Shown: positions 1-40,328 of the stretch, piece by piece | Numbering within the stretch: position 1 is the first letter of the stretch | Layout: every line of letters starts with the position of its first letter | Origin: a virus | Virus record (IMG/VR): IMGVR_UViG_3300049215_000243 | Span: 1-40,328 of that record | Length of the DNA: 40,328 bases | Strand: one strand, 5' to 3' | Made by a program: the position numbers and the translations under genes | Notes under the pieces: generated by a model | What the model was told of the DNA's origin: nothing | The model's input: only the letters and a program-made list of their open reading frames with translations | The model's database searches: none

Positions 1-1
1 A

Positions 2-427
2 AAGAACGTCGAGCGCGCAGCCGAGCGCATGCGCAAGCTCCACGCCGACCCGGTGTTCGCCGCAAAGAGCGCCGAGCGCGCAGCCGAGCGCATGCGCAAG
101 CTCAACGCCGACCCGGTGTTCGCCGCAAAGAACGCCGAGCGCATGCGCAAGCTCAACGCCGACCCGGTGTTCGCCGCAAAGAACGCCGAGCGCGCAGCCG
201 AGCGCATGCGCAAGCTCCACGCCGACCCGGTGTTCGCCGCAAAGAGCGCCGAGCGCGCAGCCGAGCGCATGCGCAAGCTCCACGCCGACCCGGTGTTCGC
301 CGCAAAGAGCGCCGAGCGCGCAGCCGAGCGCATGCGCAAGCTCAACGCCGACCCGGCCAGAAAAGCGAAGCGCCAAGCAACATTTGACGCGACCATCATG
401 CTGCGGCTGCTGCCAGACGAGGGGTAA
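2..427 (+). CDS. Tandem-repeat protein, 5' partial, unknown function
   Basis: The reading frame is open from the first bases of the window, so the N-terminus is missing. It is built from near-identical units of 21 residues (one of 17), each starting MRKL(H/N)ADPVFAAK and continuing with SAERAAER or NAERAAER. A unique basic tail follows and ends LRLLPDEG at a TAA. The repeats are rich in Ala, Arg, Lys and Glu and should be helical. I do not recognise a domain. Similar short basic helical repeats occur in phage proteins of unknown role, and nucleic-acid binding is only a guess. It is followed 62 bases later by the coiled-coil gene on the same strand, so it probably belongs to the early operon. 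Confidence 0.6.
   Translation, partial: KNVERAAERMRKLHADPVFAAKSAERAAERMRKLNADPVFAAKNAERMRKLNADPVFAAKNAERAAERMRKLHADPVFAAKSAERAAERMRKLHADPVFAAKSAERAAERMRKLNADPARKAKRQATFDATIMLRLLPDEG
29..355 (+). repeat. 63-bp in-frame tandem repeat
   Basis: Repeat units begin at 29, 92, 143, 206, 269 and 332. Four intervals are 63 bp and one is 51 bp, so one copy lacks 12 bp (4 codons). Copies differ mainly at a His/Asn codon (cac/aac) and a Ser/Asn codon (agc/aac). The near-identity at the DNA level indicates recent unequal recombination or slippage, and all copies keep the reading frame. Confidence 0.9.
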
Positions 428-489
428 TAGGGGCGTTCAGGTGATGCCTGATTCCGACTGAAAGAAAGATTCAACAGGAGATGATTTAA

Positions 490-1353
490 ATGGCCACTGA
501 AATCGTTGAGTACAGCAAGACCGAGGCGGCGCTTGCGGAACTCGGACAGAAATACAAGGGCGTCGTGTTCGACGTGACAACCAAGGATGGCATGGTGGCG
601 GCAGTCAAAGGTCGCTCCGAGATTCGCAAGTATCGCACCTCGTTGGAGGACTTGCGAAAGGCCATCAAGGCCCCGGCTCTCCGGCGCTGCCAAGTGATCG
701 ATGAGGAAGCGCGCCGGATAACGGGAGAACTCCTTTCTTTGGAGGAACCGATAGACGCCCAGATAAAGCGCGAAGAGCAGCGGAAACTGGAGGAGAAAAA
801 CGCCGCCGTTCGCGCTGAACAAGAACGACTTGCCGCAGAAGAACGCGCCCGCAAGGAAGCAGAAGAGGCGCGGCTGGCTGCGGAGCGCAAGGCTATCGAG
901 GCAGAGAGGGCCAAACTCGACGCTGATAAGCGCGAGCGTGAAGCCCAAGAGCGCGAGGCGCGGCGAAAGCTGGAAGAGGAAGAGCGCGCCGCTCGCCAAC
1001 GAATCGAGGAGGCCGAGCGCAAGGCCCGCGCCGAGCGCCAAGCCGAAGAGGATCGCATACGCGCCGAACGTGAGCGCGTGGAAGCCGAGCGCCGGGCGGC
1101 AGAGGATGCGTCACGCAAACTGCGCGAGGAACAGGAAGCCAAGGCCCGCGCCGAGCGCGCCGAACAGGAGGCAAAAGAACGGGCGGAACGTAAAGCGGCA
1201 GAGGACGCCGCCAGAGAAGAGAAGCGAAAGGCAGACGATTTGCTGGACGCCAGAGCTATGTTGGTCTCGTTCAAGGAGCGCCATGGCGATAAAGAGGAAT
1301 TCGCGCCCGTGGTGAAGGCGATAACCGCCTACTTCAAGACGGTGCGTTCATGA
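490..1353 (+). CDS. Coiled-coil early protein beside recombination genes
   Basis: The 287-residue protein has a compact N-terminal region of about 90 residues (beginning MATEIVEYSK and ending near LEEPIDAQIKREEQRK). A very long charged coiled coil of Glu, Arg, Ala and Lys follows from about residue 95 to 250, then a short globular tail (KEEFAPVVKAITAYFKT). Coiled-coil proteins of this kind, often misnamed TolA-like, sit directly upstream of RecE/Sak4-type recombination genes in phages of Pseudomonadota; that is family knowledge. The ATG at 490 follows a GGAG at suitable distance. The stop overlaps the next ATG (ATGA). The biochemical role is unknown; a scaffold or accessory role in recombination is inferred from context only. 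Confidence 0.75.
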   Translation: MATEIVEYSKTEAALAELGQKYKGVVFDVTTKDGMVAAVKGRSEIRKYRTSLEDLRKAIKAPALRRCQVIDEEARRITGELLSLEEPIDAQIKREEQRKLEEKNAAVRAEQERLAAEERARKEAEEARLAAERKAIEAERAKLDADKREREAQEREARRKLEEEERAARQRIEEAERKARAERQAEEDRIRAERERVEAERRAAEDASRKLREEQEAKARAERAEQEAKERAERKAAEDAAREEKRKADDLLDARAMLVSFKERHGDKEEFAPVVKAITAYFKTVRS

Positions 1354-2216
1354 ACGACATGAAATACGAAAACCTGTCGATGGGCGAGTACCTCGCGCTG
1401 CCCTACGTGAGCGCGTCCCTGCTGCATAATGTTCTGGCCTATTCGCCAGCCCATGCGAAGTTCTGGCAGCAGAACCGCGACGACGCCAGCGAGGCGTCAG
1501 ATACCGGGACCGCGATCCACGATGCGCTGCTGGAGGGGATGGACCGCATCGTCGCTATCGACGCGCCGGACTGGCGCACGAAGGCCGCGAAGGAAGCGCG
1601 AGACGTGGCGCGGCTCGATGGAAAAATCCCCATGCTCGCGCACAAGGTGAAGAACGTGGAGGGAGCGGTCAATGCAGCCCATAAGTTCATCGGCGCGTCC
1701 CCGCTCGCCGGCATCTTCACCAGCGGCAAGCCTGAGCAGACGCTTATATGGGAAGAGGGCGGCTTGAGGTGCAAGGCCCGCCCCGACTGGCTCACCAATG
1801 ACCGAGACATTCTGCTGCACCTGAAGACCACCAAAGGAAGCGCCAATCCGGAAGTCTGGATACGCTCACAGCTAGAGCCGATGGGCTATGACGTGGCCTT
1901 GGCGTGGTATCAGCGCGCCATAGAGCAGTTCGTGGACGCGGATTCGTGCGAGCACGTCGTTCTCGTGGTCGAACAGGAAGCGCCGCATGGCTGCTCCCTT
2001 ATCTCGCTCGACCCTGCGATGTGGTCGATAGCCCACGCCAAGGTAGCCCGCGCGCTGGCAACGTGGCAACGCTGCGTGGCGGCCGGCCGCTTCCCCGCCT
2101 ATCCGAGTGCGATCCACTACGCGGAGCCGAAGCCGTGGCAACTCGCGCAAGAGGAAGAGGCGCAACTGGGAGTCGTATTCGATCAATTGCAAGAAGAGCA
2201 AGGACTGCAAGCATGA
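1350..2216 (+). CDS. RecE-like PD-(D/E)XK exonuclease (DUF3799-type)
   Basis: This 288-residue protein is a probable phage dsDNA 5'-3' exonuclease that makes 3' single strands for annealing recombination. Family motifs visible in order are a YVSASLLHNVL start region, G-T-A-I-H-D-ALLEG near residue 52, C-K-A-R-P-D followed by D-I-L-L-H-L-K-T-T (the metal-binding D and D/E-x-K core), and Y-D-V-A-L-A-W-Y-Q, which matches the conserved QxxxY-like helix region. Length fits the RecE C-terminal nuclease/DUF3799 group. It overlaps both the upstream and downstream genes by ATGA, placing it in one translation-coupled unit with the annealing ATPase, the usual exonuclease plus annealase pair. Confidence 0.85.
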   Translation: MNDMKYENLSMGEYLALPYVSASLLHNVLAYSPAHAKFWQQNRDDASEASDTGTAIHDALLEGMDRIVAIDAPDWRTKAAKEARDVARLDGKIPMLAHKVKNVEGAVNAAHKFIGASPLAGIFTSGKPEQTLIWEEGGLRCKARPDWLTNDRDILLHLKTTKGSANPEVWIRSQLEPMGYDVALAWYQRAIEQFVDADSCEHVVLVVEQEAPHGCSLISLDPAMWSIAHAKVARALATWQRCVAAGRFPAYPSAIHYAEPKPWQLAQEEEAQLGVVFDQLQEEQGLQA

Positions 2217-3181
2217 CGACCTTTCGAGCGGCCAAGCGCGAGAACGTCGGGCTGTGGGTGAACCTCATCGGCGGCACCGGAAGCGGCAAGACTTTCAGCG
2301 GCTTCCGCATGGCTTCCGGCATCTCGGGTGACAAGCCGTTCGCGGTGATAGACACCGAGAACCGCCGCGCGCTGCATTATGCGGACGCCTTCCGGTTCGA
2401 CCATGCCGAACTGCGCCCGCCCTTCCGCCCGGACGCCTACGCGGATGCGGTCATGTCCGCAGACGCCGTGGGCTATCCGGTCATCATGATCGACAGCGGT
2501 TCGCACGTCTGGGCGGGCGATGGCGGCGTGCTCGACATGCAGGAAGCGGAATTCGAGCGCATGGGCTCCCGCGAGGCCGTGAAGATGGCGAGCTGGATCA
2601 AGCCCAAGATGGAGCACAAGCAGATGGTGCAGAAGCTCCTGCAAGTTAAGGCGCACATCATTCTGTGCCTGCGCGCCGAGGAAAAAATCGAGATGGTGAA
2701 GAAGGACGGGAAAATGGTCGTGCAGCCCAAGATTACCATGATCGGCAAGGACGGTTGGGTGCCGGTCTGCGACAAGAATCTGCCGTTCGAGGCGACGGCT
2801 AGTTTCCTGCTTCTCGCCAGCGCCCCTGGTGTCCCGCACCCCATCAAGCTGCAAGAGCAGCACAAGGCACTCTTCCCGCTCGAGCAGCCCATCACAGAAC
2901 AATCCGGCCGCGCCCTCGCAGCGTGGGCGTCCGGCACCGACTCCGCAGCCCGTCCCTCTCCCTCTCCCTCGCCGGACCCTCTCCCTCCCGGCGTGGACGC
3001 GGCTGCGGACCTGATTACGGAGAAGCAGGAGGGCGAGCTGCTTGACCTGATGGAGGCATCCGGCGTCGCCATCAAGCGATTCCTCGAATACGGCGGCATC
3101 GCCAGCGTCGCAATGCTCGAAGCGCGCTACTTCTCCGCCGCGTGCAAGTGGATCAAGGCACAGGGGGCACAAAGGCCATGA
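2213..3181 (+). CDS. Sak4-like RecA-fold single-strand annealing ATPase
   Basis: The 322-residue protein carries a Walker A motif GGTGSGKT at about residues 19-26 and a Walker B-like strand VIMIDSGSHVW near residue 90, the layout of Sak4-type (RecA-core) phage annealing proteins. After a Pro/Ser-rich linker (near residue 245) comes a C-terminal module, LITEKQEGELLDLMEASG and onward, that resembles tails on many phage ERF/Sak/RecT proteins. The frame is open further upstream, but the ATG at 2213 overlaps the exonuclease stop (ATGA) and starts directly at the conserved core, so I chose it. The role is annealing of ssDNA made by the upstream exonuclease. Confidence 0.85.
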   Translation: MTTFRAAKRENVGLWVNLIGGTGSGKTFSGFRMASGISGDKPFAVIDTENRRALHYADAFRFDHAELRPPFRPDAYADAVMSADAVGYPVIMIDSGSHVWAGDGGVLDMQEAEFERMGSREAVKMASWIKPKMEHKQMVQKLLQVKAHIILCLRAEEKIEMVKKDGKMVVQPKITMIGKDGWVPVCDKNLPFEATASFLLLASAPGVPHPIKLQEQHKALFPLEQPITEQSGRALAAWASGTDSAARPSPSPSPDPLPPGVDAAADLITEKQEGELLDLMEASGVAIKRFLEYGGIASVAMLEARYFSAACKWIKAQGAQRP

Positions 3182-3378
3182 GAAGATTTATCGCGCAACT
3201 TTTATCCCCGCTTCATCCAATTGTTCGCGCAATTCCGCACGCGCATTCCTGGAGACTCCTGACCAAAGATGATTACCGTTCGCGTGGAAAACACTGGGGA
3301 AACTACCTCGGTGTAGATGAAGAAGAATGCATGGCATGCGGTCTCATGAGGAAGGCGGTTGAGAGGGTGACGGGATGA
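3178..3378 (+). CDS. Small protein with CxxC, unknown
   Basis: A 66-residue protein whose ATG overlaps the previous stop (ATGA) and whose stop overlaps the next ATG (ATGA), so it is embedded in the coupled early operon. It has a basic hydrophobic start (MRRFIAQLLSPLHP), a His-rich middle, and an ECMACG motif near residue 53. One CxxC plus nearby His residues could bind a metal, but no full zinc-finger pattern is present. Function unknown. Confidence 0.65.
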   Translation: MRRFIAQLLSPLHPIVRAIPHAHSWRLLTKDDYRSRGKHWGNYLGVDEEECMACGLMRKAVERVTG

Positions 3379-3668
3379 CCGACCTTGAGCTGACCCTGCT
3401 GTGCGCGGAGGCGATGGGCGTTTCGAAAAGCCTCGTCCATGAAGGAGGGGCGCTTAGATACTGGCCGCTCCACGACGACGCGCAGGCCATGGCGCTGGTG
3501 AAGAAGTTCCGGCTGTCCGTAGATATCGGAGAAGATTGCTGCGATGCGATTTGGTTCGACCCGGAAGATATCGAGGATGTAATACGTTGCGAGCGCGACG
3601 ACGAGAACATAAACGCGGCCATCGTCGAGTGCGTCGCCAAGCTGCACCTCGCCCGGAGCAAGGCGTGA
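3375..3668 (+). CDS. Small phage protein, alpha/beta, unknown
   Basis: A 97-residue acidic protein. The N-terminal helix (TDLELTLLCAEAMGV) followed by a YWPLHDDAQAMALVKKF segment resembles small phage proteins often called ABA-sandwich or DUF2591-like. These are family impressions, not motif proof. The ATG overlaps the previous stop by ATGA. A 42-base gap then separates it from the Tad1-like gene. No catalytic motif is visible. Confidence 0.65.
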   Translation: MTDLELTLLCAEAMGVSKSLVHEGGALRYWPLHDDAQAMALVKKFRLSVDIGEDCCDAIWFDPEDIEDVIRCERDDENINAAIVECVAKLHLARSKA

Positions 3669-3710
3669 AGCCCATCCATTACCATCACCACAACCACAGG
3701 AGCACCACCC

Positions 3711-4097
3711 ATGCGACAGATTCACGACCACAAGATCAACCCCTACGACAGGCTGGAGATCGCAGTCGTTGATGAGCCCGGCGCTGGCGGGGCGAATCAC
3801 CTTTATCGGATAACCGGTTTCGACAGCGGCACGAACGCTTCCGACCCGTTCGCGGAGCGCTATGGCGAACCAGCGCGGCACTCGACCGTCCTCCTCTTTC
3901 AGAACGGCCCGATCGCCGAGTTCGGCGTGAACGGCGTAACGCACGAGGCGCTGCTCGCCATTGTGATCGACCGGCTGCGCAGTTTCCAGTCCGGCCCCTT
4001 CACCTGCATGGAGAACGCGCTGGCCTTGACAAACCTAGAGGCGGCGCTGCACTGGCTGCTCCACCGTTCTCGCGCGCCGCGCACGTCGCCGCGCTGA
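3711..4097 (+). CDS. Tad1/Acb2-like cyclic-nucleotide sponge (candidate anti-defence)
   Basis: The 128-residue protein has a beta-rich N-terminal half (LEIAVVDEPG, HLYRITGFD, STVLLF). Next comes the block FQNGPI at 63-68 and GVNGVT at 72-77, then two helices: THEALLAIVIDRLRSFQSG (77-95) and CMENALALTNLEAALHWLLH (99-118). This pattern matches what I know of Tad1, a phage protein that sequesters gcADPR made by Thoeris; the helical hairpin is shared with Acb2, which binds CBASS signals. Homologues usually end with a conserved RGVEGT-like tail; here the end is RAPRTSPR, so the tail looks shortened. An AGGAG sits 8 bases before the ATG. The assignment is from memory of the family, and ligand binding is not shown. 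Confidence 0.6.
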   Translation: MRQIHDHKINPYDRLEIAVVDEPGAGGANHLYRITGFDSGTNASDPFAERYGEPARHSTVLLFQNGPIAEFGVNGVTHEALLAIVIDRLRSFQSGPFTCMENALALTNLEAALHWLLHRSRAPRTSPR

Positions 4098-4107
4098 AGG
4101 AGAGGAA

Positions 4108-4563
4108 ATGAGCGATGACAAAATATGCAGCACCGAAGAACTCAGTTACGTTCTATGCGAAGCGCTACACGAAACATTGACATTGCTGGAAGGCTGGATA
4201 AATCGCTACTGCTGCGATCCGCGATACAGGAACGAACACAAGAAGGATTTGGCGAAGAAACGCGCAATATTGGACAGCACGATGGAGCGGCTGAAGAAAA
4301 TGAAAGAACTTCCCGGCGGCGCCAGCACAGAGACCGGAACAGTGCGCAATGTCACCCACTGGCAGCCGCTCCCGCCACCGCCCGGCAGCGCGCCGCGAGC
4401 GCAGGACGCGAGGGACGCGCAGAGGTATCGGTGGCTGCAATCCAATCGCGGATGCGGAAACGAGCTGGTGCCCTCTGATGAGGGCTGCTATCTGCAATTG
4501 AATCCGCGAGACATGGACGCCGCCATCGACGCCGCGATTGCCGCTGAGAAAGGAAAGCCATGA
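4108..4563 (+). CDS. Phage protein with C-terminal DAQRYRWL...AAIDAAI module
   Basis: A 151-residue protein with a helical N-terminus (residues 8-70) and a Pro-rich linker (QPLPPPPGSAP). Its C-terminal module, DAQRYRWLQSN ... MDAAIDAAIAAEKGK, recurs at the end of many unrelated short phage proteins of Pseudomonadota. A strong GAAGGAG precedes the ATG by 5 bases, and the gene starts 10 bases after the Tad1-like stop, so the two are probably co-expressed. Function unknown. Confidence 0.7.
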   Translation: MSDDKICSTEELSYVLCEALHETLTLLEGWINRYCCDPRYRNEHKKDLAKKRAILDSTMERLKKMKELPGGASTETGTVRNVTHWQPLPPPPGSAPRAQDARDAQRYRWLQSNRGCGNELVPSDEGCYLQLNPRDMDAAIDAAIAAEKGKP

Positions 4564-4608
4564 TTCCGATAGAGCGATTCCTACCCTAACCCCGCGCCGC
4601 GAGAGTAT

Positions 4609-5787
4609 GTGACTAACTGGCCCTTGATGGACAACAACGTAACGCCCGAGGACATTTCAGCCCTCCGGTCGTTCCTCGATACGCCCGATGTGCGCCTGAC
4701 GAACGGTTCACAGGTAAGGGCGTTCGAGGAGGAATTCGCCGCGTGGTTGGGGGTGCGCTACGCCGTCATGGTGAATAGCGGCTCGTCCGCGAATCTCATC
4801 ACGATGCAGGCGCTGAAGATCCTGCATGGAGTAGAGCGCGTTCTGGTGCCGTGCATTACGTGGGTGTCAGACATCGCGGCGGTGCTTCACGCCGGGATGG
4901 AGCCGGTTTTCGTAGACGTTGACCCGGAGACGCTGGGAATGGATTGGACGACAGCGCAGCGAAAGGCGTCGTCCATGGATATCGCGGTATTCCCGACGCA
5001 TTGCCTCGGATTCAACGCGATGGTCGGCCCTCTTCCGTGCTTCCGAGACGATGGCAAGCACTATCAGCCGTGGGTTGTGGAGGACTGCTGCGAATCTCTG
5101 GGCGGCACAAGCGTGGCCGGATCGAGACATGGAACGCGCGGCCTCATGTCCAACTTCTCGTTCTACTACGCGCACCATATGACCACGATCGAGGGCGGCA
5201 TGGTGTGCACCGATGACGCGGAGTGCTATCAGACGCTGCGGCGCCTGCGATCGCACGGCCTCGTGCGCGAGATGGACGATCCCGAGCGCAGGGCGGCGTG
5301 GTCGGCTAACAATCCCTCCCTAGACCCGGAGTTCATCTTCACGCACCCCGCCTACAACGTGAGGCCGACCGAGATTAACGCGGTGCTGGGGCGCTCACAG
5401 TTGATGCGCTTGGACGAGAATAACGATAGGCGCACGCGCAATCTGAAGGCGTTCCTATCCATGCTCCACCCGTCGCGCTACCGGACACGGTATCGCACCG
5501 AAGGATCATGCAATTACGCGCTGCCGCTCATCCTGAACGCGCCTGACGACGATCTATTTAAGCGCGTACTTTCGACCCTGCGGGAACAGGGCATAGAGTG
5601 CCGGCGCGGCACGGCGGGCGGCGGTAATCAGTTGCGCCAGCCCTACGCAATCCACCGCTGGGGAGAGCTCTACAAGGAATTCCCCGAGGCCGAGTACATT
5701 CACCGCTACGGCCTTTATGTCGGGAACTATCCGACACTGGAATTGGAGAAGATCGAGCGCTTGTGCGAGGCGCTGTGGAGGCTATGA
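4609..5787 (+). CDS. DegT/StrS-fold sugar enzyme, ColD/RfbH-like 3-dehydratase
   Basis: The 392-residue protein has the full fold-type I sugar aminotransferase architecture: NSGSSANLITMQAL (cofactor phosphate/entry), PCITWVSDIAAV, VEDCCESLGG with D159 as the pyridine-nitrogen partner, and SFYYAHHMTTIEGGM. At the place of the Schiff-base lysine there is His189. That swap is the hallmark of the 3-dehydratases ColD (colitose) and RfbH/E1 (3,6-dideoxyhexoses), not of aminotransferases. The likely reaction is C3 deoxygenation of an NDP-4-keto-6-deoxyhexose with PMP; no Fe-S cysteine pattern is obvious, so it is closer to ColD. The GTG start includes the WPLMDNNVT segment typical of relatives; ATG 4627 is the alternative. 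Its stop overlaps the convergent radical SAM gene. Confidence 0.8.
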   Translation: MTNWPLMDNNVTPEDISALRSFLDTPDVRLTNGSQVRAFEEEFAAWLGVRYAVMVNSGSSANLITMQALKILHGVERVLVPCITWVSDIAAVLHAGMEPVFVDVDPETLGMDWTTAQRKASSMDIAVFPTHCLGFNAMVGPLPCFRDDGKHYQPWVVEDCCESLGGTSVAGSRHGTRGLMSNFSFYYAHHMTTIEGGMVCTDDAECYQTLRRLRSHGLVREMDDPERRAAWSANNPSLDPEFIFTHPAYNVRPTEINAVLGRSQLMRLDENNDRRTRNLKAFLSMLHPSRYRTRYRTEGSCNYALPLILNAPDDDLFKRVLSTLREQGIECRRGTAGGGNQLRQPYAIHRWGELYKEFPEAEYIHRYGLYVGNYPTLELEKIERLCEALWRL

Positions 5788-7230
5788 GATGATCTTGCGC
5801 TTCAGTTCCTGCTGCGTCATGAGCACGAGGTGAGCGCGTTCGTCGTAGCCGAACTTCTTCTCGATCATGGACAGGTAGGACGGCGCGCTGAAGTAGCGCA
5901 GGAAGGCGCGGTCCCTGAACCCCAGCACCTCCGCAGCGCTCAGTTGCTCCGTGGGCAGCGGTAACGTCTCGTAGGCGTGCTGGCTGTAGCCGATCCATCC
6001 AGGCCCTCCCGGGTCATCCGGCAGCGGCCAGCCCTTCGCCTTGGCCATCTCGTAGAGTTTGGACCCGGGGTAGGCCATGGCGGAGTAGAAGTTGGCGAAC
6101 TCGCAGTTAGCCTCGATCGCTAGAGACAGCGTTTCCTCCATCGAATCGTGCGTGTCGTCCGGGAGCCCGAAGATGTAGTTCCCGATGACGCTGATTCCGG
6201 CGTCCTGAACCTTCTTAACTACCTTGAGGATGTCCTCGTTCCCGAATCTCCCCTTCTCCGCGCCGTCCCTTACGTGCTTGGAGGCGGACTCGATACCGAG
6301 GGCGAGCCAGCGAAAGCCGGCGAGTCTGAGCCGCTCCAGGTATTCGTCCTTCACCGTGTCCACTCGGGCATAGGCCCAGATGTTGAGCGACTCGCCCAGC
6401 CCTCGGTTGATGATCTCGTCGCACACGCCCAGCACATGATTTCGGTGCAGCACGAACATCTCGTCCACGAATTTAACGTTCCTCACTCCGTACCCCATCA
6501 CCAGCAGCTCCAGTTCGTCGCCAACGGCGCGCGGCGACCAGCGGCGATAGGACGGGCCGCCGAAGGGCGCGTTGATGCAGCAGAAAGTGCAGCGATACGG
6601 GCACCCGAGCGTCGTGTGAATGGAGGCGTACGGCCCGCGCTCGGCCAAGTGCCCGAAGCAGTGCCAGTTGTGCGCTCGGTACTGATCCATCGGCAAGCGG
6701 TCCCACGCGCAGCCGGACATTTCTCCGTCTAGGTTCGCCACGTTCTCCCCCCTGATGATGGGGGGCAATGGGATCTCCGCGTCGAGGAACGCTATCGCCT
6801 GCCGGATGGCGTCTGGCCCCTCTCCGCTGCACACGCAGTCTACCGCCTCCTCGGCAAGCGTGCGTTCCGGCAGCGCGGCAGGATGCGTGCCGGTCATCAT
6901 GATTTTGGCCTGCGGGTAGCGCTCCTTGATTGCGCGCGCGATCGCGCCTGCTGCCGGCATGTTCTGGGTGCTCGCGGAGGGCTGGAATCCGTAGACGACG
7001 AGAACAACGAGGGTGGGGGCGTATGTCTCGTAAAGTTCTGCCACGGCCGGACCGTCCAGCGCCAAGGCGTGCGCATCCAGTATCTCGACGGAGCGACCCT
7101 TGTTGAGCAGATATCCAGCAAAGAGCGCGGCAAGAGATGGGGGCTCAACGGCGCTGAAGGCCGCGCCAAGTCCCTGGTAGACGCTCAGGCGGTTCCCCGG
7201 GTTGATCAGGAGGCAGTCGAGTTTCCTCAT
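5782..7230 (-). CDS. B12-binding-domain radical SAM protein
   Basis: The 482-residue protein has an N-terminal cobalamin-binding-like Rossmann region (LLINPGNRLSV, VVLVVYGFQ, MMTGTHPAAL, CVCSGEGP) and a radical SAM core with C210-P-Y-R-C214-T-F-C217 (CX3CX2C, binds the 4Fe-4S cluster), followed by FVDEMF and WLALGIESAS strands typical of the barrel. Relatives act as methyltransferases or in C-C and ring chemistry of lipids, sugars and natural products; the substrate here is unknown. The ATG overlaps the stop of the TPP protein gene (ATGA), so it is the last gene of a four-gene coupled unit. Its TAG lies inside the end of the convergent dehydratase gene (6-bp overlap). Confidence 0.85.
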   Translation of the reverse strand: MRKLDCLLINPGNRLSVYQGLGAAFSAVEPPSLAALFAGYLLNKGRSVEILDAHALALDGPAVAELYETYAPTLVVLVVYGFQPSASTQNMPAAGAIARAIKERYPQAKIMMTGTHPAALPERTLAEEAVDCVCSGEGPDAIRQAIAFLDAEIPLPPIIRGENVANLDGEMSGCAWDRLPMDQYRAHNWHCFGHLAERGPYASIHTTLGCPYRCTFCCINAPFGGPSYRRWSPRAVGDELELLVMGYGVRNVKFVDEMFVLHRNHVLGVCDEIINRGLGESLNIWAYARVDTVKDEYLERLRLAGFRWLALGIESASKHVRDGAEKGRFGNEDILKVVKKVQDAGISVIGNYIFGLPDDTHDSMEETLSLAIEANCEFANFYSAMAYPGSKLYEMAKAKGWPLPDDPGGPGWIGYSQHAYETLPLPTEQLSAAEVLGFRDRAFLRYFSAPSYLSMIEKKFGYDERAHLVLMTQQELKRKIIS

Positions 7231-7751
7231 GCGTACATCTCCGTGAATTCGACCAGCAGGGTGGATTTCCCATCCGGGCGATTGTAGGCGTGGCGGTAGG
7301 CTGGCCCTATGTCCTTGGGTGCGGTCAGTTGAATCACTTCCACGCTCTTTAGCATCCGGATGAAGGAATCGGAGAAGTTCCCATAGTGCTGCGCCTGCGG
7401 GTCCAGTGGCGTGCGCGAAGCAACGGCGGTGCGGATGATGACCTTGACCCGGTAGTCCGAATACTCGGATAGCTTGTTGAGGTGCAGAACAAGCTGGTTC
7501 GTCGCCAGCAGGAGGAAGTTCCAACGCGGGAATATGGTGATCGGCACGAAACCAGAGAGCGCGAGGCCCGTGCTCATGCCCATCTGCGCGTCCTCTATCA
7601 CGGGTAGTTCCAAGCGCTTTTCCTCTGGCACCCCTTGCAGGGTGGTGAACATCGCGGTGCCGGGGCATCCGACCGACTGCCCGAGGAAGTAGGTATCCTG
7701 CTTCTCGCCTAGCCACTTCATGGCGGCGGTGAGTTCGTCGGAGTAATTCAA
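7227..7751 (-). CDS. TPP-dependent enzyme, E1-beta/transketolase PYR domain only
   Basis: The product (174 residues) corresponds to the pyrimidine-binding domain of E1-beta/transketolase proteins: LPVIEDAQMGMSTGLALSG contains the conserved cofactor-activating Glu (E53), followed by VPITIFPRWNFLLLATNQLV and VKVIIRTAV. Ordinary E1-beta subunits are about 325 residues with a second C-terminal domain, which is absent here: the protein ends with the strand TLLVEFTEMYA. The start is inferred as a TTG at 7751 that overlaps the alpha stop (TTGA); no ATG lies nearer. It would pair with the upstream PP-domain protein to form an active site. Confidence 0.75.
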   Translation of the reverse strand: MNYSDELTAAMKWLGEKQDTYFLGQSVGCPGTAMFTTLQGVPEEKRLELPVIEDAQMGMSTGLALSGFVPITIFPRWNFLLLATNQLVLHLNKLSEYSDYRVKVIIRTAVASRTPLDPQAQHYGNFSDSFIRMLKSVEVIQLTAPKDIGPAYRHAYNRPDGKSTLLVEFTEMYA

Positions 7752-8368
7752 AATTGCACCCGCTTGCCGGCCCCCGCGTGCGGCCACGGCAGTTTGTAGG
7801 CGTAGTATCGGTTGAAGTACTTGAGCCCCGGGCTGGACGTTCTCCATGCAGAATAGGTGTCGGTGCACACGGAGAGCCCGTTGTCTTCCGTGACGAAGAC
7901 GATCGGCAGGTTGTGGGTGAACGAGTAGGTCATGCACTCGTGCGCGATGCCGGTCATGCTCGTCATGTCGCCCATGAACGCCCACACGCGGGACTCTTCG
8001 CCCGAGCGCTTGATGCCCATGGCGATGCCCACGGCGATGGGGAGAATGCCCCCTACGATGGCCGAGGAGATCACCCGCTGCCGAGGGAAGCAGAGCGATA
8101 TCGACTTTCCTGACATGATGGCCGCGCGCAATTCTTCCGGCGGAACGCCTTTCAGCAGGCAGTGATAGTGCAGGCGCCACGAGCCGCAGACCCAGTGCGA
8201 TGGCTTGATCTCCTTGAAAATGTCGATCAGTTGCTGCTCGTTGCCGCCGCTTAGGTGCACGGGCGCCCTGATGCGACCCGCGTTGAACTGCTCTGCGATG
8301 TCCTGCTCGAACGCCTTCAGGGATTCGACAAGGCGATCGTTCACCATGTCCTCGCCGTCGTACATCAT
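7748..8368 (-). CDS. TPP-dependent enzyme, E1-alpha-like PP domain, short form
   Basis: The 206-residue protein resembles pyruvate/acetoin dehydrogenase E1-alpha: HLSGGNEQQL, SWRLHYHCLLKGVPPEEL, SSAIVGGILPIAVGIAMGIK, then the diphosphate/Mg motif GDM (133-135) ... EDN (161-163), a variant of the canonical GDG...NN. Normal E1-alpha is 320-400 residues, so this is a minimal form that stops soon after the metal motif. Ketol or acyl transfer from a ketoacid or ketose to a sugar or aldehyde is a plausible reaction given the neighbours, but is inference. The ATG overlaps the glycosyltransferase stop (ATGA). Confidence 0.75.
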   Translation of the reverse strand: MMYDGEDMVNDRLVESLKAFEQDIAEQFNAGRIRAPVHLSGGNEQQLIDIFKEIKPSHWVCGSWRLHYHCLLKGVPPEELRAAIMSGKSISLCFPRQRVISSAIVGGILPIAVGIAMGIKRSGEESRVWAFMGDMTSMTGIAHECMTYSFTHNLPIVFVTEDNGLSVCTDTYSAWRTSSPGLKYFNRYYAYKLPWPHAGAGKRVQF

Positions 8369-9282
8369 GCGGCCATCTTCATGCCGATGCGGTCAAGGAC
8401 TTGCGCCCAGAAGTGAGCCGGCGTGTGCGCCGCCAGCACGCGCTCGCGCAGCGAGAACGCCATGCGCTGCGTCTCATCCGGGCGCTCAGATAGCTGTCTG
8501 ATGATCGAGACCGCGTTCTCTGGCGACTCGTATTCCAGATAGTCGATCCCCGGTCGGAACCAGTAGGAGGTGGGCGCGCCCTTGGTCTCCAGCAGGAGTG
8601 CGCCAGCGAGCCCGGACTCGACTACCCGGCCCTTGACCTGCAACGCCGCCTCGGTCCCAGAGAACGAGGTGTTGAAGCTCATCCGGCAGTTCTGCAGGAA
8701 ATCGCAGTAGGCGTCGTAAGTGTGGGGGAGGTTCGTCCTCCCGCGCATGTCAAGCGCGCGCTCCTGCAGCATGGCGGCGAGGAAGTCGGTGCGCTTCGTT
8801 CCCGGCCCCCCGCCCGCGTTGCCGCCGTAGCCGGCGCGGATACCGCGTTCCTCGTGCGGCCGAAGCCCGAGCGGAAAGGATGCCGGGTCAACGGGCGTCA
8901 GCGCGGTCATCTGGGTTGAGGAAAGCGGCCACTTGTGCGAGCCGTCTATGGCGATCTGGAGCGAGAAGCACCCGGCAGAGTGATAGTCGCGCAGGAGGTC
9001 GAACCACGGCGGGTCTGCCGCATCCGAGCACAAGTGCACCATCGGGGCTATCTTCTCGTTGATCTGGGAGAGACAGGAGATCGAGGGCTGCTTGCCCCAG
9101 CGCGAGCCGATGTAGACGACAAAATCGGGCTTGGCTTCCCGAATCTTTCCCCACAATACCTGATCCGATGAGGACAGCTCGTCATAGCGCAGCACGTCAA
9201 CGGAGCCATGATTGAGTATGCGCAGGCTGTCGGCGTACTTGAGTACTTCGTTCGTTCCGGTAATGAGGAACAGGCTACGCAC
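8365..9282 (-). CDS. Glycosyltransferase, group 1 / CgeB-like (GT-B fold)
   Basis: A 305-residue protein. The C-terminal part, with KGRVVESGLAGALLL followed by YWFRPGIDYLEYESPENAV and a helix SIIRQLSERPDETQRMA, is the usual nucleotide-sugar-binding half of GT-B enzymes related to CgeB/Glyco_trans_1_2. The N-terminal half has Rossmann-type strands (DFVVYIGSRWG, PMVHLCSDAADP). It starts at a GTG that overlaps the preceding 40-residue gene and ends in an ATGA overlap with the E1-alpha-like gene. It is likely to transfer the sugar made by this block to an acceptor, which cannot be named. Confidence 0.75.
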   Translation of the reverse strand: MRSLFLITGTNEVLKYADSLRILNHGSVDVLRYDELSSSDQVLWGKIREAKPDFVVYIGSRWGKQPSISCLSQINEKIAPMVHLCSDAADPPWFDLLRDYHSAGCFSLQIAIDGSHKWPLSSTQMTALTPVDPASFPLGLRPHEERGIRAGYGGNAGGGPGTKRTDFLAAMLQERALDMRGRTNLPHTYDAYCDFLQNCRMSFNTSFSGTEAALQVKGRVVESGLAGALLLETKGAPTSYWFRPGIDYLEYESPENAVSIIRQLSERPDETQRMAFSLRERVLAAHTPAHFWAQVLDRIGMKMAA

Positions 9283-9397
9283 GCTTTTTTCTCCGGTTTT
9301 TCCATTTGGCTCTGGCGCCCATGCGGGCTATCTCGCGCCGCCGTTTCTTAGAGAGAGCGCGAGCCCTCGCCAGTCCGCCCCTGCGGTGATAATCCAT
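9275..9397 (-). CDS. Small basic protein (GGLARARALSxxRRREIA motif)
   Basis: A 40-residue, very basic protein beginning MDYHRRGGLARARALS and continuing KKRRREIARMGARAKWKN. The pattern GG-x-ARA-x-LS-x-x-RR-x-EIA-x-x-A-x-ARW recurs in many tiny phage and bacterial proteins, so this is probably a true gene although too short for standard gene finding. It overlaps the start of the glycosyltransferase by 8 bases and heads that operon. Function unknown; nucleic-acid contact is possible from the charge. Confidence 0.55.
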   Translation of the reverse strand: MDYHRRGGLARARALSKKRRREIARMGARAKWKNRRKKRA

Positions 9398-9410
9398 GAA
9401 TCGTGAAATA

Positions 9411-9450
9411 TACAATATGCTTGCTATTGGATGCAAGCAATGATAAATTT
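9411..9450. promoter_or_regulatory. Divergent control region with 7-bp inverted repeat
   Basis: TGCTTGC (9418-9424) and GCAAGCA (9433-9439) form a perfect inverted repeat with an 8-base spacer, between the minus-strand accessory operon (start 9397) and the plus-strand gene near 9457. The local sequence is AT-rich compared with its surroundings. Leftward, TATATT with TTGCAT 18 bases upstream is a weak sigma-70-type promoter; rightward, TTGCTA-17-TAAATT is another weak match. The dyad could be an operator for either. Confidence 0.4.
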
Positions 9451-9456
9451 TGCGGT

Positions 9457-9705
9457 ATGTCCCAGTGGTCGATAGCGGTGAGAATTGATGACGCGGACAC
9501 CGGCGTGCACATCGAGTTCTCGCCTCAGAAACTCTTGCCTGCCGAATACGGGGTCGTTCTCGCGAGCCTCGTCTTGCACATAGCGTCCTGCTTCAAGGAG
9601 AGCAATCCCGGAGCCCCCCTAGAAGCCATCGTCTCTGACATCCTCAGCGGAATTCAGTCCGGTCTGGTGCAGTTGCCGCAGCGCCCCCCTTCCTCGCAAC
9701 ATTGA
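9457..9705 (+). CDS. Small unknown protein
   Basis: An 82-residue product from the ATG at 9457 (MSQWSIAVRIDD); the frame is also open from a GTG at 9403, which would cross the inverted repeat. It contains a strand-rich N-terminus (WSIAVRIDDADTGVHIEF) and a helix (AEYGVVLASLVLHIASCF). No family recognised. It stands on the plus strand inside an otherwise minus-strand late region, and its stop overlaps the start of the next plus-strand gene. A moron-type insertion is possible. Confidence 0.5.
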   Translation: MSQWSIAVRIDDADTGVHIEFSPQKLLPAEYGVVLASLVLHIASCFKESNPGAPLEAIVSDILSGIQSGLVQLPQRPPSSQH

Positions 9706-10271
9706 TTACGTTCTTTCGCACAACCGCTATGGAGTGGTCTGCGAACCTGCTCATCAAGCACTACCGGCACGTTGTGATACGGCAGGCTTTCATGAACAAG
9801 ACGCGGATCAGGTTCCGGGCTGATTTCGTGGTGGATGAGCGCCTTTTCTTCAACAAAGTGCCATCGCAGTGGGAGAAGTGGAAAAACCAGGGAGGCGGGC
9901 TCATCAGCTACAAATTCCCGCCCGAGCCGTTCCCGCACGAGGCAATCCTTTTCGTCGAGTGCCCCAAGTTCATATGGATGATGCGCCGGGCAATCGTGAA
10001 CACGAAGGATATCGTGGTGCTCTACGAGCCCCCGACGTGGAAGCCGCACGAGGAGCAGATTGCTCGTGCGTGCGCGGGCCGACCGCAGAAAGTGCTGCGC
10101 CGGCATCTGCTCAATCTCTCCGACATGCAGCTATTCATCGGGCAGTTGCCGGAGTTCACTGCTCAGAGACTGGGCGCTCTGAAGGCTCGGTCTCGACTAG
10201 AAGCCGCTCGGTTGTCGTCCTTTCGCGCACTAACCGGAGCCGGGGCGCGGATTCCTGATATTCACGATTGA
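9702..10271 (+). CDS. Unknown protein, plus-strand insert in late region
   Basis: Up to 189 residues; the first possible start is a TTG overlapping the upstream stop (TTGA), with an ATG at 9729 (MEWSANLLIK) as alternative. The protein is rich in aromatic residues (DERLFFNKVPSQWEKW, YEPPTWKPHEEQI) and looks like a real globular domain rather than a shadow frame, but I recognise no motif. Its last 116 bases overlap the end of the convergent small-terminase-like gene in antisense. Confidence 0.5.
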   Translation: MITFFRTTAMEWSANLLIKHYRHVVIRQAFMNKTRIRFRADFVVDERLFFNKVPSQWEKWKNQGGGLISYKFPPEPFPHEAILFVECPKFIWMMRRAIVNTKDIVVLYEPPTWKPHEEQIARACAGRPQKVLRRHLLNLSDMQLFIGQLPEFTAQRLGALKARSRLEAARLSSFRALTGAGARIPDIHD

Positions 10272-10806
10272 GGTCTCTCAATGTCGATGCTAAATCGTCG
10301 CCGCCTGCAGATGCTTCGGTCGAACCTGCGAGGCGGGCTGCTGCGGCCAACTTCACCTGGTTCTGCGCGCTGTTCTCGTCAATCGGCATGGTGGCAAGCT
10401 CGTGCAGCGCATCAAGACCGGCAACGCGGTAAAGAGCAGTTCTTTCTTCAATTGCCCGCTCAACTTCAGCGCGTTCGATTCCTTTCCATTTTACGGGCAT
10501 CGCCTCGATTGCCGCCGATAGTACAGGCGATACTTGAATCGCTCTGTTTAAACGCAGAGCGGTAGTCTTCAAAAGCTGGGAAGCAATGAAGATATCCCCG
10601 CGCGCGTCCAGCAGCGCGTCCTTGATCCCTGCCTCGGTGAACTGGTAGAGCGGAGGCGGCGCTATGTACGGCTCAGTAGCGCAGCCCCCTGGCGTAACCG
10701 AGTTTCTGGATTCTGGGGAGCCGTTCGACGAGTTTCCCTCGTCCGATATCGGTGCGCCATCCGGGGTTGCCGGGGAGGTGGATTTTCCCGAGTGTCGTGT
10801 ACGCAC
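10156..10806 (-). CDS. Small terminase-like HTH protein (putative)
   Basis: A 216-residue protein with a disordered Ser/Pro-rich N-terminus (1-45), then a helix-turn-helix-like segment, FTEAGIKDALLDARGDIFIA continuing ASQLLKTTALRLNRAI, of the type seen in phage small terminase and Fis-like proteins. A helical oligomerisation-like region follows (ERAEVERAIEERTALYRVAG, QNQVKLAAAARLAG). The only usual start before the HTH is a GTG at 10806, so it must overlap the end of the ATP-grasp gene by 134 bases. Its own end overlaps the convergent plus-strand gene. A role in recognising phage DNA for packaging is inferred; a general DNA-binding protein is the alternative. Confidence 0.5.
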   Translation of the reverse strand: MRTRHSGKSTSPATPDGAPISDEGNSSNGSPESRNSVTPGGCATEPYIAPPPLYQFTEAGIKDALLDARGDIFIASQLLKTTALRLNRAIQVSPVLSAAIEAMPVKWKGIERAEVERAIEERTALYRVAGLDALHELATMPIDENSAQNQVKLAAAARLAGSTEASAGGDDLASTLRDLNREYQESAPRLRLVRERTTTERLLVETEPSERPVSEQ

Positions 10807-12016
10807 TGCGCCGCGCTCCTGTGATCGTCTCGCCGCAACCCGTGACTATAAGCACGTAGTCGCCTGCTGTCACGTAGCAGGGCATATCGAGCACCTTTCC
10901 GCCCACCAGGCACGGAACCTCCGCCACCATCACCTGTGACAGATGCACGTCCTTCGCCGCGGCGCCGTTCAGGTAGATCGGGATGCCGCACGTTTCCTTG
11001 CTCGTCAGGTGCGAGTAGGGGTAGTCGGGTATCGATACGACCACCGATATGCACGGCTCGTCAAAGCGAACGGTTCTCGTGTCACGCCCGTTCAAAAGGT
11101 CGACCATCCACTGTGCTGGATCGCCTTCGTGCAGCGCCATGTGATTGTGGGTGGCGGGCCAACCTTCTCTCATCGTAAACTCCAATGGCCACGGTACGCC
11201 CTCGTCATCGATGATGCTGTTAACGCTCACGCACCCGATGTAATCTATCTCGCGAAGGGCGGAGGTAAGTGGCTTGAGAAGCTTCTTCGCGAGGAGCGAT
11301 TCCTGAACGAACCGGATAAGCGTTCCCTGCTCGCCGGTATTCACGCCCAAATCGCCGTTCATCAACTTCTTGAACTCGAAGTTCTCTTCCCAGTAAGCGC
11401 ACCAGCCGCCCGGACCGAACCAGCCCGAGACGCCCATCTCGCAGCCGGTTTTCTTCTCCTGCATGATGAACCCGTGCTTCGCGGCGTCAGCTCGATGCTT
11501 CTCGTCCGCCTGCCACTTGGCTAGCATGTACACCATGTCGGCGGCGTTCTCGGAGACGTAGGAGAGCGCCTTGTCCGCGTCCCCTGATGGCTTGGAGACC
11601 ATGGCGCGCCCCTCGCGCTTCACGTATGCGATCGCCGCGGCGTAGTCGTGGAACTCTCGCCCCGGAATGATCTTGAGGCCGGCGTTCTTCATGATTTTCT
11701 GGCCGGCCGCTCGATCGAGTTCCCACGCGGCCGCGGCGGAATTGGTGCCGTAGATCGGATAGCCGATTCTGCGGTATGACTCCAGCCGGTCGAGATACAT
11801 ATCGTTGCCGGGAAGATAGATGAGATCCGCCCAGCCCAGCCACTTGTCCCACAGCGCATCGTAGTCGGTGATGAGTTCTACGAGCCCCTGGCCGCACTGC
11901 TTTTGCTCGCCGCCCTTGCCGGGCCGGTTGAACCAGCGCACGTCGTGCCCGTGCCGCTCGGCGCGCATGAGGAAGTCGAGCGCGCTGGAGTCGGTATCGA
12001 TCGCAAGGATCTTCAC
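10673..12016 (-). CDS. PurD-like ATP-grasp ligase
   Basis: A 447-residue protein with glycinamide-ribotide synthetase architecture: an N-terminal Rossmann part (MKILAIDTDSSALDFLMRAE), ATP-grasp strands (RAMVSKPSGD, GFIMQEKKTGCEMGVSGWF, the metal-binding-like region IGCVSVNSIIDDEG..WPLEFTMREGWP), and a C-terminal domain with VLIVTGCGETITGARRSAY, which closely resembles the PurD C-domain. ATP-grasp enzymes join a carboxylate to an amine, forming an acyl-phosphate intermediate. The position between virion genes and the small-terminase-like gene argues for a late-phase substrate (peptide, cell wall or nucleotide) rather than simple purine synthesis, but that is inference. Confidence 0.75.
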   Translation of the reverse strand: MKILAIDTDSSALDFLMRAERHGHDVRWFNRPGKGGEQKQCGQGLVELITDYDALWDKWLGWADLIYLPGNDMYLDRLESYRRIGYPIYGTNSAAAAWELDRAAGQKIMKNAGLKIIPGREFHDYAAAIAYVKREGRAMVSKPSGDADKALSYVSENAADMVYMLAKWQADEKHRADAAKHGFIMQEKKTGCEMGVSGWFGPGGWCAYWEENFEFKKLMNGDLGVNTGEQGTLIRFVQESLLAKKLLKPLTSALREIDYIGCVSVNSIIDDEGVPWPLEFTMREGWPATHNHMALHEGDPAQWMVDLLNGRDTRTVRFDEPCISVVVSIPDYPYSHLTSKETCGIPIYLNGAAAKDVHLSQVMVAEVPCLVGGKVLDMPCYVTAGDYVLIVTGCGETITGARRSAYTTLGKIHLPGNPGWRTDIGRGKLVERLPRIQKLGYARGLRY

Positions 12017-12022
12017 CGGGCG

Positions 12023-13510
12023 TTACCTGGGCGGCTGCGGTATCTGGCCTCCGGTCATCCTGCGCGAGAACCACGGCCCGAGACGGTTATAGGCGTTCGC
12101 GAGGCCGTAGAGGCCGGCTGCGGCAGGGATGCCCCCAACGAGACCCCCGCCACCGAGCGCAGAGTAGGCGAGCCTGCGCTCGGCCGTGTTGGACGATCCG
12201 GGCTCGGTCATGAAGCGAGAGCCAACGGCGGAAATGTCAGCCAGATCCCCGCCGCGCCCGCGCGCGACGTTCTCGGCCGACGAACCCGAACTCACGCGCG
12301 CGGCGAGTGCGGCCGGGCTCATGTCGCCTAGCCCCTTGGCCGCCGCGTTGCCGATGAGGGGCGCTAGCGTCTTGGCGTTCGCGTAGTAGCGCCGCGCCTG
12401 ATTGAACGCCTGCGATTCTTGCGGGGTCAGTCTCTCCTCGATTACGTCCAGCATCATGTCGTCCAGCTGGGAGAGCGCGTGCTGGAGGTCGCTATTGGAT
12501 GAGCGGCGCATCTGGCCGGTCACCTCGGTGCGGAGTTTCCGCCACGCTTCCCCGGCAATAGTTCCACCAGCAACGGATTCCCCGATGTCCTTCAGATAGC
12601 CGTCGATAACCGCGCGCACCTCCGGGGTTTCGTTACGCACCTCCCACATGAGCCGCTGCAACCGCGGCTCCAGCGAGGCCGGGAATACGTCGTGCGCGGC
12701 GGAGATGTCCCCTATGGTCTTGCCGTGCTGGTCCATTGCCTTGTCGAATACCTGGGGTGTGATCTTGGTCGCGCTCTCGTCGCCCCCGAAAGAGCGGATG
12801 AGGGCGCGGTTGAACGCCTCGCGATTGGCCGGCACCGGGGACCCGGAGGCTGGCACCTCGCGGGACGCCTGCCCGATGAGTCGCAGAAACTTGTTGTCCG
12901 AGAGCATATCGGGCGGGATTTTGATGCCCATCTGCTCCGCGCGCTGGGCGAGCTGCGCTGTCTGCGGATCCACCTTCGGGGCCAAGGCCGCTGCCCCCTT
13001 CTTTACCAAGGTCGCCTCGGGCGACTCAGCGATCGCGCGCCCAGCCGCTCCCCGGACTGCGCGGCCGGGCATCGGAATGGCCCCCAGCGCCACGCCCTCG
13101 GTAGGCCCCAGCCCGGCCAGTTTCGACTCGTCCAGCGCTTTGCCGACGTTGCCCAGATAGTCCTGCCCTGCCTCGCTGCGCGGCCGGTAGGTCATGGCGC
13201 CCATTACCGAGCGCGCCGTGTCGTTCTGGTCCTTGCCCATCAGCCTGCCGCCCACGCCTGCATACGCGCCCGCCAGCGCGGCAGGAACGCCCGTGGCAAG
13301 GCTGAGACCAGCCTCCCCGGCGCCGTACATGCGCTCGCCGATCCCGCGCGGGGCGAGTGGCGGGCGCACGACTTCTTTCCCCATGCCGGGGATGGTGTCG
13401 ACGAGTTCGCCGGTACCGAACTTTGGCTGCGGCTTCTCGAAGCGGTCGAACGGGTTGCCACCGGCCGGCTGCGGCTTCTCGAAGCCGAACTTCTCGAAGG
13501 GATTGGCCAT
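12023..13510 (-). CDS. Putative internal virion / DNA-ejection protein A
   Basis: A 495-residue protein starting MANPFEKFGFEKPQPAGGNP and repeating the NPF-x-x-F and FEKPQP elements. This kind of N-terminus is common in virion-associated proteins of podoviruses. A Gly/Ala-rich segment (around residues 60-100, and 465-480 near the C-terminus) suggests membrane-active helices; the middle is helical (QTAQLAQRAEQMGIKIPPDM). No enzymatic motif seen. It is the third of three consecutive large genes between the holin-like and ATP-grasp genes, a usual place for ejection proteins of P22-like phages. Confidence 0.5.
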   Translation of the reverse strand: MANPFEKFGFEKPQPAGGNPFDRFEKPQPKFGTGELVDTIPGMGKEVVRPPLAPRGIGERMYGAGEAGLSLATGVPAALAGAYAGVGGRLMGKDQNDTARSVMGAMTYRPRSEAGQDYLGNVGKALDESKLAGLGPTEGVALGAIPMPGRAVRGAAGRAIAESPEATLVKKGAAALAPKVDPQTAQLAQRAEQMGIKIPPDMLSDNKFLRLIGQASREVPASGSPVPANREAFNRALIRSFGGDESATKITPQVFDKAMDQHGKTIGDISAAHDVFPASLEPRLQRLMWEVRNETPEVRAVIDGYLKDIGESVAGGTIAGEAWRKLRTEVTGQMRRSSNSDLQHALSQLDDMMLDVIEERLTPQESQAFNQARRYYANAKTLAPLIGNAAAKGLGDMSPAALAARVSSGSSAENVARGRGGDLADISAVGSRFMTEPGSSNTAERRLAYSALGGGGLVGGIPAAAGLYGLANAYNRLGPWFSRRMTGGQIPQPPR

Positions 13511-13513
13511 GGC

Positions 13514-15070
13514 CTACCTGATGCCGGCCGGCAGGTAGCCGTACATGGCGGAGAAGTCCTTGGCGAGCTCGGGGTGCTCTTTTAAATACGCCTCGGCCTC
13601 GGCCGGCGCCTTCCTCCTGCTGCTGCCCCCGGCGCCGGGGAGCTTGCGCAACTCGCCCCGCACCTCGCCGGGCGCCTGTCCGGCCGCTTCCATTTCCTTT
13701 TTCAGTTGATCAATGATGCCGATGACCGCCTCTGGCGTATCGGCCGTGTTCAGCATCTCGCGCGCGTGCTCCTTCTCGGCCTGAGCTGGGCTCCCGACCG
13801 GAGCGATTGCGCGCGCGTAGGCGTTGATGAACGAGTTGATGGACGCGCCGAACTTGCGGATATTCACGTCCCCGGTCTGGGTCCGATAGGCGTTCAGCGC
13901 CTCGTTCGCCTTCGGGAACTGGGTGCGCGGCACGGTCGCGGACGCCTGCGTGACCAGATCGGCCATCTTGTAGGCCTCCGACTTCGCCATGCCTAAGGTG
14001 GCCGTGCGCGTGCCCAGCGCCCGCTCGCCCGCCTTCAGGCCCTCGAATTCAGCGGTAATGGTGGCCAGGTCCTGCCCGGAAATGTTTCTGGATGTCCCGA
14101 TTTCCCGCACAAACCGGCGAATCTTCAGCACGTTCTCGGCACCCTGCTTGCCGCGCCCCAGGTTCATGAACACGCTGCGATCCGCGCCCAGCGCCTGCTC
14201 GGCCATGTAGCGCGCGGTCTCGTCGTCCAGAGACGCGGCGCCCCCGCCGTCCTTGGCCATCTTGGCCATCTTGGCCTTGAACGCAGCCACTTTCTCGCGT
14301 CCCTGCCGCAGCCGCTCCTCGCCCTGCCGCAGCCGCTCCTCGCCCTGGTACGCCTGAATCTGAGCCTGATACGCCTTGATGGCCGCGTTCTGGGCGGAGA
14401 GTTCGGCCTTGTACTGGTTCAGTTCCGCCGTCTGCTGCATCTGAATTAGCGGGGTGATCTGCTCCAACTGGTCGAGCACCTGCCCCGGTGGCACGCCGGC
14501 ATCCTTCATGCGCCGCACGAGGTCAGCGACCGGGGGAATCTTGGGGGGCGCAGCCGGGGCTTGCGGGGCGGCCGGCATGGCGATACCGCCCGGTCCACCG
14601 GCGGCGGCCTCTGGAGGGGGCGATGTCGGCATCGGGCGGAAGGGTGGCGGCGGCGGGGGCGGTCCCACCGGTGCCGGTGCCGGGGCTGCGGCCTGCGGGG
14701 GCTGGGCCGGGGCCGACATGGGCGCAGGCCTGAGCGCCGGATTGCCACCTCCGGGCGACATGGCCCCGGGTGCGGGTGCCGCGGGAGCGGGCGGGGCCAT
14801 GCCCGGCGGCGGCGGTAGGCCGCCAGCCGGCGCGCCAGCCATGCCGGGCATCGGGATGCCGCCCTGCTGGGGCAGGTTGAGTAGCATTGCCCCAGCCCCT
14901 TCCCGCGCCGTGAGCGCGCGCTGGGCCGCCTGCCGGCGCATGGCCGCATCCTGCTGGCGCATGGCCGCATCGACGAGCCCGGACTGAACCAGCGCGGCCC
15001 GGCGAGCCTCCTCCCGGCGCTCCGCCTGCCGCTCGTCAAAGTCGAGGAAGCCTGACGATACGCCGGGCAT
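13514..15070 (-). CDS. Putative internal virion protein B, Pro/Ala-rich
   Basis: A 518-residue protein. The N-terminus is charged and helical (DERQAERREEARRAALVQ); residues about 65-180 are very rich in Pro, Ala and Gly; then comes a helical stretch with the in-tandem heptad QGEERLR repeated (a 21-bp DNA repeat near 14302-14343), and a C-terminal helical domain. The start overlaps the upstream stop (ATGA). The extended proline-rich linker and coiled coil fit an elongated, ejectable or tail-associated virion protein. No family recognised with confidence. Confidence 0.5.
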   Translation of the reverse strand: MPGVSSGFLDFDERQAERREEARRAALVQSGLVDAAMRQQDAAMRRQAAQRALTAREGAGAMLLNLPQQGGIPMPGMAGAPAGGLPPPPGMAPPAPAAPAPGAMSPGGGNPALRPAPMSAPAQPPQAAAPAPAPVGPPPPPPPFRPMPTSPPPEAAAGGPGGIAMPAAPQAPAAPPKIPPVADLVRRMKDAGVPPGQVLDQLEQITPLIQMQQTAELNQYKAELSAQNAAIKAYQAQIQAYQGEERLRQGEERLRQGREKVAAFKAKMAKMAKDGGGAASLDDETARYMAEQALGADRSVFMNLGRGKQGAENVLKIRRFVREIGTSRNISGQDLATITAEFEGLKAGERALGTRTATLGMAKSEAYKMADLVTQASATVPRTQFPKANEALNAYRTQTGDVNIRKFGASINSFINAYARAIAPVGSPAQAEKEHAREMLNTADTPEAVIGIIDQLKKEMEAAGQAPGEVRGELRKLPGAGGSSRRKAPAEAEAYLKEHPELAKDFSAMYGYLPAGIR

Positions 15071-16326
15071 CAGTAGCCCCCAACCCCGCCGTAGTAGTTG
15101 ACCGGCGCGCTGCTATTCGGCGCCGCGGGCGGGTAGAACCCATAGGCGGCGTTGGGGTCAACGCTGGGCGTCCCGAAGTAGTTTCCGAGCCCAGTGGCCC
15201 CCGTCAACAGGGCATTGGTGCCAGACTGCAGTTGCGCCTGCTGGTTCTTCTGGTTCTGGTTCGTCTGGCCGAAATAGCCTCCGCTCGCCTCCGAGAGCCC
15301 GCCCAGACCGGCGATCTGGCGCTGCAGCAGGTTGTTCTGCCAGTTGATGTTGAAGTTGCCCATCGTGTCGGCCTCGCCCCCGGCCGCGTAGGGAGACATG
15401 GCGAGCCCGCGCGCCGACTGCGCCGCCCGAGTCTGGTCTTGCACCTGGCCCGCGGTGCGATCGTAGAGCGCCTGCTGGGGGTCTCGGGCTTGGTTGTAGG
15501 TATCCACGCCCGCCTGCCAGAGGTAGTTCAGCTTGGCCGGATCGACCTGGTTGCCGCGCGAGAAGAGGTCGTAGAGGCCGGTCCCCACACCAGCGAGGCC
15601 GCCCAGCAGGCCGGTATTTCCGTAATTGGACGCGCCGCCGCCGGGGCCGCCCTGCATCGTGCCGCCGGGCGTTTTGGGCAGGAACTGCTGAATCTGGCGC
15701 AGCGTGTTGGCCCATGAAGAGGCTCCTGGCGTCGCTCCGTAGGTGGACGGGTCCAAGTAGTTGTAGCCCGCCTGATAGGGCGCGCCGTAGTAGGCCGAGT
15801 TGAGCGCAGGATCAAGGAACGAGCCGGACGATACGCCCTCGCCCAGACCGGGCGTGAAACTCCCGAGGCCCGCCGTAGTGTCCGCCGCCCCGTAGTAGGT
15901 AGAGGGGTCCAGAAAGTTGAAGCCGCCGCCGAATAGGTCGCCCACGCCGCCTCCTGCTGCTGGTGCTGTAATGGCACTCGGTGCCGCCGCCTCTGCGCCG
16001 CCGGCCGCCGCACCCCCGAGGCCGGCCGCGAGGAATGGCGCCCCGAATACCCCGAGCGCAGCCAGATTCACGAACTTGTCAGTCCAGTCCGGCTTCTCGC
16101 CGATGTTGTACTTGTTCGTGATGTAGTTCTGCGCCGAGGATGGGATATACCACTGCCCGTTGATCTGCTGCTCGGAGCCGCGCAGCGCCGCCGCGTCTGT
16201 GGGAGACATCCACGCGGGGGCCGCTGTCGTGGGGGAGCCCGCCGGTAGCCAGTCGGCCATCTCGTCGCCTCCGAGATTTCCTGTCTGCCCATCGGGCACC
16301 CAGCCGTAATTTATGTCGTAGTGCAT
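15070..16326 (-). CDS. Putative virion protein C, Gly/Tyr/Gln-rich
   Basis: A 418-residue protein starting MHYDINYGWVPDGQTGNLGG. It contains a Gly/Ala-rich hydrophobic stretch (residues about 88-125), repeated FLDPSTY/YLDPSTY elements, and a C-terminal Gln/Asn-rich helical region. The composition, with a possible membrane-inserting segment, resembles podovirus ejection or internal proteins. ATGA overlap with the next gene shows coupling with virion protein B. No enzymatic motif found. Confidence 0.5.
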   Translation of the reverse strand: MHYDINYGWVPDGQTGNLGGDEMADWLPAGSPTTAAPAWMSPTDAAALRGSEQQINGQWYIPSSAQNYITNKYNIGEKPDWTDKFVNLAALGVFGAPFLAAGLGGAAAGGAEAAAPSAITAPAAGGGVGDLFGGGFNFLDPSTYYGAADTTAGLGSFTPGLGEGVSSGSFLDPALNSAYYGAPYQAGYNYLDPSTYGATPGASSWANTLRQIQQFLPKTPGGTMQGGPGGGASNYGNTGLLGGLAGVGTGLYDLFSRGNQVDPAKLNYLWQAGVDTYNQARDPQQALYDRTAGQVQDQTRAAQSARGLAMSPYAAGGEADTMGNFNINWQNNLLQRQIAGLGGLSEASGGYFGQTNQNQKNQQAQLQSGTNALLTGATGLGNYFGTPSVDPNAAYGFYPPAAPNSSAPVNYYGGVGGY

Positions 16327-16349
16327 CGCGCCCCCATTCTACGCCGGCC

Positions 16350-16610
16350 TCAGATAACGCCCATCTGGTGCAAAAAAAGCATTGCCGAAGCCATGGCCGA
16401 GATGACGTAGACCGACACCTTGAACGCGGTCTTGAGAAACTTCACGATATTGAGTACCTCGTCCACGCATGTGTGCAGTTTCTCCACGTCACGGCGCAGC
16501 GGCATGAACTCGTCCCTCCGGAATTCCCGGAACGACTTCACCGTGCACTCGACCTGCTCGGTGAGCCCGTCCAGCGTGATCGAGCGCCGTTCCTGTCCCA
16601 AGTAAGTCAC
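16350..16610 (-). CDS. Holin-like single-TM small protein (putative)
   Basis: An 86-residue product from the GTG at 16610, which overlaps the upstream glycosyltransferase stop (GTGA); a longer frame would run far into that gene. It has a charged helical N-terminal half (FREFRRDEFMPLRRDVEKLH) and one C-terminal transmembrane helix (VSVYVISAMASAMLFLHQMG). Single-span proteins with this layout serve as holins, spanin parts or membrane anchors. No endolysin gene is adjacent, so the lysis role is tentative. Confidence 0.45.
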   Translation of the reverse strand: MTYLGQERRSITLDGLTEQVECTVKSFREFRRDEFMPLRRDVEKLHTCVDEVLNIVKFLKTAFKVSVYVISAMASAMLFLHQMGVI

Positions 16611-17272
16611 GCTGCCTTGGCCCGCATGGCGGAGGACACACGAGCCCGCGCGCGCTCGAACTCTCCTCCGATAAGCCAAATGCGGTAAATGTCGTGGAAC
16701 CCGAAACTCCGCTGACGGGCGAGCTGATAGGTGCGGTCGTCTTCGGCCGTTCCCCAGATCGGGTTCAAATGCGTGTAGACGAGATCGGGGCGATAGGACA
16801 GCAGGCCCATGCGCTTTCCGAATTCACCCCACACAACGTCTATTCCCCAGTGCTCGAAATTCGGGGGAGAAAGATAGCCTATCGAGCGCACGAGATCGCC
16901 CCCGATGCACGGCATCGTGGGGATCAGTTCTCCGTGGTGCTGGTCGTTCGAGTAGGCGATGTGCCAGTTGCCCGCGCTTCGCTCCAGCTCGGCGAGCATA
17001 CCTGGCGTATTCAGCAGCACATCGTCGGCGAGAAACCCGTAATTCTCCTCGTCCGGGTAGCGCCTCAGAATCTCGTTATAGGTGGGGCCGTTACCGAGCA
17101 TGGGCACGATCTCGATGTGCCAGCAATCGGGCCACTCCTGCGCCAAGTAGTCCCGGAGCTTCGGGTCTTTCTCGTAGAGGGTGAGGAGCACGCTCGAGTG
17201 CCCGCCCCACGAGTAGGAGTCAACGGTGTCCCTGATCCGGCCGGGACGGCCTAATGAAGTGAGAATCCACAT
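16607..17272 (-). CDS. Glycosyltransferase-like protein next to tail spike (GT-A type)
   Basis: A 221-residue protein with GT-A features: an N-terminal strand WILTSLGRPGRIRDTVDSY, a VPMLGNGPTYNEIL segment, a FLADDVLL strand carrying an acidic DD in the DxD position, and a C-terminal VYTHLNPIWGTAEDDRTY with His and acidic residues. Such enzymes are recurrent in phage virion modules. It overlaps the spike gene and the holin-like gene. The likely job is glycosylating a virion or cell-surface component; donor and acceptor unknown. Confidence 0.65.
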   Translation of the reverse strand: MWILTSLGRPGRIRDTVDSYSWGGHSSVLLTLYEKDPKLRDYLAQEWPDCWHIEIVPMLGNGPTYNEILRRYPDEENYGFLADDVLLNTPGMLAELERSAGNWHIAYSNDQHHGELIPTMPCIGGDLVRSIGYLSPPNFEHWGIDVVWGEFGKRMGLLSYRPDLVYTHLNPIWGTAEDDRTYQLARQRSFGFHDIYRIWLIGGEFERARARVSSAMRAKAA

Positions 17273-18063
17273 TAGATGTATATCCCTCCTGTTGCGGTGA
17301 TGCCGGCCTGATCGCCGGGTATGCCGATGCCGCCCGCGTAGGAGCCGACGACTTTCCCGAGCGTGTTGGCGTTGTATTTTACGCCGTGCGCGACCGCGCC
17401 CCCGATGGGGCTAACGGTCGTGTAAGAGAAGTCCACCAGCCCGCCACGATCGGCCACCGCCGCCGCCGTCGAGAAGGTCATGGTGTTCACGATCCACAGG
17501 TCCCCGCTGAGATACGCAATCCCCATGTCCTCGGCGAGCATGAAGATCGGGGCCGCTCCGGTCAGCATGTGGGTGCCCCCGAGATTCACGATGCCACCGC
17601 CGCCCGCGAGAACGTGCGACTGAGAGCAGGCGCGATGCTCCCACCAGTTCAGTTGCAGGCTGGAAAGGTTGTGGCAGATGATGCCTCGGCCGTAGGTCCC
17701 GCCGCCAGTCGCCTGCGTGTAGAAGCCGGAGAGTGTTGCCTGCGCGCCGTCCATCGCCGTAAGAGCGTTGCATCCGTCGCCCGCCACGAACCCGGTATCG
17801 GACACGACATTGTGAGACTGCGTGCCGACAAAGTTGACTCCAGATCGGGAAGCCACACCGCGAAACGGACCGCTCAATACCAAGGGGCCGTACTGGCCCG
17901 GCCCGACGCTGATTGTGATCGGGAAACCGCATAGGTCGTAGTTTCTGTGCAGTTCGTCCGCCGCGTGCTGCGGCGTCCTCCACGGAGAGTTGACGGAGCC
18001 ATCGTTGGCATCGCTCCCGCTCAATGAAACGTAGAGATTCGCTTCTGCGGTGAGGTAGATCAT
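17272..18063 (-). CDS. Tail spike/appendage, right-handed beta-helix
   Basis: A 263-residue protein. Near the start is the element YVSLSGSDANDGSVNSPWRT, the typical entry to parallel beta-helix (DUF1565/pectate-lyase-like) domains of tail spikes. Repeating short hydrophobic strands and Gly turns follow (FVAGDGCNALTAMDGAQATL, GIVNLGGTHMLTG). It ends GGIYI. It is shorter than most depolymerase spikes (over 500 residues), so it may be a receptor-binding tip rather than an enzyme; no catalytic residues can be picked out. The ATG overlaps the tail-fibre stop (ATGA). Confidence 0.65.
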   Translation of the reverse strand: MIYLTAEANLYVSLSGSDANDGSVNSPWRTPQHAADELHRNYDLCGFPITISVGPGQYGPLVLSGPFRGVASRSGVNFVGTQSHNVVSDTGFVAGDGCNALTAMDGAQATLSGFYTQATGGGTYGRGIICHNLSSLQLNWWEHRACSQSHVLAGGGGIVNLGGTHMLTGAAPIFMLAEDMGIAYLSGDLWIVNTMTFSTAAAVADRGGLVDFSYTTVSPIGGAVAHGVKYNANTLGKVVGSYAGGIGIPGDQAGITATGGIYI

Positions 18064-18962
18064 GCGATACGCACCGCAGTGATGGAACAGTCCCTCAAGG
18101 TGCCGCTTCGGTTGAACAGCATCGCACCGCTCGTGCTGGTTAGGTCTTGCCCAATCGCGCGCAGTCCCGCTACAGGATCAGCGCATATTGCGGTAATGGA
18201 TGCCGAAACCGGCGCATTTGCGGTTCTGGACTGCGTAACGCCACTGGCGAAAACGGTGCCGCCATCCGTGATCGCGTACACAAACTCCGCGGCCCCGGCC
18301 GTATCTATGAACACCAAGTTGGTAGTGACGAGCCATATGCCTACCGTTCCCTGATTAACGATGGGGCCGGTGAATTGCGTCACCGTGTTGTTGAGCGCAA
18401 CATCTGCCCCGAGAAACTGAGTATAGGTGGGTAGTTTCGCCTGCGCTGAGTTCTCTAGGTTCAGTTTCGATCCGTCCCTGAACACCAGCGCCGGAACTCC
18501 AGCCCGCAATTCCCCTCCGCGAAGCGTGCTCCCCATCGTGAAGATGATCGAGGAACCCGCCGCGTCCACCGTAAGGCTCGCCGGCCCAGTGTTCGTCTGC
18601 GAGGGCACGAAGGTGAACACCTGCCCCGTCGCATAGGCGGTGAGTGGCAGCGCGGAAACCCGGGCGGTAATCGTGTTCGTGCCGAGCGTGCTGGACAGGG
18701 TGTTGAACGACTGGTTCTGAACCTGCGAGGCAATCGGAAAATTAGCCGGAGAGGTGGCCGCAACACCGGACTGCACCACTGAGAAATTGTTGTTCGCGTT
18801 GACGAGCGCGGTAGTGGACAGGGGCGCCGCGTTCGCGTTGACCTGATTGACGAGCCAGTTCAAGTCCTGCATGACCTGCGTTGCGTCCGCAGTCGTGCCG
18901 TTCGTTAGGGTGACCGGCAGCGCCCCTACGATCGACTTCGGACGGAATAGATCAGCGAACAT
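18060..18962 (-). CDS. Tail fibre protein
   Basis: A 300-residue protein. The N-terminus MFADLFRPKSIVGALPVTLT followed by NGTTADATQVMQDLNWLVNQ is the common attachment module of podovirus tail fibres. The rest is Thr/Ser/Ala-rich and beta-strand-like (repeated FTGPIVNQGTVGIWLVTT-type segments), as expected for a trimeric fibre. I chose the ATG at 18962, which overlaps the hub stop by 11 bases; the open frame continues upstream but inside the hub gene. Confidence 0.75.
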   Translation of the reverse strand: MFADLFRPKSIVGALPVTLTNGTTADATQVMQDLNWLVNQVNANAAPLSTTALVNANNNFSVVQSGVAATSPANFPIASQVQNQSFNTLSSTLGTNTITARVSALPLTAYATGQVFTFVPSQTNTGPASLTVDAAGSSIIFTMGSTLRGGELRAGVPALVFRDGSKLNLENSAQAKLPTYTQFLGADVALNNTVTQFTGPIVNQGTVGIWLVTTNLVFIDTAGAAEFVYAITDGGTVFASGVTQSRTANAPVSASITAICADPVAGLRAIGQDLTSTSGAMLFNRSGTLRDCSITAVRIA

Positions 18963-20562
18963 TGACGTATCCCAACTTCTTGTAGCGCGCAAAGAACGTG
19001 CCGATGGCAAGTTGCGTGCTGGCCGTCGCGGAGATGTATATCGCCATCTTCTTGAAAACCAGCGGCGCGGTCCACGGCACGTTGTATGTGGTGGGCACAT
19101 TCGTTGAGGATGCCCAGTTAAAGCCGCCCCACACTCCGGAGCCCCACAGAGAGCCGGACGGCAGCACCGAAATGGAGCAGTTGTTGAGCGCGTTGCCCAG
19201 ATCATCGAGCGCGGTGATGCTGTAGGATGCCGCCCCTTGCGCGGAGGCTAGTTCTATCGTTGACTCCGCCACCATGTGCATTTCCATCTCCCCGGTCTTG
19301 GGGAAAGTCGCCGTCTGCTCGGTGCACATGAAACTCGATCCCAAATCGGTGTATACCGACCCGCCTGACGCATCTATCTCGCTCTTGATGAGCATCGCCG
19401 GATTTGCGTTCGACACCAGCACGAAATAGTCCTGAAACTGCGTCGCGTTGTCGTAGGGAAAGCTGTGCGGTCCGCTCCAACGCCGCTTGTGCTCGTCGAA
19501 CCAGTAATCATTCGTCGCCGTTACCCCGTTTATAGTGGTCTCCATGCAGACCCGATACACGGTGCCACTGTAGGACCCGCAGATGCGGGATGGCGTCGTC
19601 ACGTTCTGCCACGGCACATGCAGGTCGGGCTCGTTCTGCTGCCCGGAGTAGGTCACCGCTCGCAGCACCCCCAACTGATCAACGATCATCGGCCCCGAGC
19701 CCGATGCGAAGTAGACCCCGAGGGGCGAGCCCGCGAGAGAGCGCGGCGAGCGCGTGCCGAAGGTGAGCGAGATAAAATTAAGCGCGAGATTGCTGCTGTC
19801 CGAATCCCCCGTTATCTGCCACACCTGAAAGTCCTTGAACACCAGCAGCGCCTGCACGATGCCGCTCGAAGTCGTCTGGATCGGCAGGCCGAAGAACGCG
19901 GTAATGTCGGACGCATCGCCTACGGTGAGAGCCTGCGAGGCGCTCGTCCTGTTGTTCGCAAGAACGTCTGTGTAGGGCGTCGTATTGCCGCAAGCGAAGT
20001 ATGCCCGGTTGCCGAAATTTGAAACCGCACTCGGCACGGACGGGAGCCCGTGCGTCCCCGTATCTCCCGCGCTCCAGGCCGGCGCTCCCGGCACTGAGAT
20101 ATCGAACACGCCGAACATGGTCCCGGCTCCGGGGAATCCCGGATGCGTCACGTAGATAAGCGTTCCCACGCTAGCCATTGTTGGCGGCACCCATGGGCCG
20201 CTCGTCGCCTGCGTGGTCGGGGTGTTGGGGTTCGTGATACCGGACACGGCCAAGAACGCGCCAGCGTTGTGATCGTAGGCAAATGGCTGATCCTTGTTCG
20301 CGTTCAAGCCAGAGGAGATCATCCCGTAGGTGATCCCGCCGATTGTCGCGCTGACCGAAATTACGCCCGGCGTCGTGAACGACGAGAAATCGGTGATCTG
20401 AGAGACACCGGGGCGCGATACCATGATCTCCGGGTTCGCCTGATCGAACACGAGGTTGGTCAGCAGCAGGCACGCCCCGGGGAATTTGTCGGTAGCGTCG
20501 AAGGCGTCCGACACTCCGCGCGCGGTCATTCTTACCGGAAATTGCTTCTGGGATACCGGCAT
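18952..20562 (-). CDS. P22 gp10-like tail hub / DNA-stabilisation protein
   Basis: A 536-residue, beta-rich protein with repeated propeller-like strands. Recognisable blocks include FPGACLLLTNLVFDQANPEI near the start, GNRAYFACGNTTPYTD, SGIVQALLVFKDFQVWQITG, GVYFASGSGPMIVDQLGVLR and DYWFDEHKRRWSGPHSFPYD. Length and order fit the P22 gp10 / podovirus nozzle family, which forms the tail tube below the adaptor. It sits directly after the adaptor gene, the expected order. Confidence 0.75.
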   Translation of the reverse strand: MPVSQKQFPVRMTARGVSDAFDATDKFPGACLLLTNLVFDQANPEIMVSRPGVSQITDFSSFTTPGVISVSATIGGITYGMISSGLNANKDQPFAYDHNAGAFLAVSGITNPNTPTTQATSGPWVPPTMASVGTLIYVTHPGFPGAGTMFGVFDISVPGAPAWSAGDTGTHGLPSVPSAVSNFGNRAYFACGNTTPYTDVLANNRTSASQALTVGDASDITAFFGLPIQTTSSGIVQALLVFKDFQVWQITGDSDSSNLALNFISLTFGTRSPRSLAGSPLGVYFASGSGPMIVDQLGVLRAVTYSGQQNEPDLHVPWQNVTTPSRICGSYSGTVYRVCMETTINGVTATNDYWFDEHKRRWSGPHSFPYDNATQFQDYFVLVSNANPAMLIKSEIDASGGSVYTDLGSSFMCTEQTATFPKTGEMEMHMVAESTIELASAQGAASYSITALDDLGNALNNCSISVLPSGSLWGSGVWGGFNWASSTNVPTTYNVPWTAPLVFKKMAIYISATASTQLAIGTFFARYKKLGYVNVR

Positions 20563-20565
20563 GGG

Positions 20566-21258
20566 CTAGTACGGGTTTAGCTTGATGGGCCTGATCTTGT
20601 TGTTGATCCTGAAGCGCCGCGGATCAAGCCCGATGTCGTGCACGACTTCCTGCTCGTCTCCCTCCATGATGAGGTGCGTGCGCAGCATGTCCTCGCACTT
20701 TTTCTCCCACATCTTCGCCCGCTCGTCGTCGATCTCCCCCATGAGACGCAGCGCGGTAGCCTGTATCAGGTAGTCCTGATCTGGAAACCACGGCACTGTG
20801 GCGGAGGATTCCGGCGTCGCAATGTCTGGCATGTTGATCATGTAACGGTGCGTCATCGCAAGCGAGCTCGTCGTCTGCGGGAAGATGAAAAGCTGAGTTG
20901 GGGCCTGCGTCTGCTGTCCGGTCAGGTCGGTCGCGTAGCAGTAGGGATAGTTCGCTATCGAGGGGTCCTTGAAAAGCTTGTCGTAGTCCTTCTGCGAGAT
21001 CGGAAAAAGGAAGTACGGGAAGTTGTTGACCGTGAAGAAAAGGTCATAGGTTCGCAGGTAGTTCGCCGGCAGCGAGAAGGGGCCGTTGGAGCCAGAGGAA
21101 ACGGTGATCGACTCAACCTGCCGCAGCATCTTCAAGTTACGATGCAGGCAGAGGTCGTTCAGTGCGAGATTTAGGTACTGTCCGCCCTGCTGGGTGAAGC
21201 CGGGGCAGTGGGCTATCGTGCAGGCCCTGGCGACGATCTGGGCTGCGGTGAGCGCCAT
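20566..21258 (-). CDS. Head-tail adaptor, P22 gp4 / T7 gp11-like
   Basis: A 230-residue protein. LTAAQIVARACTIAHCPGF then QYLNLALNDLCLHRNLKMLR, FSLPANYLRTYDLFF, and the YLIQATALRLMGEIDDERA helix form the pattern of podovirus adaptor proteins that join the portal to the tail tube. Gene order (capsid, two small proteins, adaptor, hub) supports this. The last residues (RFRINNKIRPIKLNPY) are basic and would face the portal or DNA. Confidence 0.75.
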   Translation of the reverse strand: MALTAAQIVARACTIAHCPGFTQQGGQYLNLALNDLCLHRNLKMLRQVESITVSSGSNGPFSLPANYLRTYDLFFTVNNFPYFLFPISQKDYDKLFKDPSIANYPYCYATDLTGQQTQAPTQLFIFPQTTSSLAMTHRYMINMPDIATPESSATVPWFPDQDYLIQATALRLMGEIDDERAKMWEKKCEDMLRTHLIMEGDEQEVVHDIGLDPRRFRINNKIRPIKLNPY

Positions 21259-21262
21259 GGGC

Positions 21263-21700
21263 TCACCTCAGGCCCGCTTTGCGCTTCGCCTCCACGATGG
21301 CTTGCTGCCCCTTCTCGATGTCCTCTTTCGCCTTTCCGAGATTCACGCGCAGATTCTGAATCTGCATGATTTCGGTGGACGAGAGTTTGTCGCCGGTCTT
21401 CTGGCGAGATTCGAGTTCTGAGAGCACGTCGCGCATGTTCTCAAGCAGTTTGATTTTCTGGTCGCGCGCCGCCTCCAGCTCGGGGATCTCGCAGCGCGAT
21501 CGCACCCGGTCCACCTGATCCTGTATCGCGTCCAGCCTCTCGGCAACGTCCTGCGGGGTATCGTCGGAGTAGGTGTAGCCGGCGAACTGGATCGCGCGCC
21601 CATTGGGAAGTTGCGCGGTGAAGTTGTAGTTCCCCATTGCAAGACGCCCCGATTCGGGGGCGTCGGGCTTGCGAAAGGGAAAGAACGAGGGCCAGCGCAT
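21263..21700 (-). CDS. Coiled-coil structural protein, unknown
   Basis: A 145-residue protein; the ATG at 21700 overlaps the preceding stop (ATGA). The N-terminus is [20 protein letters not shown], a beta-like section (FTAQLPNGRAIQFAGYTYSD) follows, then about 90 residues of coiled coil (VAERLDAIQDQVDRVRSR and on). No family recognised. Between capsid and adaptor, it may be a head-completion or neck factor. Confidence 0.55.
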   Translation of the reverse strand: MRWPSFFPFRKPDAPESGRLAMGNYNFTAQLPNGRAIQFAGYTYSDDTPQDVAERLDAIQDQVDRVRSRCEIPELEAARDQKIKLLENMRDVLSELESRQKTGDKLSSTEIMQIQNLRVNLGKAKEDIEKGQQAIVEAKRKAGLR

Positions 21701-22179
21701 CAGTGAATCCTGCCGCCGTGTTTGCCGGAGAAGATTGCGTTCGTGGCCTTGCGATAGGCGTTCTCGTTGGTGCCGAAGACGTTCGCCTCGTGCGCTTCGA
21801 GCCTGTACACGACGTCCTTCACGACTCGCACCTGATCGATGTCGAGCGTGTAGGTAAGGCCGTGCTGCAGCGCCTCGCCGTTCAGCATGATCTGCACGCC
21901 GCCCACCGGGGGCATGTTGATCTTCAACTCGAAGGTCGGGATTTCCGCCTCTTCCCACACCTGAAAGTCTTCGTCCTTCTCCCACGGGTTCTTGCACTTG
22001 CGGCGCTTGACGGTTTTCCCGGTGGGGATCGCTTCGGCGCCGTTACTGAAGAATGCGGCGCGCTTCGCCGCCTCGTCGTTCCTGCTCTCGGAGACGACGA
22101 GTTTCGCATTGAGGGCGTCGATCTCGGCCTGCAGGGCCGCGATCTGCTCGTCCTTAGAGAGTTGCGGGGCTTGGCTCAT
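21700..22179 (-). CDS. Head-module protein with N-terminal coiled coil
   Basis: A 159-residue protein. A coiled coil occupies the first 40 residues ([20 protein letters not shown]), followed by a basic patch ([15 protein letters not shown]) and a beta-rich domain ([39 protein letters not shown]). It ends GKHGGRIH. It starts in an ATGA overlap with the end of the major capsid gene. Role unknown; a minor head protein is likely. Confidence 0.6.
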
Positions 22180-23600
22180 CAGGTCAGCACCGTCCCGGCG
22201 CTATAGCCCGGCGTGAAGGCGCTCGAAGATTCGATACGCATGAAAAACGCCTGATTGAGAATGATGCTGCCGTAGAACACTTTCCACGACACCACGCGCG
22301 TCTGGTTGAGCGGGTCGGACTTGTCCGCGCCGGTCAGGTAGTTGAACTCCGGGTTCTCCAGCAGCACCTGGCCGTAGCTGTGGTTGCCGATGACGATGGT
22401 CGGGAAGACCGAGACGCCGGTCGCGGGCGCGGCGGGCGGGGTCTGCGCAGCGCCTATGCCGGTGATGACCACGGTGGAGCCGGAGGGGAGCTGCGTAGCC
22501 TGTCCGGCAAGCGGTCCGGTCGAGGGGCCGGAGGCCGACAGGCCGAGATTGGTCGGCGTCGCGCTCGTGCCGATGTAGACGTTGAACACGTAGTTGGCGA
22601 GCGTGGGCAGCACCACCGTGATCGAGCCCTGACCGGCTCCGCCTACGACGACGCCCGCCGATACCTGGTAGATGCGCTGCTCAACCGATGTCTGCGCGGG
22701 CGCGCCCGTGATCTGGATGAAATAGGTGTTCGCCGCGAGTGCGCCGCCTTGCGTGGCCCCGGTGTTCGTCGCCGGGTCTGCGACGCCCACGAAGTAGGGC
22801 ACCATGTTGCTCTTGCAGAAACGAACACCGCCCCACTCCCCCAGATCGTTGTTGTAGAGGCGGTTAACGTCGGACTGCGCCCAGGCGTTCGCGACCGTCG
22901 CATTGGACTTCATGTCCTGCACCGGCAGCGGGTGGATCAACGCCACATAGTGCTGCATGACCGCAGGCGAGCGACTCATGTCCTTGCGGGTGCCGGCCTC
23001 GATCATGAGGTCTTCGCGCTCATCCCCCATGAAGTGCGGTACGCCGTAGGTTTCCATCGAGCCCACCGCGCGATAAATCTCGGTGGGCGATAGCACATCC
23101 GTGGCAACGAGCAGCGCACGGCTCGCGCGAGAATTCACGTAGTTGATCTGATTCCCGGCGAGGAGCGTCTGCATGGTGTTGCGCTCCAGCGTCTCTGGCA
23201 TCTGCAGGGATACCAGTTGTATCGCTTGCTGGAAGAGCGGGTGCTTGATCGTCAGGTTGGCGACATCGGTGATCCGCACGAGATCGCCCCACTGCTGGGC
23301 GGTCGCGGTCACCTGGGAGAGCGACATCGATTCCCCGGGCGGCGCAACACCTTCCTGCAGCGCAGCGTAGGGGAGCGGCAGGCGCTCGTAGCGCGATGCG
23401 GTGTAGGTCGTGCCGCGGTTGATGTCCAGACGCAGGGGCTTGCCGAACTGGTAGGCGACGAGTTGGCGCCTTGCCAGCGGCTCGACTTCCTCCTGAATGT
23501 AGGCTTCTACATCGGACTGAAAGCCTGATGCAGAGTTGGTCACTCCGGGATGGAAGAGCGCGCCGATAAAGCCAGCGATAACGGTGAGTTTGCTGTTCAT
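22179..23600 (-). CDS. Major capsid protein, N4 gp56-like, with inserted beta domain
   Basis: A 473-residue protein with the N4-gp56 family signature: [20 protein letters not shown], then [40 protein letters not shown] and [15 protein letters not shown] hydrophobic N-terminal helix ([12 protein letters not shown]) precedes the fold. Between about residues 285 and 400 a Gly/Thr/Val-rich segment ([20 protein letters not shown] and on) looks like an inserted Ig/fibronectin-like surface domain that basic family members lack. The C-terminal P-domain strand [20 protein letters not shown] is conserved. A strong AGGAG precedes the ATG, fitting high expression. Confidence 0.85.
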
Positions 23601-23609
23601 GAACTGCTC

Positions 23610-24338
23610 CTAGATCTGCTGGTTTTCCAGCCGCTGGACGCGCTTTTGATGCTCGGTCAGTGCGGCACCGCGCCCCGACACGTCGGATTTGACTCCGGGG
23701 GTTTTTCCTCGATTCACCACCGGCGCGCTCTGCGCAGCCTTCTTCTTTCTTGCCTCTCGCGTGTCATTGCCGATCATGTAGGTGTAGACCGCCTCGCGTG
23801 AAGGGTTCTGACCGGCCGCGCGCGCGCGCTTCAACTCTTCCTCGACGCGGGTTTCGTAGCGCTTGGCCATCGGGTCGGACAGGCACAACGCCGAGAAGGC
23901 CGCCTTGTCCGACATGTCGTAGGACTGCGCGTAGGACTGCTGCGCCAGCGCCTCGGTCTGCCGAATGCGGCGGTTCGCCCCGACCGTCCATTTTTGCTCG
24001 GCGGTGGAATTGGGGTCGCGCAGGATCGCTTCCTCGCGCTCCCACTCCTCGTTGACGGCCGGCTTGGCTTGGCGCGCTCGCGCATCGGCCATCTCGCGCT
24101 CGTAGCGGTCGGCGCGCTCCCGGTCTCGGGCGCGGCCCTCTTTCTCGGCGGCGAGCTCCGCAGCAAGGCGCGCGGCCGGATCGTCTGCGGGCTGCGGTTC
24201 TTCCGGCGAGGGCTCTCCTTCGATTTCCGGCTCGTCCGCCGGGGGATCGTCGGCCGCGGAAGGTTCGGCCGGCGAATCCCCCGGGGCCTCGGCGGCTGGG
24301 CGAAGGAGGAGGAGCAGGAGCTCGAGCAGGCGGCTCAT
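23610..24338 (-). CDS. Scaffold protein
   Basis: A 242-residue, highly charged protein directly upstream of the capsid gene, the usual scaffold position. After a hydrophobic start (MSRLLELLLLLLRP) come a Pro/Glu/Asp-rich disordered region, a long helix (LAAELAAEKEGRARDRERAD), and a basic C-terminal helix (LTEHQKRVQRLENQQI) suited to contact the capsid shell. ATGA overlap with the upstream gene. The leucine-only start is unusual for a scaffold. Confidence 0.75.
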   Translation of the reverse strand: MSRLLELLLLLLRPAAEAPGDSPAEPSAADDPPADEPEIEGEPSPEEPQPADDPAARLAAELAAEKEGRARDRERADRYEREMADARARQAKPAVNEEWEREEAILRDPNSTAEQKWTVGANRRIRQTEALAQQSYAQSYDMSDKAAFSALCLSDPMAKRYETRVEEELKRARAAGQNPSREAVYTYMIGNDTREARKKKAAQSAPVVNRGKTPGVKSDVSGRGAALTEHQKRVQRLENQQI

Positions 24339-24817
24339 AGGGAAAGCGCTCCGATGCTGGTCAACTGAACGGTGGACCCGAGTACGCGCATCATCATGAG
24401 GCGCGCGGTGCTGGTCTGCACGAGCGCGCTACCGAGCACCGATGTCATCGCGTCCGCGGCCGTCACCGTGCCAGTCTGCCCGGACTGGTTGCTGAAAATG
24501 ATTGGCTTCCAGAAACTCCCGTCCGTGGGCAGCGTCGTATTCGCGCTCAAGGCGTTCAAGATGTCGGTGGTGGATGGCAGCGTGATATTGAAGCCCGCGC
24601 CCGCTCCCGAATTCAATTGAATGAAGCCCTTCCTGATGTCGGTGCCGCTGATCGCCGGGGCCGGAGAAGTGGTGTAACTCGCCATCGCGGCGGCGTAACT
24701 GTTCGCGTTGTGCATGAACCCGAACAGGCCCCACTCTCCGGTGCGGTCGGGCTCGATCCCGCGCGGCACCGGGAAAATCGACGCCGGTCGCAGCAGAGCC
24801 ATCAGAAGAGAAATCAT
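24335..24817 (-). CDS. Beta-rich head protein, paralogue 1
   Basis: A 160-residue protein starting MISLLMALLRPASIFPVPRG; the ATG overlaps the glycosyltransferase stop (ATGA). The C-terminal half is beta-rich and Thr/Ser-rich and ends LVQTSTARLMMMRVLGSTVQ. This matches the end of the protein encoded at 25479-26039 (IASNATRLFLGQVTGSAAVT), so the two are paralogues. Together with the head-gene location this suggests a decoration or capsid-surface protein. No named family. Confidence 0.6.
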   Translation of the reverse strand: MISLLMALLRPASIFPVPRGIEPDRTGEWGLFGFMHNANSYAAAMASYTTSPAPAISGTDIRKGFIQLNSGAGAGFNITLPSTTDILNALSANTTLPTDGSFWKPIIFSNQSGQTGTVTAADAMTSVLGSALVQTSTARLMMMRVLGSTVQLTSIGALSL

Positions 24818-25482
24818 GCCGCCGCCTCCTCGACCATCTGCGGGATGTGCGCGTGGGTGTAGTGGAACAGCCCGATGTGCCCCACCTGACGGGAGAGTTC
24901 GTGGTCTATCAGGATGTCGATCCCCGCGTCTTCGAGTCTCTTGCAGAAGAACCAGTCCTCTCCGACGAATGTCGCGTGTTTGTCGGAGTAGCGCACCTCG
25001 AACCACGGCTTCTCGATCTTCGAGAGCACCGAAAGCTCCAGCAGAAAGATGCCGGCGCCCACGCGCCACACTTTCTCCAGCCCCATCGCGTCGTTGCGGT
25101 TCGAGTACACCGGAGACCCGAATGGAGAGGCGTTGCGCGCTCGCGCGGTCGGGAATGAGGGCAGCGTCTTCAGCGGAATATTGCAGCCCACGAAGGGCTT
25201 CTTCCAGCGGATGAGCCGGTGCACCGTGTCCATCGGGAAAGTCTGGTCGGTGTCGAGAAAGAGCGCGTGGGTGCAGTCCTGCAGAATCGCATCCTCCAGG
25301 CACTCCTGACGCGAGCGCGGCAGGTTCGAGGTGCGGCGCTCAACGAAGATCATGTCTCGGTTCTGCCCCTCCTCGAATAACGCCGATGCGCAGTAGACGC
25401 ACATCTGGGCGAGACAGATACCGAATTCCGCGTGGAAGAACCCCGCGTGGGGCACGCAGATGGCGACTTTCGTGTAGCTCAT
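24814..25482 (-). CDS. Glycosyltransferase, GT-A with DxD, head module
   Basis: A 222-residue protein starting MSYTKVAICVPHAGFFHAEF. It has the typical phage GT-A pattern: VERRTSNLPRSRQECLEDAI, CTHALFLDTDQTFPMDTVHR with the DTD metal motif, PFVGCNIPLKT, RVGAGIFLLELSVL and FVGEDWFFCKRLEDAGIDIL (catalytic E-D region), then LSRQVGHIGLFHY with metal-ligand His. The ATG at 25482 overlaps the upstream stop (ATGA). It lies between two paralogous beta-rich head proteins, which are candidate acceptors. Confidence 0.8.
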   Translation of the reverse strand: MSYTKVAICVPHAGFFHAEFGICLAQMCVYCASALFEEGQNRDMIFVERRTSNLPRSRQECLEDAILQDCTHALFLDTDQTFPMDTVHRLIRWKKPFVGCNIPLKTLPSFPTARARNASPFGSPVYSNRNDAMGLEKVWRVGAGIFLLELSVLSKIEKPWFEVRYSDKHATFVGEDWFFCKRLEDAGIDILIDHELSRQVGHIGLFHYTHAHIPQMVEEAAA

Positions 25483-26039
25483 AGGCCCGTGGTGTTGGTG
25501 TAGCCGGTGCCGTTGCCCCACTGGAAGAGGCTCGTGATCGTGACCGCCGCGGAGCCGGTCACTTGACCAAGGAAAAGACGGGTCGCGTTCGAGGCGATGG
25601 TCGCGGTGCCCGCGATGGTGACCCCGGTACCAGCCGCAAGCGTGCCGATGCCCGAGCCAAGGTTGGCAACGAGAAAGGGAAAGGTCTGGTTGACGATCGC
25701 CCCGGGGATAGCGGCGATGATGTTCGCCGCGGTGTCGGTGGAGTCGGTGTAGTTCGCGGCCGGGCTGAAGCGTCGGATGATGCCGCAGGGGAGCTGATTG
25801 CCCTGATAGGTCGCCGCGGCCAGATTCGGCACCAGCGTGGAGGTCCAGTTACCGAAGGCGGGCGAGCCGTTCGTTGCCAGCGACTGCAGCGCGGTCGCCA
25901 AGCCCGCGTAATCGGACATCGCGCCCTGCTGGCCCGGGACGGTGGCCGCTATCGAGGCGGGGCCGGTCTTGATCGGGGTAATCAGGGGTCGAAAGAGAGC
26001 TGCTACGAGAGTACCGATCAGGCTGGCGGCAAAATACAT
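25479..26039 (-). CDS. Beta-rich head protein, paralogue 2
   Basis: A 186-residue protein from the ATG at 26039, which has an AAGGAG 8 bases upstream. The start is hydrophobic (MYFAASLIGTLVAALFRPLI), then a Gly/Thr/Ala-rich beta protein with VTIAGTATIASNATRLFLGQ followed by VTGSAAVTITSLFQWG. The tail is homologous to the product of 24335-24817. The hydrophobic start could be a membrane or capsid-targeting helix. Probably a virion surface protein. Confidence 0.6.
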   Translation of the reverse strand: MYFAASLIGTLVAALFRPLITPIKTGPASIAATVPGQQGAMSDYAGLATALQSLATNGSPAFGNWTSTLVPNLAAATYQGNQLPCGIIRRFSPAANYTDSTDTAANIIAAIPGAIVNQTFPFLVANLGSGIGTLAAGTGVTIAGTATIASNATRLFLGQVTGSAAVTITSLFQWGNGTGYTNTTGL

Positions 26040-26099
26040 CGAATTCTCCTTCGGGAGCGGCCGATTTCGTAAGAAATGTAGGCGCAATCCCAGATTATG

Positions 26100-26495
26100 T
26101 CAAATGAGGCGGCTGATGCGCTCGGATAGCGGCGGGTGAAACGGCCCCGGCGCAGAGCGCAGGCGCGAGAAGGCGCTGGCGAGCGCCAGCCCGCGGCCGG
26201 CGGAGCGCACGAAGTTGTCCGCCTCGTATTCCTGCGCGCGACAGAGCCCAGCGACAGCCCACGGCCGGGTGAGAATCGCGAGAATTCGGCGTTCCACGTG
26301 GAACCGCAGGCAGTGCCCGGCCTCGTGCAGCAGTAGCGCCTGCTGCTCGGCTGGGGGAAAGCGGAAAAAGTCCGGTCCCACCACGATTTCCTTCCAGCGC
26401 CAGATGCCGCGCGAGTCGCATATCACGCGAGCGGCAGGCGAGAAGCGCACCGGTATGCCCAGACACGGCTCAATCGTCTTCGTCGTCGCCTTCAT
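26100..26495 (-). CDS. M48-like zinc metallopeptidase
   Basis: A 131-residue protein from ATG 26495. It has LLLHEAGHCLRFHVERR with HEAGH at 57-61 (two His ligands and the catalytic Glu) and AQEYEADNFV with E91 as the expected third zinc ligand. A HPPLSERISRL end (from residue 120) matches the His-Pro-x-x-x-x-R-I motif that closes M48 (Ste24/HtpX-type) domains. It has no membrane helices, so it is a minimal soluble form. Location among head genes suggests a virion-associated lytic or maturation protease. The start overlaps the acidic small gene by 26 bases. Confidence 0.7.
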   Translation of the reverse strand: MKATTKTIEPCLGIPVRFSPAARVICDSRGIWRWKEIVVGPDFFRFPPAEQQALLLHEAGHCLRFHVERRILAILTRPWAVAGLCRAQEYEADNFVRSAGRGLALASAFSRLRSAPGPFHPPLSERISRLI

Positions 26496-26583
26496 CCGGG
26501 TCCAGGGGATAGGTGAGCTCGGCATCCCAAGGGTATTCTTCCGCTGGGTCATAGCCGGTGTCGCGCGCGTCCTCGGGCATCAT
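26470..26583 (-). CDS. Very acidic 37-residue protein
   Basis: Translation gives MMPEDARDTGYDPAEEYPWD followed by AELTYPLDPDEGDDEDD. Nearly half of the residues are Asp or Glu. It starts in an ATGA overlap with the preceding gene and overlaps the M48-like gene, which supports a real coupled gene despite its size. It may be an inhibitor or partner of the peptidase (inference), or a DNA-mimic-like acidic peptide. Confidence 0.45.
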   Translation of the reverse strand: MMPEDARDTGYDPAEEYPWDAELTYPLDPDEGDDEDD

Positions 26584-26924
26584 ATGCCGTAGCCCGGGGT
26601 GATGTTGACGGTGGTCGAGCCCAGCGGGGCAACGGCGGCGAAGAAGGGGGCGCCCGCGAGCGTGTAGGTTTTCATGAGGCCGTGCGGCACCTGAACCACG
26701 GGCTGGGAGCCCCCGACGATCGGGGCTACCGCGTTCGCAACCGCGGCGGTGCTCGACATCCCGTAGGCCACGAACGCATCGAACGCGCCCGGGTTGAACA
26801 TGAGGTAATCGACTTCGCCCGCCGTGGGGCCTACGAGGGGCTGCGTTGCGGCGGCAGGTGCGGCCGGTGTCGCCGCGAGGACGAAGGTATTGCCCTGCGG
26901 GCGTAGGGGGGATGATCCGTCCAA
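26580..26924 (-). CDS. Small Ala/Pro-rich structural protein, TTG start
   Basis: A 114-residue product. A TAAGGAG lies 7 bases before a TTG at 26924 and fixes the start better than the upstream GTG at 27014, which has no ribosome-binding site. The protein is Ala/Val/Gly-rich with PLVGPTAGEVDYLMFNPGAF, FVAYGMSSTAAVANAVAPIV and LAGAPFFAAVAPLGSTTVNI. No family recognised. It lies between portal-side genes and the head module. Confidence 0.55.
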   Translation of the reverse strand: MDGSSPLRPQGNTFVLAATPAAPAAATQPLVGPTAGEVDYLMFNPGAFDAFVAYGMSSTAAVANAVAPIVGGSQPVVQVPHGLMKTYTLAGAPFFAAVAPLGSTTVNITPGYGI

Positions 26925-27015
26925 GGGTTGACTCCTTACAGTTACGGCAGGCGGGCCCGGCGGCGGCGGCCCGGTCGATCCTGTCCATGTCCAGATGCCG
27001 GTGACGCGAAACACA

Positions 27016-27291
27016 TCAGGCGCGCCTTACGAGTTCGATTGCGATCTGAATCGCGGTCGCCCGGTCGTGCTCGCTTGCTTCCGGGCAGATGTTGGTGAGC
27101 ATCCGGTCCGCGTCCTGATGCTTGGCGAAGCCCGACTTTCTGGCAGCCAACCCGACGCGCTCGGCTTCCGCAATCGCAAATTTCGCCGCCGCCAACAGCC
27201 GCTCCTCGACGTAGACCAGTTGGCAATGATAGCCCTTGCGCTGCACCAGCGCATAGGCTTTGCTGTACAGCCACTTTCTCAGCTCTATCAT
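27016..27291 (-). CDS. Small helical protein, unknown
   Basis: A 91-residue mostly helical protein (MIELRKWLYSKAYALVQRKG, VEERLLAAAKFAIAEAERVG). The ATG overlaps the upstream stop (ATGA). A single Cys near residue 23 and one in NICPEASEH. No recognised domain. Confidence 0.55.
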   Translation of the reverse strand: MIELRKWLYSKAYALVQRKGYHCQLVYVEERLLAAAKFAIAEAERVGLAARKSGFAKHQDADRMLTNICPEASEHDRATAIQIAIELVRRA

Positions 27292-28124
27292 ACGTTGTCC
27301 GGATCGAATATCGTGATGGGGTTGCCCGCCGCAGTTGTCACGGTGAATGTGAAGGTTACCGTCGAATCGTCTTCCTTGAATACCTGGCCCGTTGTGGTGT
27401 CCACCTTATTCCGCAGCACGCGCAGCGCTTGGCGCACGGTGCGAACGGTGTTCGATCCCGAGTCCGCTCCCGTCGCCATGTTGCGATCGAGGAGGGCGTC
27501 CGCCATGGCGTTTAGCGCCGCGGTCGTGAACGCCGCCGCGTCGATGGAGCCGCTCGCCGCCGTTCCCATCGTCACCTGTCCGCTCGCATCTATCGCCAGT
27601 AGCGGAAAGCGCAGCGGCAGGGTGAAGGTGCCCATGCGCGAGGAAATCGTGGAGTCGAGATTCGTGTTCACCTTCGGGAACGAATCTCCGGACTGCGGCG
27701 TGTTGCTGGTGTAGATCTGCAGCGTGTCCACGTTCAGCACATGCCCGGTGGAGGAGAGGCCGAGGAATGCGAAATTGGTGGGCAGGGTGAAAGTCGCCAT
27801 GCGGGTGGAGACGCTCGAATCGAGCCGCGAGAGTCCGAAGCTCGTGTTGTTGTGCGGGTCGGCGGTGGTGGTGGGAAACGTGAAGGAGAGCGGCACATCA
27901 CCCGAGGCGGTGAAGTAGAGCCCGACCGTTTTCCCGTTCATGTCGGAGGAATCCGCGATCAACGAGTAGCCGCCTGCGCCGCGGTTTATCACGTTCCCCA
28001 GGCACGAGGTGAAGCCCACGCCATCGAGGATTCTGCGAGCGGCCACCGTGGCCGCGGCGTCCGCGGCCCCGGCCGTGGTGACCATGCAGAAATCGATCGA
28101 TGCCGATGCGTTCTGAATGTACAC
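27288..28124 (-). CDS. Appendage/neck-like structural protein with internal repeat
   Basis: A 278-residue protein with two internal copies of a segment: LDSSVSTRMATFTLPTNFAF and LDSTISSRMGTFTLPLRFPL, each followed by a short beta unit. The C-terminal part (LNAMADALLDRNMATGADSG, VRQALRVLRNKVDTTTGQVF, KEDDSTVTFTFTVT) is a module found in many phage tail or neck appendage proteins. A virion appendage role is likely but the exact one is not known. Confidence 0.6.
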   Translation of the reverse strand: MYIQNASASIDFCMVTTAGAADAAATVAARRILDGVGFTSCLGNVINRGAGGYSLIADSSDMNGKTVGLYFTASGDVPLSFTFPTTTADPHNNTSFGLSRLDSSVSTRMATFTLPTNFAFLGLSSTGHVLNVDTLQIYTSNTPQSGDSFPKVNTNLDSTISSRMGTFTLPLRFPLLAIDASGQVTMGTAASGSIDAAAFTTAALNAMADALLDRNMATGADSGSNTVRTVRQALRVLRNKVDTTTGQVFKEDDSTVTFTFTVTTAAGNPITIFDPDNV

Positions 28125-28127
28125 GGG

Positions 28128-28850
28128 TCAGCCTGCGTGCGCTCCGCCGGCGTTGATCATGCGCGCGAAGCGGTGCGCCCACGGCGTGGCACCACCCCCA
28201 CTTGATGCCTTGAATGCTGCTATGGCGAACTCGACAGCAGCGGCGCCCCCGTCCGTAGACCAATTGGGGTTCTCTGTCGCGGTGACGACTTTGTATGCCG
28301 CCTGCACGCCGAAACTCACGCCCGCGTTGGTGCTGAGGTCAGCGAACTTGGTGAACAAGGAATCTATCGAGCGCGTCCCACTCGCCTGCTCGAAGAGCCC
28401 GCCCGTGAAGATCACATCACCACCGGCTACTGAGCCGGCCGCTATCGATGATGCGCTGGCGCTGGTTGCGCCATTCTCGGCGGAGAACGGAGAGGACGTA
28501 TCCACGCCGGAAAATCCGGCCACGGCCAGAGATGCGAAACTCCCGGTTTTCAGCGCGCTGAATGTCATCGACGCGCTAACCGTGGGATTTATGGCGTAGT
28601 AAATACGCGCCGCACCAGACACCGCAGCGGTGCGCGTGGTAAGCGCATTCCAGGTATTCACTCCAGTGCTGTCGCTAATCGTCGGAGCGCCACCGGAATT
28701 CAGGAAGTCGGTCACCAGAGAGACAAAGTTAGCTCCAGTGAAATCCTTTGCGCCCGTGGTCGCGCCCCCGCTGTTGCCTTGGGCTGATGCGCTCTGGACG
28801 AAGGCTACCGCCATGAGAACCGCCAGTATGAGCAGGCGCAGATTGCGCAC
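28128..28850 (-). CDS. Phage protein with Sec signal peptide
   Basis: A 240-residue protein with a clear signal peptide: basic start MRNLRLLILAVLMAVAFVQS, then ASAQG with cleavage expected after ASA. The mature part is Ser/Ala/Gly/Thr-rich and beta-like (SAARIYYAINPTVSASMTFS, FASLAVAGFSGVDTSSPFSA, WSTDGGAAAVEFAIAAFKAS) and resembles carbohydrate-binding or adhesin-like phage domains, though no family is certain. Export across the inner membrane is unusual for a gene in the head module. It may act in the periplasm or on the cell surface. Confidence 0.65.
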   Translation of the reverse strand: MRNLRLLILAVLMAVAFVQSASAQGNSGGATTGAKDFTGANFVSLVTDFLNSGGAPTISDSTGVNTWNALTTRTAAVSGAARIYYAINPTVSASMTFSALKTGSFASLAVAGFSGVDTSSPFSAENGATSASASSIAAGSVAGGDVIFTGGLFEQASGTRSIDSLFTKFADLSTNAGVSFGVQAAYKVVTATENPNWSTDGGAAAVEFAIAAFKASSGGGATPWAHRFARMINAGGAHAG

Positions 28851-28854
28851 ACGA

Positions 28855-29229
28855 TCACTTCTGCGCGTCCAGCGCGATCAATGCGGCGTAGGCTGCCATC
28901 TCGTCCGGATCGTTGCGCGCCTTGACCTGTGCGGCCTCGGACGCCTTCATGAAAGCGCCCTGTGCCGACGCCACGGGGGAGACGACGGGAGCCCTCGGGA
29001 TAGTCTGAACTCCAACCGTGATGTTCGGGAAGTTCGCATCCCGCGTCATCAGCACGTTGATGGTCTTGCCGGCCCAGTCGTCTATGAAGGCATCCGTCAG
29101 GTCGAAGCCGAACGTCTTGAACGTGTATACGACACTCGGGAGTGCATCATCAACGAAGTCCGCCGTGATGACGATATTCCCGTTCGTCGGGTCTTTCATC
29201 TTGCTCGTTACCGTGTATTTGTAGGCCAT
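28855..29229 (-). CDS. Small structural protein, unknown
   Basis: A 124-residue protein from ATG 29229 with AAGGAG 5 bases before. Beta-rich N-terminal domain (MAYKYTVTSKMKDPTNGNIV, VVYTFKTFGFDLTDAFIDDW) and a helical C-terminus ending ALIALDAQK. Position directly after the portal suggests a small head or portal-associated protein. No family recognised. Confidence 0.6.
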   Translation of the reverse strand: MAYKYTVTSKMKDPTNGNIVITADFVDDALPSVVYTFKTFGFDLTDAFIDDWAGKTINVLMTRDANFPNITVGVQTIPRAPVVSPVASAQGAFMKASEAAQVKARNDPDEMAAYAALIALDAQK

Positions 29230-29245
29230 GGATCTCCTTTTGCGG

Positions 29246-31444
29246 TTAGCCGCGCGGCGGTCCCACGCCCTGATCGGGGCCGGGAAGACCGGGCGGATTT
29301 TGCATGGCGTTTCTCGGTCCAGCCGGTGCTGCGCCCGGGCGCGGCTGGCCGGGCACGCCCGGACCGCCACCGCCCGGCACACCGGGTGCGCCGGGCTGGG
29401 GCTGCTGCTGGCGCTGCAGTTTCGCCTGCATCGCCATCGTGTGCATTGCGATGTGCGCGCGGAAACGCCCGTACGGATCGCCCGTCAACTGCGCGCCCTG
29501 CGTGTGCTCGATGATGTGGCGCTGGTCGTCGTCGGCCTCGTGCACCTGAACGGCCATGTTGTTGTGCATCATCAGGTTCTCGGTCTCAGCGGGGACCGTG
29601 AAAAGATTTCGCTCGTCGATCAGAATTTTCGGTCCCATCTCCGGGCCGTAGAGACCCTCGACGAACTGCTCTAGGATCGGGGTCACATCGAGCCTGCGCC
29701 CGTTCATCTGCTGGGGCGGGATGCCGCGCAGCACGTTCATGCCGGCGATTCGCATCTGCTGCAACTGCTGGCTTTGCACGATGGATGTTCCCGCCCACAT
29801 GAACTGATAGCGCTGCTCGAAACTCTTGGGATCAACCTCGGTCATCTTGGCTTTGACCCCGATCTCGCCGCGCTGCTCGACTAACACCTTGGTTGTGCGA
29901 AATTGGCGCTCGTACTCGAACAGGCGCTCCGCGAGCGGGGTGAGCATCGCCTCCTCGTAGCGCTCGGCGTTGTCCATGATGTTCGCCATCTGGTCCATCT
30001 GGAACTGCCCCATCAACTGGTTGTTCTTGCGCCCCGGGGGCATCCTGCCCATCATCATTTCGTTCACATCCATCGATTCCCAGATCTGGCGCTTGATGCC
30101 GTCGCAAATCTGGTAGGAGTCCTTGTAGAGCTGGGGCTGCGTCAACGGCTTGATAGCGTCCGGGGCGATCGGCCACACCGCCGCCAACCCCATCACCATG
30201 GAAGCCCACGTAGGATTTTTCTCCGGGTCCGCCGCCCAGATGGGCAGCAGGGAATACATGGCGGAGTCCTGCCCCATGTTCCAGAAGTCATTCAGGTTCC
30301 ACTGCAGGAACTTGACGGGCTCTACTTTGGAGACCCCGAAGAAGGAGCCCTTCACGCGCTCGACCGGGGCGGAGATGATCGGGCGCTTCCCGCCCCACTG
30401 CGGGGCCTTGAGAATGCCGAGAATCCGCTCCTGCGAGGCGAAGTAGATGTAGGAAAGCCGCGATACGGTGCCTTCGTCTTCCTCGAAGTCGAGCCGCGCG
30501 GTGGTTTCGTAGACGAGCAGGTATTTGTCCGCGCCGTTGGTCTTTATGCCGGCCGCATTGGCGCGCGCTTTGGGCGGCACCTTACGATCCATCGTCGCAT
30601 CCGGGTTAGCCTGCTTCTCCAGGTCCTCCCAGAGTTGGTCGGCGGTTTCTCCCTCGCGCAACACGAAGACCCCCTCATCGATGAATTCCTTCACCCGCTC
30701 CTTCGACAGCCGAAGGCGCAGCGTCACCGAGAGCGCGCGCTCGATGTCGTTCTCCGTGGGCGGCACCACCGCCAAGTCCTCGGTGGCGAAGTCCACCACA
30801 GTAGGGCCTTCTTCGAGCACGTCGGATTCCTCGGTCGCCTCCTCCTCCTCGGTGGGATCGATGAGCGAGACTTCCTCGCCCTCGACGGAATCGAGCGCGG
30901 GGTTTCGCTTGATGAGTTCCGTTATGCGCCGGTAGGATTTCGTCCAGTCGATGTAGAGATTCCACTGCCCGGTGACATCCCCCGCGACGAGATCCGAGCG
31001 CACGATCTCCTTCAGCCTCAACGAGCGCACATCGTGCTCAAGGAGCGCGAGTTGCGCGTAGGGGGTTTCCGGGTCGGAGCCCACCGCCTCGATGTGGCGG
31101 TGTCGGGAGGGGAAGAGTTGCTTTAGCGTGCGCTTAGCGCGCGCGTTCACGCAGTCACGAACCGCGGGGATGTAGCACTGGGAGTTGCCGTTGTACTGCT
31201 GATTGGTGTCGGGGCGGCAGGAAAAGATATTCCAGTATTCCTCCAGCCTGTCGCACTGCTCCTGCTTGCCCTCGTAGGCGGACTGGATGGCGCGATAGAG
31301 TTTCGCCGCCTGCTTGTATACTTCCGCGCCCTCGTCTTTCGCGAAGTTCTCTACCTGCTCGCCGGTCTCGAGCGCGCCCGGGGCTGCCAGCGAATCTACG
31401 CGCGCGGCCGGGGCGGATTCCTTTTTTTCGGGGCGCTGGGCCAC
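29246..31444 (-). CDS. Portal protein (P22-like podovirus type)
   Basis: The 732-residue protein has the layout of P22-group portal proteins: a helical N-terminus (KLYRAIQSAYEGKQEQCDRL, EYWNIFSCRPDTNQ), PAVRDCVNARAKRTLKQLFP, the wing/stem region FLQWNLNDFWNMGQDSAMYS, SYQICDGIKRQIWESMDVNE, MMMGRMPPGRKNNQLMGQFQ and a long Gln/Pro/Gly-rich C-terminal tail. Length and order (large terminase, small genes, portal) agree. An acidic insert near residues 197-225 (EGEEVSLIDPTEEEEATEES) is notable. Confidence 0.8.
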   Translation of the reverse strand: MAQRPEKKESAPAARVDSLAAPGALETGEQVENFAKDEGAEVYKQAAKLYRAIQSAYEGKQEQCDRLEEYWNIFSCRPDTNQQYNGNSQCYIPAVRDCVNARAKRTLKQLFPSRHRHIEAVGSDPETPYAQLALLEHDVRSLRLKEIVRSDLVAGDVTGQWNLYIDWTKSYRRITELIKRNPALDSVEGEEVSLIDPTEEEEATEESDVLEEGPTVVDFATEDLAVVPPTENDIERALSVTLRLRLSKERVKEFIDEGVFVLREGETADQLWEDLEKQANPDATMDRKVPPKARANAAGIKTNGADKYLLVYETTARLDFEEDEGTVSRLSYIYFASQERILGILKAPQWGGKRPIISAPVERVKGSFFGVSKVEPVKFLQWNLNDFWNMGQDSAMYSLLPIWAADPEKNPTWASMVMGLAAVWPIAPDAIKPLTQPQLYKDSYQICDGIKRQIWESMDVNEMMMGRMPPGRKNNQLMGQFQMDQMANIMDNAERYEEAMLTPLAERLFEYERQFRTTKVLVEQRGEIGVKAKMTEVDPKSFEQRYQFMWAGTSIVQSQQLQQMRIAGMNVLRGIPPQQMNGRRLDVTPILEQFVEGLYGPEMGPKILIDERNLFTVPAETENLMMHNNMAVQVHEADDDQRHIIEHTQGAQLTGDPYGRFRAHIAMHTMAMQAKLQRQQQPQPGAPGVPGGGGPGVPGQPRPGAAPAGPRNAMQNPPGLPGPDQGVGPPRG

Positions 31445-31445
31445 A

Positions 31446-31640
31446 TCAGATCAGCTTGCCGTGCAGGCGCGCCATGCGCGCGGAGCGCACCTTGGCCGGA
31501 TTCTTCGCGGGGGGCTTGGTGTCGGGCTCGGGCTTCTTCGCGCTCACCCCGAAGAGCGGCGCCATGGAGTTCCCGAAGCGCTTCGTCTTGCCGTCCTTGG
31601 GCGCGCTTGCGTGCTTCTGCTTCTTCTTGTCTTTCTTCAT
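31446..31640 (-). CDS. Small highly basic protein
   Basis: A 64-residue protein with about 17 Lys and 6 Arg (MKKDKKKQKHASAPKDGKTK ... PAKVRSARMARLHGKLI). The ATG overlaps the upstream lipoprotein stop (ATGA). Its composition suggests binding of nucleic acid or of acidic portal or scaffold regions. A NPAKV element is shared with the 56-residue protein at 32017-32187 (KNPAKVPDKL), hinting at a duplicated motif. Confidence 0.6.
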   Translation of the reverse strand: MKKDKKKQKHASAPKDGKTKRFGNSMAPLFGVSAKKPEPDTKPPAKNPAKVRSARMARLHGKLI

Positions 31641-32020
31641 CTCACCAGTCCTAGAAAAAGCATGAGGTCTTTCATCACGCCCACCTTCTCTTCGACGTAG
31701 AGGTTCGCGCAGCCGCTGACCACCGCGGGCGGGATGCCGGCGGCGATGCGGGACTTCACCTGACGCTTCGCCTCAATCGCGGAGGCGACGCCCTTCACTT
31801 CGGCCAACGGTCGATTGATGGTCGGTAGCGCGGACTGCAGCGCGAGCCAGCAGGCGAGCCCCACCTGGTCGTTCTCCGCCTTGGCGCCAGCGATGGCGGC
31901 CTCCAGGTCGGCCGCGGCGATCTGCTGCAGGGAATTCTCGGCGGGCGCAGGCGGCGCGGGCGTCTGCGCCGAGGCGCAGCCGGCGAGGAGGAGGGCTGCG
32001 AGCGCGCCTAGCCGCTTCAC
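31637..32020 (-). CDS. Lipoprotein
   Basis: A 127-residue protein starting at a GTG that overlaps the upstream stop (GTGA). The N-terminus MKRLGALAALLLAGCASAQT contains a lipobox LAGC with the lipidated Cys at residue 15. The mature part begins Pro-rich (TPAPPAPAEN) and is helical (LQQIAAADLEAAIAGAKAEN). Phage lipoproteins can be outer-membrane spanins (Rz1-like, usually shorter) or superinfection-exclusion factors; no inner-membrane partner is adjacent, so the role is open. Confidence 0.65.
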   Translation of the reverse strand: MKRLGALAALLLAGCASAQTPAPPAPAENSLQQIAAADLEAAIAGAKAENDQVGLACWLALQSALPTINRPLAEVKGVASAIEAKRQVKSRIAAGIPPAVVSGCANLYVEEKVGVMKDLMLFLGLVR

Positions 32021-32187
32021 GAGAGGTCCTTCCTCCCGTAGATTTTCTCGCGCATGGTGCCGGACTTCAGCTTGTCGGGGACCTTCGCCGGGTTCTTGCC
32101 CTCGGCGCCGCCGGACTGCTTCGACTCGTAGAAGTCCACCGGGTTTTGCGAGGGGGACTTTTTGGCGTGGGACTTGGATACGGGCAT
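32017..32187 (-). CDS. Small basic protein, 56 residues
   Basis: Translation begins MPVSKSHAKKSPSQNPVDFY and ends GTMREKIYGRKDLS. AAGGAG lies 8 bases before the ATG, and its stop overlaps the lipoprotein GTG, which supports a real gene. It is rich in Lys, Ser and Pro and shares a K-NPAKV motif with the basic protein downstream. Function unknown. Confidence 0.6.
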   Translation of the reverse strand: MPVSKSHAKKSPSQNPVDFYESKQSGGAEGKNPAKVPDKLKSGTMREKIYGRKDLS

Positions 32188-32199
32188 GGGTCGGGCTCC

Positions 32200-34191
32200 T
32201 TATGCGCGACGTTGCGGCAGGGCGGTCTGGTAGCGAACGCCCTGAGCATTAAGCGCGTAGTTTCTGCCACCGTCCGCCTCGCTGTCAAGTTGGCGCGTCA
32301 GGATGGCGTAGGCGCACTCGATCGCCTCGGCGCTCAAGCGTGAGATTCCGGGCTCGGGTTCGGCGGCCCGGCCCATGGGGTATTTGTAGTCGCAGGAGAG
32401 CGCGGCCAGGGTGCGCGGGGCGTCCTTCGCCACGGTCAAGGCGCGCGTGCCCCCGATCGTGGTGCGGATGGGCTCGGCCAGCACGCCGCGGGCGATCGCC
32501 ACGTGCTCGGCGCGGCGCGGGGTCAAGCGCTCCTGCTTGAGCGCGGGCACGAGCGCCACGCGCTGCCAGGAATCATGCAACTCCGCCGGGGCGTAGGAGT
32601 CGAGCCGCGCGCGAAACTCGGGGCGCACCTCGGCCATGATCGCGCGCACCGCATCCAACGTGGGCCCCGAGGCGGCGTAATCGCGCGCGATGTGCCAGTG
32701 CCGGGCGCGCGCGATGAGCACCACGCACACGGTCTCGGAGGCCGAGGCGTTCCAGCACAGGCTAACGCGCTCACCCGCGCGCGGCTCCGGGGCGGGGCCT
32801 ATGTTGGCTTCGCCAAAGTCCGGGTACACCGGTTCTCCCGCAAACATGCGCAAAGCGTAGGCGAGCGCGTTCAGAATGTCCACCTTGCCCTTGGGAAAGT
32901 TGTTCAGCTCCGCCACGAGCTGGGCGTGCGCGCGCTTGCCCCCGATCAAGACCACATCGCCCGCCTTGAAGAAGGGCTGCAGCCCCATGATGAAGGATTC
33001 CTTGTCGCGGTCCTGGGGCGCGCGCAACTCGCGAAGCGGCACGGCCACCCCGCGCTTTAGCATCTCGTAGCGCAGCGGCTGCATCAGGTACTCGTCCAGG
33101 GAGTCCTTCTCCACCCCCACCTCCGCGCAGCGGTGGCGCTCCCAGGTCGCGAAGATATCGGTGCGCATCTCGTCGGGCTTCCAGAAGTAGCCCCCCGACT
33201 CGTGCACGAGGATCTGCGAGCCCAGGCGGGAGACGACCACCTTGCCGGTGCGAGCGGAACTCCCCACGTGCGGGGTCCTCGCCGGGTCGTAGATCGCCTT
33301 TCTCGCAAGCCACGCGGCGGGGGCCACATCGGAGTAGCGCAGCCACTCCTCCTGAAAGGCTTTCGCCTCGCCCTCGTCGACGTTCAGCATGAATTCCTGC
33401 ATGAACTGGCGCACCATGCCGGCGCGCTCGTAGCGGTCGCGCTCGCGGCGGATCCATTCCATGGGGTAGCGCTCCGGCCACCCCGAGCGGGTCTGCGGCG
33501 CATCGATCTCGCCATCGCAGATCGGGAAAGCCGCGCACAACCAGTCCGGGTTGGCCCGTAGCCGCGTCACCAGGCAGTCAGGCGCCCGGGGCGTCTCGGT
33601 CACCCGGACCTTGCGCGCGGTCTTATCGAGCGCCGGGAGCACCTCGGAGTAGAGTTTTCGCATGGTGGCATCCACCGCCTCGGTCGAGCGCACCCGCTCC
33701 AAGTTCTCCACGTCATCCAGATAGGCCCGATCGGGCCGCCGATCCAGATACTTGAACCCGGTTATCTCCTGCTCCCAGCCAGCGCACTCGATTAAGGCGC
33801 CCGAATGAAACCAGATCTTGTTCTCGATGGGCTTTCGCGGCAGGAACTTCGTGCCCCCGAACAACTTCAGCAACTTGTGGTTGGTGCGCGCCTCATAGGC
33901 GATCGCCTCCAGTTTCTGGCACGCCTTGGCGTAGGTCTCCCCAAAAATCACGCAATAGAAGAAATTCCCAAAGGCCGCCTCCATCAGCAAAAACTCCTCC
34001 GCAAGCGTAGTCTTCGCCGCCTCCCGGAACGCCTCGATCAGCACGAACTCCTCCGCACTCCTCCACAAGTCCATGATCGTCACATGAAAGTCCGGGCTCG
34101 CATAAGAGTGCCGGTGCCGAAACAACATCACCGAGCCCAGCGCCCGGTCCCCAGAGATCGCACGCAGTAGCGCCTTGTCCTGTACGCTCAC
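32200..34191 (-). CDS. Terminase large subunit
   Basis: The 663-residue protein starts at a GTG overlapping the HTH gene stop (GTGA). The ATPase half has a divergent Walker A, FREAAKTT (55-62), then FFYCVIFGETYAKACQKLEA, and Walker B RAYLDDVEN (D159-D160). The RNase H-like nuclease half includes YDPARTP, an acidic GVEKDSLDEYL segment and KVDILNALAYAL. After the usual end (about residue 480) there is an extra C-terminal part of roughly 180 residues (from ERVSLCWNASASETVCVVLI), which many terminases lack. Role: ATP-driven DNA packaging and cutting at the portal. Confidence 0.85.
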   Translation of the reverse strand: MSVQDKALLRAISGDRALGSVMLFRHRHSYASPDFHVTIMDLWRSAEEFVLIEAFREAAKTTLAEEFLLMEAAFGNFFYCVIFGETYAKACQKLEAIAYEARTNHKLLKLFGGTKFLPRKPIENKIWFHSGALIECAGWEQEITGFKYLDRRPDRAYLDDVENLERVRSTEAVDATMRKLYSEVLPALDKTARKVRVTETPRAPDCLVTRLRANPDWLCAAFPICDGEIDAPQTRSGWPERYPMEWIRRERDRYERAGMVRQFMQEFMLNVDEGEAKAFQEEWLRYSDVAPAAWLARKAIYDPARTPHVGSSARTGKVVVSRLGSQILVHESGGYFWKPDEMRTDIFATWERHRCAEVGVEKDSLDEYLMQPLRYEMLKRGVAVPLRELRAPQDRDKESFIMGLQPFFKAGDVVLIGGKRAHAQLVAELNNFPKGKVDILNALAYALRMFAGEPVYPDFGEANIGPAPEPRAGERVSLCWNASASETVCVVLIARARHWHIARDYAASGPTLDAVRAIMAEVRPEFRARLDSYAPAELHDSWQRVALVPALKQERLTPRRAEHVAIARGVLAEPIRTTIGGTRALTVAKDAPRTLAALSCDYKYPMGRAAEPEPGISRLSAEAIECAYAILTRQLDSEADGGRNYALNAQGVRYQTALPQRRA

Positions 34192-34373
34192 TTCGCCACC
34201 TCGCGCGCCAGCAACTCCAGCCGGTCCCGACACCCCCTCAACAACAACACCCGAGATACATGCACCTTCACCGTTCGCCACGATATCCCCAACTCCCGCG
34301 CAATCTCCTTGTTGCGCAACCCGCGGCGCAACAGCGCTAACACCTCCTCCTGCCGCCGCGTCATTTCAACCAT
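34188..34373 (-). CDS. LuxR-type HTH protein
   Basis: A 61-residue protein that is almost only a GerE/LuxR C-terminal HTH: RRQEEVLALLRRGLRNKEIA then RELGISWRTVKVHVSRVLLL. No sensor domain is present. Its stop overlaps the terminase GTG, so translation of the two is coupled. It could be a transcription factor for the late operon, binding the repeats just upstream, or a minimal DNA-recognition partner of the large terminase. The first is more usual for the fold. Confidence 0.75.
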   Translation of the reverse strand: MVEMTRRQEEVLALLRRGLRNKEIARELGISWRTVKVHVSRVLLLRGCRDRLELLAREVAK

Positions 34374-34477
34374 AGGCCGATGAGTCTACACCACAAAAAA
34401 GGGTAGGGGGACATGCCGCCGCGGGAAGGAGGGGTGCGCCAACCGTGGCGGGTAGTCCGGGGGGCCGGAGGGGGTCC

Positions 34478-34663
34478 CGGAGTTAGTGAACGCTCACTCC
34501 AGCGCAATGCAAGCGGTTACATCGACTTTACATAATGCACATTATACGAAGTTAGTGAGTGCTATCCATTACGCATCAATGACTTACCGCTAAGACTCAG
34601 TCCAGATTGAAGGAGATTTCTGGAATGCTGCGAGCGCACATGGATCGGAGTTAGCACTCACTA
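34478..34663. repeat. Direct and inverted repeats upstream of terminase operon
   Basis: TAGTGAGTGCTA at 34553-34564 is the exact inverse of TAGCACTCACTA at 34652-34663 (12 bp). CGGAGTTAG occurs at 34478-34486 and 34646-34654, with a variant CGAAGTTAG at 34548. AGTGA-acgc-TCACT makes a small dyad just after 34483, and ATAATG-ca-CATTAT (34532-34545) is a near-perfect palindrome. Repeated half-sites of one motif suggest cooperative protein binding. Confidence 0.7.
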
Positions 34664-34914
34664 CGGCTCGAGAACGCCCGCCCGGGGAGATCGATAAAGG
34701 CGCGGGGGGCTGCTCGGGCATCCACAGCGCCTGTCCCGGCCTGTGCACGCGCGCGAGGTAGGTAGCAACGGCCACGCGCTTACGTGGTATGGGTGGTGCG
34801 ACGCTTCGCGGTGTTGAGCGGGGGTGCGACGCTGCGGCGGTTTTTGGGTTTGGGGTGAGTCGGCAGAAGGTCTGAGGGGTAAGGGCTGGTTCTACAGGTG
34901 TGGACGCTCTTTAT

Positions 34915-34938
34915 ATGCTTCTGCTTCTGCTTCTGCTT
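34915..34938. repeat. Short 6-bp microsatellite (CTTCTG-type)
   Basis: The hexamer GCTTCT/CTGCTT is repeated about four times in a row just outside the end of the replication-organizer-like gene. It lies outside genes, so it can vary in length freely; it might act as spacer between the two repeat fields. Confidence 0.6.
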
Positions 34939-34940
34939 AG

Positions 34941-34977
34941 GTCTACAATAGACGCTGTCTGTCTACGTTTGGTCTAC
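34941..34977. promoter_or_regulatory. GTCTAC site cluster (3' side of replication gene)
   Basis: GTCTA-caa-TAGAC forms a dyad at 34941-34953; further GTCTAC copies lie at 34961-34966 and 34972-34977, overlapping the end of the gene that runs leftward to 34963. The same hexamer, in the other orientation, clusters before the start of this gene. Iterons or operators for its product are plausible. Confidence 0.5.
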
Positions 34978-35412
34978 AGGTTGGTCGTCTGGTTCTTGGT
35001 TGATCGTGACGCTGCCGGCGTTGATCGTAACGGTTTTTTTGTCCTTGGCTCGGTGGGCGGCCGCCCATTTGCGTTTGCGTTCCTTGACTGCTTCTGCGTC
35101 ACGTCGCTCGCGGTATTTCGTGTAGTTAAGCAGTCGCCAGCCGCCCTCGATGGCCTCGACGCGGCGCCCTTCGTAGTCCTTGGTGCGTGAGTATCTGTCT
35201 GGGGAGAGGAAGCAGTCTATGGCCGCCTGGCAGTCCTCGACCGGCACGCGAGCGCGGCTCGCAAGACCAGGAATGGAGGCCCACACGCGCCCCTGCGCGT
35301 CTGCCATGGCGAGCATGCAGATCCACACAAGGCGCGTGCGGTCCGGCTCGCACCACAGCGTTGATTCGGTGATACTGGAGAACAACTTGGTGAAAGACGC
35401 GCCGCTCGACAT
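34963..35412 (-). CDS. Replication-organizer/initiator-like phage protein
   Basis: A 149-residue protein starting MSSGASFTKLFSSITESTLW. It has the pattern F-x-KL-x-SSI-x-ES-x-W, RTRLVWICMLAMADAQGRVW, ASIPGLASRARVPVEDCQAA, GRRVEAIEGGWRLLNYTKYR seen in many phage proteins annotated as replication proteins or replisome organizers (winged-helix N-terminal domain plus basic tail). GGAGG with 8-base spacing fixes the ATG at 35412 rather than 35427. The C-terminus is hydrophilic and charged. Short dyads flank both gene ends. Confidence 0.6.
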   Translation of the reverse strand: MSSGASFTKLFSSITESTLWCEPDRTRLVWICMLAMADAQGRVWASIPGLASRARVPVEDCQAAIDCFLSPDRYSRTKDYEGRRVEAIEGGWRLLNYTKYRERRDAEAVKERKRKWAAAHRAKDKKTVTINAGSVTINQEPDDQPVDQT

Positions 35413-35427
35413 TTTGTGGTCCTCCAT

Positions 35428-35448
35428 GTAGACGTGTAGACAATCTAC
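35428..35448. promoter_or_regulatory. GTAGAC site cluster (5' side of replication gene)
   Basis: GTAGAC at 35428-35433, GTAGAC at 35436-35441, and GTAGA-caa-TCTAC (35436-35448) as a dyad, immediately upstream of the ribosome-binding site of the leftward gene. This position fits an operator for autoregulation or initiator-binding iterons. Confidence 0.5.
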
Positions 35449-35484
35449 TGGATTTCGAGCGGTTTTGCGAGTATTTCCGGGCGA

Positions 35485-35733
35485 TCAGACCGGCTCGTCG
35501 TGCCACCAAGGCGGCTCGTCGTCGTGCCACCAAGGCGGCTCGGATGGCCCTTGGGGCTCCTCTGGTGGCCGCTGGGCGCGTTTGCGGCGCCGGGTGATAC
35601 CTCGGACAGGTTCCGGGCGCGTGTCGTCCCATATTGCCACGTAGGCGTCCGGGATGACCTCGATCCGGGTGATGTTGCCGGCGGCGTCGCGGTGCTGGAT
35701 GACGAGCGGGGTGAGCTGGCCTTGGTCGGTCAT
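35485..35733 (-). CDS. Small protein with duplicated PPWWHD C-terminus
   Basis: An 82-residue protein; ATG overlaps the preceding HTH gene stop (ATGA). The N-terminal beta part (LTPLVIQHRDAAGNITRIEV) is followed by a basic stretch (ITRRRKRAQRPPEE) and a tandem EPPWWHDDEPPWWHDEPV end, created by a short DNA duplication. Aromatic WWH repeats are unusual; function unknown. Confidence 0.55.
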   Translation of the reverse strand: MTDQGQLTPLVIQHRDAAGNITRIEVIPDAYVAIWDDTRPEPVRGITRRRKRAQRPPEEPQGPSEPPWWHDDEPPWWHDEPV

Positions 35734-35969
35734 GGGCGCCGCCGGAATGGGATGCGCTCGAGCCCGGCGAGGTGGCGGTAGTAGGCGAGCATTGCGGCGG
35801 GCATCGGATTCTGCCCGCTCTCCCATGCCTTGACCGTGCGCGCCGAGACGCCCAGGACCGCGGCCATCTCGGTGCGCGTGTGGCCTGCCTGCTCGCGGGA
35901 GGCGCGGGGCTCGGTCAGTCGCTGGTCTCCACGGGCTCTTGCTCCTCGTCTGCGCTCCGCCGCGCTCAC
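35730..35969 (-). CDS. XRE/YdaS-like HTH regulator
   Basis: A 79-residue protein from a GTG at 35969 with GGAG upstream. After a basic N-terminus it has TRTEMAAVLGVSARTVKAWE then SGQNPMPAAMLAYYRHLAGL, a classical HTH with the SARTVKAWESG recognition helix. It is probably a phage transcription regulator. Stop overlaps the next ATG. Longer starts reach into the gene upstream. Confidence 0.65.
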   Translation of the reverse strand: MSAAERRRGARARGDQRLTEPRASREQAGHTRTEMAAVLGVSARTVKAWESGQNPMPAAMLAYYRHLAGLERIPFRRRP

Positions 35970-35974
35970 ATGGG

Positions 35975-36175
35975 CTATCTCCGATTCAAGCGACGGGCCA
36001 GGTATACGTTCACACGCGACCGGCGAAGGCACTCAGCGCGAGAAATGCGAAGAATGCCTTCAGCCCATGCGCGACCGTGGCCGCCGCCGATAGAGGTTGG
36101 CCTGCCGTCCCAAGACATCGCATACTCGCGCCAGATGCGAGCCTGAAAGAGCCGCCCGTGAATGGTGAGGCTCAT
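35975..36175 (-). CDS. Small unknown protein
   Basis: A 66-residue basic protein (MSLTIHGRLFQARIWREYAM ... SRVNVYLARRLNRR). Its ATG overlaps the stop of the 50-residue gene upstream (ATGA), and it ends 6 bases before the HTH start, supporting a genuine operon member. No recognised domain. Confidence 0.5.
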   Translation of the reverse strand: MSLTIHGRLFQARIWREYAMSWDGRPTSIGGGHGRAWAEGILRISRAECLRRSRVNVYLARRLNRR

Positions 36176-36324
36176 GGGCTACCTCGCGGCCTGATGCAGG
36201 CCCAACACGCCTCGCCCAATCGGGGTTTCGTAGCCCCAATCGCCGGGCGCGCCGAAAGCCTTCCGGATGTCCCCCTCCCCTCCACGAGGAGGACTTCTAG
36301 GGCTTGCTGTGTGCGTTTGTTCAT
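36172..36324 (-). CDS. 50-residue protein with CxxC
   Basis: Translation begins MNKRTQQALEVLLVEGRGTS and contains GEACWACIRPRG near the end. Both ends overlap neighbours by ATGA, which strongly suggests a true gene though very short. The CWAC pair could bind metal or form a disulphide. Function unknown. Confidence 0.5.
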   Translation of the reverse strand: MNKRTQQALEVLLVEGRGTSGRLSARPAIGATKPRLGEACWACIRPRGSP

Positions 36325-36734
36325 GTCCGGTCTCCTTGATCGTCATGCTGCCGCACGACCAGCACGCGGTCAGCATGCCGACGCAGATACGCCAGCGTGG
36401 AACCGGATCCGGGCTCCGCGTCCCGCATGCCGTCCGGGGCGAACGTGATCTCCGAGTGCTGCAGGGGGTGCATGCTGCCGGGCTCGTCGTACCGGACCTG
36501 CCCGTCACGCAGTCCGCACGAGTCCACGCTGACGCAGGAGATTCCGCGGCACGCCCTGGTCCACGCGATGCTGGCGGCGAGGATGTCATCCCCGCATGTC
36601 TCGGGGAGATAGCCATTGCAGAGGTTGACCAACCGCGCCTTGACCAGCCCCAGGAGGATCGCGCCCATTTCATCCTTGCTGATTTTCGATTTCCGCCCGA
36701 CGACGCGGCGGACGATATCCAGAGTAGTGGTCAT
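36321..36734 (-). CDS. Unknown early protein
   Basis: A 137-residue protein preceded by AGGAG at 8 bases. A helical N-terminus (TTTLDIVRRVVGRKSKISKD), a Cys-containing middle (RACRGISCVSVDSCGLRDG) and a C-terminal part ending RQHDDQGDRT. Five Cys residues occur between about residue 39 and 73. No family recognised. Confidence 0.55.
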   Translation of the reverse strand: MTTTLDIVRRVVGRKSKISKDEMGAILLGLVKARLVNLCNGYLPETCGDDILAASIAWTRACRGISCVSVDSCGLRDGQVRYDEPGSMHPLQHSEITFAPDGMRDAEPGSGSTLAYLRRHADRVLVVRQHDDQGDRT

Positions 36735-36737
36735 GAT

Positions 36738-36935
36738 CTAGCTCCTCTCGGCAGTGACCGTCACGCCGCGCAGGCCGCCGCAATCGCTGTAGATGCTGCT
36801 GCGCGCGCGCATCGAGAGCGGCGGGACGATCCATACCTTGCGTTGCGGGTCCCACCGGCCGCCGAGGCTCTTGATCGCGTCACGGATGGGGTAGGTGTTG
36901 CCGGACCAGACGGTGGTGGACTTGTAGATGTTCAT
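36738..36935 (-). CDS. Small HARP/DUF5710-like protein
   Basis: A 65-residue protein with NTYPIRDAIKSLGGRWDPQR then KVWIVP: the pattern of an alpha/beta unit in which a helix precedes G-(G/A)-R-W-D-x-x-x-K-x-W. Similar units occur in DUF5710 and in HARP-type domains of phage and eukaryotic annealing helicases. GAGGAG lies before the ATG. It is the first gene after the promoter at 37.0 kb. DNA-related function is possible. Confidence 0.55.
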   Translation of the reverse strand: MNIYKSTTVWSGNTYPIRDAIKSLGGRWDPQRKVWIVPPLSMRARSSIYSDCGGLRGVTVTAERS

Positions 36936-36975
36936 TTTGGGCTCCTCGCTCGGATCAACTGCCGGGCATCAGTGT

Positions 36976-37028
36976 GCTGTGATATACAGCGTGGAGACAG
37001 TATAGGGCATATTATGACCATACGTCAA
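36976..37028 (-). promoter_or_regulatory. Leftward sigma-70 promoter with operator-like dyad
   Basis: On the minus strand TTGACG (37023-37028) and TATACT (36999-37004) are 18 bases apart, both 5 of 6 matches to consensus. Just downstream of the -10 lies GCTGT-gatat-ACAGC (36976-36990), a symmetric site placed where a repressor would block elongation. It would drive the genes from 36935 leftward. Confidence 0.6.
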
Positions 37029-37085
37029 TTACCGTTCGTCAGTTGGTCAGTGGCACAAAATGTCCCTAGAATCAGGGGCGTTTCA

Positions 37086-37373
37086 TCAGGCGGGATGCCC
37101 TCGCAGGACAATCAGCAGCTCGTCCACCGTGCGCACGATATCGACCTGACCGTGCCAATCCCTGTGAAAGCGGATCTGGTCGGGCGTGAGGACCGCGGAG
37201 CCGCTCGATTTCACCTCGATCAACAGATTGCGCCGGCCCCAGCGAGACGCCTGCCCGATCAGGAGGTCGGGGACGCCTTCGCCTACCCGGGCGAGCGAGC
37301 GCACCGTGCAGCCCATCCGCTCGGCGACCGCGACGAGCTCCGCCTGGTTCGCGTCTACGCGGGCCGCCCTCAC
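37086..37373 (-). CDS. VRR-NUC-like PD-(D/E)XK nuclease
   Basis: About 95 residues from a GTG at 37373 (or 107 from a GTG at 37409; neither has a clear ribosome-binding site). Motifs: ARVGEGVPDLLIG with the metal-binding Asp, and RNLLIEVKSSGSAVLTPDQI with E-V-K, followed by RFHRDWHG. This is the core of stand-alone VRR-NUC nucleases of phages, which act on branched or nicked DNA. It is separated from early genes by a promoter on the left and abuts a transposase remnant on the right. Confidence 0.75.
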   Translation of the reverse strand: MRAARVDANQAELVAVAERMGCTVRSLARVGEGVPDLLIGQASRWGRRNLLIEVKSSGSAVLTPDQIRFHRDWHGQVDIVRTVDELLIVLRGHPA

Positions 37374-37420
37374 GCTTGCCGCCGCGTCCGTATCCGCACC
37401 GCGTCCCACATGATCATCGC

Positions 37421-37561
37421 GCCGGGGAATACGTGCGTGGCGACGTTCACACCAACACCGTTGAAGGTTACTTTTCGATTCTCAAGCGCGGCATCAACGG
37501 CGTTTTCCATCATGTCAGCCCGCAGCATCTGGGCCGCTACTGCGCTACAGCAACAAACTGA
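37421..37561 (+). pseudogene. IS1595 (ISXO2-like) transposase C-terminal remnant
   Basis: Plus-strand translation gives GEYVRGDVHTNTVEGYFSIL, KRGINGVFHHVSPQHLGRYC. This is the well-known C-terminal block of IS1595-family transposases, with the catalytic Glu in NTVEGYFS. The normal continuation (xEFDFRYN) is replaced by ATATN and a stop, and everything before GEYVRG is lost. No inverted repeats or target duplication are apparent. It is a decayed insertion, located at the border between the VRR-NUC gene and an AT-richer cassette. Confidence 0.8.
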
Positions 37562-37638
37562 AGCCCGATAATCTCCCTTCCCACGGCGCGAATTGCCCCT
37601 AGGATTTCTGCGGTTGTCTTTTCCTCTCGCTCGTCCAT
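37537..37638 (-). CDS. 33-residue small protein of HEPN cassette (tentative)
   Basis: Translation begins MDEREEKTTAEILGAIRAVG and ends FVAVAQ, the end lying within the transposase remnant. It starts 8 bases after the end of the 43-residue gene, on the same strand. The helical, charged start looks protein-like, and the tail may have been altered by the insertion. Low certainty. Confidence 0.3.
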   Translation of the reverse strand: MDEREEKTTAEILGAIRAVGREIIGLQFVAVAQ

Positions 37639-37645
37639 CGCCGTA

Positions 37646-37777
37646 TTAACTTTTCGATTTCTGACGACGCGGTTTCTTCACCTTCACCGGTTCCGGCTGA
37701 GGCTTCGCACCAAGGATGCGTTGAAGCGCGTCCTTGAATGGGATCGGCTTGTGTTCTGGTTTCGGTTCTTTTGCCAT
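37646..37777 (-). CDS. 43-residue Lys/Pro-rich protein coupled to HEPN gene
   Basis: Translation begins MAKEPKPEHKPIPFKDALQR and continues ILGAKPQPEPVKVKKPRRQK. The ATG overlaps the HEPN gene stop (ATGA). The core IPFKDALQRILGA may form a short helix that docks on a partner; both flanks are basic and proline-rich. Similar tiny K/P-rich proteins accompany larger accessory genes elsewhere. A neutralising or regulatory partner of the HEPN protein is an inference. Confidence 0.5.
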   Translation of the reverse strand: MAKEPKPEHKPIPFKDALQRILGAKPQPEPVKVKKPRRQKSKS

Positions 37778-38637
37778 CAGATCACCTTCGCTACTCTCAA
37801 CATGAAAGCGCGAACGGCATCGAATATCTCCTGCGCCTCGTTTTCTTCGTAATGGTATCTAGAATGCATGGTCTCGTTGCGCCATGCCTCCCGGATTCGG
37901 TCCAATAACAAGAGTATCTCCTCGTATCTGGCTCTCCTGAGTTTCTGTCTGTTCTTTAGTTCTGGTGGTTTTGGTTGACCAGGTTTTTTTACAGGATATA
38001 TCTGGTCAATCTTGTTGGACAATTTTCGAATAATATTGCTCCACGTCATACTTAGAGTGACTTTTATCTTGAAGCGTTTCGCAATTCTCTGTAGAGCTAC
38101 ATCAATTGCGCACATCAGATGAAAAACGCTAGCCGTGTAGCGACCGACAGCCATACACTTTGAAGCGTGTTCGATGTCCCATTCAGACTTTGGAAATCGT
38201 TTATAGACGATGGGATCAAATGGTCGCTTGTCCGTCCAATAGTGCACTTGTGTCGATGGGATCTCGAAGCAGACTAGACGTTCAACCTCCCACGTAAGAA
38301 TCCTTCGTAGGGCGCCAGTGATTTCCTCCATGCGCCCACGCAGTTCTGTGTAGTCGTCTCTATGGCGCAGATGCAAGCTGGATTGGCGGGCCGACGCGGC
38401 CGTAATCTCCAATCCGTATTTGAGGGCTTGCTTCCTGATATCGGCAAGGTGTTGGATCGCGTAGCGTCGGCGCTTGCTATCTTGGCCCTTATACTTGTAA
38501 AGATAGGCTAGATTCCGCTCTAACTGGCCAATGAGCAGAATTAATTTACTGCTGTCGAAATTCCGCATTAGCGCCCCCAGGAACCGCCCCAATGGCGTCC
38601 CGGATTGGCCGCACTGGTTCAGGTAGACTAGCCGCAT
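37777..38637 (-). CDS. HEPN-like protein (possible RNase/defence factor)
   Basis: A 286-residue protein. The C-terminal half has the pattern IEHASKCMAVGRYTASVFHL followed by MCAIDVALQRIAKRF, and near the end AWRNETMHSRYHYEENEAQE with R253-N254 and H258, the R-x4-H motif of HEPN domains, then IFDAVRAFMLRVAKV. HEPN proteins with intact R-x4-6-H are often RNases in toxin-antitoxin or abortive-infection systems. Base composition is clearly more AT-rich than neighbouring genes, a sign of recent transfer. The start may instead be the Met at residue 24 (MRNFDSSKL). Confidence 0.65.
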   Translation of the reverse strand: MRLVYLNQCGQSGTPLGRFLGALMRNFDSSKLILLIGQLERNLAYLYKYKGQDSKRRRYAIQHLADIRKQALKYGLEITAASARQSSLHLRHRDDYTELRGRMEEITGALRRILTWEVERLVCFEIPSTQVHYWTDKRPFDPIVYKRFPKSEWDIEHASKCMAVGRYTASVFHLMCAIDVALQRIAKRFKIKVTLSMTWSNIIRKLSNKIDQIYPVKKPGQPKPPELKNRQKLRRARYEEILLLLDRIREAWRNETMHSRYHYEENEAQEIFDAVRAFMLRVAKVI

Positions 38638-38721
38638 AGGCTACCCCTTCCCGTGGGTTTTTCAACTACACTACTCCCCATCACTGTCTCAGCGTCGCGT
38701 TACCGATGACAACCGGATTCG

Positions 38722-39036
38722 TCATCCGAGCCTCGTCGAGCCGTAGCGATAGCCGGGAATCGTGATCTTCCCGGCGATGGCGTAGGGGCCGGGCGCCTTG
38801 ACCACGCGCTCGGGCTGCGGCGCATGGCGCGTGAGGCAGTAGACGGTGCCTTTCGGGCCGGGCAGGCTGACGACGCCACCGTTGACGCTGGTAAGCCGCC
38901 TCAGCGCCGCGCGTATCGCTGGCGTGGGAATGCCGGTAGCGAGGAACAACTTGTAAACGGAGAGTTTGCCCTCGCGCTCCAGTGCGGCGAGGATCGCGCT
39001 GGAGATCGCGGCGAGCTTCACGGGGGAGGGGATCAT
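38722..39036 (-). CDS. Small winged-helix-like regulator
   Basis: A 104-residue protein from ATG 39036 with AAGGAG 7 bases before. ISSAILAALEREGKLSVYKL, FLATGIPTPAIRAALRRLTS and VVSLPGPKGTVYCL give helix-helix-helix-wing order. The C-terminal tail (ITIPGYRYGSTRLG) is basic. Its ATG overlaps the stop of the upstream HTH gene (ATGA), so both regulators come from one mRNA. Confidence 0.65.
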   Translation of the reverse strand: MIPSPVKLAAISSAILAALEREGKLSVYKLFLATGIPTPAIRAALRRLTSVNGGVVSLPGPKGTVYCLTRHAPQPERVVKAPGPYAIAGKITIPGYRYGSTRLG

Positions 39037-39206
39037 TTGCCGCTCCTTTTCGCGCCGAGCAGTTGCCCGATCCGCGCCCGAGACACGCCGAACCTTCGGC
39101 CTATTTCGGCGTCCGGGATTCCGGCCTCGCGCAATTTCAGCATGCGGGACCGGCGCTTGCCGGCGGCCTGTATCATCTGCCGGTATGGGGACCAGGTAGA
39201 AGTCAT
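39033..39206 (-). CDS. 57-residue HTH protein, switch regulator candidate
   Basis: Translation begins MTSTWSPYRQMIQAAGKRRS and includes MLKLREAGIPDAEIGRRFGV followed by SRARIGQLLGAKRSGK, a sigma-region-4/resolvase-like HTH. There is no ribosome-binding site before the ATG; the -10 box lies 8 bases upstream, so the mRNA would be leaderless or nearly so, as for lambda cI made from its maintenance promoter. It likely binds the divergent promoter region beside it. Confidence 0.65.
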   Translation of the reverse strand: MTSTWSPYRQMIQAAGKRRSRMLKLREAGIPDAEIGRRFGVSRARIGQLLGAKRSGK

Positions 39207-39214
39207 GAGCGCCG

Positions 39215-39243
39215 ATACTAGGCGCGAGCAAGCGGCAAGTCAA
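39215..39243 (-). promoter_or_regulatory. Leftward promoter for HTH gene
   Basis: On the minus strand TTGACT (39238-39243), a 17-base spacer, and TAGTAT (39215-39220). Transcription should begin within about two bases of the ATG at 39206. The A-tract lies directly upstream of the -35 box and may enhance both this and the opposite promoter. Confidence 0.65.
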
Positions 39244-39250
39244 GCCCCCT

Positions 39251-39277
39251 AAAAAAAAAAAAATAAAAAAAAATAAT
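39251..39277. promoter_or_regulatory. A-tract between divergent promoters (UP-element-like)
   Basis: Thirteen A, one T, nine A, then TAATT, in a GC-rich genome. A run like this bends DNA and can serve as a UP element for RNA polymerase alpha subunits. It ends about 15 bases before the rightward -35 box. Confidence 0.6.
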
Positions 39278-39291
39278 TCGGGCTAGACCCC

Positions 39292-39320
39292 TTGACACAC
39301 GGCTTTCGTTGGCGCAATAT
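39292..39320 (+). promoter_or_regulatory. Rightward early promoter
   Basis: TTGACA (39292-39297), a 17-base spacer, then CAATAT (39315-39320). The -35 is perfect. Transcription would start near 39327 and read the small genes to the right, and on a circular genome probably the early module at the left end of the window. Confidence 0.65.
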
Positions 39321-39354
39321 CCACTCACGCTAACGCACCACACGGGAGAACGAG

Positions 39355-39402
39355 ATGACGACCAAACACCGCAGGCTGCGGGCCAGTCTGCACCGCGTTT
39401 GA
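39355..39402 (+). CDS. 15-codon leader peptide (tentative)
   Basis: The first ATG after the rightward promoter, with GGGAG a few bases upstream, encodes MTTKHRRLRASLHRV and a TGA. It is directly followed by the frame of the Cys-rich gene. It may be a leader peptide or a decayed start; support is limited to the ribosome-binding site. Confidence 0.3.
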   Translation: MTTKHRRLRASLHRV

Positions 39403-39414
39403 TTGGTAGCCGTC

Positions 39415-39615
39415 ATGGGTCCTCTAATCTTCTGTCCGATTCTCCAGCATTATTGCCGCTGCTGCGATCAGCGCTGCGAGGATTATTCGGTGCTTGCCGT
39501 AGGCCATCGCTGTCACGCCTATTGGAAGATGGACAGCCACACAATGAAATGGTCGTGTCCCTGCGGCGCAGCCAATCCGCAGGAATGCAAGACCGAAACC
39601 TGGAGCCAGCCATGA
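39415..39615 (+). CDS. Small Cys-rich protein
   Basis: 66 residues from ATG 39415 (a TTG at 39403 is in frame). It contains FCPILQHYCRCCDQRCEDYS, HRCHAY and WSCPCGAANPQECK, nine Cys and several His, and so probably binds one or two zinc ions. Its stop overlaps the next ATG (ATGA). No named family. Confidence 0.55.
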   Translation: MGPLIFCPILQHYCRCCDQRCEDYSVLAVGHRCHAYWKMDSHTMKWSCPCGAANPQECKTETWSQP

Positions 39616-39899
39616 ACCTTACCCGAGACGAGCGCGTCCGCATCCTGCGCTCCCTCGCCGCCGAAGCGGTGCGCGAGCTGTCGCCATACCGCGGACTGTG
39701 GAGCTACTCCCGGCCCGGCCAGCCGCGCTATCTGAGCGTGCCGCGGCAGGGCGACTACCGCGATGCGTTCGCCATGTATTGCATGGGGCTCGCGCACAGG
39801 TATTACCCGGACCGCAGCGCCGCGCGTCGGCACTTTGGCCGCGCCTTCGCTGGCTGCACGCCGCAGGAGATTCGGGAAGTCGGGGGGGTGCCGGTATGA
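39612..39899 (+). CDS. Small early protein, unknown
   Basis: A 95-residue protein starting MNLTRDERVRILRSLAAEAV, with YRGLWSYSRPGQPRYLSVPR and a helical C-terminal half (FAMYCMGLAHRYYPDRSAAR). It is coupled at both ends by ATGA overlaps. The frame is open upstream to 39309, but that would begin before the predicted transcription start. Function unknown. Confidence 0.6.
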   Translation: MNLTRDERVRILRSLAAEAVRELSPYRGLWSYSRPGQPRYLSVPRQGDYRDAFAMYCMGLAHRYYPDRSAARRHFGRAFAGCTPQEIREVGGVPV

Positions 39900-40234
39900 C
39901 CAAGCGCCACGAAGCATTCCCCGAGCTGACCGAGATTCCGCCGCTCGCGGGGAAGAGCAAGACGCAGAGCGCCCATCGCTACAAGCAGCGGCCAAGCGAG
40001 CCAAGCGAGCAGCAGAGGCCGCGCGGCTATCACCCGGTCGCCGCAGTACGAGAGCGAGGCGATTCCTGGAGACTTGCCATCCCCTATAGCAAGGGCGGCG
40101 AAAAGGATCTGCCTGGGGCGGTGACCATTGTCGCGCTTCGTGACCAAACATTCGACAGCCATGAAATGTTCGAAATGACGCTCATGGAAAGGGGCGTGAT
40201 TGCTCGCTGCGAATTTATCTGGGATGACGAATGA
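39896..40234 (+). CDS. Small early protein, unknown
   Basis: A 112-residue protein. Hydrophilic N-terminus with a duplicated PSEPSE (RPSEPSEQQRPRG), then a beta-rich C-terminal domain (SWRLAIPYSKGGEKDLPGAV, FEMTLMERGVIARCEFIWDD). The ATG overlaps the preceding stop. No recognised family. Confidence 0.55.
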   Translation: MTKRHEAFPELTEIPPLAGKSKTQSAHRYKQRPSEPSEQQRPRGYHPVAAVRERGDSWRLAIPYSKGGEKDLPGAVTIVALRDQTFDSHEMFEMTLMERGVIARCEFIWDDE

Positions 40235-40270
40235 CCTTCGCCGCCCTCTCGAAAGCCAACGGAGACTGAC

Positions 40271-40328
40271 ATGACCATGCTCGCATTCCACGGCAAGACC
40301 GAAATCAAGGCCGAATACCTGGCCCGCA
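40271..40328 (+). CDS. Start of a gene cut by the window end
   Basis: ATG at 40271 with GGAGA a few bases upstream. The visible product is MTMLAFHGKTEIKAEYLAR. This start resembles a conserved phage/bacterial protein of unknown function that begins M-x-M-x-A-(F/Y)-HGK, but 19 residues are too few to be sure. The frame does not simply join the repeat gene at position 2. Confidence 0.5.
   Translation, partial: MTMLAFHGKTEIKAEYLAR

What the first reader, a model, noticed from the sequence alone, without database searches (positions are those of the whole stretch)
24335..26039. Glycosyltransferase sandwiched between two paralogous beta-rich head proteins
The flanking proteins share the C-terminal TARLxxxxVxGSxxxxTS pattern and are Ser/Thr-rich. 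A duplication with a GT in between, all coupled by ATGA, suggests that the GT modifies these proteins. Capsid glycosylation is rarely described.
Basis: partly seen in the sequence, partly recalled or inferred. Interest (0 to 1): 0.65.

Follow-up and report, generated by a model that had tools for sequence, protein, structure and literature searches.

The report
Sugar-transferase inside a phage head operon
This phage carries a sugar-attaching enzyme gene inside its capsid-building gene cluster, between two related capsid-surface proteins; it probably decorates the virus particle with sugar, but comparison with over a hundred relatives does not support those two neighbours as its specific targets, and it shows instead that the capsid proteins share an unexplained common N-terminal tag.

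Summary
Gene order on the minus strand is A (25479-26039), glycosyltransferase GT (24814-25482), B (24335-24817), scaffold-like gene, major capsid protein (MCP); the first three junctions are ATGA overlaps. A and B are true paralogues in their C-terminal domain. GT is a GT-A enzyme: DxD, GED and HxG motifs; its model matches collagen galactosyltransferase and STIV A197. A resembles a capsid spike.
The claim that GT modifies A and B is not supported specifically. In 81 GT loci outside this clade A and B are absent, yet GT lies within 1 kb of the MCP in 74 of 75 measurable cases. In 46 clade members the GT is missing while A/B-type genes usually remain. Their Ser/Thr content is higher without GT. 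The recurrent partner is the head module, so a virion acceptor (MCP or a surface protein) is the best reading; it is inferred, not shown. Capsid glycosylation by phage GTs is known in mycobacteriophages, with GTs not detectably related to this one.
A more unusual feature surfaced: MCP, scaffold, A and B, otherwise unrelated, share a hydrophobic N-terminal leader whose motif matches within each genome. It co-occurs with an M48-type metalloprotease gene; four outgroups lack both.

The parts
25479..26039 (-). Protein A, 186 aa: hydrophobic leader plus C-terminal beta domain (capsid-spike/decoration type)
   Evidence: phrog_673 head and packaging E 2.7e-11, 9 of 10 orthologues; AlphaFold model, residues ~60-170 confident; best PDB match Pa223 capsid spike E 3.3e-4; similar domain in many viral surface proteins
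24814..25482 (-). GT-A glycosyltransferase, 222 aa (phrog_1574)
   Evidence: Invariant R58, D77xD79, E175-D176 and H202 in 29 sequences; GED and HxG complete in the closer set; Anp1 20/29; Foldseek COLGALT1 1.1e-9, STIV A197 1.5e-8
24335..24817 (-). Protein B, 160 aa: leader plus C-terminal domain paralogous to A
   Evidence: Reciprocal profile matches between A and B families; orthologues hit phrog_673
23610..24338 (-). Scaffold-like acidic protein with leader
   Evidence: Position directly upstream of MCP, acidic; no family hit of its own
22179..23600 (-). Major capsid protein with leader
   Evidence: phrog_1357 major head protein E 4.4e-34; 374 relatives in IMG/VR
26100..26552 (-). M48-type metalloprotease (HEAGH, third ligand in EYEAD)
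   Evidence: Peptidase_M48 above gathering score; 15 of 17 relatives; profile vs PDB Ste24p E 8.5e-10; invariant HExxH and ExxAD
25986..26039 (-). Leader of A: MYFAASLIGTLVAALFRP
24785..24817 (-). Leader of B: MISLLMALLRP
24297..24338 (-). Leader of scaffold: MSRLLELLLLLLRP
23547..23600 (-). Leader of [21 protein letters not shown]
29246..31444 (-). Portal / head-tail connector, upstream boundary of the head module
   Evidence: phrog_332 E 3.1e-8

Best explanation
The middle gene encodes a small metal-dependent GT-A glycosyltransferase that belongs to the head module and is made together with the capsid proteins. It most likely transfers a sugar from a nucleotide-sugar donor to a protein on the virion, either the major capsid protein or surface spike/decoration proteins such as A and B. 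Enzyme class and head-module linkage are shown here; the protein acceptor, the donor and the biological benefit (shielding, adsorption or stability) are inferred.
For: All catalytic GT-A motifs are kept across 26-29 diverse members. Fold neighbours are enzymes or viral proteins tied to protein glycosylation: COLGALT1, LH3, STIV A197, mimivirus R699, ppGalNAc-T2, Mnn9. The family is found in head modules of at least three gene orders: A-GT-B-scaffold-MCP here; MCP-small gene-GT-tail adaptor in most; MCP-GT in Microcystis phage Mel-JY34. GT lies within 1 kb of the MCP in 74 of 75 measurable loci, median gap 374 bases. A has a capsid-spike-like fold. The window also carries a DegT aminotransferase and two other GT-type genes, so sugar metabolism is present.
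Against: No acceptor is identified. Gene adjacency can reflect timing of expression only. The family also occurs in cyanomyovirus and archaeal-virus records away from a recognised MCP. It is dispensable: 46 clade members lack it. Fold neighbours with protein acceptors are partly a property of what is in the PDB. No homology was detected to the Che8 GTs linked to capsid glycosylation, although only single sequences were compared.
Confidence: 0.6

Rival explanations
1. One reading: the GT specifically glycosylates its two neighbours A and B, and the A/GT/B triplet is a dedicated substrate-enzyme cassette.
For: The A-GT-B order with tight coupling is kept in all GT-carrying members of the clade, including L102 and L106/L175; A and B are surface-type beta proteins.
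Against: 81 GT loci outside the clade hold no A or B; A/B persist without GT; Ser+Thr medians are 19.1/19.4% with GT and 23.4/22.2% without.
Confidence: 0.2
2. The GT modifies the host surface (O-antigen or other envelope glycan), for example for superinfection exclusion.
For: Many phage GTs do this (general knowledge); another GT-type gene lies at 8365-9282 beside sugar genes.
Against: It is locked into the late head module in unrelated phages. No transmembrane flippase or anchor partner was seen nearby, as expected for gtr-type seroconversion cassettes.
Confidence: 0.12
3. The GT modifies phage DNA bases.
For: DNA glucosylation exists in phages (general knowledge); a GARS-like ATP-grasp gene and other odd enzymes lie in the window.
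Against: No base-hypermodification enzyme was recognised in the proteins scanned; location in the head module; fold neighbours are not DNA GTs.
Confidence: 0.05

Closest known systems
Mycobacteriophage capsid glycosylation (Che8 gp110, Corndog gp38, Myrna; summarised in PMC12363180, original Freeman et al. 2023 not readable here)
   Same: Tailed phage encoding its own GTs, proposed acceptor a virion protein
   Different: Che8 GT genes lie at the far end of the genome, away from the MCP; no sequence similarity detected to gp109 or gp110; acceptor shown there, not here
STIV A197 glycosyltransferase (PDB 2c0n)
   Same: Small viral GT-A protein; sequence profile E 1.5e-4 and Foldseek E 1.5e-8, TM 0.59 on target
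   Different: Archaeal virus of another lineage; not in a tailed-phage head operon
Collagen hydroxylysine galactosyltransferase COLGALT1 / LH3 GT domain, and Mnn9 (Anp1/GT62)
   Same: GT-A fold, DxD region, significant fold match
   Different: Eukaryotic, larger; acceptors collagen or mannan
Pseudomonas phage Pa223 capsid spike (PDB 9ny6)
   Same: Fold match of the A C-terminal domain, E 3.3e-4, probability 1.00
   Different: 7% identity, TM-score 0.33; A also carries a hydrophobic leader
T4 capsid targeting sequences and gp21 prohead protease (PMC9026906); SPN3US propeptides (PMC10052503)
   Same: Several different head proteins share short N-terminal sequences tied to assembly and processing
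   Different: Known proteases are serine type cutting after Glu; here the leader is hydrophobic ending in FPG, FRP or LG, and the only candidate is an M48 metalloprotease

Membership tests
GT-A glycosyltransferase | DxD metal-binding motif | tested here: met
   D77xD79 invariant in 29 sequences
GT-A glycosyltransferase | Catalytic acidic (x)ED motif and C-terminal HxG | tested here: met
   E175-D176 and H202 invariant in 29; G174 and G204 at 90% or more there and invariant in the closer 26
GT-A glycosyltransferase | Rossmann-like GT-A fold | tested here: met
   Model pLDDT 86, pTM 0.85; 137 PDB matches at E up to 0.001, the listed ones nearly all GT-A enzymes
Phage capsid-glycosylating GT (Che8/Corndog type) | Homology to Che8 gp110 or gp109 | tested here: not met
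   hhalign E 0.28 and 0.096, probability below 1%
Phage capsid-glycosylating GT (functional class) | Sugar on virion proteins that depends on the GT | not testable with these tools
   Needs mass spectrometry and a deletion
Capsid decoration/spike protein (A, B) | Head-module gene with spike-like beta domain | tested here: met
   phrog_673, Pa223 spike fold match, synteny
Capsid decoration/spike protein (A, B) | Presence on virion surface | not testable with these tools
   Needs virion proteomics or cryo-EM
M48 peptidase (26100-26552) | HExxH plus downstream Glu zinc ligand in ExxAD | tested here: met
   H76, E77, H80, E108, A111 and D112 invariant in 17; Pfam 15/17
Prohead protease | Cleaves head proteins during maturation | not testable with these tools
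   Only co-occurrence with the leader was seen
Prohead protease (known fold classes) | Serine protease of the herpesvirus-related or ClpP/S49-type folds | tested here: not met
   The candidate is an M48 zincin; no classical prohead protease was recognised by Pfam or PHROGs in the window proteins scanned

The most novel reading that the evidence does not exclude
In this group of Burkholderiales-associated phages the MCP, scaffold and spike proteins carry a common hydrophobic N-terminal leader ([FL]-x-[PL]-[GA]-[VI] type) that acts as a shared assembly or processing signal, and the adjacent M48 zinc metalloprotease is a new class of head-maturation protease that removes it; the GT then decorates the resulting shell.
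Probability: 0.3. Interest if true: 0.85.

Novelty: new variant of a known kind. Interest (0 to 1): 0.55.

Why it matters
Phage-encoded glycosylation of capsids has been shown for only a few phages. A GT family, annotated so far mostly as unknown (phrog_1574), that is fixed beside the MCP in many environmental phages would make virion glycosylation far more widespread and directly testable. Separately, a leader shared by unrelated capsid proteins together with a metalloprotease would be a new route of capsid maturation, and cultured Paraburkholderia strains carry prophages in which to test it.

Tried and rejected
Single-sequence searches of A and B in viral contigs and phage records found nothing; alignment queries were needed. 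Sequence profiles of A and B gave no PDB relative. Ser/Thr enrichment of A/B as support for acceptors was tested and rejected. MCP residues that distinguish GT+ from GT- genomes were listed but are confounded by descent, so no acceptor site is claimed. Homology to Che8 GTs was tested and not found, as was homology to the window's second GT at 16607-17272. Corndog was not in the collection under the accessions tried, and the Freeman 2023 paper was not held. A literature search for an M48 or zinc head protease found no paper.

Full report
1. What is there. The window is a 40,328-base viral record. On the minus strand the order is portal (29246-31444), several small genes, an M48-type gene (26100-26552), A (25479-26039), GT (24814-25482), B (24335-24817), an acidic scaffold-like gene (23610-24338) and the MCP (22179-23600). 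A/GT, GT/B and B/scaffold overlap by ATGA, read directly from the sequence.

2. Are A and B paralogues? Alone the two window proteins align weakly (E 0.002). Four-sequence profiles align over 98 columns of the C-terminal domain at E 2e-5 with probability 77%. With six genomes the A profile picks up the B proteins of L011 and L010 at 4e-13 and 4e-11, and the B profile picks up all A proteins at 1e-6 to 1e-10. Against 5000 shuffled B sequences only L011, L010 and L003 B rank above every shuffle; the window's own B does not. The link is therefore made through intermediates. A and several B orthologues hit the same family, phrog_673.

3. What are A and B? The A model is confident for about residues 60-170, a beta domain, with a helix at residues 2-20 and a disordered stretch between. 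Its only significant PDB match is the capsid spike of Pseudomonas phage Pa223 (E 3.3e-4, probability 1.00, but TM-score 0.33). In predicted viral structures the domain is common in uncharacterised phage proteins, collagen-like proteins and fibre-type proteins. A surface spike or decoration role is therefore likely, but location on the virion is not shown.

4. What is the GT? Its family is phrog_1574, unknown function in PHROGs (29 of 29 members). Twenty of 29 match Pfam Anp1, others GT2-type families. Invariant residues include R58, D77, D79, E175, D176 and H202. The profile matches Mnn9 (1.8e-5) and STIV A197 (1.5e-4) in the PDB. The model (pLDDT 86) matches COLGALT1 (1.1e-9), LH3, A197 (1.5e-8), mimivirus R699 and ppGalNAc-T2. 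It is a GT-A enzyme; donor and acceptor are not known.

5. Context across relatives. Where genes could be placed, the GT sits in the head module: mostly portal-scaffold-MCP-small gene-GT-tail adaptor, in a smaller group MCP-GT as in Microcystis phage Mel-JY34, and in the window's clade A-GT-B-scaffold-MCP. In 81 GT loci outside the clade none has A, B or M48; in 74 of 75 with a measurable MCP the gap is at most 1 kb, median 374 bases. More distant members occur in cyanomyoviruses and an archaeal-virus record, near structural genes but not beside a recognised MCP.

6. GT presence within the clade. MCP queries gave 374 viral relatives and 8 loci in bacterial or archaeal genome records, including cultured Paraburkholderia. 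On an MCP tree GT occurs in the window's group of seven, in L106/L175 and in L102, always between A and B, and is absent in 46 other members. Presence at the base with later losses is the simplest reading, but it was not formally separated from repeated gains. Several GT-less genomes keep A and B directly adjacent (for example L100, L105, L111, L169). So A and B do not need the GT, and the GT family does not need A and B. Ser+Thr content of A and B is lower, not higher, in GT carriers.

7. Conclusion on mechanism. Shown: GT-A enzyme; head-module linkage in unrelated architectures; A and B are paralogous head-type proteins. Inferred: the acceptor is a virion protein. The MCP is the partner common to all arrangements; A and B remain possible in this clade. 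Published precedent: mycobacteriophages glycosylate capsid and tail-tube proteins with their own GTs (PMC12363180). The GT here shows no detectable similarity to Che8 gp109/gp110, so it is not filed as a member of that family.

8. The shared leader. A, B, scaffold and MCP all begin with a short hydrophobic stretch ending in FRP, LRP or FHP. A position matrix trained on three of the families and tested on the fourth puts nearly all held-out leaders in the top 2% of 2107 N-termini; that background includes the leaders themselves, and one B leader (L003) fails. The MCP body is about 90% conserved while the leader varies. Across about 65 distinct relatives the motif is of the P type (LFPG, FRP) or L type (FLTLG), and MCP and scaffold of one genome agree in 75 of 76 cases; MCP and B agree in 40 of 43. 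The classes were assigned partly by eye with starts chosen by script, and only three well-supported independent changes exist (none going the other way, p 0.25), so shared descent is not excluded as the cause of the match. Other genes between M48 and B also carry such leaders in some genomes.

9. The M48 gene. It has HExxH and ExxAD invariant in 17 members, Pfam M48 in 15 of 17, and a PDB profile match to Ste24p at 8.5e-10. It lies between portal and A/B; 54 of 55 loci with a hit keep HExxH. Four outgroup genomes (L187-L190, MCP 53-61% identical) lack M48, A and B, and their MCP and scaffold lack the leader. These four are one side of a single branch, so co-occurrence rests on one evolutionary event. 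[quoted passage not shown] The leader plus M48 pair works like that on paper, but cleavage is not shown.

Noticed in passing
window 22179-26552; L096-L186: MCP, scaffold, A and B share a hydrophobic N-terminal leader whose motif type matches within each genome (75 of 76 for MCP versus scaffold); leader and M48-type metalloprotease gene are both absent in outgroups L187-L190.
   Followed up: partly
window 4609-9282: Cluster of DegT/DnrJ sugar aminotransferase (+ strand), B12-binding radical SAM enzyme, TPP-dependent E1-like protein and a GT-1-type glycosyltransferase (- strand); may make or use an unusual sugar.
   Followed up: no
window 16607-17272: Second glycosyltransferase-like gene (phrog_14945, E 1.5e-19) in the tail region, not detectably related to the head-module GT.
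   Followed up: partly
window 10673-12016: ATP-grasp protein resembling phosphoribosylamine-glycine ligase (GARS); role in a phage unclear.
   Followed up: no
L185 9235-10359: A gene downstream of the head module (374 aa) also starts with a leader of the same type (LLAYFCPGILG), so the tag may extend beyond head-shell proteins.
   Followed up: no
L131, L137, L149 MCP start: The MCP open frame in these three loci reads differently right after the leader start (MKYLKKLGLLWALTLQTIISFF...), suggesting a frameshift, insertion or misplaced start.
   Followed up: no
L183, L184, L186: Relatives lie in genome records of Paraburkholderia phenoliruptrix, P. sp. BL25I1N1 and P. tropica (leader and M48 present, no GT), pointing to Burkholderiales hosts and to strains usable for tests.
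   Followed up: partly
window 28128-28850: Gene between portal and the head cluster begins with a classical signal-peptide-like N terminus (RNLRLLILAVLMAVAFVQSASAQ).
   Followed up: no
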